Shown here in pieces: positions 1 through 39,527 of a DNA stretch of 39,527 nucleotides. The stretch's first letter is position 1. Each line of letters begins with the position of its first letter. The DNA lies in assembly GCA_016926405.1 (NCBI GenBank), contig JAFGOQ010000094.1, positions 1 to 39,527 on the forward strand, in the 5' to 3' direction. Below the pieces are notes generated by a model. It was not told the DNA's origin and ran no database searches. It worked only from the letters and a program-made list of their open reading frames with translations. Position numbers and translations under genes: made by a program. Source of the DNA: Bacteroidales bacterium. GTDB taxonomy: Bacteria; Bacteroidota; Bacteroidia; Bacteroidales; UBA6680.

Positions 1-1
1 T

Positions 2-568
2 TTAAATAGCATAAACCTTATTGTGAACGAAATTTATAAGGAAGAGCAAACTTCTTATCACAAGGATATTAGAATATTTAATTTAATAAATAGAGACGTT
101 TCAACTTTTACTGAGCAGACAATAGATTCCATATATCTTTATTTAGCCGATGTTAAGAACTATTATGTTGCAATGTTTGGAAAATCTATTATTATGAAGG
201 ATGAGGTTATCAGAGAGATTGTTGATCGAGACTCTACCTCAAATTCATATATCAGCTGGATGAATAAGTACTATAACGAAAACTTAAAAAAGTTTGTTCG
301 TAACAGCGACGATAAGTATCGTATTCTTGAGTACAAGAATGAGTTGCATCAAAAGATAGATCCTATTTATTTTGACCCTGAAAGTAAAATTATAAAAGCA
401 CATTTTTTTGCCCCAGTAAAAAATATTTTCGGGATAAAGGTCTCTACTTTATGGGTTAACGTTATGGTAATTTGGTTGTTTTCGTTATTGTCGTATGGAG
501 TTTTGTATTGTAGGGTGGTGTATCGGATTATCGATTTTTTTAATAGTAAGGCTAAGGTTAAGAAATAA
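2..568 (+). CDS. C-terminal part of a hypothetical membrane protein (5' end outside the window)
   Basis: Frame is open to the left window edge upstream of the GTG at 23; one hydrophobic segment near the C-terminus (VSTLWVNVMVIWLFSLLSYGVLYC). Confidence 0.5.
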   Translation, partial: LNSINLIVNEIYKEEQTSYHKDIRIFNLINRDVSTFTEQTIDSIYLYLADVKNYYVAMFGKSIIMKDEVIREIVDRDSTSNSYISWMNKYYNENLKKFVRNSDDKYRILEYKNELHQKIDPIYFDPESKIIKAHFFAPVKNIFGIKVSTLWVNVMVIWLFSLLSYGVLYCRVVYRIIDFFNSKAKVKK

Positions 569-760
569 TTTGTAGAGACCTATGCTAGCAGATGTTTTCT
601 GTAGTGAGATTAGGGAGTATTTTACCTATCATTATTAGCTTTTAAGATTATAGTTTTTTTTATCTCTGATTATATAAACATTTACAAAAATCATATCTTT
701 TTGTTTTTTAATCTATAAATTAGAGACCGAAAAATAATCCCTAACAATTATACAATTACC

Positions 761-1615
761 ATGAGTAGTTCTGATATAAACAACAAAATTATACTAGTTA
801 AAAAAGCCTCTGGCGAGGTAGAACCCTTCTCTGTTGATAAGTTAAAACTGTCGCTGCAAAATGCTGGAGCACGTGAAGCTACAATTCAGCATATTATTTC
901 TGATATTGAGAATTGGATTATATCTGGTATTACAACAAAGAAAATATATAGACGTGCCTTCTCGCTTCTTCGTCGTGAAAAGACATTATCGTCGCTGCGA
1001 TATAGATTAAAGCAGGCTATATTGGAGTTGGGACCTACGGGTTATCCTTTTGAAGTGTTAATTGGTGAATTATTTAAACAAAAGGGATATAGTGTTGAGG
1101 TTGGTGTTGTTGTTGATGGACGATGTATTACACACGAAATGGATGTTATAGCAACAAATGGTAGAGATCAGCAGCTTGTTGAGTGTAAATACCATAAAGA
1201 TCAGGGTACTCAAGTTAGTGTGCAGGTGCCTCTTTATGTTCGCTCTCGTGTTGATGATATTATCTATCACAGACAAACAATGTCGGAATATAAAGGTTTT
1301 AAGTTCGATGGATGGGTTGTTACTAATACTCGATTTTCGTTTGATTCTACTAATTATGGAGAATGTGCAGGATTAAATCTTTTGGCTTGGGACTATCCTG
1401 TTGGTCATGGGTTGAAAGAACAAATTGAAAAATATAATTTATACCCAATAACTGTTTTGCAAAACCTTACTAAAGACGAAAAACAGAAACTTTTAAATAA
1501 GGGTGTTGTAACTTGTCTTCAGCTATCTGCTAATTCAGATGTTTTAAACGATTTTGATTTTGTAAAAAATAGATTTAATCTATTAATGGCAGAGTTAGCA
1601 GATGTTTGTAATTAA
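761..1615 (+). CDS. ATP-cone domain protein fused to a restriction-endonuclease-like (Mrr/PD-(D/E)XK-type) domain
   Basis: N-terminus IILVKKASGEVEPFSVDKLKLSLQNAGA is ATP-cone-like; C-terminal part has VLIGELFKQKGYSVEV...HEMDVIATNGRDQQLVECKYH, a PD-(D/E)XK-like D...ECK pattern. Confidence 0.75.
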   Translation: MSSSDINNKIILVKKASGEVEPFSVDKLKLSLQNAGAREATIQHIISDIENWIISGITTKKIYRRAFSLLRREKTLSSLRYRLKQAILELGPTGYPFEVLIGELFKQKGYSVEVGVVVDGRCITHEMDVIATNGRDQQLVECKYHKDQGTQVSVQVPLYVRSRVDDIIYHRQTMSEYKGFKFDGWVVTNTRFSFDSTNYGECAGLNLLAWDYPVGHGLKEQIEKYNLYPITVLQNLTKDEKQKLLNKGVVTCLQLSANSDVLNDFDFVKNRFNLLMAELADVCN

Positions 1616-1645
1616 CATGCTCTACGCTGTTTTCTTTATATATAT

Positions 1646-1682
1646 AACATAAAAGGCTATCATTACGATAGCCTTTTATGTT
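1646..1682. terminator. Bidirectional intrinsic terminator between convergent genes
   Basis: Perfect 16-bp inverted repeat AACATAAAAGGCTATC / GATAGCCTTTTATGTT with a 5-nt loop. Confidence 0.8.
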
Positions 1683-1696
1683 ATTATTATTGGTAA

Positions 1697-2077
1697 TTAA
1701 TCTATTACTTCAATCATTTTGAAAGGTATTTTGATTATTGACTCATAATCTTCACCTGCTTCAAGCATATCTTCGTCGTCTTCGTCGTAGTACCAGTTAA
1801 TAGATACTTCGTTACCAGCTTTTTTAATTTTTTCAAGTTTTTTGAAAATATCAAGAATACATTTCGACGAACTAGTGTTGAAATATTCCAAATGCATTTT
1901 AACCGATGTTGTTGATTTTGGTTTTTTTGAATATTCGTTAATCCAGTCAAAAACAGGTTTGTAAAATTCAGTTGAGTTTTCTGGTATCGAACGACCTTTG
2001 AATTCAAGCATGCCTTTTTCTGCGTTAAGCAAAATTTCGGGAGTCTTGAGTGTTCCGTTAATTGTTAAGGTTTCCAT
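1697..2077 (-). CDS. SiaC family regulatory phosphoprotein (DUF1987)
   Basis: 126 aa, TPEILLNAEKGMLEFKGRSIPENSTEFYKPVFDWINEY is characteristic of SiaC; next to a SiaB-like gene. Confidence 0.85.
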   Translation of the reverse strand: METLTINGTLKTPEILLNAEKGMLEFKGRSIPENSTEFYKPVFDWINEYSKKPKSTTSVKMHLEYFNTSSSKCILDIFKKLEKIKKAGNEVSINWYYDEDDEDMLEAGEDYESIIKIPFKMIEVID

Positions 2078-2082
2078 ATTAA

Positions 2083-2679
2083 TCAGTTTATTTCTTTATT
2101 TATATTAATGTTTAAACGATAAAAATAACAATTGTCGTTTATCGCAGAAAATTTATAGTCTAATTTGTTTCCTGTTTTTCGTGCAATATCCATAAGTCCT
2201 AGTCCGCCACCGCCTTTATCCGAAAAAGTATCGTTGTTTAGAGTTGTTTTGTATAAATCTCGAAGTTGATCTTTACTTAATGAATTAATTTTTGATATCC
2301 TCTCTTCAAGATACTCTTTCTGTTTTTTTTGAATTAGGTTTGCTGTAGATATTCTAAACTTATCATCAAGTAAAGATAAAATAAAACAGCCAAATTTTTC
2401 GTTTTCGTTAATTCCTTCGATGTCTGTTGGGGTGTCAGAATGGTGATACAGATTTTGCAAACTTTCAACAAGAAGATGATAAACCCGTTTTTTAACAGCT
2501 GCCTTAACATTAATACATTCTAGTTTGCTTTCAACAATGTTTAATGTGTTAGATAGAATCTCAGGAGTTATGTCACCTTTAAAAGCTAACAAAACGTCTC
2601 CATTTATCATTTCTGTATAAAGATTTTCCAACTCTTTTTTTTTGTTGTTCAATTTATTAAAAGTATTGGTAGTACACAA
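2083..2679 (-). CDS. SiaB family protein kinase (DUF6272-like)
   Basis: 198 aa; LLVESLQNLYHHSD and GGGGLGLMDIARKTG look like an HATPase-like kinase fold; just upstream of SiaC in the same operon. Confidence 0.8.
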   Translation of the reverse strand: MCTTNTFNKLNNKKKELENLYTEMINGDVLLAFKGDITPEILSNTLNIVESKLECINVKAAVKKRVYHLLVESLQNLYHHSDTPTDIEGINENEKFGCFILSLLDDKFRISTANLIQKKQKEYLEERISKINSLSKDQLRDLYKTTLNNDTFSDKGGGGLGLMDIARKTGNKLDYKFSAINDNCYFYRLNININKEIN

Positions 2680-2700
2680 ATAAGTTATTTATAAATAATG

Positions 2701-4293
2701 TTAATTAGGGTATAAAAGTTGTGAGTACCTATTGTTATTTAGAATTTCTAAGGCTTTGTTAAATTCATGATTAGTAGTGTTTAATATTTTAAAGTATGCC
2801 GAAGTGTCCCAAATATCGCGCGCAATAAGGGCTTTGAGTAATACTTTAAGCTCTTTGTTCGATGTATTATAATCGCTTTCTGTACATTTAATATTATGTT
2901 TTATTGCGTATTCAACAAATTTATCAAAAAAGATGTCGGTAATAATATAATTGTCAATATAGTTACTGCTGTTTTTATATTTATTTAGGATATTATCACG
3001 GTTGTTATCTACAAACTCTATTACATAATCGTTAATAATTCCTTTATTGAGTGCTTCTCGGTAGAAGTTTGAGTATGAAGAAGTGTCAAGAGGGATGAAA
3101 ATATCGGGCAGTATTCCGCCGCCGCCATATACCAATCGTTTCGATTCTAATGTTTTATATTCTTTTGTTGAGTCTATTTGGAAATTATGTATATCGGATA
3201 ACTCACCCGATTTATACCTGTTATTTACGTCGTCGCTATACTTTGCCTTTATCCCTTTGTATGGTTTTTGAATTAGTCGCCCCGATGGAGTGTAGTATTT
3301 TGATGTGGTTAATCGAATAACCGATCCGTCGGGTAGGAGATATGCGTTTTGAACCAATCCTTTTCCAAATGAGCGGCGTCCAATAATTACTGCTCTATCC
3401 CAATCTTGTAGTGCACCCGAAACTATTTCGCTGGCTGATGCTGTTCCTTCGTCTATAAGAACTACAATTTTCGATTTTAACAATTTGCCATCGTCTGCTT
3501 CAACTCGGTATTCTTTCTTTTTTGAATGAAGTCCTTCGGTATACACTAATAGTTTTCCCTCTGTGAGCATCTCGCTAAGAATCTTTGTAGCAATCTCAAG
3601 ATAACCCCCTACATTTCCTCGTAGGTCGATAATTATGTTTTCTGCTTCACCTAGTTCGTCTATCTTTTGAATAAATTCGTCGTACGTTGTTTTCGAAAAT
3701 CTATTAATTCTCATGAAGCATGTTTTCTCGTCTACTCTATATGCAGCATCAATGCTTGTAATAGGTATAATATCGCGTGTAATTCTAAAATCAAGTAAAT
3801 TGTTCTTACGCTTAATTTTAAGATTTACTTTGCTGTTTTTTTCACCTTTTAAACGCGATGTTACGCCTATATCTGTAAGTTCTATGTTAGTAATGTTTTC
3901 GCCGTTTACCGATAGTATTCTGTCGCCAGCTCTAAGGCCTGCTTTATCTGAGGGGCCGCCAGGTATTGTTCCTACTATTAATAAGGTGTCTTTATATATT
4001 GAATATTGTATACCAATTCCTTCAAATTCGCCGTCTAATTGTTCTGTAATTGCCTGAACATCTTTAGCCGATATGTAACTTGAATGAGGGTCGAGGTATT
4101 CTAACATTTTTTTTATTCCTACTTCTACTGTGGCTTCTGTATTTATTGAGTCAACATAAAGTTGGTCAATATAAAATAGTACTCGGTTTATTTTTAGTGC
4201 TTGAATATTAAAACTATTTTCGTCGGTTTGAGCGAAAACGGAACTTGAAAGGGTTGTTAATATGCACGTTAATAGAATTAATATTCTGCTCAT
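2701..4293 (-). CDS. S41 family C-terminal processing peptidase (PDZ + peptidase)
   Basis: Signal peptide; PDZ GGPSDKAGLRAGDRILSVNG; catalytic region IVVLIDEGTASASEIVSGALQDWDRAVIIGRRSFGKGLVQ. Confidence 0.92.
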   Translation of the reverse strand: MSRILILLTCILTTLSSSVFAQTDENSFNIQALKINRVLFYIDQLYVDSINTEATVEVGIKKMLEYLDPHSSYISAKDVQAITEQLDGEFEGIGIQYSIYKDTLLIVGTIPGGPSDKAGLRAGDRILSVNGENITNIELTDIGVTSRLKGEKNSKVNLKIKRKNNLLDFRITRDIIPITSIDAAYRVDEKTCFMRINRFSKTTYDEFIQKIDELGEAENIIIDLRGNVGGYLEIATKILSEMLTEGKLLVYTEGLHSKKKEYRVEADDGKLLKSKIVVLIDEGTASASEIVSGALQDWDRAVIIGRRSFGKGLVQNAYLLPDGSVIRLTTSKYYTPSGRLIQKPYKGIKAKYSDDVNNRYKSGELSDIHNFQIDSTKEYKTLESKRLVYGGGGILPDIFIPLDTSSYSNFYREALNKGIINDYVIEFVDNNRDNILNKYKNSSNYIDNYIITDIFFDKFVEYAIKHNIKCTESDYNTSNKELKVLLKALIARDIWDTSAYFKILNTTNHEFNKALEILNNNRYSQLLYPN

Positions 4294-4400
4294 AGCTTCT
4301 GTGTTTAATGGTTATAACTAATAAATAATAAAACGCAACGGAGAATTATTATGAATGCTAATACGTGTATACAATTGTTTAAGTTTCAATAAGCACAAAA

Positions 4401-4432
4401 AAAAAGGTCAACAAATTAATGTCGACCTTTTT
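4401..4432 (-). terminator. Intrinsic terminator downstream of guaA
   Basis: AAAAAGGTC ... GACCTTTTT inverted repeat. Confidence 0.65.
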
Positions 4433-4449
4433 AATATATCTGCTTTAAA

Positions 4450-5979
4450 CTATTCCCACTCGATTGTTGCAGGTGGTTTAGAGCTTATGTCGTAAACTAC
4501 GCGGTTAATTCCTTTAACCTGATTAATTATTTTATTCGATATTTTTGCAAGAAACTCGTAAGGAAGATGAACCCAGTCGGCAGTCATTCCATCGGTACTA
4601 GCAACGGCTCTTAAAGCAACACAGTTTTCGTATGTTCTTTCGTCGCCCATAACACCAACCGATTGAACAGGAAGAAGAATTACTCCTGCTTGCCATACTG
4701 TGTCGTATAAATTATCTTCTTTAAGACCATTAATAAAGATAGAGTCGGCCTCCTGAAGAATTGTTATTTTCTCTTGAGTAATATCGCCCAAAATTCTAAT
4801 TGCTAAACCTGGTCCTGGGAAAGGATGGCGGCCTAGTAATGAGTCTTTAATACCTAAAGCGCGACCAACACGACGTACCTCGTCTTTAAAAAGAAGGTTT
4901 AAAGGTTCAACCACTTTAAGATTCATTTTAGCAGGTAATCCTCCAACATTGTGGTGCGATTTAATAGTTACCGATGGTCCGTTTACCGATACCGATTCAA
5001 TAATATCTGGATAAATTGTTCCTTGACCAAGCCACTTAACATCTTTTATTTTTTTAGCTTCAATATCGAAAACATCGATAAATGTTTTACCTATTGCTTT
5101 GCGCTTAAGTTCAGGATCAGAAAGACCTGCTAAAGCATCAAGGAAAAGTTTTTTAGCATCGACACCAATTACATTAAGACCCATATTTTCGTACGAATCT
5201 AATACTTGTTGAAATTCGTCTTTGCGTAAAAGGCCATTGTCTACAAAAATACAAGTAAGGTTTTTACCAATAGCTTTGTTAAGAAGAATGGCAGCAACTG
5301 TAGAGTCAACACCGCCCGAAAGACCAAGAACAACCTTATCGTTGCCTAATTTAGTTTTTAATTCGGCAATTGTAGTCTCTGCAAATGAGTCGGGAGTCCA
5401 GTTTTGCGAGCATTTACAAACGCCAACTAAAAAGTTCGATAAAATATCTTTACCCTCTAACGAGTGATAAACCTCTGGGTGAAACTGAAGAGCATATGTT
5501 TGTTCGCCTTCAATTCGGTATGCTGCAACTTTAACATCGGCTGTACTTGCAGTTATTGTATAGTTAGCAGGAAGTTTTGCAATAGTATCGCCATGCGACA
5601 TCCATACTTGCGAATGGCTAGATATACCTTTGAAAAGAGCATCTTCTTTGTCAACAAACTCAAGGTTGGCTCTACCATATTCTCTTTTGTTTGAAGGAAG
5701 AACCTCGCCACCAAAACAGTGGGCAAGATGCTGAGCTCCGTAACAAACTCCAAGCAATGGTAATTTTCCTTTAATATTATCAAGATTTGGAACTGGCGCA
5801 CCTTCTTCTCTAACAGATGATGGACTACCCGAAAGAATTACTCCTTTAATAGACTCATCGATAGTTATCTCTTTGTTAAAAGGGTGTATTTCGCAGTAAA
5901 CATTTAGTTCGCGAACGCGTCGGGCAATTAACTGTGTGTATTGAGACCCAAAATCAAGAATTATAATCTTTTCCAACAT
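4450..5979 (-). CDS. guaA: GMP synthase (glutamine-hydrolysing)
   Basis: Class I GATase ([27 protein letters not shown]), PP-loop [16 protein letters not shown]-terminal KPPATIEWE. Confidence 0.97.
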
Positions 5980-6216
5980 AGTTTGCTGTATTAGTTATTT
6001 TGGGATTCAAAATTAGGGAAATTATTTAACTTTTCAATAATTATGACAGAACAAAAACCAACTTTGTTTCTGTTGTATATGTCTCATGTAGTAAAGTTAG
6101 TAGGCTACTCTGTTTACAGTAAACATTGTGATTACCTCTTAATTTGTATCTATAGTGCCAGTAAGCACAACCAACTTCCATCTTCTAACTTTCAACTAAT
6201 TATTGTTTTTTACTTC

Positions 6217-6294
6217 TACTTCGTCGATTTCCGCTTTGCTCCAATTCAAATGCGGAGCATTCACGAACACCTTAATATAATATAGTGAGTGAGT
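6217..6294. repeat. 78-bp palindromic insert splitting a CRISPR repeat (copy 1)
   Basis: Lies between the 5' part (6202-6216) and 3' part (6295-6325) of a CRISPR repeat; nearly identical to 6371-6448. Confidence 0.85.
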
Positions 6295-6370
6295 AATTTG
6301 TATCTTTAGTGCCAGTAAGCACAACATCCAACATTACGATTTTATGAAATGTAGTGTTGTGATTTGCTTT

Positions 6371-6448
6371 GACTTCGTCGATTTCCGCTTCGCTCCAATT
6401 CAAATGCGGAGCATTCACGAACACCTTAATATAATATGATGAGTGAGT
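6371..6448. repeat. 78-bp palindromic insert splitting a CRISPR repeat (copy 2)
   Basis: Lies between GTTGTGATTTGCTTT (6356-6370) and AATTTGTATCTTTGGTGCCAGTAAGCACAAC (6449-6479); contains imperfect arms TTCGTCGATTTCCGC / GCGGAGCATTCACGAA. Confidence 0.9.
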
Positions 6449-7673
6449 AATTTGTATCTTTGGTGCCAGTAAGCACAACTTTAGGTTCTACGGATACAGG
6501 CAGTATACAGTTGTGATTTGCTTTCAATTTGTATCTTTGGTGCCAGTAAGCACAACTATACATAAAGAATCTCGGTATACCAAGGTGTTGTGATTTGCTT
6601 TCAATTTGTATCTTTGGTGCCAGTAAGCACAACAATAGCCAACCTTTTAAATCAAGCCATTTAGTTGTGATTTGCTTTCAATTTGTATCTTTGGTGCCAG
6701 TAAGCACAACATACCGAGCTTTGTATCGCCCAACGTTATCGTTGTGATTTGCTTTCAATTTGTATCTTTGGTGCCAGTAAGCACAACACAGGAGGGGCAC
6801 TTTGATAACTCTAATTGGTTGTGATTTGCTTTCAATTTGTATCTTTGGTGCCAGTAAGCACAACAGCGTCACGTCCGTACTTATCGAGTAAAGTGTTGTG
6901 ATTTGCTTTCAATTTGTATCTTTGGTGCCAGTAAGCACAACTGTATAGTGATTTCGGTGATTACAACACTAGTTGTGATTTGCTTTCAATTTGTATCTTT
7001 GGTGCCAGTAAGCACAACTTTTATAAAATTTTGAACTCATGCATACTTGTTGTGATTTGCTTTCAATTTGTATCTTTGGTGCCAGTAAGCACAACAGCTT
7101 CGTTTTGTGATAAATTAGAGTTAACGTTGTGATTTGCTTTCAATTTGTATCTTTGGTGCCAGTAAGCACAACAAAGAAAATTCAAGTGCACTGGGTGCGG
7201 TGGTTGTGATTTGCTTTCAATTTGTATCTTTGGTGCCAGTAAGCACAACATCCCAAACTAGGACCAGTAACAGTGATTCGTTGTGATTTGCTTTCAATTT
7301 GTATCTTTGGTGCCAGTAAGCACAACGTTAACATTATCAAACAAAGTTCATAAAGTGTTGTGATTTGCTTTCAATTTGTATCTTTGGTGCCAGTAAGCAC
7401 AACCTACTGTTGCAACTAATCCAGTTCCAACAAGTTGTGATTTGCTTTCAATTTGTATCTTTGGTGCCAGTAAGCACAACTGGTATGATGTCGACGAAGG
7501 TGCTTATGTAGTTGTGATTTGCTTTCAATTTGTATCTTTGGTGCCAGTAAGCACAACCTGCTGGCGCTAAAGATTTATTGTTCAGTGTAGTACGGGTGGG
7601 TTTACGATTGCTAAAACTATACACAAACTGCCGAATAGTACAAATAAGGAGAGTTTTTTTTTATCCTAATTAA

Positions 7674-8012
7674 TTAAAATAGCTCTAATTGTTGTACCAT
7701 TTGTGGTTTATCTTTTGTTTTTTGTGCCTGAAAAAGTTCCATCGCACCAAATTGTTTGTCGGTTATTTTTATTATTCCTACATGACCATATTCGGGCAAC
7801 GACTGTTTTACACGTTTTATATGCACATCGCCATTATCGCGCGACAAACAGTGACGCAAATAAATTGAGAACTGAAACATACTAAAGCCATCGTTAAGTA
7901 GTTCTTTACGGAATTTTGATGCCACTTTACGTTGCTTTTTTGTTTCGGTTGGCAAGTCGAAAAATACCATTATCCACATAACTTTATAACTATTTAGTGC
8001 TTGTTGGCTCAT
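7674..8012 (-). CDS. cas2: CRISPR-associated endonuclease Cas2 (start revised to [13 protein letters not shown]...)
   Basis: [44 protein letters not shown] is Cas2; the ORF-track start at 8090 would overlap cas1 by ~100 bp, while ATG 8012 overlaps by 23 bp. Confidence 0.92.
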
Positions 8013-8901
8013 AAAATGTTGGATAAATAATTTTACGTCTTGTTCCCTGATAGCATTCAAATAACGAGTTTGTGGTTCGGCTAACAGCAACCATTAGTGG
8101 GCTTCTTTTTCCATCAATTTCAACATCGGTAGTAAGTAATTGTAGAATATCGCGTTTAATAGCTGGTGTTAAATTGTCGTCAATAATATTTTCGTTAAAT
8201 AGCTTATAAACTAATTGGTCGGCAAAAGGTCGGTATGGTTCCATTATATCGTCGGCAAGGCAATACATATTATATTTGTTTGAATGGAACAATCCAAACG
8301 TGGGGTGCATTCCCGAACTTACTAAAGCTCGTGCAACAATGGCTCTTATTATAGCATAAGCATAATTTAATAGCCTATTAGGATTACCTCCGTCGGGGTT
8401 GCGCAAAAAATCATCGTCAAACAACTCTTTCCAATAGTATGCCGCTGCTCGTCCTTCGGTGTTTTTCGGATCGCCTGGGTCTACATTATCTTTTAACCAA
8501 TTAATGCGCGATGCCTCTTTGTTTAGTTTTGTTAATAATGTAGCCTGATTGTTGAGCTTACACTCTACAGTTTGTTTCCAAAGTTGCTTTTTTAATGGTA
8601 ACGAAACTTCTATTTGTGTCCGTATGCGCTCGGTCATTACATGGTTTCCGTTAAATGGCAACATTAACGATGCTGGCAAATGGCTTTGGTTACAGCTTAC
8701 TATAGCTGTTAAATTGTCTTGTAACGACTGTATTAATTGGTGTGTAATTGTTATCTGGGGGTTGTCTAAAACAATAATACCAATATCTTCTACAGGTATT
8801 GTTGCCCGACCATCTTTTTGGTCGGGCTTATCAATAACTAACTGTTTGTTTTTAAAGCTTAAATAGGCTGGGTTACCAAAATATAAAGTTCGTTTTATCA
8901 T
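7990..8901 (-). CDS. cas1: Type II CRISPR-associated endonuclease Cas1
   Basis: [60 protein letters not shown]. Confidence 0.95.
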
Positions 8902-8913
8902 AGTTGTTAATTT

Positions 8914-11900
8914 TTAATACTCACCTACATGTACTACTCTTCCAAGATGGTTTATTCTTACTTTAATGATATCTTTCAGAGAATCTGTATTTCTAATCCT
9001 TTTATAACTAATGTCTTTTAATTCTTTTTTATCTTCTACTGTAGTCTCTAAATGGAATCTAAATACATAATCTTTTGATGTTATTTTTTGTACCCTATAA
9101 AGATTTTTAGCAATTACCTGCATATTATCTGTCGACAAAAGATCATACTCTTTAGGGTCGAAACCATCGGAAGGAAACAGAAACATTTCGTTGCTTTTTA
9201 GTGTGAACATAAATTTCCAACCTAAATTACTATTGTGTTCTTTATCAATAATTGGTAAACCAGCGTTAACTCGCGATACAGCTTCGAAAAACGAAACCAC
9301 TTTCTCTTGTAGCTTACCTTTTTCGTCTTCGTAAATAGCTATATGGTGGTTGTTACCTGTACTAACAAAATCAACGGGTTGTGATTTTCCGTTACTATCT
9401 AATAGTAGTTCGCCACGGTTATTGCGCTTATCGTGCAGGGCAACAGTGTTTTTAACTCCCGATATTCGAACTCTTTTTAGCGAAACACCTTTCTCTTTGT
9501 TTATCCAAATTGGGTTTTTATCGAGATTAGAAAAAGCTAGTTTACTATTGCCGTTAAACTCTTTTAATCTGTTATAAAGTAGTTTCTGAATACCTAAGTC
9601 AATAACTTTCTCAATTTTAAGCTCGGGGCTTATCTCTTTTCTTATAGTATAGTCAACCTCGTATAACTTAACTTTTACCTTTTCGGGTAGAGTTAAAGTT
9701 TTATCGGCATCCAGATAAATAGGATTTTTTGCTAAGCTGTTTTTTGCAGTAAAAGCTTTCTTAGGGTCGCCACCAAACTCGTTTAATCGTTTTAGTAAAG
9801 CCTCTTTATAAATAGGCTTGGTTACATTATTAATATACTCAGCGGTAAATTGCAAGCCAATTTTCTCCTCTTTTACAACAGCTTGTTTCATGCTGCCGTA
9901 AATAGTCTCTTTGTGTAGCTGCCCTCTGGGTGTTAGCTGTACTTTTGTTAAAGACAACTTGTTGCCACCTTGCTTAGTTTTATTAATATTTTTTGTTACT
10001 ACCTTGTTTTTTGCTTTAAACGAAATTAATATCGACTCTAAATGAGTTTTTGCAGAACCTCTAAAATTATCGAAAGGTTTTTTAAACAGTAGTTTTCCCT
10101 TATCGTTTCTGTAAAGTTCTTTCTGCTCAATACCACTTGCATCGCTTGTTTTTATGCTTCTGGCATTTAAATTATTTAGGTATTGAATAAAGCTATGTTT
10201 GGTAAATGCTATAGTAAGCGCATCCATTGCGTGGTGGCGATGATCGTTACGTTTGCTCCAATCTTTAATTCGTTCTTTTGATTCTCCATTTTTGCCTTCA
10301 ATGGTTTCTATAAGACCTAACTCTTTATATTTTCCGAAATTAAGCTCTTTCATAGTATCAACAAGCCCCCAATCTTCGCGTAATCTGCTAGTAACACTTC
10401 CGGTTGTTGTATAAACCTTACGTATAACTTCGTTCAACATTTGAGTAGCCATTTTTGCTATGTACTGACTATTTCGCAAGTCTCTATCGATAAAGTCAGA
10501 CGGTATATCCTTTTCGGCCATTAATAGTTTCAGGTATTTTCCTTTCGATAAACCATCGGTTTTGGCTTTGTACAGTCGCTCAATTCTACCTTTGTACTCT
10601 TCAACAAACTCTTTATCATATTTTTCTGATATAAAATCGATAGCTGTTTTATCGCCTTTTTCAAGATTTATGTTGCGATATTCTAATGTTTTGTTCGAGA
10701 ACGAATCGTCGAATAGTTTAGCTTTTGGTATAATGTGTTCAATATCTATCTCTTTCGAAAATAACTTTTCGCGAGGAATATAAGTATTTGAATAGAGTGT
10801 TTTAAAGCCGTTGCTCTCTAGTTCGCAGTATAGCTTATATCTAATAATATCGTTGCGTGTTGGGTTCTTAATACCAAACTCTTTGCTTAGTAGATCTCTA
10901 ATTTTTTCGTGATTAATTTTAGCCTTGTTAATATTTAATGTGTCGTTTTCTCTCTCTTTAGCACTCTTTTTTAATTCGCGAGCCAACTCAACTCTAACTT
11001 CATCGGGCTTGCCTAAGTCTGGATCGTCTATAATGGCATTAACCACATTAACCATTTGATTTAGAATTTTCTCTACAACAGGGTTTCTTAAACTGTTCTT
11101 TTTTAGAATGTTTAATTTGTCGGATAAAATACGTGTCTCTATTTCCTCTTTTGTTAGGTACGAAGAGTGATTGTATTTTGCATAGTCGCAAGCTACATCG
11201 TATTGGTTTCCCTCTTTTAAGAAGGGTATAATTTTGCTAATTGCTCGTGCACTTAAGCTACCATAGTCCGATTGTAATCTGATATTTGATAATAAACGAG
11301 CATAATTCTCTTTAAAACCAAAATGCTTCTGCAGAGCTTTTATTACCTCTTTGTCGCTCTCAATAGAGTAGAGTATATGCCATAGTTGGTAGCTAGGCTG
11401 CTTGTCGAACTCGTTACCCGAAAGGTTTGTGTTAAAGTTTAGTATATCTGCGTTTATACCTATTTCTTTAAAAATAGTAGTAGTGGTTTCAATAATTTCT
11501 TCGACACTTATTTTTTCGAAATCTATATCGTACCCCTCTTGGTGTAGTATTGTTTTGTAAATATCGAAAAGAGCCTTGTTTGTATTATTTCCTTCTACCT
11601 CTTTATAATTTATAGACCACTCTTTGGGTTTTTTAAATAGCAATTCAAGAACTTGGGTATCTTTTAATTTGCCACGTATGTTTAATTCGGCAAAAAGTTG
11701 TTTTTTCTGTTCAATGTCTAGATTGTATTTGGTTTTAGTCGACTTCTGGGTTACCTCAATATTATTTATTACTTGCCACACTTTAAATTCTTGAAATAGT
11801 GGGCTCGACTTAGGAATAGCTTTGTGGTATTTCTCGAACTCGCAGTTTGAAATAAGATGCTTCTGCGATTTTAAAGGACGTTGGTAAAAAATTGTTATAT

Positions 11901-12975
11901 CGCGTATTTCGTGCTTAATATTGTTTGTTAATTCTGGATAATATTTTGCTTGCGTTTCCCATATTATTTCAAATTCGTCCATGTAATCTTGTCTGTAGAA
12001 TACCTGATTTTTGAAAGAGTAATTAGGGTTTTCGCTAAGCTTTGCGTGCATAAATTCGCCAACAGTTTGTTTGTTGAAGTATAGTTCTTTACTGCGGTCG
12101 CTAATTGCACCAAGATATCCGCTAGAGCTGTTTAAGTTGTTGTTTACCTCGGCTAATACATAGGCTAGTGAATCTAACGATAGTTTTTCGGTAATAGCTT
12201 TAGAGCGTAATTCAAATGTTTTTAGTTTTTTCTCGTCTCTGCTGCCTTTAATGTCGGCTGTATAAATATTGTGTTCTTTAAGTAAAATTTTTGATGTTGC
12301 CATTTTGCCTACATCCTGCAATTGGTTGTAAGTTTTGGTATTAAGTACTTCGGGGTAGTGGTTTGCATGGTTATTCCATATAGCATCGAATTCGTTTTTA
12401 AGATCGGAGCGATAGAAATCGGGAATAAATTTACCTCCATCTTTCAATAAATTAAAGACAAGTTGTCCGGGGGTACATTTTGTCTGGTACAGTTGTTTTG
12501 CAATTTCCATACCATCAATAAGAGTTCCCTCTTCTTCGTTTTTTGCCTTTCGGCTACTTTTATAGCCTCTTTTTTTATTAATAGACAATAGTACGCGGGC
12601 AAATTCATCTTTTTCAATTTTTTCTTTCGCGGCTTTAGCTCTTAAAAGCAAAGTGTTGTGTGTACTGTTTTCTCCTGTTTCTGTTAAAACAGTATTATCA
12701 TCAATAAACCCAATACTTTTAAGTGTATTAATAAGATTAGCTCGTCGTTGTTTAAAACGTTGTATTCCTCTACGTGCCCCTCGCTTTGAAGTTCTGTCGG
12801 CATTTACAGTTATTGATTTACCCTTTTCAAAATCTGTTTGTTCATCGGTAGAAAGAGGGTTAACTCTAACACCTAAGCGTACTATTTCCGATTTCTCGGA
12901 ACTGTTTTCTGCCTCTTTTACATAAGCCCATCCAATAGATGTGGTTCCTAAGTCGAGTCCTAAAATCTTTTTCAT
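8914..12975 (-). CDS. cas9: Type II-C CRISPR RNA-guided endonuclease Cas9 (1353 aa), nuclease motifs apparently intact
   Basis: RuvC-I KKILGLDLGTTSIGWA; arginine-rich bridge helix RTSKRGARRGIQRFKQRRANL; RuvC-II DEVRVELAREL; HNH EIDIEHIIPKAKLFDDSFSNKTL; RuvC-III DHRHHAMDALTIAF. Confidence 0.97.
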   Translation of the reverse strand: MKKILGLDLGTTSIGWAYVKEAENSSEKSEIVRLGVRVNPLSTDEQTDFEKGKSITVNADRTSKRGARRGIQRFKQRRANLINTLKSIGFIDDNTVLTETGENSTHNTLLLRAKAAKEKIEKDEFARVLLSINKKRGYKSSRKAKNEEEGTLIDGMEIAKQLYQTKCTPGQLVFNLLKDGGKFIPDFYRSDLKNEFDAIWNNHANHYPEVLNTKTYNQLQDVGKMATSKILLKEHNIYTADIKGSRDEKKLKTFELRSKAITEKLSLDSLAYVLAEVNNNLNSSSGYLGAISDRSKELYFNKQTVGEFMHAKLSENPNYSFKNQVFYRQDYMDEFEIIWETQAKYYPELTNNIKHEIRDITIFYQRPLKSQKHLISNCEFEKYHKAIPKSSPLFQEFKVWQVINNIEVTQKSTKTKYNLDIEQKKQLFAELNIRGKLKDTQVLELLFKKPKEWSINYKEVEGNNTNKALFDIYKTILHQEGYDIDFEKISVEEIIETTTTIFKEIGINADILNFNTNLSGNEFDKQPSYQLWHILYSIESDKEVIKALQKHFGFKENYARLLSNIRLQSDYGSLSARAISKIIPFLKEGNQYDVACDYAKYNHSSYLTKEEIETRILSDKLNILKKNSLRNPVVEKILNQMVNVVNAIIDDPDLGKPDEVRVELARELKKSAKERENDTLNINKAKINHEKIRDLLSKEFGIKNPTRNDIIRYKLYCELESNGFKTLYSNTYIPREKLFSKEIDIEHIIPKAKLFDDSFSNKTLEYRNINLEKGDKTAIDFISEKYDKEFVEEYKGRIERLYKAKTDGLSKGKYLKLLMAEKDIPSDFIDRDLRNSQYIAKMATQMLNEVIRKVYTTTGSVTSRLREDWGLVDTMKELNFGKYKELGLIETIEGKNGESKERIKDWSKRNDHRHHAMDALTIAFTKHSFIQYLNNLNARSIKTSDASGIEQKELYRNDKGKLLFKKPFDNFRGSAKTHLESILISFKAKNKVVTKNINKTKQGGNKLSLTKVQLTPRGQLHKETIYGSMKQAVVKEEKIGLQFTAEYINNVTKPIYKEALLKRLNEFGGDPKKAFTAKNSLAKNPIYLDADKTLTLPEKVKVKLYEVDYTIRKEISPELKIEKVIDLGIQKLLYNRLKEFNGNSKLAFSNLDKNPIWINKEKGVSLKRVRISGVKNTVALHDKRNNRGELLLDSNGKSQPVDFVSTGNNHHIAIYEDEKGKLQEKVVSFFEAVSRVNAGLPIIDKEHNSNLGWKFMFTLKSNEMFLFPSDGFDPKEYDLLSTDNMQVIAKNLYRVQKITSKDYVFRFHLETTVEDKKELKDISYKRIRNTDSLKDIIKVRINHLGRVVHVGEY

Positions 12976-12983
12976 ATATATGT

Positions 12984-13013
12984 TTTGTATTTAATAATTA
13001 TCGTCTATATTTG
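12984..13013 (+). promoter_or_regulatory. Putative tracrRNA promoter (Bacteroidetes -33/-7 type)
   Basis: TTTG (12984-12987), 18-bp gap, TATATTTG (13006-13013), matching TAnnTTTG, just before the anti-repeat. Confidence 0.7.
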
Positions 13014-13016
13014 TCG

Positions 13017-13101
13017 TACAAATTGAAAGTAATCACAATAAGGATTATTCCGTTGTGAAAACATTTAAAGCGGCTTTTCTTCTGGAGTGTCGCTTTTTTT
13101 T
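13017..13101 (+). ncRNA. tracrRNA
   Basis: Anti-repeat TACAAATTGAAAGTAATCACAAT (13017-13039) complements the repeat 5' half with a one-nt bulge; then AAGGATTATTCCGTTGTGAAAACA and a terminal hairpin AGCGGC...GTCGCT followed by an 8-T run. Confidence 0.92.
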
Positions 13102-13299
13102 GCTTAAATGTTTCATGTACACCAAAATTTTATAGTAGGTGAATATACATTAAAGCGGTTAGGTTGTTTTCTGTAGCCCTTTTTTATGACCGTTAAATAT
13201 AGCCATTATTGATTTATTGTAGGTTTGTTTGTAGAGTGTTTTTTGTTGTAAAATAGTAGTTGTTTTTATACTGTTTTTATTTGCTGCTGTAGGGTTGAA

Positions 13300-13668
13300 A
13301 AAAACGTAACGTGGTTTCACCCAAAACCTAACATGGTCTTACCCAAAACCTAACGTGGTCTTACCCAAAACCTAACGTGGTTTTACCCAAAACGTAACGT
13401 GGTTTCACCTAAAACCTAACGTGGTTTTACCCAAAACCTAACGTGGTTTTACCCAAAACCTAACGTGGTTTCACCTAAAACCTAACGTGGTTTCACCCAA
13501 AACGTAACGTGGTTTTACCCAAAACCTAACGTGGTTTCACCTAAAACGTAACGTGGTTTTACCCAAAACCTAACGTGGTTTCACCCAAAACCTAACGTGG
13601 TTTCACCCAAAACCTAACGTGGTTTTACTCAAAACCTAACGTGGTTTCACCCAAAACCTAACGTGGTT
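13300..13668. repeat. 22-bp tandem repeat array, 17 units
   Basis: Unit CCCAAAACCTAACGTGGTTTTA/CA; complete units start at 13320 and recur every 22 bp to 13650 with no indels; a partial unit precedes. Confidence 0.97.
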
Positions 13669-13728
13669 TTTTATCCTTAGTGTGGTGTGTGATTCTCGAG
13701 AAGGGTATTACTATTGTATGAAGCAAAA

Positions 13729-13755
13729 AAAAAGGTCTTTAAAAAAGACCTTTTT
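13729..13755 (-). terminator. Intrinsic terminator of the HU-like gene
   Basis: AAAAAGGTCTTT / AAAGACCTTTTT inverted repeat. Confidence 0.75.
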
Positions 13756-13763
13756 CATAGTTT

Positions 13764-14147
13764 TTAGTTTTTCTGGTAGGTAAGATTATTAAGAATAAAT
13801 TTTAAATCTTTACCCGGAGTGAAGAGAGCTTTTGCACCTTTAATGCTGCGCGATGTAACCTTGTCGGCACTATCTTCGCCATTACTGCTAATGCTAACTC
13901 TTAGGCTACCTAATTTACCTAGGCGAACAATTTTGCCATCGGCCAACGAAGCTTGCATAAAGTCAACCAAACCGTATATTACCGCACTAATATCGGCACC
14001 GCTAACAGTACTAATTTTCTCTACTCCTTTAATTAAGTCTTCTAAACTTAACTCTCCAGATGTTACAGCGTTGGCGTAAAACTTTTTTTCGCCGCCACCA
14101 ACAACTCCCGGCTTACCTTTTTCAATAATATTATACTTTATAGACAT
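13764..14147 (-). CDS. HU-like (HU-HIG type) DNA-binding protein
   Basis: MSIKYNIIEKGKPGVVGGGEKKFYANAVTSGELSLEDLIKGVEKISTVSGADISAVIYGLVDFM...VRLGKLGSLRVSISSNG is typical of the Bacteroidetes HU-related family. Confidence 0.88.
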   Translation of the reverse strand: MSIKYNIIEKGKPGVVGGGEKKFYANAVTSGELSLEDLIKGVEKISTVSGADISAVIYGLVDFMQASLADGKIVRLGKLGSLRVSISSNGEDSADKVTSRSIKGAKALFTPGKDLKFILNNLTYQKN

Positions 14148-14576
14148 CTATAAAAATTTAGGTTAATAAAATGCCCTAATGGGCGTTAACTACAATTTTG
14201 TGTATTTATGATATTCTTAATGTAAATTTAAAATCTGTTGAACTAACACTATTTGTCGAAAACAAATCTTTTATATCACTGTGTGTTTTAAATTTACGTC
14301 TGTTAAAGTAATAATTATTTTTTAAAACTCTATACGACGGTTATGAAAAAAATAAAAAAAATAACAAAATGCATTAATTTTTTTCTGAAACCATTGTATT
14401 TACTGATGTTTTAGTAATCAGTGTGTTTTAATCTTTTTAAGAAAAATTTATCTTGATATAGTTTTTTTGTCTTCATCTGATTTGGTGAAGACCTTTTTGG
14501 AATAAAAACAAATGCCTGCGAAGGGTTTTGTTTTTTGTAATATTGTTGGAGTGATTGTAATTAGTGAAGAAAATAG

Positions 14577-14650
14577 TCGGGATGACAGGATTTGAACCTG
14601 CGACCCCTGGTCCCCCAGACCAGTACGCTACCGGACTGCGCCACATCCCG
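14577..14650 (-). tRNA. tRNA-Pro (anticodon GGG)
   Basis: Minus strand CGGGATGTGGCGCAGTCCGGTAGCGTACTGGTCTGGGGGACCAGGGGTCGCAGGTTCAAATCCTGTCATCCCGA folds as a cloverleaf; anticodon loop CUGGGGG. Confidence 0.95.
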
Positions 14651-14753
14651 AACTAGAGTGCAAATAGAGTAAATATTATTGAATATTTCAATATGTTTTT
14701 TGTTTTTTCTTTTGCTTAATTATTCTAATAGATCTTGAAGAGGAGAGTTTGTT

Positions 14754-14809
14754 AGTGAAATAGTGATATAGTGAAATAGTGAAATAGTGATATAGTGAAA
14801 TAGTGATAT
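14754..14809. repeat. 8-bp tandem repeat (7 units: AGTGAAAT / AGTGATAT)
   Basis: Read directly: AGTGAAAT AGTGATAT AGTGAAAT AGTGAAAT AGTGATAT AGTGAAAT AGTGATAT. Confidence 0.95.
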
Positions 14810-14880
14810 GGTAGTACAGTAATATTGTGTTTTAGGCATTCACACTTACCAACTAGTAACTATATAACTATTAACTTTTT

Positions 14881-14888
14881 TATATTTG
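14881..14888 (+). promoter_or_regulatory. Putative -7 box of the MFS gene
   Basis: TATATTTG matches TAnnTTTG 20 bp before ATG 14909. Confidence 0.5.
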
Positions 14889-14908
14889 TCGCAAATTTAT
14901 TCGCAATT

Positions 14909-16078
14909 ATGATAAGTAACATTTACAAGTTATATATAATAAAGCTGGCTAAGTGGTTTATGCTGGTTATGCCAATAGTTGTATTGTTTTACGAGAGCAA
15001 CGGACTATCGGTAAGGCATGTTTTTATTTTACAGGCAATTTACTCGGTTTCGGTTGTTGTTTTAGAGATCCCTTCGGGTTATATGGCCGATGTTTTAGGT
15101 CGAAAACTAACTCTTATTAGTGGTGCGGTTCTTGGATTTTTAGGTTTTCTTATCTATTCGTGCTCGTATGGCTTTTGGGGTTTTTTAGTTGCCGAGGTAG
15201 TTTTAGGTATAGGACAGAGTTTTATTTCGGGAGCCGACTCGGCTATGTTGTACGACTCGTTAAAGCAAGATAATCGCGAACACGAGTATGCCAAATACGA
15301 GGGCTTTACAATGTCGATAGGAAATTTTGCCGAGGCAATAGCTGGTGTGGCAGGAGGTTTTTTGGCAACAATATCGTTACGAACACCATATATAATTCAA
15401 ACAGTAATTGCTTTTTTTGCTATTCCAGCAGCAATAGCCCTTGTTGAGCCAAAAAAAGTAACCGACTCGGCAATGCCAGGCTTAAAAGCAATTCTTCGGG
15501 TAGTAAGGTATTCGTTAGTTGAAAACAGAGAGTTGCGCTATAATATAATTGTATCGTCGGTTATTGGTTGTGGTACGCTTACAATGGCTTGGTTTGTGCA
15601 GCCATTTTTTATTCAGATTAATTTACCTGTTAAGTGGTATGGTGTTTTGTGGACTATGCTGAATATTTTGGTTGGTATAACTGCAATATTTGCTTTTAGA
15701 TTTGATAAGCGCTATGGTCAGATAAAACTTGTTACAGCTATAGTAATTGTTATTTCAGTATGCTTTGCTTTGGTTGGATTAATTGCTTCGTACTGGGCTT
15801 TGGCGGTTCTTATTCTCTTTTATTTATTGCGAGGTGTTGCCACGCCAGTGCTGAAAGATTATATAAATAGATTGTGCGACTCTAATATTAGAGCAACGGT
15901 GCTCTCTGTTCGTAATTTTGTAATTAGAATTATGTTCTCGATAATTGCTCCTATAGTAGGATGGATGTGCGATGCTTATAGTCTGTCAATAGCCTTGTAT
16001 TTAGTTGCTATTGTCGTAATAATTGTTGGTGGGGTCTCTTTGGTGTTGCTAAAACAAGTGTTAAATAGTAATAACTAA
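14909..16078 (+). CDS. MFS transporter (start revised from 14825)
   Basis: 12-TM-like; GYMADVLGRKLTLISGAVLGFLGF is an MFS loop 2-3 motif; promoter-like box lies between 14825 and 14909. Confidence 0.88.
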   Translation: MISNIYKLYIIKLAKWFMLVMPIVVLFYESNGLSVRHVFILQAIYSVSVVVLEIPSGYMADVLGRKLTLISGAVLGFLGFLIYSCSYGFWGFLVAEVVLGIGQSFISGADSAMLYDSLKQDNREHEYAKYEGFTMSIGNFAEAIAGVAGGFLATISLRTPYIIQTVIAFFAIPAAIALVEPKKVTDSAMPGLKAILRVVRYSLVENRELRYNIIVSSVIGCGTLTMAWFVQPFFIQINLPVKWYGVLWTMLNILVGITAIFAFRFDKRYGQIKLVTAIVIVISVCFALVGLIASYWALAVLILFYLLRGVATPVLKDYINRLCDSNIRATVLSVRNFVIRIMFSIIAPIVGWMCDAYSLSIALYLVAIVVIIVGGVSLVLLKQVLNSNN

Positions 16079-16822
16079 ACCATCGAACCCCATAATTACG
16101 TTAGGAGGCAAGTTCTCTTGCACTTCGTCGTTTTTGCCAATTTGATGCGAAATGTGGGTGAGATATGCTTTTTCGGGTTTTATCTTTTTAATAACCTCAA
16201 GCGTTTCGTCTAAGCAATAGTGCGATATGTGTTTCTCTATTCGCAGGGCGTTTATAACTAAATGTTTTACCCCTTTAAGTTTTTTTATCTCTTTCTCCGA
16301 AATAAAATTAAAGTCGGTTAGGTAAGCAAAATCGCCAATTTTGTAACCCAAAACAGGTAGCTTAAAGTGTAATCCTCGGATTGGAGTTATTTCGGTATTT
16401 TCTATTTTAAAAGGTTTATTATCAATTGTTTTTAGGTTGATATCGGGCGATCCGGGATATTTTTTTTCGGCAAAAGCGTATGCGAAAGTCTCTTTCAGAT
16501 AATCAATAACTCTGGCTTCGGCATAAAGGTCTACAGCTTTGTTATGAATGTAGTTTATCGATCTAATATCGTCTAATCCACCAATATGATCGCGATGCTC
16601 GTGTGTAATAAGTATAGCGTTAATGTCGGTTGTTCCCGACAATAGCATTTGCTGACGAAAATCGGGTCCTACATCAATAAGAATATTTTTGTTGTCAACC
16701 GAAACTAAAGCCGAGGTACGTAACCTTGCATCTTTACTGTTTGTTGATTCACAAACTTCGCATTTGCATCCTATAACGGGCACTCCTTGAGAGGTACCAG
16801 TTCCTAAAAGAGTTATTTTCAA
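16061..16822 (-). CDS. MBL-fold metallo-hydrolase (PhnP-like)
   Basis: LLGTGTSQGVPVIGCKCEVC, ILITHEHRDHIGGLDDIR. Confidence 0.9.
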   Translation of the reverse strand: MKITLLGTGTSQGVPVIGCKCEVCESTNSKDARLRTSALVSVDNKNILIDVGPDFRQQMLLSGTTDINAILITHEHRDHIGGLDDIRSINYIHNKAVDLYAEARVIDYLKETFAYAFAEKKYPGSPDINLKTIDNKPFKIENTEITPIRGLHFKLPVLGYKIGDFAYLTDFNFISEKEIKKLKGVKHLVINALRIEKHISHYCLDETLEVIKKIKPEKAYLTHISHQIGKNDEVQENLPPNVIMGFDGLVITI

Positions 16823-17736
16823 TGTCGTTGAGTTCTTTCTTCAATAAAGATGAAATATAGCAAATAAAGCAATACAATCACAGCTAAAACAGCCGAAGGT
16901 ACTGCAGCTTTTTTTCCGAAAAGTTGAAAAGCTGTAACAACCGAAAAACCAGAGCTTTTTATGGTAAGCAATAGTGTTTGAGGGTGTCTAATGCTATCGG
17001 GGATTTTAAAAAGTTTGGCAATTTTTTTGAATAACCAGCCTATTCCAAAGGTAGAAATTACCAATACAGCCGATACTTTTAGTACAGTTTCTATGTCTGA
17101 AAAGAAGACGTTTCTATTTAATCCAACAGCTGTAAATATTATTAAAGCAAAGCCATAGTCTACAATTCTACCTCTAATTTTTTCGACAGTAGTTACTGTT
17201 TTAGCCATTAAAAGTAATCGGGATAATAGTAGCGGAACAATAATTACTTTAAACATGAGAATAAATATGTCTAATGCTTTAACCGAATCGTTACCCGAGA
17301 AGGTTTTTATTATAATAGGAGCAAGAAACACTGCTGCTAAAAAAGCACCGAAAACACCCAGAATAGAGTACTTAATATTGCCTTTTACTATGTGCGAAAA
17401 AGGGATTATGGCAACGCCAGGAGGCGAAGCAACAATAACAACAAAACCAATAAAGATATCTTTGTCGGGTATTAAAAAGTATGCCGATGTTATTACCGAT
17501 ATGCCAAAAACAAGGTAGTTTAAAATTGTTCCTGTTATTATTGGATTAATAACTTCTTTAAGAGGGAAGAAGTCTTTAGTATGCAATCCGGTAAGCGAAA
17601 AAGTCATTACTAAGCCTAAAATAAAAATTGTATAGGGTTGTAATAATTTGGCGTAGTCGCCAAGTGAAAAGCCTAAAAGCAAGGCTACTACTAATATTGT
17701 GTTTCTGTTGTTTAGCTTTTTTAGTATGATATTCAT
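16819..17736 (-). CDS. Membrane transporter, BASS/bile-acid:Na+ symporter-like
   Basis: Multi-TM protein; FVVIVASPPGVAIIPFSHIVKGN resembles the BASS core. Confidence 0.6.
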   Translation of the reverse strand: MNIILKKLNNRNTILVVALLLGFSLGDYAKLLQPYTIFILGLVMTFSLTGLHTKDFFPLKEVINPIITGTILNYLVFGISVITSAYFLIPDKDIFIGFVVIVASPPGVAIIPFSHIVKGNIKYSILGVFGAFLAAVFLAPIIIKTFSGNDSVKALDIFILMFKVIIVPLLLSRLLLMAKTVTTVEKIRGRIVDYGFALIIFTAVGLNRNVFFSDIETVLKVSAVLVISTFGIGWLFKKIAKLFKIPDSIRHPQTLLLTIKSSGFSVVTAFQLFGKKAAVPSAVLAVIVLLYLLYFIFIEERTQRH

Positions 17737-17828
17737 TCTGTATTAACTATTAATTAGATGTTTTTGTTTAGACCCAAAATTAACTATTGGATAATTATTA
17801 TTGTACTTTTGTTGAAAATAAAATAATT

Positions 17829-18545
17829 ATGAGTGAAAAAGGAGTTTTATACCTAGTGCCTTGCGATTTGGGTGGCGATAATGTGAAGAAAATAATGCCA
17901 GAGCAGGTACTTGATGTACTTAATGTTACTAAGTATTATATTGTTGAAAATATTAGGACTGCGCGAAGATATATAAGCAAAATGAAGATAGAACAGAAAA
18001 TTGATGATTTAGATTTTTCTGTATTGAATAAACACACACAACCCGAAGAGTTAGCAGGTTTTCTTGCTCCAGCACTGCAAGGAGAGAATATTGGACTTAT
18101 TTCGGAGGCAGGTGTACCTGGAGTTGCCGATCCTGGTGCCGATGTTGTTGCTATTGCACACTCAATGGGAATAAGGGTTGTTCCTTTAGTTGGTCCGTCG
18201 TCTATATTATTATCGCTTATGGCTTCGGGTTTGAATGGCCAGAACTTTGCTTTTTTGGGTTATATACCAGCAAAAAATCCCGATCGCTCGAAGCAGCTTA
18301 AGCAAATGGAGCAACGTTCGGAGAGCCTAAATCAGACGCAGATATTTATTGAAACACCTTTCAGAAATATGCATCTTTTTGATGATGTTTTAAAAAGTTG
18401 CTCCGACTCTACAATGTTTTGTGTTGCCCGAGGTATTACTACCGACCAAGAATTTATAAAAACATTGAGTATTAAAGATTGGAAAAAGCAAAAGGATATA
18501 GATTTAAATAAAATTCCAACAATATTTCTTATTAAAAAGGGATAA
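17829..18545 (+). CDS. SAM-dependent methyltransferase, RsmI-like tetrapyrrole methylase family (start revised from 17787)
   Basis: LYLVPCDLGG, GLISEAGVPGVADPGADVVAIAH, VPLVGPSSILLSLMASGLNGQNFAFLGYIP; TACTTTTG -7-like box just before ATG 17829. Confidence 0.85.
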   Translation: MSEKGVLYLVPCDLGGDNVKKIMPEQVLDVLNVTKYYIVENIRTARRYISKMKIEQKIDDLDFSVLNKHTQPEELAGFLAPALQGENIGLISEAGVPGVADPGADVVAIAHSMGIRVVPLVGPSSILLSLMASGLNGQNFAFLGYIPAKNPDRSKQLKQMEQRSESLNQTQIFIETPFRNMHLFDDVLKSCSDSTMFCVARGITTDQEFIKTLSIKDWKKQKDIDLNKIPTIFLIKKG

Positions 18546-18546
18546 A

Positions 18547-18582
18547 AAAAAGCTCGAAACTATTAGTGGTTTCGAGCTTTTT
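18547..18582. terminator. Intrinsic terminator between convergent genes
   Basis: AAAAAGCTCGAAAC / GTTTCGAGCTTTTT, 14-bp perfect inverted repeat. Confidence 0.8.
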
Positions 18583-18596
18583 GTGTGTGCCTATTT

Positions 18597-19481
18597 TTAA
18601 TTAGGCATCTCTAATTCAAATATCAGAGTTTCGTATCCTTTAATAGGACTTTTGCCTTTTGTTCCGTAACCCATTTTAAACGGAATTATTACGGTTGCTT
18701 TACTACCTGGTTTTAGTTCTTTAACGGCTGCTTCAAATCCTGGTATAACCTGATTTTGGCCAAGCGTTAATTCAAAAGTTGATTTTGCATTAAAAACTTT
18801 TCCGTCTAGGTATTTTCCTAGACATGTTAATGAAATGATTGCACCGTTTTTATATTTTTCGCCTTCACCATCTTTTGTGATAGCTAAGTAAACACCCGAT
18901 TGAGTAAGATTGAATTCAAGTGGGCTCTCTTCAATATGTTTAAGAATAATATTGCTTTCGTAATCATCAATGTTATCGATAACCTTTATCAATTCTATTT
19001 CTACAATTAATGTCGAGTAAGCTGGTAAGTATCCTATTTCTTTATCTCCGTATGCTAGATTAGATGGTAAGATATATTTAGCTTTACCTCCCTCTTTCAT
19101 TTTGTTTAAGGCTAACTTAATTCCTTTAATCATTTCATTAGCTTTCCATATTGTAGGGGTGTAGTGAATTTGCTCGCTATAAAGTCTATTATCTCTAGCT
19201 GTTGTTTCGTTATTTGTGTCGAAAACATTTTTGCTTAATGGTCCCGATATTCTAGATACTGTATAATTAACCAATACGTAACTTTCAGGAAGAGGTGATA
19301 TACCAGTACCCTCGGTCGCTTCAATAGTATAAATTCCATCGTTATCGGCTGTTGCTTTTGGGTAGTTAATTTGTAGGTATTCGTCTAGAGTTTTTTGTTC
19401 AAGAGCTGCATAATCTACTTCGTCTTTTTTACAGCTCGAAAAAATTGCTGCAATTGCAAATCCAATAATTAGTGCTTTTTT
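18597..19481 (-). CDS. FKBP-type peptidyl-prolyl isomerase lipoprotein with two FKBP-like domains (start revised)
   Basis: MKKALIIGFAIAAIFSSC lipobox; ILPSNLAYGDKEIGYLPAYSTLIVEIELI and VIPGFEAAVKELKPGSKATVIIPFKMGYG. Confidence 0.85.
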   Translation of the reverse strand, partial: KKALIIGFAIAAIFSSCKKDEVDYAALEQKTLDEYLQINYPKATADNDGIYTIEATEGTGISPLPESYVLVNYTVSRISGPLSKNVFDTNNETTARDNRLYSEQIHYTPTIWKANEMIKGIKLALNKMKEGGKAKYILPSNLAYGDKEIGYLPAYSTLIVEIELIKVIDNIDDYESNIILKHIEESPLEFNLTQSGVYLAITKDGEGEKYKNGAIISLTCLGKYLDGKVFNAKSTFELTLGQNQVIPGFEAAVKELKPGSKATVIIPFKMGYGTKGKSPIKGYETLIFELEMPN

Positions 19482-19539
19482 CATAATAGTAACATTTTTT
19501 TGAATGATTTTAGAAATATGCAATTTTAATGCCAAATAA

Positions 19540-20043
19540 TTAGTGTATTCCTATTTTATAGAAAAGTGTCGAGTAGGGTGGTACATGTCCGTTTTGAACA
19601 GATCCGTATCCTAAATCAAAAGGTATTACAACGTGTAAGCTATCACCTTTTGAAGCCGATTTAATGGCATATTCTAATCCTTGTACAAGAGTGAAATCTT
19701 TTAATTTAATCTCTTTAATAACTAGATCCGTTTTAGGAATGTCTATACCATTTGATTCAGCTAACGAAGCAATATTTGTTGTAAAAAGGTATCCCGATAA
19801 TATTTCACCCGAAAACCATATTTTAATAGTGTCGGTAGATGTTATTAATGGTTTTGCAATTTCCTCGGCCTGGTCTGCCTCTTTTATTACTTTGTAGTAC
19901 ACTCCCGATTCGTGTCTTGTATATTCTTTGTCTTTAACAAAGGCTTCAATACTTGAGGTTTCTTTATCGCGATTGTTTTTTGTGTTCTCGCTGCACGAAA
20001 CAAGGAGTAGTGTTGATAGAATTATTATTGCAATTTTTCTCAT
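19540..20043 (-). CDS. FKBP-type peptidyl-prolyl isomerase lipoprotein
   Basis: IIILSTLLLVSC lipobox; LVQGLEYAIKSASKGDSLHVVIPFDLGYGSVQNGHVPPYSTLFYKI. Confidence 0.82.
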   Translation of the reverse strand: MRKIAIIILSTLLLVSCSENTKNNRDKETSSIEAFVKDKEYTRHESGVYYKVIKEADQAEEIAKPLITSTDTIKIWFSGEILSGYLFTTNIASLAESNGIDIPKTDLVIKEIKLKDFTLVQGLEYAIKSASKGDSLHVVIPFDLGYGSVQNGHVPPYSTLFYKIGIH

Positions 20044-20921
20044 TAATTAATTTTTTTTATTTCAATTTCATACACCACTGATGTGTATGGAGGAATAATA
20101 CCTGTAGCCGATCCTAATTCACCGAAAGCTAACCACGATGGAATGATAACCAAAGCTTTTTCGTTTTCGCTCATTAGTTTAACAGCTTCTTCAAGTCCTT
20201 TTATAATCTGCATTTGAGAGCCGTAATTATACGAAAAAAGTTGTTTTCTTTCTTTGGTTGAATCAAAAACTTTTCCGTTAAGTGTTTTTCCCTCAAATTG
20301 AAGTTGAACAGTTTCTCCCATTTTAGGTTTTCTTCCGTTTCCGTTTTGTTTTGAGAAGAAGAAAATACCTGATTTTGTTTGTCTAATTTTTAAATTATTG
20401 TTCTTTATGTAATCTAGTATTTGATATTTTTCATATTCTTTGGGATTGTCAACCCATTCGTAAAAAGTTGACATGTATGAGTTGTATTCCTCTTTACTCA
20501 TCGACGAAAGAATATTGAAATTTACTTTAATGAAGTCTTTATTGTTAAAGTCTTCAGGTTTTGGTTGCTTAAGGTAATTTTCGAAAAAATCTTTGGCGTT
20601 AATTAAAACAGAAACGCTGTCGCCTACATTTAATTTTTTTAGAATAAAGCTAATGTGTAAATTTTCTTCCGATTCTTGTATCTCAATATCAGAGGTGTTT
20701 TCGAAGAAAGGAGAGTCGTTATTATCTATGTATTTAATATTAACTCTAGCATAATCACCTACTAATATAGGTGTGCCAGAATCGTTTTTTTTAAGGTGTT
20801 TTAAATATGCATTATTTTCAATTTTGGTGTAACCTTTGGTTAATTGATTCTCTTTTGTTACGAAGTAGATTAATGCAGCTAAAACAACTACAGAAGTAAT
20901 AATAAATATTTTTTTTTGCAT
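20043..20921 (-). CDS. FKBP-type peptidyl-prolyl isomerase, membrane-anchored
   Basis: N-terminal hydrophobic anchor; GETVQLQFEGKTLNGKVFDSTKERK...IIKGLEEAVKLMSENEKALVIIPSWLAFGELG. Confidence 0.85.
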   Translation of the reverse strand: MQKKIFIITSVVVLAALIYFVTKENQLTKGYTKIENNAYLKHLKKNDSGTPILVGDYARVNIKYIDNNDSPFFENTSDIEIQESEENLHISFILKKLNVGDSVSVLINAKDFFENYLKQPKPEDFNNKDFIKVNFNILSSMSKEEYNSYMSTFYEWVDNPKEYEKYQILDYIKNNNLKIRQTKSGIFFFSKQNGNGRKPKMGETVQLQFEGKTLNGKVFDSTKERKQLFSYNYGSQMQIIKGLEEAVKLMSENEKALVIIPSWLAFGELGSATGIIPPYTSVVYEIEIKKIN

Positions 20922-20994
20922 AGTGTGGGTTTTTGTTTTGTATAGAGTTTAATGAATAATTGGGTGAATATAATAACGATTAATAAAATAGATG

Positions 20995-21519
20995 CTATTC
21001 AACAGTTAATATTTTTATTCGATAATATAAAATTGCTCTTGGAGGTATTGTTTTCTGATCGCCAAGGAGTCCGTATCCAAGATGTGAAGGGATTATTATT
21101 TTGGCCTCCTCTTCTAATCTAAGTTGTTGAAATGCGTAATCGAGTCCTCTTATAATTTTCCCACTGCCAATAATTACAGTTTCGGGTTTGTTTTCATCTG
21201 ATGAGGATAGCTTTGTTCCGTCTAATAGTTCAAGAGAATATGAATAAGTTACTTTGTTGCCTTTGTTTATGATTTTGTTATTTGTTGAGGATGTTTTCTC
21301 AATCCAAATGCCAATGTCACATTTTGTCATGTTCCAATGTCTACGATTGATGAAGCTTTCAATAAGTTCGGTCTCTTTCTCTGCTAGAATTTTATTTGCT
21401 TCAACCCAATCTTGTTTAGTTGCTTTTTTGTATTTGGGTATAGTTTTATCGCTACTTTGTGTGCACGAAAGAAGCGATAAAACAGTCCAAACACATATCG
21501 ATTTAATAAATAATCTCAT
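20995..21519 (-). CDS. FKBP-type peptidyl-prolyl isomerase lipoprotein (possibly GldI-like)
   Basis: VLSLLSC lipobox; YSYSLELLDGTKLSSSDENKPETVIIGSGKIIRGLDYAFQQLRLEEEAKIIIPSHLGYGLLG. Confidence 0.8.
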   Translation of the reverse strand: MRLFIKSICVWTVLSLLSCTQSSDKTIPKYKKATKQDWVEANKILAEKETELIESFINRRHWNMTKCDIGIWIEKTSSTNNKIINKGNKVTYSYSLELLDGTKLSSSDENKPETVIIGSGKIIRGLDYAFQQLRLEEEAKIIIPSHLGYGLLGDQKTIPPRAILYYRIKILTVE

Positions 21520-22525
21520 CCTTATGAATGTTTACTTTTTCGATAAAACTCTTAATTGTTTCTGAAAGAGATAGAGAAGATCGACCTCCAGCCGCATTTT
21601 TGTGTCCTCCACCATTAAAGTATTTAGAGCTAAAGTTATTTGTAGCAAACTGACCTCTCGATCGGAAAGATATTTTTACATGATCGTCGAACTCTATAAA
21701 TATTGCAGAGAAGTATATTCCTTCAATTGAGAGAGGTATATTAACAAACCCTTCCGAATCACCTTTAACGTAATTAAAGCGCTCTCGTGTTTCTTTAGTA
21801 ATAGTTATGTAAGCAGTATTGCACTCTTCAATTATAGATAGTCCGTCGTTAATGCAGAACCCCATAAGTGATAGGCGATCTTTCTTGTAACTTTCGAAAA
21901 TTTGAGCAGTTATTTCATCTTTATTGATGCCCGATCGAAGTAGGTTTGCTACTGTTTCAAAAGTGCGAGGATTGCTGCAGTTATGTCTGAAGTTTCCTGT
22001 GTCGGTCATTAGCCCTAAATAAAGAGATGTGGCTGTGTTTTTTGAAACAATAGGATTGTTCGAAAGAGCTGCACATATTTCGTAAACTAATTCACAAGTA
22101 GAGCTTACAGAGATGTCTGAAATTGTTACTGTAGCATCAATTTTTGGTTCTGGGTGGTGGTCTATTACAATAATATTTCCTTCGAAATTATTTAATGAAT
22201 CGGCCATATCTTCGGTTCGCGAAAAATCGTTATAGTCTAGTACTATAAGTAAATCAGATGATTTTATGATGTTTTCGCAGCGAGTCTTATTATTACAAAA
22301 GATAGAAACCTCACTATCGCCAGGTAAAAAGTGAAGGTCTTTAGGATAACTATTAGGAACAATTACATTAACCAGTTTTCCTTGTTCTAAAAGATAATTG
22401 TATAATCCTAAAGATGATCCAAGAGCATCGCCATCGGGATTGCGATGAGTTGTAATTGCAATGTTTTCTGATGAATTAAGAATCTCCTTGAGAGCCTCAA
22501 TATTGTTATTTACTGTTTTATTCAA
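21503..22525 (-). CDS. DHH family phosphoesterase (NrnA-like oligoribonuclease/pAp phosphatase)
   Basis: ITTHRNPDGDALGSSLGL, VIDHHPEP, FNGGGHKNAAGG. Confidence 0.92.
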   Translation of the reverse strand: MNKTVNNNIEALKEILNSSENIAITTHRNPDGDALGSSLGLYNYLLEQGKLVNVIVPNSYPKDLHFLPGDSEVSIFCNNKTRCENIIKSSDLLIVLDYNDFSRTEDMADSLNNFEGNIIVIDHHPEPKIDATVTISDISVSSTCELVYEICAALSNNPIVSKNTATSLYLGLMTDTGNFRHNCSNPRTFETVANLLRSGINKDEITAQIFESYKKDRLSLMGFCINDGLSIIEECNTAYITITKETRERFNYVKGDSEGFVNIPLSIEGIYFSAIFIEFDDHVKISFRSRGQFATNNFSSKYFNGGGHKNAAGGRSSLSLSETIKSFIEKVNIHKDEIIY

Positions 22526-22608
22526 ATTATTTTATTTTAATCACAAATATAAAAATCAAAAATCATTATCTTTTGCTATTAATAATAAAGATTAAAACAT
22601 TGATATAT

Positions 22609-23010
22609 ATGATTAGTCAGACACTTGCTATTATTAAGCCCGACGCAGTTGAGAATAAGTTTATTGGTAAAATAATTACTTTAATCGAGTTTCATGGATT
22701 TGCAATTTCAAAAATGCGAATGTTGCGATTGAAAAAAGAAGAGGCTCAGAAATTCTATTCTATTCACAGAGGTAAGCCGTTTTTTGATCCATTGGTTGAT
22801 TTTATGATCTCGGGTGATATTGTAGCTATTTGTTTAGAGTCGGAAAATGCTGTTGATAAGTGGCGCGAGGTAATTGGTGCCACCGATCCAGAAATGGCTA
22901 AAGAGGGGACAATTAGAAAAATATTTGCTTCCAGTAAACAGTGTAATGCTGTGCATGGTTCCGATAGTAATGAAAATGCTAAAATAGAATTAGACTTTTT
23001 CTTTAATTAA
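22609..23010 (+). CDS. ndk: Nucleoside diphosphate kinase (start revised from 22573)
   Basis: QTLAIIKPDAV, GATDPEMAKEGTIRKIFA, NAVHGSDSNENA. Confidence 0.95.
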   Translation: MISQTLAIIKPDAVENKFIGKIITLIEFHGFAISKMRMLRLKKEEAQKFYSIHRGKPFFDPLVDFMISGDIVAICLESENAVDKWREVIGATDPEMAKEGTIRKIFASSKQCNAVHGSDSNENAKIELDFFFN

Positions 23011-23049
23011 ATTCTACTTTTGTGTCACTTAATAGAATTACTTTTTTTT

Positions 23050-23808
23050 ATGACTAGATATTTTATTCAATTATCATATAACGGAACTAGATTTCATGGT
23101 TGGCAGGTGCAACCAAATGCTAAAACGGTACAAGAGGAAATAACAAAAGCTTTATCAACTATTTTGCGTGAAGATATTTCTATTTTGGGTTGTGGACGTA
23201 CCGATACAGGTGTACATGCTTCGTATTTTATTGCCCATTTCGATTCGGAAAATAGCTCTTTGGGGTTGAATAATAATTTTGTTTATAAGCTAAATAGATT
23301 TCTGCCAAAGGATATTGCTATTCAGAAAATTATGGAGGTGAATCCAGAGGCTCATGCTCGTTTCGATGCTGTTTCTAGAACATATAAATATTTTGTTTCG
23401 TTACAAAAAGATCCTTTTACACAGGAGGTTTTTACTCCTGAAACTAGGGATTTAGATGTGCGAAAGATGAATCAGGCAGCCGAAATACTTTTTAATTATA
23501 TCGATTTTACAAGCTTTAGTAAGCTGCATACTGACGTAAAAACCAATAATTGTAAAATAATGGAGGCGCGATGGATTCAAAGTAAATCGAAGTTGATATT
23601 TACAATTAAGGCCGATCGTTTTTTGCGTAATATGGTTCGTGCAATTGTTGGAACTATGTTTGAAGTAGGGCTTGGTAAAATGTCGTTAGATGAATTTGCT
23701 AAGGTTATTGAGGATAAAGATCGAGCAAAAGCGGGTGTTTCAGCCCCTCCACAAGGATTGTTTTTGTACGATATTGAATATCCACCCTCTGTTTATTCGA
23801 AAAGATAA
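23050..23808 (+). CDS. truA: tRNA pseudouridine(38-40) synthase TruA (start revised from 23020)
   Basis: YFIQLSYNGTRFHGWQVQPNAKTVQEEI, GCGRTDTGVHA, FLRNMVRAIVGTM. Confidence 0.95.
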   Translation: MTRYFIQLSYNGTRFHGWQVQPNAKTVQEEITKALSTILREDISILGCGRTDTGVHASYFIAHFDSENSSLGLNNNFVYKLNRFLPKDIAIQKIMEVNPEAHARFDAVSRTYKYFVSLQKDPFTQEVFTPETRDLDVRKMNQAAEILFNYIDFTSFSKLHTDVKTNNCKIMEARWIQSKSKLIFTIKADRFLRNMVRAIVGTMFEVGLGKMSLDEFAKVIEDKDRAKAGVSAPPQGLFLYDIEYPPSVYSKR

Positions 23809-23838
23809 TTATTTGCATAATTCTTTTAAAGTATATTG

Positions 23839-23872
23839 AATAGCCTGACTTGTAGAAGTTAGGCTATTTTTT
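23839..23872 (+). terminator. Intrinsic terminator after truA
   Basis: AATAGCCTGACT / AGTTAGGCTATT followed by Ts. Confidence 0.75.
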
Positions 23873-23961
23873 TTGTAGAAAATTTTAATAAAAAGTTGTA
23901 TTGTCAAAACAGAAGTAATATGTTTGTGATATCAAAATGATATCAAACTAAATTTAATATT

Positions 23962-24810
23962 ATGAAAAAAGAAAAAGAAATTGTTGGATCAAATGGCTAT
24001 TTAGCTCTTTTTTTTATTTTGCTTGTGTTAGCAGTTGTGGTGTATTTTGGCTTTTTTATTAAGCCTCTGTTTTTTGTTGCTCCTATAGTTCTGTTATCGC
24101 TTGTAGGTTTAATGACAATTAATCCAAATGAGTCGGTTGTTCTTGTTCTGTTTGGAAAGTACTGCGGAACAATTAAGGCTAATGGTTTTTTCTGGGTTAA
24201 CCCTTTTTATTCTAGAAAAAGAATATCTCTAAGAGCACGCAATTTCGATAGCGAGCCAATTAAGGTTAACGACAAGATTGGTAATCCAATTATGATTGGA
24301 ATTGTACTTGTATGGAAAGTACAGGAGACTTTTAAAGCTGCTTTTGAAGTTGATGAGTACGAGCATTTTGTTCGTGTACAGAGCGAGGCTGCTTTGCGTA
24401 AACTAGCTGGTCATTATCCTTATGATAATTGGGAGGATGAAGAGGCTCATATTACATTACGTGCTGGTGGCGAAGTGATTAATACAAAGCTTGAAGAAGA
24501 GTTGAAAGAGCGTTTAGATATTGCTGGTATTCATGTTATTGAAGCTCGTATAAATTATATTGCTTATGCTTCGGAAATTGCAAGTGCAATGCTTAAGCGT
24601 CAGCAGGCTACAGCTATTGTTGCTGCTCGCGAAAAAATTGTTGAAGGTGCTGTAGGTATGGTTCAGATGGCTTTGAATAAACTTAAAGAGCGTGAAATTA
24701 TTGATATGGACGAGGAGAAAAAAGCTGCCATGATTAGTAATTTAATGGTTGTTCTTTGTAGCGAAGAATCAGCTAAGCCTATTGTTAATGCAGGAACCCT
24801 TCATCACTAA
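23962..24810 (+). CDS. SPFH domain (stomatin/prohibitin-like) membrane protein
   Basis: MTINPNESVVLVLFGKYCGTIKANGFFWVNPF...VQSEAALRKLAGHYPYD...EARINYIAYASEIASAMLKRQQATAIVAAREKIVEGAVGMV. Confidence 0.93.
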   Translation: MKKEKEIVGSNGYLALFFILLVLAVVVYFGFFIKPLFFVAPIVLLSLVGLMTINPNESVVLVLFGKYCGTIKANGFFWVNPFYSRKRISLRARNFDSEPIKVNDKIGNPIMIGIVLVWKVQETFKAAFEVDEYEHFVRVQSEAALRKLAGHYPYDNWEDEEAHITLRAGGEVINTKLEEELKERLDIAGIHVIEARINYIAYASEIASAMLKRQQATAIVAAREKIVEGAVGMVQMALNKLKEREIIDMDEEKKAAMISNLMVVLCSEESAKPIVNAGTLHH

Positions 24811-24816
24811 AATATA

Positions 24817-25413
24817 ATGGAAAACGAACCGACATATTTTGAACTTTTAACACAGTATTGTAAAGATAGAGGTTACAATTATTTTTCTACTGCCGAGCGT
24901 AATCGATTTGTGACAACACCTGGCGATCCTATGAAAAATAAAAAAGTAATTTATTTTGAAATAAGAGGCGTTTATTTTGTTGCTTTCGATACTTTTTCGG
25001 CAAATATGGGGTCTACTAATATGTATTGTGGATTATTTACTGATATTAGAACCTCCGATAATAATTTATTTTCGGCTATTAAAAGAGGCTTTCTGACTAA
25101 TTTTCTAACATACAGAAATATAAAAACAGGAAATAGTTATGTAGACAAAAAGCTTACAGTTTCGGTGGAGAAACGAAACGGAAAGCCTTCTGTTTTGACC
25201 GAGTCGGATGTAGATAGGTTTTTGGCTATTTGCAATAAATTTGAAGGCCTTAGGTTTGGTATTTCTGACGAAAGAGTTAACGAGGTGCATAATCTTTCGA
25301 AAAAGAGAATTCTAGGTTTAGAATTTAATTATTGGGAGGTTGATAATGAAAAACTTGACTTTTTTATCGATAAAGGGGTAGAGTTATTAGAGCGTATAAA
25401 AACCCGATTGTAA
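24817..25413 (+). CDS. Hypothetical protein in the SPFH cluster
   Basis: 198-aa ORF starting 6 bp after the SPFH stop; no domain recognised. Confidence 0.75.
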   Translation: MENEPTYFELLTQYCKDRGYNYFSTAERNRFVTTPGDPMKNKKVIYFEIRGVYFVAFDTFSANMGSTNMYCGLFTDIRTSDNNLFSAIKRGFLTNFLTYRNIKTGNSYVDKKLTVSVEKRNGKPSVLTESDVDRFLAICNKFEGLRFGISDERVNEVHNLSKKRILGLEFNYWEVDNEKLDFFIDKGVELLERIKTRL

Positions 25414-25430
25414 AAAGAGGAGGTGTTTTA

Positions 25431-25604
25431 ATGTCCAAGAAAAAACAATTTGTTCTTAGAATTGATCCCGATAAATACGAAGATCTGGAGAAATGGGCTG
25501 CCGATGAGTTTCGTAGTATTAACGGACAGTTGGAGTGGATTATCGACAGAGCTTTGAAGCAAGCAGGACGATCGAAGAATAAGAAAACTGAGGATGATAG
25601 TTAA
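25431..25604 (+). CDS. Small Arc-like ribbon-helix-helix protein (57 aa), below the ORF-track cutoff
   Basis: RBS-like AAAGAGGAGG, then MSKKKQFVLRIDPDKYEDLEKWAADEFRSINGQLEWIIDRALKQAGRSKNKKTEDDS*. Confidence 0.82.
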   Translation: MSKKKQFVLRIDPDKYEDLEKWAADEFRSINGQLEWIIDRALKQAGRSKNKKTEDDS

Positions 25605-25655
25605 TTTTTTTTTAGTTAATAAATAGCCCAATTTTTAGTGTAGTTGGGCGGATTT

Positions 25656-25677
25656 TAGAGCCGCATTTGCGGCTCTA
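25656..25677 (+). terminator. Hairpin, likely terminator after the Arc-like gene
   Basis: TAGAGCCGCA / TGCGGCTCTA, 10-bp perfect arms followed by TTTTAA. Confidence 0.6.
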
Positions 25678-25701
25678 TTTTAACCCGTAAACAAACAAAC
25701 A

Positions 25702-26199
25702 ATGTATAATGAATTGCATGAGTCGTTGGGTAGTGAGCCAACAAAAAATCTTTTTTACTATTTTAAAAACGATGGTTTAATATCTTTCGAAAAGAAACTA
25801 GTTGCAGGCATAATTCTTCATAAAAGAAGATATGATAGTGATGTTCTGCGGAGCGAAAAAGAGAAAATTATTAAGCAAATTCAGGAAAGAATTAAGGAGA
25901 GTGTCCCATCGTCGGAACGCGAAGATAAACACAAGCGAGAAGAGAAAAAGGAGATAATATTTGCGGCTATAGGCTCGCTTGCTATTCCTTTTTTTTATGT
26001 TTTAGTGGATGTGTTTAATAGTCGTCCAATTAATTTTACCGATAGTCAACTCATAGGGTGCTTTGTTGTAATGCTTCTATTTGTTGTTAAAGTTATGTTC
26101 TATCGTGTGAAATTAAATATGCGAAGTAGAGAAGATGCAGAGTCGTTGCGAATAAATAAAGAGAAGTTGGCTTTGATAGAGAAGGAGTGGAGGTTTTAA
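25702..26199 (+). CDS. Hypothetical membrane protein
   Basis: 165 aa with two hydrophobic segments; cluster member. Confidence 0.7.
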   Translation: MYNELHESLGSEPTKNLFYYFKNDGLISFEKKLVAGIILHKRRYDSDVLRSEKEKIIKQIQERIKESVPSSEREDKHKREEKKEIIFAAIGSLAIPFFYVLVDVFNSRPINFTDSQLIGCFVVMLLFVVKVMFYRVKLNMRSREDAESLRINKEKLALIEKEWRF

Positions 26200-26813
26200 A
26201 ATACATTTCAATTATGGAAAATAAAAATAATGACAGTTTATTAAAACAAACTTTTGTAACTCAAACTCATGGATACAACGATGTATCTAAAAAAAGAGAA
26301 ATGTGGCGACAAATAGCCGTAGAGCAGAATGGTGAATTTAGTATTAGTCGCACTTCAGGAAATGTACTTGAAATACTTAAGCTTTATATTCTTTATAAGG
26401 GTTGCGAAATAAAAATAACCGAATCGGATACCCGTCCATTGAAGGTTGAAATAGAATTTGATAGCTTATCAGACTATAATATGACAATTGGTTGGGAAGG
26501 TTCTCTTGACAGGTTGCTAAAGCGATTAGGCTTAAAAGAGATTGAAACGGGAAACGAAAAATTCGATAAAAACTACCTTATTAAGAGTAAAGATTCTGGT
26601 AAAACAATTAATTTCTTTACTCACCAAATTATGGCAAGTCTGCTAAAGCACAATGTTTACTCTGTTTCGTATCAAACAAATAGTAAAAACCGAAAGGGTA
26701 ATTTATTATCTACTATAACCAGAACAAATAACGATAAAAACGCAATTATAGAATTAATAGAGTTGCATAAAAATATGATTGATAGGCTAAAGGTTTTGCG
26801 AATTGTAGAGTGA
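26187..26813 (+). CDS. Hypothetical protein (probable start ATG 26214)
   Basis: ORF of the SPFH cluster, follows the preceding gene directly. Confidence 0.7.
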   Translation: MEVLKYISIMENKNNDSLLKQTFVTQTHGYNDVSKKREMWRQIAVEQNGEFSISRTSGNVLEILKLYILYKGCEIKITESDTRPLKVEIEFDSLSDYNMTIGWEGSLDRLLKRLGLKEIETGNEKFDKNYLIKSKDSGKTINFFTHQIMASLLKHNVYSVSYQTNSKNRKGNLLSTITRTNNDKNAIIELIELHKNMIDRLKVLRIVE

Positions 26814-26839
26814 ACGATTTAGTTGTTAAAAAACTAATT

Positions 26840-27451
26840 ATGGAAAAAGCAAACATCGAAATTTTACAAGAGTTTGCCGAAAGAAGTAACCGAAAACTCT
26901 ACTTCCAAGAGGGGTAATATCCGCTTTTAACATACAGGCAAATACCTAGGTTTAAAAGAACCGCTTATATCCCAAATAATACCAACGAAACTTGTTATTT
27001 TGTGTTGTCGGGCGATCCATATAATTCGGTAGATAAATTAAATACATTCTGTGGGGTGTACTTTCCTTTGGAGATTCCTTTGTCGACAAAAATAAACTTA
27101 CGAGAGAAGAATATACTTGATAAAATTAACCCTTTTTCATCGTCAAAAGTTTTAAAAACAGGATATGCAAATTTCGACTCGCGAGTAGTTACTACAGGTA
27201 ACAGCATTCATTTAGTTAAAAAGTATTTGCAAGATATTAGATTTAACGATGTTGTTGTAGATACTCTTAGTAAGAGTCCAGAATTAAATTTTTCGATAAA
27301 CGAATCTAATGTCGACTTTGTTCCGGCTCTTAAAGGTAAATCGCATTTTGCTATTATTAATCCACAAAAGTGGGTGCTCGATAGTTCTGTAATAGAGCAG
27401 TGGTTTAAAATAATAGATATCATTAGACAATCGATAATTAAAATTGAGTAG
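26840..27451 (+). pseudogene. Hypothetical protein interrupted by an in-frame TAA
   Basis: ATG 26840 opens MEKANIEILQEFAERSNRKLYFQEG, TAA at 26915-26917, then the same frame continues YPLLTYRQIPRFKRTAYIPNNTNETCYFVLSGDPYNS... to 27451. Confidence 0.7.
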
Positions 27452-27530
27452 AGAGAGATTCTGTTGAAGCCGCAAAGTATAGCATTGTTTGGTGACCTTG
27501 AATAACCAAGTATCCACTGTATATAAAAAT

Positions 27531-27566
27531 AAAACGAGCCGATTAAATTAATAATCGGCTCGTTTT
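27531..27566. terminator. Intrinsic terminator between convergent genes
   Basis: AAAACGAGCCGATTA / TAATCGGCTCGTTTT, 15-bp perfect arms. Confidence 0.8.
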
Positions 27567-27585
27567 TATATTATAGGTGTTATTT

Positions 27586-30027
27586 CTATCTCAATTTAGC
27601 ATCAAACTCTCTTTCGAAAGTGTTCTGAATTTTCGACATGATTTTGTCAATTTGTTTGTCGGTAAGAGTCTTGTTTTCGTCTTGAATTATAAAACTCATT
27701 GCATACGATTTTTTACCCTCTTCAATACCTTTTCCTTGGTAAATGTCAAACAGATCAACCTTTTTAAGAAGGCTTTTTTCCATTTTATGGGCAGCCTTTT
27801 TAAGATCGGCGAATTTAACTTTTTCGTCAATTAGTAGCGCTAAATCGCGTTTTACCTCAGGGAATTTAGGAAGCTCTTTAAACGAAACCTTGTTTTTCTT
27901 AGCAGCTTTTAAAATTGCGTCCCAATTAAAATCGGCAAAGAAACACTCTTGTTTAATATCGAATTTCTTAACCATTTTACGGCTTAAGATACCAAGCTCA
28001 AGTATAACTTTTCCATTTAAAATGTATTTTAAACCTTCCGAGAATACATCGCAGTTAAAATACTCGCTGTTTATGCTATCTATATCGAAACCTAAACGCT
28101 CCAAAATATTCTCGGCATAGCTCTTAATCATATAGAACGAAGCATCAACAGCCTGAGTGTTCCAGTTGGCAGATTCTCTTTTGCCTGTTGCAAATAATGC
28201 AAGATGCACCTCTTCTGAATATTTTTTAAGACCCTCTTTTGAGCTATCGAATTGGTAATGTTTACCAAATTCAAAAAGCTTAAGGTCGCCGTTACGTCGG
28301 TTTATATTGTAAATAGCCGATTCTAAAACACCAAAAATAAGACTCTGGCGCATTGCATTTAGGTCCTGACTAAGAGGGTTTAGAATTTTTACCGATTTTT
28401 CTACGTCAAACGAATTAGAATTTTCGCAGTACGAATGTTTAGTTAACGAGTTACACATAATCTCGTTAAATCCGTTGCTGCTAAGGTAATCGGCAACTAA
28501 GTTATTTACTGCTTCAACGTCGGGTTTTACTGAGTTTTGCAATGTTGAGTGAACAGTTGCAGGAATACCAATATTGTTATATCCGTATATTCTAAGAATC
28601 TCTTCAATAACATCGGCCTCGCGCTGAACATCAACTCTGTATGCCGGAACAGTAAGAGTTAAGCAGTTCTCGTCTTCGTTGGTAATGTTAATTTCTAAAC
28701 CTTTAAGAATGTTCTTAATTGTCTCTTTGTTTATCTCTTCGCCAATTAAGCGTGTAATGTTTGAGTATTTTACTTCAACAACAAAGTCTTCTATTGGGTT
28801 AGGATAAATATCGATAATGTCAGACGAAATTTCGCCACCAGCAATCTCTTTAATAAGTAATGCAGCACGCTTAAGGGCGTAAATAGTATTGTTTGGATCG
28901 ATACCTCTTTCGAAACGGAACGATGAATCGGTATTTAAACCATGACGCTTGGCTGTTTTACGAACAGAAACAGGATTGAAATAAGCACTCTCTAAGAAAA
29001 TATTAGTTGTAGTGTTTGATACTCCCGATTCTAAACCTCCAAAAACACCAGCCATACACATAGGTTCTTGTGCGTTGCAAATCATTAAGTCGGCATCGGA
29101 AAGTTCTCTTTCGGCTTCGTCAAGAGTTGTAAATTTTGTTTTGTCGGCAATAGTTGTAACAACAATTTTGTTACCAGCAATTTTAGCTGCGTCGAAAGCA
29201 TGAAGAGGTTGACCTGTTTCGTGAAGAACGTAGTTTGTTATGTCTACAATATTATTAATTGGCGAAAGACCAATAGCTTTTAGTCTGTTCTTCATCCAAT
29301 CTGGCGAATCTTTAATTTCAATATTCGAAATTGTAACACCAGCATAGCGAGGACACAAATCATTGTCTTTAACCTCAACTTCAATTTTAAGATTATCGTT
29401 ATCTTTTTTATACTCTTTAACCGATATTTTTTCGGCTTTAATATCTTGTGTTTGCTGAATGTAAGCAGCAAGATCGCGTGCTACGCCAAAGTGCGACGAA
29501 GCGTCAACGCGGTTAGGAGTAAGTCCTATTTCGAAAACTAAATCGTTATCAATTTTAAAATAATCGGCTGCAGGAGTTCCTGTAGGGATTTCTTCGATAA
29601 TAACCATAATACCGTCGTGCGAATTACCCATTCCTATTTCGTCTTCGGCACAAATCATACCCATAGACTCTTCGCCTCTAATCTTCGATTTTTTAATAGT
29701 AAAGCTATCGTCGCCTGAATATAGTATTGTTCCAACAGTAGCAACAACAACAGTTTGTCCTGCGGCAACATTAGGTGCGCCACAAACAATTGGTAGTATA
29801 GTGTTGTTTCCTACGTCAACAGTAGTTTTGCTAAGTTTGTCGGCGTCGGGGTGTTTTTCGCAAGTAAGAACTTTTCCAATAACAAGGCCTTTTAATCCAC
29901 CTTTTACCGATTCAAACTTCTCAATTCCTTCAACTTCTAAACCTATATCAGTTAAAATAATGCTGATTTCGTTTGGTGTTAACTCTGTTTTTAAATACTC
30001 TTTTAACCAGTTGTACGATATTTTCAT
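27586..30027 (-). CDS. pheT: Phenylalanine--tRNA ligase subunit beta
   Basis: MKISYNWLKEYL, tRNA-binding domain GLVIGKVLTCEKHPDADKLSKTTVDVG, B3/B4, B5 and C-terminal anticodon-binding fold. Confidence 0.97.
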   Translation of the reverse strand: MKISYNWLKEYLKTELTPNEISIILTDIGLEVEGIEKFESVKGGLKGLVIGKVLTCEKHPDADKLSKTTVDVGNNTILPIVCGAPNVAAGQTVVVATVGTILYSGDDSFTIKKSKIRGEESMGMICAEDEIGMGNSHDGIMVIIEEIPTGTPAADYFKIDNDLVFEIGLTPNRVDASSHFGVARDLAAYIQQTQDIKAEKISVKEYKKDNDNLKIEVEVKDNDLCPRYAGVTISNIEIKDSPDWMKNRLKAIGLSPINNIVDITNYVLHETGQPLHAFDAAKIAGNKIVVTTIADKTKFTTLDEAERELSDADLMICNAQEPMCMAGVFGGLESGVSNTTTNIFLESAYFNPVSVRKTAKRHGLNTDSSFRFERGIDPNNTIYALKRAALLIKEIAGGEISSDIIDIYPNPIEDFVVEVKYSNITRLIGEEINKETIKNILKGLEINITNEDENCLTLTVPAYRVDVQREADVIEEILRIYGYNNIGIPATVHSTLQNSVKPDVEAVNNLVADYLSSNGFNEIMCNSLTKHSYCENSNSFDVEKSVKILNPLSQDLNAMRQSLIFGVLESAIYNINRRNGDLKLFEFGKHYQFDSSKEGLKKYSEEVHLALFATGKRESANWNTQAVDASFYMIKSYAENILERLGFDIDSINSEYFNCDVFSEGLKYILNGKVILELGILSRKMVKKFDIKQECFFADFNWDAILKAAKKNKVSFKELPKFPEVKRDLALLIDEKVKFADLKKAAHKMEKSLLKKVDLFDIYQGKGIEEGKKSYAMSFIIQDENKTLTDKQIDKIMSKIQNTFEREFDAKLR

Positions 30028-30249
30028 TTTGTATATTTATTTCGTTTTCAATATAATACCTAGTCTCTTTAAGTAAAGAAATGTTGGTTTTTTTTATTAT
30101 GAAACAACAAAAATAGTTAAAAAAGAAGATATTGTTCTTTCTGAAAGGGTTAAAATTAAAGAGTTTTGTTAATATTATTATTGTTGAGTTTGTTGGTACT
30201 TAAATAGCATTGAATATATTTGTGTGTTATAAATGAAAAATCACAAAAA

Positions 30250-31041
30250 TTGGAAAAAGAAAATAAACGCCCATTAATACTTGTTACTAATGACGACGGC
30301 TATTATGCTGGAGGTTTTAAGGCTTTAATTGAAATAGCAAAATCATTTGGCGATGTTGTTGCCGTTGCTCCCGAAGTGGGAAATTCGGGCATGTCGCATG
30401 CAATAACCATTAAAGTACCTATTCGTTTACGATTGCTTGATAAGACAGAGGGTTTGGCTCTTTATGCGTGCAGTGGTACTCCTGCCGATTGTATTAAATT
30501 GGCTATTAATCAGGTGTTAGATAGAAAACCCGATTTAGTTCTTTCGGGTGTTAACCACGGATCAAATTCATCTATTAGTTTAATATATAGCGGTACAATG
30601 GCCGGTGCTATTGAGGGTTGTTTAAACGGAATTGACTCGGTTGGTTTATCGCTTTTAGATTTTGCTCGCGATGCTAATTTTCAGGCATCGGTAGTTTATG
30701 GTAAGCGTATTGTTTCAGAGGTATTACGTAATGGTCTTCCTAAGGGAACATGCTTGAACGTGAATATTCCCGAGGGAAATGTTGATGAGATTAAGGGTGT
30801 TAAGGTTTGTAGACAAAACAAAGGCCGTTGGGTTGAGGAGTTCGAAAAAAGAACCGATCCGCGTGGTAGCAATTACTTTTGGCTTACTGGCTACTATTGC
30901 AACGACGAGCCAGAGAGTACCGATACCGATGAGGCTGCCCTGAATAATAAATATGTTTCGATTGTTCCTGTTAAGGTCGATTTATCGGATTATGTTATGA
31001 TTAACACTTTAAATGGTTGGAATCTGAATGAAAGTAATTGA
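30250..31041 (+). CDS. surE: 5'/3'-nucleotidase SurE (probable TTG start at 30250)
   Basis: PLILVTNDDGYYAGGFKALIEIA, VAPEVGNSGMSHAITI, YACSGTPADCIKLA, VLSGVNHGSN. TATATTTG box at 30215-30222 argues against the 30220 start. Confidence 0.93.
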   Translation: MEKENKRPLILVTNDDGYYAGGFKALIEIAKSFGDVVAVAPEVGNSGMSHAITIKVPIRLRLLDKTEGLALYACSGTPADCIKLAINQVLDRKPDLVLSGVNHGSNSSISLIYSGTMAGAIEGCLNGIDSVGLSLLDFARDANFQASVVYGKRIVSEVLRNGLPKGTCLNVNIPEGNVDEIKGVKVCRQNKGRWVEEFEKRTDPRGSNYFWLTGYYCNDEPESTDTDEAALNNKYVSIVPVKVDLSDYVMINTLNGWNLNESN

Positions 31042-31336
31042 TAGATTATTACCCGATAATTTTTTTGTTGGTCTAATTCAAGGGGTTATTGTCCCTTGTT
31101 TGGTGGTTTTGTTATTGCTTAGTTTTGGAACTGTAGAGTGGACAACAAATATGTTTGCTAGCAAAGCCTTTGTGAATTTGTTTGTTAAGATGATAAGCTT
31201 GTCGGTACTACCTAATTTGGGGCTGTTTTATCTTTATATAAATAGAAATTATTACCGAGGAGGAAAAGGTGTTATTGTAGGTACGTTAATAATCGCTTTC
31301 TTTGTTTTTATAGTGAAATTCATCTTAAGTGTATAA
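31028..31336 (+). CDS. Hypothetical small membrane protein
   Basis: 102 aa, three hydrophobic segments; overlaps the ends of its neighbours. Confidence 0.7.
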   Translation: MKVIDRLLPDNFFVGLIQGVIVPCLVVLLLLSFGTVEWTTNMFASKAFVNLFVKMISLSVLPNLGLFYLYINRNYYRGGKGVIVGTLIIAFFVFIVKFILSV

Positions 31337-32517
31337 TGAAATATATTCTAATTATACTGATTGCCTTTGTTTGTATTCCCCTTATGTCGGCCGAAGTTGA
31401 TTCTGTTGATGTATGCGTGTTTCATAATAAGAATATTAGTTCGGTGGTATTTACACCTGTAAATTCGTGTTATTTGGTTTCGGCAAATGGCGATAAGGAG
31501 TATAAGTTAGAAGAGAATACGCTTTTATATATTTCGTGCTTTAACCATCAGATATTGGTTAGCACGCTAAATAATGTAGTGGGTGTTTTCGATACTATAA
31601 GAATAAATAGTGTCGATAGCACAGGCTATTTTAGATTAAAACCTATAAAGCCTTCATTGGAGTCTAGAAGTTACGACGATAATATTGTTGTAACTAACAA
31701 CTTTGGTAGTTTAAAATTTATTAATAGGGTTGATGTAAATAAATATTTGGCGGGGGTTGTTTTAGCTGAAGCTGGTCCAAATATTATTCAAGAGTTTTAT
31801 AAAACTCAGGCTTTAATAAGCAGAACGTATCTGCTTGGTCATATCGATAGGCATTCGTCTGAGGGCTTTAATGTGTGCGACGATGTTCATTGTCAGGCTT
31901 ATCATGGACGAAATAATATTAATCATAGGATTTTCGAGTCGGTTGTCTCAACCGATCATCTAATAATTGTTGATTCGGTGAACGATATTATTACCGCCGC
32001 TTTTCATTCCAATTCTGGTGGTCTTACATCCAATTCAGAAGTAGAATGGAGTTCTCCGTTGCCATATCTGCGATCTGTTGTTGATCCATATTCTATTAAT
32101 CAAAGAAATTATAAGTGGACAAAAAAAGTTCCTATTAATGAGTGGAGGAATTTTCTAATGGAAAACGAATTCTCGGGTAAATCTATACGAAGGAAAAAGT
32201 TAATGCTGTCGGTAAAAAACAGAAGTAAATTTTTGATAATAGGAGAAGACTCTATAAGAACACGCGAGATTCGTAAGTATTTCAATTTGCGATCGTCGTT
32301 CTTTTCTATTGATGTAGAAGGTAGATATGTTGTTTTTAATGGACTTGGCTATGGACACGGTGTTGGGCTGAGCCAGATAGGGGCTATGAAGATGGCTCAT
32401 TTAGGTTTTAATTACGAGCAGATTATAAAATTCTATTATAGTAATGTTCAGCTTGTTTCGTACGATAAATATTTAGAAGAAAAGAGAAATAGAGAAACTG
32501 CTATTATTATTGAGTAA
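31336..32517 (+). CDS. SpoIID/LytB domain-containing protein
   Basis: VNKYLAGVVLAEAGPNIIQEFYKTQALISRTYLLGH, AAFHSNSGGLTSNSEVEW, GYGHGVGLSQIGAMKMAHLGFNYEQIIKFYY. Confidence 0.92.
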   Translation: MKYILIILIAFVCIPLMSAEVDSVDVCVFHNKNISSVVFTPVNSCYLVSANGDKEYKLEENTLLYISCFNHQILVSTLNNVVGVFDTIRINSVDSTGYFRLKPIKPSLESRSYDDNIVVTNNFGSLKFINRVDVNKYLAGVVLAEAGPNIIQEFYKTQALISRTYLLGHIDRHSSEGFNVCDDVHCQAYHGRNNINHRIFESVVSTDHLIIVDSVNDIITAAFHSNSGGLTSNSEVEWSSPLPYLRSVVDPYSINQRNYKWTKKVPINEWRNFLMENEFSGKSIRRKKLMLSVKNRSKFLIIGEDSIRTREIRKYFNLRSSFFSIDVEGRYVVFNGLGYGHGVGLSQIGAMKMAHLGFNYEQIIKFYYSNVQLVSYDKYLEEKRNRETAIIIE

Positions 32518-32612
32518 TTAAAGTAGCTTTTCTCTATTTGTTATATAAAATAGTATTCTTTATTAAATAATAAATATGAAATGTTTTTGCATTTCGTTGA
32601 AAATAGTAGGAT

Positions 32613-33338
32613 ATGGTTTCGTTGTATTTAAAAGAAGTCAGAGGTTTTTTTAGTGGTTTGACAGGGTATTTGGTTATTGTAATATTCCTTTTGTTAAACG
32701 GTATGTTTTTGTGGATTATACCTGGCGAGACAAATATTTTAGATATGGGATTGGCAAATCTTAATGCCCTTTTTCAGCTCGCTCCTTGGGTGTTTCTTTT
32801 TTTAGTACCTGCAATTACAATGCGTATGTTTGCCGAAGAGCGACGAACAGGAACAATGGAGATGTTGCTTACCCGTCCAATAACCGAAAGCAAAATTGTT
32901 ATATCTAAATATTTAGCTGCATACTCGTTGGTTATTTTGGCTATTGTACCAACCTTAGTCTATTTCTATTCGGTTTGGCAACTTGGCACTAATGTAGGGA
33001 ATCTTGATTTAGGTGCTACTTTGGGTTCGTATTTAGGGTTGTTGTTTTTGGCTGCAATATATACTGCTATTGGTATTTTTACTTCGTCGGTTACCGAAAA
33101 TCAGATTGTTGCATTCCTTTTTGGAATGAGTATTTGCTTTCTGTTTTTTATTGGTTTCGATTATATCTCATCGATACCTGTGTTTAGTTCTATAGAGTTG
33201 GTTATTATGAATATTGGTATTAACGAGCACTATAATTCTATTAGTCGCGGAGTGATTGATTTGGGCGATTTAATTTATTTTGTTGGTGTTGTTGCTATTT
33301 TTATTCTAGCTACTACTGTGGTTGTAAAACGACGATAA
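32613..33338 (+). CDS. gldF: Gliding motility-associated ABC transporter permease GldF
   Basis: LYLKEVRGFFSGLTGYLVIVIFLLLNGMFLWIIPGETNILDMGLANL; MRMFAEERRTGTMEMLLTRPI; upstream of a GldG-like gene. Confidence 0.9.
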   Translation: MVSLYLKEVRGFFSGLTGYLVIVIFLLLNGMFLWIIPGETNILDMGLANLNALFQLAPWVFLFLVPAITMRMFAEERRTGTMEMLLTRPITESKIVISKYLAAYSLVILAIVPTLVYFYSVWQLGTNVGNLDLGATLGSYLGLLFLAAIYTAIGIFTSSVTENQIVAFLFGMSICFLFFIGFDYISSIPVFSSIELVIMNIGINEHYNSISRGVIDLGDLIYFVGVVAIFILATTVVVKRR

Positions 33339-33458
33339 GTTTATTAAACTCTTACTAGGCTTGCTTTAAGCAGAAAAGAGGCGAGGTTAGTATTTAGTAG
33401 AGAATAGTTATTGCTGCAAGGTATAAGTTGAAAAACAAATGTTTAACCTAATTGTGTT

Positions 33459-35159
33459 TTGATGAATTTTAAGCATAAAGATTATTTTATCAGTTTTGTA
33501 TATATAGTTGTAATTATTCTGATAATTATAGCCTCTTCGTGGTCTAGCGTTAGGGTCGATCTTACTCAAGATAAACGATATACTCTGTCGGAAACAACAA
33601 AAGAATATTTAGAGAATCTCGATAAAAGAGTTGTTTTAAAGGTTTATCTCGATGGAGATATGCCTGTTGGTTTAAAGCGTTTGAATAAAGCTCTCGATCA
33701 TAAATTACAAGAGTTTAGACGTATTGGAGGAAGCGATTTTCAATATAAATTTATTGATCCATCGGCAGCTAAAGACTCTAAACGTCGCGAAAAGGTGTAC
33801 CAGCAGCTTATCGATAAAGGTGTAAAGCCCGTTAATTTTCAGCAGCGCGATACTAAAGGTGGTGTTGTTACCCAAGTGGTTTTTCCTGGGCTAGAAATGC
33901 GTTATGGTAACAAGAGTGTTGCTGTTAATCTGTTAAAAAATAATCCTATCTACGATGGCGATCAAAACCTTAATCTTTCGATTGAAAATTTAGAGTACGA
34001 ATTGCTTAATGCAATGAAAACTCTATTGGTTGAGAAAAAGGTTGCTGTTGGTTTTGTTCAAGGTCATAACGAGGCGCAAGAGGCAGGGCTTGCCGACATA
34101 AAAAATGAGCTTAAACTGCAGGCTGATGTTAGTAATGTTATTCTGTCGTCATTAGATGTGGCTTTGCGTTATAAGTGTCTTGTTTTTGCCGATCCTAAAT
34201 CTAGTTTTAGCGAAGACGAAAAATATATTATCGATCAGTATTTACTTCAGGGTGGAAATGTGCTTTGGTTTGTAGATATGGTTGGTGTTAATGCCGATTC
34301 ATTATCGCGTCATGGGCAAACTATTTCTGTAGTCCGTAATTTGAATATAGAGGATATGTTTTTTGATTATGGTGTTCGTGTAAATCCTGTTATTGTTCAG
34401 GATTTTCAATGTTTGCAGCTTCCTATAAATATTGCTCCTGCTGGTCAAAATGCTCAGTTTAGACCTGCCTCGTGGATGTATATGCCTTTGGCTACTCCAA
34501 CAAGTAATGCCTTAACTAGAGGTTTGAATTTTATAAAAACAGCCTATCCTAGTTCTATTGATTTTGTTAATAGTAGCGATGTTGTTAATTCAACGGTGTT
34601 GCTCCAAACCTCTGGTTATAATCGAACAAAGAGCGTTCCTAATACAATCTCGTTATACGAAATAAACGATAAGCCTGCTAAGCTTAGTTTAAAGCACCAT
34701 CCTTTTAATATTGCGGTAATGTTAGAGGGCGAGTTTAACTCAATTTTCACCAATAGAATTGTTAAGGGTTTTGAAGCCAAAAACAATTCTCAAACAATTT
34801 ATAAATCGGAAAAGCCGGGAAAACTGATTGTTGTTGCCGATGCCGATATTATTAAGAACGAAGTTGTTAATTTGGCTAGTGGCCCTAGAATTATGCGTTT
34901 GGGTTACGATAGATATTCGAAACAGATGTTTGATAATCTTCTGTTTGTTAAGAATGTTGTAAGCTATTCTTCGGGTGGTGAAGAGGTGATGAGTCTGCGT
35001 ACTAATCAGTTTAAGATGCGATTGCTCGACAAAAACAAAACCTCTTTTAATCGTTTTTACTGGCAGTTGTTTAATGTAATAATGCCTATTATAATTGTTC
35101 TTTTAGCGGGTGTGTTATTGTGGTTTTTGCGTTGGTATAAATATTCAAAGAGAAGGTAA
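33459..35159 (+). CDS. gldG: Gliding motility-associated ABC transporter substrate-binding protein GldG
   Basis: N-terminal TM then VDLTQDKRYTLSETTKEYLENLDKRVVLKVYLDGDMPVGLKRL. Confidence 0.9.
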   Translation: MMNFKHKDYFISFVYIVVIILIIIASSWSSVRVDLTQDKRYTLSETTKEYLENLDKRVVLKVYLDGDMPVGLKRLNKALDHKLQEFRRIGGSDFQYKFIDPSAAKDSKRREKVYQQLIDKGVKPVNFQQRDTKGGVVTQVVFPGLEMRYGNKSVAVNLLKNNPIYDGDQNLNLSIENLEYELLNAMKTLLVEKKVAVGFVQGHNEAQEAGLADIKNELKLQADVSNVILSSLDVALRYKCLVFADPKSSFSEDEKYIIDQYLLQGGNVLWFVDMVGVNADSLSRHGQTISVVRNLNIEDMFFDYGVRVNPVIVQDFQCLQLPINIAPAGQNAQFRPASWMYMPLATPTSNALTRGLNFIKTAYPSSIDFVNSSDVVNSTVLLQTSGYNRTKSVPNTISLYEINDKPAKLSLKHHPFNIAVMLEGEFNSIFTNRIVKGFEAKNNSQTIYKSEKPGKLIVVADADIIKNEVVNLASGPRIMRLGYDRYSKQMFDNLLFVKNVVSYSSGGEEVMSLRTNQFKMRLLDKNKTSFNRFYWQLFNVIMPIIIVLLAGVLLWFLRWYKYSKRR

Positions 35160-36115
35160 TGATAAAGAAGTGGTTAAAATACTTTGTGCCTATAGCTTTG
35201 CTAATTGCAGCTATCTGCACGGTGATTTGGATGTCGGCCGAGAATATTGAATATAGCGAAGATATGTTTGCCATTAGCAACTCGCACTTAATTGATAGAA
35301 TTGTTATATCAGATGGTAGTAATAAAGAGGTTGTTCTCGAAAAAAATGGTGATAATTGGATTGTTAATGGAGCTGACATTGCACGACAATCGCAGGTGTC
35401 AATTATTGTAAATATGTTACCTATGCTTTTGGTTGATGTTCCGGCCGAGAAAGCTGTTAATAATGCTATTAACAAAGGTGTTGTGAAGTTGCAAAAGCAG
35501 GTGCGCTTTTTTATCGACAAAAAAGAGATTCTTTATTCGTTTTATAATGTCGAAACAAGAGTTGTGGCAACAATAAATAATAGTAGTCAAGCTTATTATT
35601 TAACTACTCCTGGGTATGCGTTGGAATTTTCTTCAGCCCTCTCGTTGAATGATAGTTATTGGAAATCGAAAGCCATGTATTCGTGGAATTCGTTGCAAAT
35701 TGATAAGTTGTCGGTAGAATATTCCGATGCAAAAACAGAGTCGTTTGTTATTGAAAAGCACAATGATATGTATGTTGTATCGTCTTTAAATAATAACAAA
35801 ACGATTAGCTCCAACGAAACAGAAAAGATATTTTCGTACTTGTCGTTTGCTTCGTCGCTTGAGTTCGACGATTTTTTAACAGACAATCAGGTTGAGGTTT
35901 ATAATGGCTTAAAAGGTAATGCTGATGTCGTTATTAGTGTTGTGGTAGAAGGTGAATTGCATAAGTTAAATGTGTTTTATAAACCCGATTCTAATTCCGA
36001 AACAGGATTTGACCTGTATAAGGTATTTGTTCAAATGGATAACAGCGAGCCCGTTGTTGTGTCGTTTCTTAAAATGGATAATTTGCTGAAAGACTATCGT
36101 TACTTCAACAAGTAA
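35159..36115 (+). CDS. DUF4340-like hypothetical protein
   Basis: Overlaps the gldG stop; signal/TM N-terminus; IDRIVISDGSNKEVVLEKNGDNWIVNG. Confidence 0.65.
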   Translation: MIKKWLKYFVPIALLIAAICTVIWMSAENIEYSEDMFAISNSHLIDRIVISDGSNKEVVLEKNGDNWIVNGADIARQSQVSIIVNMLPMLLVDVPAEKAVNNAINKGVVKLQKQVRFFIDKKEILYSFYNVETRVVATINNSSQAYYLTTPGYALEFSSALSLNDSYWKSKAMYSWNSLQIDKLSVEYSDAKTESFVIEKHNDMYVVSSLNNNKTISSNETEKIFSYLSFASSLEFDDFLTDNQVEVYNGLKGNADVVISVVVEGELHKLNVFYKPDSNSETGFDLYKVFVQMDNSEPVVVSFLKMDNLLKDYRYFNK

Positions 36116-36268
36116 AACGGTAGAATGTAAGTGTTAGTAAATTGTTAATTTATATTTGGTTGTAAAATTGGGTAAGTACCTATTTTTTTACTATTATTGA
36201 TACTTAAATCGCGAAATGTATTATTTGCGATATTTTATTGATTTGTAAACTATTAATATTATATACCA

Positions 36269-37399
36269 ATGAAGTTTGTTGTATCAAGTATCGAGCTATT
36301 GAGCCATTTGCAAACTGTAAATAGGGTTATTAGTAACAAAAACACTTTGCCTATTTTAGATAATTTTCTTTTCTCGCTTAAAGGAAACGATCTTACAATA
36401 ACTGCCTCCGACTTGGAGACTACCCTAATTACTAGTATTTCATTAGATGTTGTATCGCAAGAAGGAGATATTGCTGTTCCTGCAAAAATCCTTATCGATA
36501 CACTTAAAAATACACCTGAACAGCCTCTTACTTTCGAGGTCGATCCGTCGAACAGACAAATTACTATTCAAAGTGAGAATGGTAAATATACTATAGTAGG
36601 TCAGAATGGTGAAGATTTTCCTTCGATGCCGAAAATTAAAGAGGAATCGAAAAATAGTCTTAACATTGAATCAGACGCTTTCCTTACTGGAATCGAAAAA
36701 ACAATTTTTGCTACTGCCGACGATGAGCTTCGTCCTGTAATGAATGGTGTTTTGTTTGAGCAAGGCGAAGATGGTGTTACTTTTGTAGCTTCTGATGCTC
36801 ATAAGCTGGTAAGATATCGTAGAAACGATATTACTGCTGCTGCTAAATCGTCGTTTATTCTGCCTAAAAAGCCTTCGTCGCTACTGCGCACAATACTTCC
36901 AAAAGACGATCAGCCTGTTAATGTTGAGTTCGACTCTCAGAATGTATTTTTTGTTCTTCCTAACTACAGAATGGTTTGTCGTTTGGTTGAAGGAAATTAC
37001 CCTGCATACAACTCGGTTATTCCAACAAACAATCAGAATAAAATAACTATCGATAGGTTGGCTCTATTATCGGCTTTAAAGCGTGTTTCGGTTTATTCGA
37101 ATCAGGCCAGCAATCTTATTAAGCTTTCTATTGATTCCGACCAGATGACTGTTTCGGCTCAGGATTTAGATTTTTCTATTGCTGCTAAGGAGCACCTTTC
37201 GTGTCAGTACGATGGAGCTGCTATGGAGATAGGATTTAAGTCGCTTTTCCTTATCGAAATTCTTACAAATTTATCTTCTTCGGATGTGGTTTTAGAGCTT
37301 TCTGATCCTACACGCGCAGGACTTATTTTACCTGCCGAAAAAGAGAATCCAAACGAGGATATTCTTATGCTATTAATGCCAATGATGGTAAATAGCTAA
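36269..37399 (+). CDS. dnaN: DNA polymerase III subunit beta (sliding clamp)
   Basis: MKFVVSSIELLSHLQTVNRVISNKNTLPILDNFLFSLKGNDLTITASDLETTL; C-terminal MLLMPMMVNS. Confidence 0.97.
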   Translation: MKFVVSSIELLSHLQTVNRVISNKNTLPILDNFLFSLKGNDLTITASDLETTLITSISLDVVSQEGDIAVPAKILIDTLKNTPEQPLTFEVDPSNRQITIQSENGKYTIVGQNGEDFPSMPKIKEESKNSLNIESDAFLTGIEKTIFATADDELRPVMNGVLFEQGEDGVTFVASDAHKLVRYRRNDITAAAKSSFILPKKPSSLLRTILPKDDQPVNVEFDSQNVFFVLPNYRMVCRLVEGNYPAYNSVIPTNNQNKITIDRLALLSALKRVSVYSNQASNLIKLSIDSDQMTVSAQDLDFSIAAKEHLSCQYDGAAMEIGFKSLFLIEILTNLSSSDVVLELSDPTRAGLILPAEKENPNEDILMLLMPMMVNS

Positions 37400-37420
37400 A
37401 ATGATACTGTTTTAATATAC

Positions 37421-37456
37421 AAAGGTTGCTTCTCTGTTTTCAGAGGTGCAACCTTT
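37421..37456 (+). terminator. Intrinsic terminator after dnaN
   Basis: AAAGGTTGC / GCAACCTTT with inner CTCTG / CAGAG, then GGTTTTTT. Confidence 0.8.
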
Positions 37457-37525
37457 GGTTTTTTATATGGCTCATATATTGCCGTTATAATATTAATAGA
37501 TTAAAGAATTATTAAATTTGGGCGG

Positions 37526-37660
37526 TCTATTGGTAGATAAAAATCAGGTGAACTTATGAAACCTTAGCAAGCAAAAGCTCGCATACGAAAGTAAATACAA
37601 CACAAGGGTTTCATTAATAAGTTGAGAGTAAATGGTTGCTTGTGTTGTAAAAAGATTGAA
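37526..37660 (+). ncRNA. Candidate structured RNA or 5' leader (H-type pseudoknot) upstream of the exonuclease gene
   Basis: ATGAAACC (37556-37563) pairs with GGTTTCAT (37607-37614); TACAACACAAG (37596-37606) pairs with CTTGTGTTGTA (37639-37649); TAAATTTG -7-like box at 37513-37520. Confidence 0.35.
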
Positions 37661-37686
37661 TACTATTACCTAACATAAATTATATT

Positions 37687-38505
37687 TTGATGAAATTAAA
37701 TTTAAGAAACCCCCTTGCTTTTATTGATCTTGAGACAACAGGCATTGACGTGGCTAAAGATAGAATTGTAGAGATTTGTATAATTAAGGTTAATGTTGAT
37801 AATAGCGAAGAGGTAAAAACTATTCGTGTTAATCCTACTGTGCCAATTCCTTTGGAGACATCGTTAATTCATGGTATTTACGACGAAGATATTAAAGATG
37901 CTCCTACATTTAAAGATATTGCTAAAGAGCTTGCTCAGTTTCTTGAAGGAGCCGATTTTGCTGGATTTAACTCTAATCGTTTCGATTTTCCATTACTGGC
38001 CGAGGAGTTTCTTCGTGCCGACTGCGACTTCGATTTTAAGAAACGTAAGTTTGTCGATGTTCAGACAATATTCCACAAAATGGAACAGCGTACGTTGGTT
38101 GCTGCATATAAGTTTTACTGCAACGCTGAACTAGAGAATGCTCATAGTGCTTTAGCCGATACTCGTGCTACATACGAGGTTCTTAAAGCTCAGGTTGACC
38201 GATACGAAAATGCCGAGTTTAAAGATAAAGACGGAAAGGTTTCTACTCCGGTTAAAAACGATATAAATAGCTTGGCCGAATTCTCGGCTCATAATAATAA
38301 TGTCGATTTTGCTGGCCGTATTGTTTATAACGAAAAGGGTGAGGAGACTTTTAACTTTGGTAAATATAAAGGACAAACTGTAGAGTCGGTTTTTGCTAAA
38401 GACCAAGGCTATTATGGTTGGATGATTAATAACGATTTCCCTCTGTACACCAAAAAAGTACTAACAAATATTAAGCTTCGTGCTCTGAATAATAAGTTGT
38501 TTTAA
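37687..38505 (+). CDS. 3'-5' exonuclease (DnaQ/DEDD family)
   Basis: LAFIDLETTGIDVAKDRIVEICI, GFNSNRFDFPLLAEEF, NAHSALADTRATYEVL. Confidence 0.92.
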   Translation: MMKLNLRNPLAFIDLETTGIDVAKDRIVEICIIKVNVDNSEEVKTIRVNPTVPIPLETSLIHGIYDEDIKDAPTFKDIAKELAQFLEGADFAGFNSNRFDFPLLAEEFLRADCDFDFKKRKFVDVQTIFHKMEQRTLVAAYKFYCNAELENAHSALADTRATYEVLKAQVDRYENAEFKDKDGKVSTPVKNDINSLAEFSAHNNNVDFAGRIVYNEKGEETFNFGKYKGQTVESVFAKDQGYYGWMINNDFPLYTKKVLTNIKLRALNNKLF

Positions 38506-38520
38506 TAAATCCAGACTGTT

Positions 38521-39132
38521 ATGAAGATTATCTGTATTGGATATAATTACCGCCCTCATATTGAGGAGTTAAAGGCGCAAATACCTACTGTGCCAGTGTT
38601 TTTTACTAAACCCGACTCGGCATTTCTTAAAAAGGGGCAGCCTTTTTACTATCCCGATTTTACTAAAGAGTTGCATTACGAGGCCGAGGTGGTGGTTAAG
38701 ATTAATAAGGTTGGTAAGAATATTAGTAAAAAGTTTGCCAACAGATACTACAACGAAATAGGTTTTGGTATCGATTTTACTGCGCGCGATTTGCAAAATC
38801 AATGTATTGCCGAGGGTAAACCGTGGGAAATTGCCAAAGCTTTTGATGGGGCTGCTCCTGTGGGCGATTTTTACAATGTGTCGGAGTTAGGAAACGTTGA
38901 GGATATTACTATTAAGCTCGAGAAGAATGGCGAAGTAGTACAGCACGACTCCCTAAAAAGCCTAATATTCTCAATTGACGATATTATTGCTTATGTATCG
39001 CAATTTATGACTCTTAAAATTGGCGATTTAATTTATACCGGAACACCATGCGGAGTGGGCGAGGTTAAAATAGGCGATAAGCTTACAGGCTATATTAACG
39101 ACAAGCAAGCTTTAGAGCTTTTAGTTCGATAA
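38521..39132 (+). CDS. Fumarylacetoacetate hydrolase family protein
   Basis: KIICIGYNYRPHIEEL, EAEVVVKINKVGKNI, GFGIDFTARDLQNQCIAEGKPWEIAKAFDGAAPVG, IYTGTPCGVGEVKIGDKL. Confidence 0.93.
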   Translation: MKIICIGYNYRPHIEELKAQIPTVPVFFTKPDSAFLKKGQPFYYPDFTKELHYEAEVVVKINKVGKNISKKFANRYYNEIGFGIDFTARDLQNQCIAEGKPWEIAKAFDGAAPVGDFYNVSELGNVEDITIKLEKNGEVVQHDSLKSLIFSIDDIIAYVSQFMTLKIGDLIYTGTPCGVGEVKIGDKLTGYINDKQALELLVR

Positions 39133-39298
39133 TTCTGGAATTGAGATTAAAAAGTATCTATGTTATTTTAAGCTACCAGCTTTAATCTTCAATTTATGGT
39201 TAACAGCCAACCTGAATAGAATTAAACGTTTTGCTTTTTAAGATTATGGTTTCTATAACCAACAACAAACTATAAAGTAGTATCTACTTAATTATATT

Positions 39299-39430
39299 AG
39301 AGGGTGTCCAAAAACAATTAATAAAAAATTAAAATGTCACGTTGAGCGGAGTCGAAACGTTGTGTTTTCAATGAAACAATCCTTCGACTACGCCCAGGAT
39401 GACAGTTTAATTTAGTTTTTGGACATCCTC
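39299..39430. mobile_element. MITE-like palindromic element
   Basis: Terminal inverted repeats GAGGGTGTCCAAAAAC / GTTTTTGGACATCCTC (15/16) around an inner palindrome TGTCACGTTGAGCGGAGTCGAA ... TTCGACTACGCCCAGGATGACA. Confidence 0.65.
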
Positions 39431-39500
39431 AAAACTCCCCTCCAAAAAAATAACGCCACAGATGTTGTGCAAAAAGCACCCTGTACTGGTAAATGGTCAA

Positions 39501-39527
39501 TTAACTATATTAGAGGGTGTCCAAAAA
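39501..39527 (+). repeat. Second copy of the element end, cut by the window edge
   Basis: TTAACTATATTAGAGGGTGTCCAAAAA repeats TTAATTATATTAGAGGGTGTCCAAAAA at 39289-39315 with one mismatch. Confidence 0.75.

What the first reader, a model, noticed from the sequence alone, without database searches (positions are those of the whole stretch)
6202..6479. Identical-length 78-bp palindromic inserts split two adjacent CRISPR repeats at the same nucleotide
Repeats at 6202-6325 and 6356-6479 are each interrupted after repeat position 15. Each carries a 78-nt insert replacing position 16, and the 31-nt 3' part resumes intact. The copies (6217-6294, 6371-6448) differ at only a few positions, although the 5' repeat halves beside them have diverged much more. 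The insert contains an imperfect hairpin (TTCGTCGATTTCCGC...GCGGAGCATTCACGAA). Possible origins: site-specific insertion of a REP/MITE-like element into CRISPR repeats, gene conversion between repeats, or duplication of an already inserted repeat during spacer acquisition. The last would mean Cas1-Cas2 copied a ~124-bp repeat.
Basis: seen in the sequence. Interest (0 to 1): 0.72.

Follow-up and report, generated by a model that had tools for sequence, protein, structure and literature searches.

The report
Mobile hairpin element inside CRISPR repeats
Two neighbouring repeats at the old end of a bacterial Cas9-type CRISPR array have been split at the same nucleotide by a short hairpin element that is scattered across Bacteroidota genomes and has hit the same spot in CRISPR repeats of at least two other, distantly related bacteria, so this is a recurrent site-specific insertion and not a one-off accident.

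Summary
Two adjacent 124-bp repeats (6202-6325, 6356-6479) of a type II-C array (cas9-cas1-cas2, 17 repeats of 47 nt) carry a 77-bp net insertion after repeat nt 15, at the leader-distal end. The insert is not unique to this array. Its core, TTACTCAC-N(10-24, AT-rich)-GGTGTTCGTGA plus a small hairpin whose arms vary but stay complementary, occurs in 30 of 393 Bacteroidales genomes (up to 39 exact copies) and across Bacteroidota. It lies inside longer palindromic repeats, in the apical loop of a group II intron domain V, and at gene starts. Two other CRISPR arrays, from another Bacteroidales family and from a Cryomorphaceae MAG, carry it in their outermost repeat(s) at the homologous nucleotide and in the same orientation; in the latter the last two repeats are again both hit. 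Best reading: a non-autonomous REP/MITE-like element with a preferred site in II-C repeats, tolerated at the trailer end. Recurrent insertion (or a local hop) and gene conversion both explain the doubling; Cas1-Cas2 copying fits poorly. The mobilising enzyme is not shown. A RAYT transposase is a candidate: its genes co-occur with the element and sit beside cas9 in six related genomes, but are not flanked by it.

The parts
6125..6171 (+). R0: outermost, degenerate CRISPR repeat without insert (leader-distal end)
   Evidence: Alignment to consensus, 7 mismatches of 47
6202..6216 (+). R1: 5' part of the first interrupted repeat (diverged)
   Evidence: 5 of 15 nt differ from R2 and consensus
6217..6294 (-). 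Insert 1; element core on - strand at 6231-6299
   Evidence: CM R1 match 50.4 bits, E 1.6e-8; 74 of 78 nt identical to insert 2
6295..6325 (+). R1: 3' part of the repeat
   Evidence: 30 of 31 nt identical to consensus
6356..6370 (+). R2: 5' part of the second interrupted repeat (perfect consensus)
6371..6448 (-). Insert 2; element core on - strand at 6385-6453
   Evidence: CM R1 match 51.5 bits, E 8.8e-9
6449..6479 (+). R2: 3' part of the repeat (perfect consensus)
6510..7557 (+). 14 uninterrupted CRISPR repeats with 30-nt spacers (younger part of the array)
7558..7673 (.). Presumed leader between array and cas2
   Evidence: Inferred: perfect repeats at this end, degenerate ones at the other; the same layout in related arrays L297, L299, L305
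7674..8090 (-). cas2
   Evidence: PF09827 E 3e-17; TIGR01573 E 9.1e-21
7990..8901 (-). cas1 (type II)
   Evidence: TIGR03639 E 1.1e-90
8914..12975 (-). cas9, 1353 aa
   Evidence: TIGR01865 E 4.1e-154; RuvC_III and HNH_4
13017..13038 (+). tracrRNA anti-repeat, complementary to about repeat nt 2-24, i.e. across the insertion point; tracrRNA presumably runs to about 13104
   Evidence: blastn of the repeat against the window with the array masked; the T-run end is read from sequence

Best explanation
A short non-autonomous, REP/MITE-like element of Bacteroidota has inserted into type II-C CRISPR repeats at a preferred site. Written on the repeat's reverse strand, the site is 5'-(A/T)TT|GAAAGC-3', inside the repeat:anti-repeat region, and the element enters always in the same orientation (TT-[ACTCAC...GGTGTTCGTGA-hairpin]-TT). 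In this array two neighbouring repeats at the leader-distal end carry it, most likely through two insertions at the same preferred site (the second perhaps a hop from the neighbour) or one insertion followed by a short gene conversion. Insertions would survive mainly at the trailer end because those repeats are no longer templates for spacer acquisition. Shown: the element family, its dispersal, the identical site and orientation in three arrays, and the trailer position. Inferred: that it moves as DNA, that a Y1 HUH transposase (RAYT or IS200-like) moves it, why the trailer is favoured, and that the hit repeats make poor crRNAs because only 15 of about 24 nt of the anti-repeat duplex remain and the TTG-N18-TATCTTTG promoter-like pair in the repeat is split.
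For: Exact core pattern in 30 of 393 Bacteroidales genomes, 0 with the reversed control pattern, 39, 22, 21 and 17 copies in G071, G297, G343 and G170. The core is shared between otherwise unrelated long repeats (only query 69-123 of a G297 repeat matches most G071 and G170 copies). Two further CRISPR arrays carry it at the homologous nucleotide: L090 (G146) GTTGTGAATTGCTTTC|insert|AAAATTAG and L258 (Cryomorphaceae) GTTGTGAATCGCTTTC|insert|AAATTGTT, each in outermost repeats, and in L258 in the last two. CM scores 48-58 bits for the four intact CRISPR-borne copies. Hairpin arms covary: a 6-bp stem is complete in 17/58 copies versus 3.6 expected with arms swapped, permutation p < 0.0005. Core in the apical loop of a group II intron domain V.
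Against: No other copy in the host's own draft genome or in two congeners, so the donor is not seen. Ten other arrays examined have no insert, so the event is uncommon. No empty versus filled site pair was found within one species. The mobilising enzyme is not identified: none of 27 RAYT genes examined has the element within 1 kb.
Confidence: 0.72

Rival explanations
1. One insertion only, then copied into the neighbouring repeat by gene conversion or template switching between repeats; no intrinsic site preference is needed to explain the pair.
For: The inserts are 95% identical with the same boundaries and the same 1-nt shortening against the clean insertions in L090 and L258; repeats supply homology on both sides. 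No other donor copy in the genome.
Against: Flanks next to the left boundary keep their own identity (nt 15 and 16 differ), and R1 keeps A at nt 30, so the tract would have had to end almost at the insert boundaries. The same site is hit in two unrelated arrays, so site preference exists anyway.
Confidence: 0.35
2. Cas1-Cas2 copied a 124-bp repeat: the insert entered the leader-proximal repeat, the next spacer acquisition duplicated it, and a later precise excision or recombination restored a clean leader repeat.
For: Adjacent repeats carry it in two independent arrays (window, L258), as duplication at acquisition would give.
Against: The younger repeat at 6510 is clean. Divergence is 5/15 in the 5' part versus 5/109 in insert plus 3' part (p = 0.002), whereas a whole-repeat copy should diverge evenly. 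In G146 only the outermost repeat has it.
Confidence: 0.06
3. The terminal repeats with inserts are a functional part of II-C arrays (for example a promoter, terminator or boundary element) that was domesticated.
For: Trailer-end position, identical site and orientation in three lineages; a RAYT gene lies in the same cas locus in G146.
Against: Absent from ten other arrays; the same core occurs in many places without CRISPR; the insert splits the promoter-like pair and adds no recognisable one (one search finds no excess of sites).
Confidence: 0.07
4. Assembly artefact of a metagenome-assembled genome.
For: The window is a contig of a draft genome (233 contigs), and the read data cannot be seen.
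Against: The two interrupted repeats differ at 10 positions and are separated by a normal spacer; equivalent structures exist in two unrelated assemblies.
Confidence: 0.02

Closest known systems
REP sequences with REP-associated tyrosine transposase (TnpA_REP/RAYT), in particular the Bacteroidetes subclass 2.6 with 'atypical secondary structures' (PMC6006769)
   Same: Short interspersed hairpin DNA with a conserved unpaired part and stems that vary but stay paired; occurs in tandem (C14 of G071) and as an inverted pair (G124); same phylum; genomes with the element have RAYT genes far more often (23/30 versus 5/30).
   Different: No GTAG/GTGG foot; longer (46-78 nt); not found within 1 kb of 27 RAYT genes, whereas subclass 2.6 genes are described as flanked by their structures. 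The published 2.6 structures are in a supplement I could not compare.
Rickettsia palindromic elements (RPE; two of them CGTC-tagged, PMC3733652)
   Same: Small palindromic elements that enter coding and RNA genes. Here too copies sit at gene starts, some in frame, and inside a group II intron.
   Different: Different sequence and phylum; no CGTC tag; here with a fixed site in CRISPR repeats.
MITEs and PATEs (IS200/IS605-derived miniature elements)
   Same: Non-autonomous and dispersed; insertion next to TT with no obvious terminal inverted repeats, as for Y1 elements.
   Different: No parent transposon with the same ends was found; larger MITEs with true TIRs (G297) merely contain the core.
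Insertion sequences in CRISPR arrays
   Same: Mobile DNA interrupts an array.
   Different: Here the element is tiny, hits the same nucleotide of the repeat in three lineages and lies in the trailer-end repeats.

Membership tests
Type II-C CRISPR-Cas locus (host of the insert) | cas9, cas1, cas2 without csn2/cas4, tracrRNA anti-repeat, regular repeats | tested here: met
   the only ORFs between the array and the cas9 start are cas2, cas1 and cas9 and short overlapping frames
REP sequence (TnpA_REP/RAYT system) | 5' GTAG or GTGG tetranucleotide at the foot of the hairpin | tested here: not met
   Invariant columns are TTACTCAC and GGTGTTCGTGA. Subclass 2.6 REPs lack GT[AG]G too (PMC6006769).
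REP sequence (TnpA_REP/RAYT system) | Element flanks the RAYT gene | tested here: not met
   0 hits within 1 kb of 27 RAYT genes with a relaxed pattern; one weak CM hit 1.1 kb away, E 0.025
REP sequence (TnpA_REP/RAYT system) | RAYT gene present in genomes that carry the element | tested here: met
   23/30 versus 5/30, Fisher p = 6e-6; genome size differs between the groups and was not controlled; 7 element-bearing genomes show no RAYT at the threshold
REP sequence (TnpA_REP/RAYT system) | Hairpin with variable but paired stem | tested here: met
   Swapped-arm test, permutation p < 0.0005
MITE (DDE type) | Terminal inverted repeats and target-site duplication | tested here: not met
   Ends ACTCAC... 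and ...(T)T are not inverted repeats; a TT on both sides could be a 2-bp duplication or part of the element
MITE (DDE type) | Dispersed, non-autonomous, multi-copy | tested here: met
Rickettsia palindromic element | In-frame insertion in coding genes | tested here: inconclusive
   Copies at starts of pth and other genes read through in frame in several cases, but orthologues without the element were not compared
Excision/transposition competence | Filled and empty sites in close strains, or transposition in an assay | not testable with these tools
   One genome per species is held; no strain pairs

The most novel reading that the evidence does not exclude
In Bacteroidota a domesticated Y1 HUH transposase (RAYT) encoded beside cas9 works together with the type II-C CRISPR system and drops its hairpin element at a fixed nucleotide of the oldest repeats, marking or silencing the trailer end of the array, so that the element and the RAYT form an accessory module of these CRISPR loci.
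Probability: 0.08. Interest if true: 0.88.

Novelty: new variant of a known kind. Interest (0 to 1): 0.62.

Why it matters
It describes what appears to be an undescribed, phylum-wide hairpin element in Bacteroidota and shows that CRISPR repeats themselves can be a preferred landing site, hit at the same nucleotide in three lineages. That makes the fate of damaged repeats at the trailer end directly testable. It also points to a recurrent neighbourhood of RAYT transposase genes with cas9 for which I found no description.

Tried and rejected
(1) Element elsewhere in own genome: blastn, 3-mismatch pattern, exact pattern and CM all find only the two CRISPR copies. (2) Core always inside long palindromes: arms are enriched (9% strong versus 2.6% on swapped pairs) but most copies have none, so not a general rule. 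(4) Hairpin covariation: the first register tried gave no signal; the register was wrong by one base, and the corrected test, run over several registers and stem lengths, is strongly positive at the expected one. (5) IS200-type transposase genes as source: no core at 12 strong Y1_Tnp loci, nor at RAYT genes. (6) Further CRISPR-borne copies by pattern in 395 Bacteroidia: one hit, G556, not a CRISPR. (7) Core in phage or plasmid records: none by blastn; nine exact pattern matches in IMG/VR, most GC-rich and probably chance. (8) Motif in the literature: none found in the held papers. (9) Apparent interrupted repeat in G071 array L305 is an N gap.

Full report
Observation. The window holds a type II-C CRISPR-Cas locus: cas9 (8914-12975, -), cas1 (7990-8901, -), cas2 (7674-8090, -) and an array of 17 repeats at 6125-7557 with a 47-nt repeat and 30-nt spacers. 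A tracrRNA anti-repeat lies upstream of cas9 at 13017-13038. The two differ at 5 of 15 positions in the 5' part, 4 of 78 in the insert and 1 of 31 in the 3' part. They sit second and third from the degenerate end of the array. The end next to cas2 has perfect repeats, and related arrays have the same layout, so the inserts are at the leader-distal, oldest end.

The insert belongs to a family. In the host genome (2.9 Mb, 92% complete) there is no other copy. In other Bacteroidales, weak blast hits revealed a recurrent core. Written on the - strand of the window it is TTACTCAC, 10-24 mostly A/T bases, GGTGTTCGTGA, then a small hairpin. The exact pattern occurs in 30 of 393 Bacteroidales genomes, with zero matches for the reversed control pattern, and in up to 39 copies per genome. 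In 43 diverse copies 19 columns are invariant (most of this follows from the search pattern). The consensus fold pairs TTAC.CAC with GTG...GTGA, but those pairs do not vary and so prove nothing. The neighbouring small hairpin does vary: a 6-bp stem is complete in 17 of 58 copies against 3.6 expected when arms are swapped between copies. The folding energy of that stretch is also lower than shuffles on average (mean z -0.56, s.e. 0.13).

Where the element lives. The same core lies inside long repeats that are otherwise unrelated between genera, in tandem rows of 48-54 bp, as an inverted pair, and in the apical loop of a group II intron domain V in G067, which Rfam recognises with 40 extra bases where the family has 6. 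In several Flavobacteriia it lies at gene starts: GTGAGTAA is followed directly by the body of pth, cmk and other genes, often with an upstream ATG in frame. Long complementary arms around the core are enriched but present in a minority. So the core behaves as a unit of its own and not as part of any one larger repeat.

CRISPR is a recurrent target. A repeat scan of all fetched loci found two more arrays with the core. In G146 (another Bacteroidales family) the outermost repeat reads GTTGTGAATTGCTTTC, 46 inserted bases, then AAAATTAGATTATGCGATCTTTGACACAGC. In an uncultured Cryomorphaceae contig (L258) the last two repeats read GTTGTGAATCGCTTTC (the outer one degenerate), about 55 inserted bases, then AAATTGTTATTTATC. 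The insertion point after GCTTTC is the homologous point in the window (GCTTT, one base altered), and the orientation is the same. The covariance model scores the four intact CRISPR-borne copies at 48-58 bits. Three arrays with different repeat sequences hit at one nucleotide, in one orientation, in their outermost or near-outermost repeats is far beyond chance: two further arrays matching the first at one position of about 47 and one of two orientations is roughly 1e-4, before counting position in the array. Ten other arrays of related genomes have no insert, so insertion is uncommon, or uncommonly retained.

How the pair arose. If Cas1-Cas2 had copied a 124-bp repeat, both parts and the insert should have diverged alike and the next repeat should carry the insert too. 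Neither holds: the 5' part of repeat 6202 is far more diverged than its insert (p = 0.002) and repeat 6510 is clean. Two insertions at a preferred site, the second possibly a short hop, or one insertion and a short conversion, both fit. That the Cryomorphaceae array also has two neighbours hit favours a systematic cause, but does not decide between these two.

What moves it. This is inferred. The ends show no inverted repeats, the flanks are TT on both sides, and hairpins are part of the element, as for substrates of Y1 HUH transposases. RAYT proteins of the type described as subclass 2.6, mostly from Bacteroidetes and associated with atypical structures without GTAG (PMC6006769), are found in 23 of 30 genomes with the element against 5 of 30 without (Fisher p = 6e-6; genome size not controlled). 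The host genome has two related reading frames. In six Bacteroidales genomes a RAYT-like gene lies in the cas9 locus: G146, between cas1 and cas9; G064, G026 and G067; G006 and G097 by position. In G146 it shares the locus with an interrupted repeat. NCBIfam calls the G146 protein a REP-associated tyrosine transposase at E 9e-11, below its curated cut-off, and Pfam Y1_Tnp hits are absent or below threshold. Against this route, the element is not within 1 kb of 27 such genes, and the window's own cas operon has no RAYT.

Likely effect. The anti-repeat pairs with repeat nt 2-24, so an insert after nt 15 leaves about two thirds of the duplex, and crRNAs made from the spacers just upstream of each interrupted repeat should be impaired. 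The repeat also holds TTG-N18-TATCTTTG, which resembles the Bacteroidota -33/-7 promoter (my knowledge of that consensus; not tested), and the insert splits it. Neither effect has been measured.

Verdict. A real, recurrent, site-preferring insertion of a short REP/MITE-like element into II-C CRISPR repeats. The element itself appears undescribed in the papers I could search, but its kind is known. The link between RAYT genes, cas9 and the element is the open and most interesting part.

Noticed in passing
L319:3154-3795 (G146); L298 (G064:C88:5814); L303 (G026:C14:93420); L307 (G067:C20:109064); G006:C75:10465; G097:C97:46009: RAYT-like (TnpA_REP) genes lie beside cas9 or cas1 in type II loci of six Bacteroidales genomes, far more often than expected for a gene present once to a few times per genome.
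   Followed up: partly
L215, L233, L236, L239, L244, L246, L252, L263 (pth); L170, L206, L208, L209, L241, L249, L256, L261, L267: In Flavobacteriia the same element sits at the 5' ends of genes; GTGAGTAA(A) is directly followed by the gene body, and an upstream ATG AAA is often in frame, suggesting insertion right after the start codon.
   Followed up: partly
L060:1379-1490 and about 1 kb away (G067:C18): Element inside the apical loop of group II intron domain V, with a second, similar copy about 1 kb away.
   Followed up: partly
window 13310-13700: Tandem array of an about 22-bp unit (ACCCAAAACCTAACGTGGTTT) between the tracrRNA region and the HU-like gene upstream of cas9.
   Followed up: no
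window repeats, for example 6510-6556: Each repeat holds TTG-N18-TATCTTTG, resembling the Bacteroidota -33/-7 promoter, so transcription may start inside repeats as in Neisseria II-C arrays.
   Followed up: no
L102-L110, L277 (G297): A MITE of about 215 bp with ends AGTCCACTCCGAAAA / TTTTCGGAGTGGACT (hundreds of first-look candidates in one genome) carries the element inside.
   Followed up: no
window 1697-2679: SiaC-like and DUF6272 genes side by side, as in Sia-type signalling modules.
   Followed up: no
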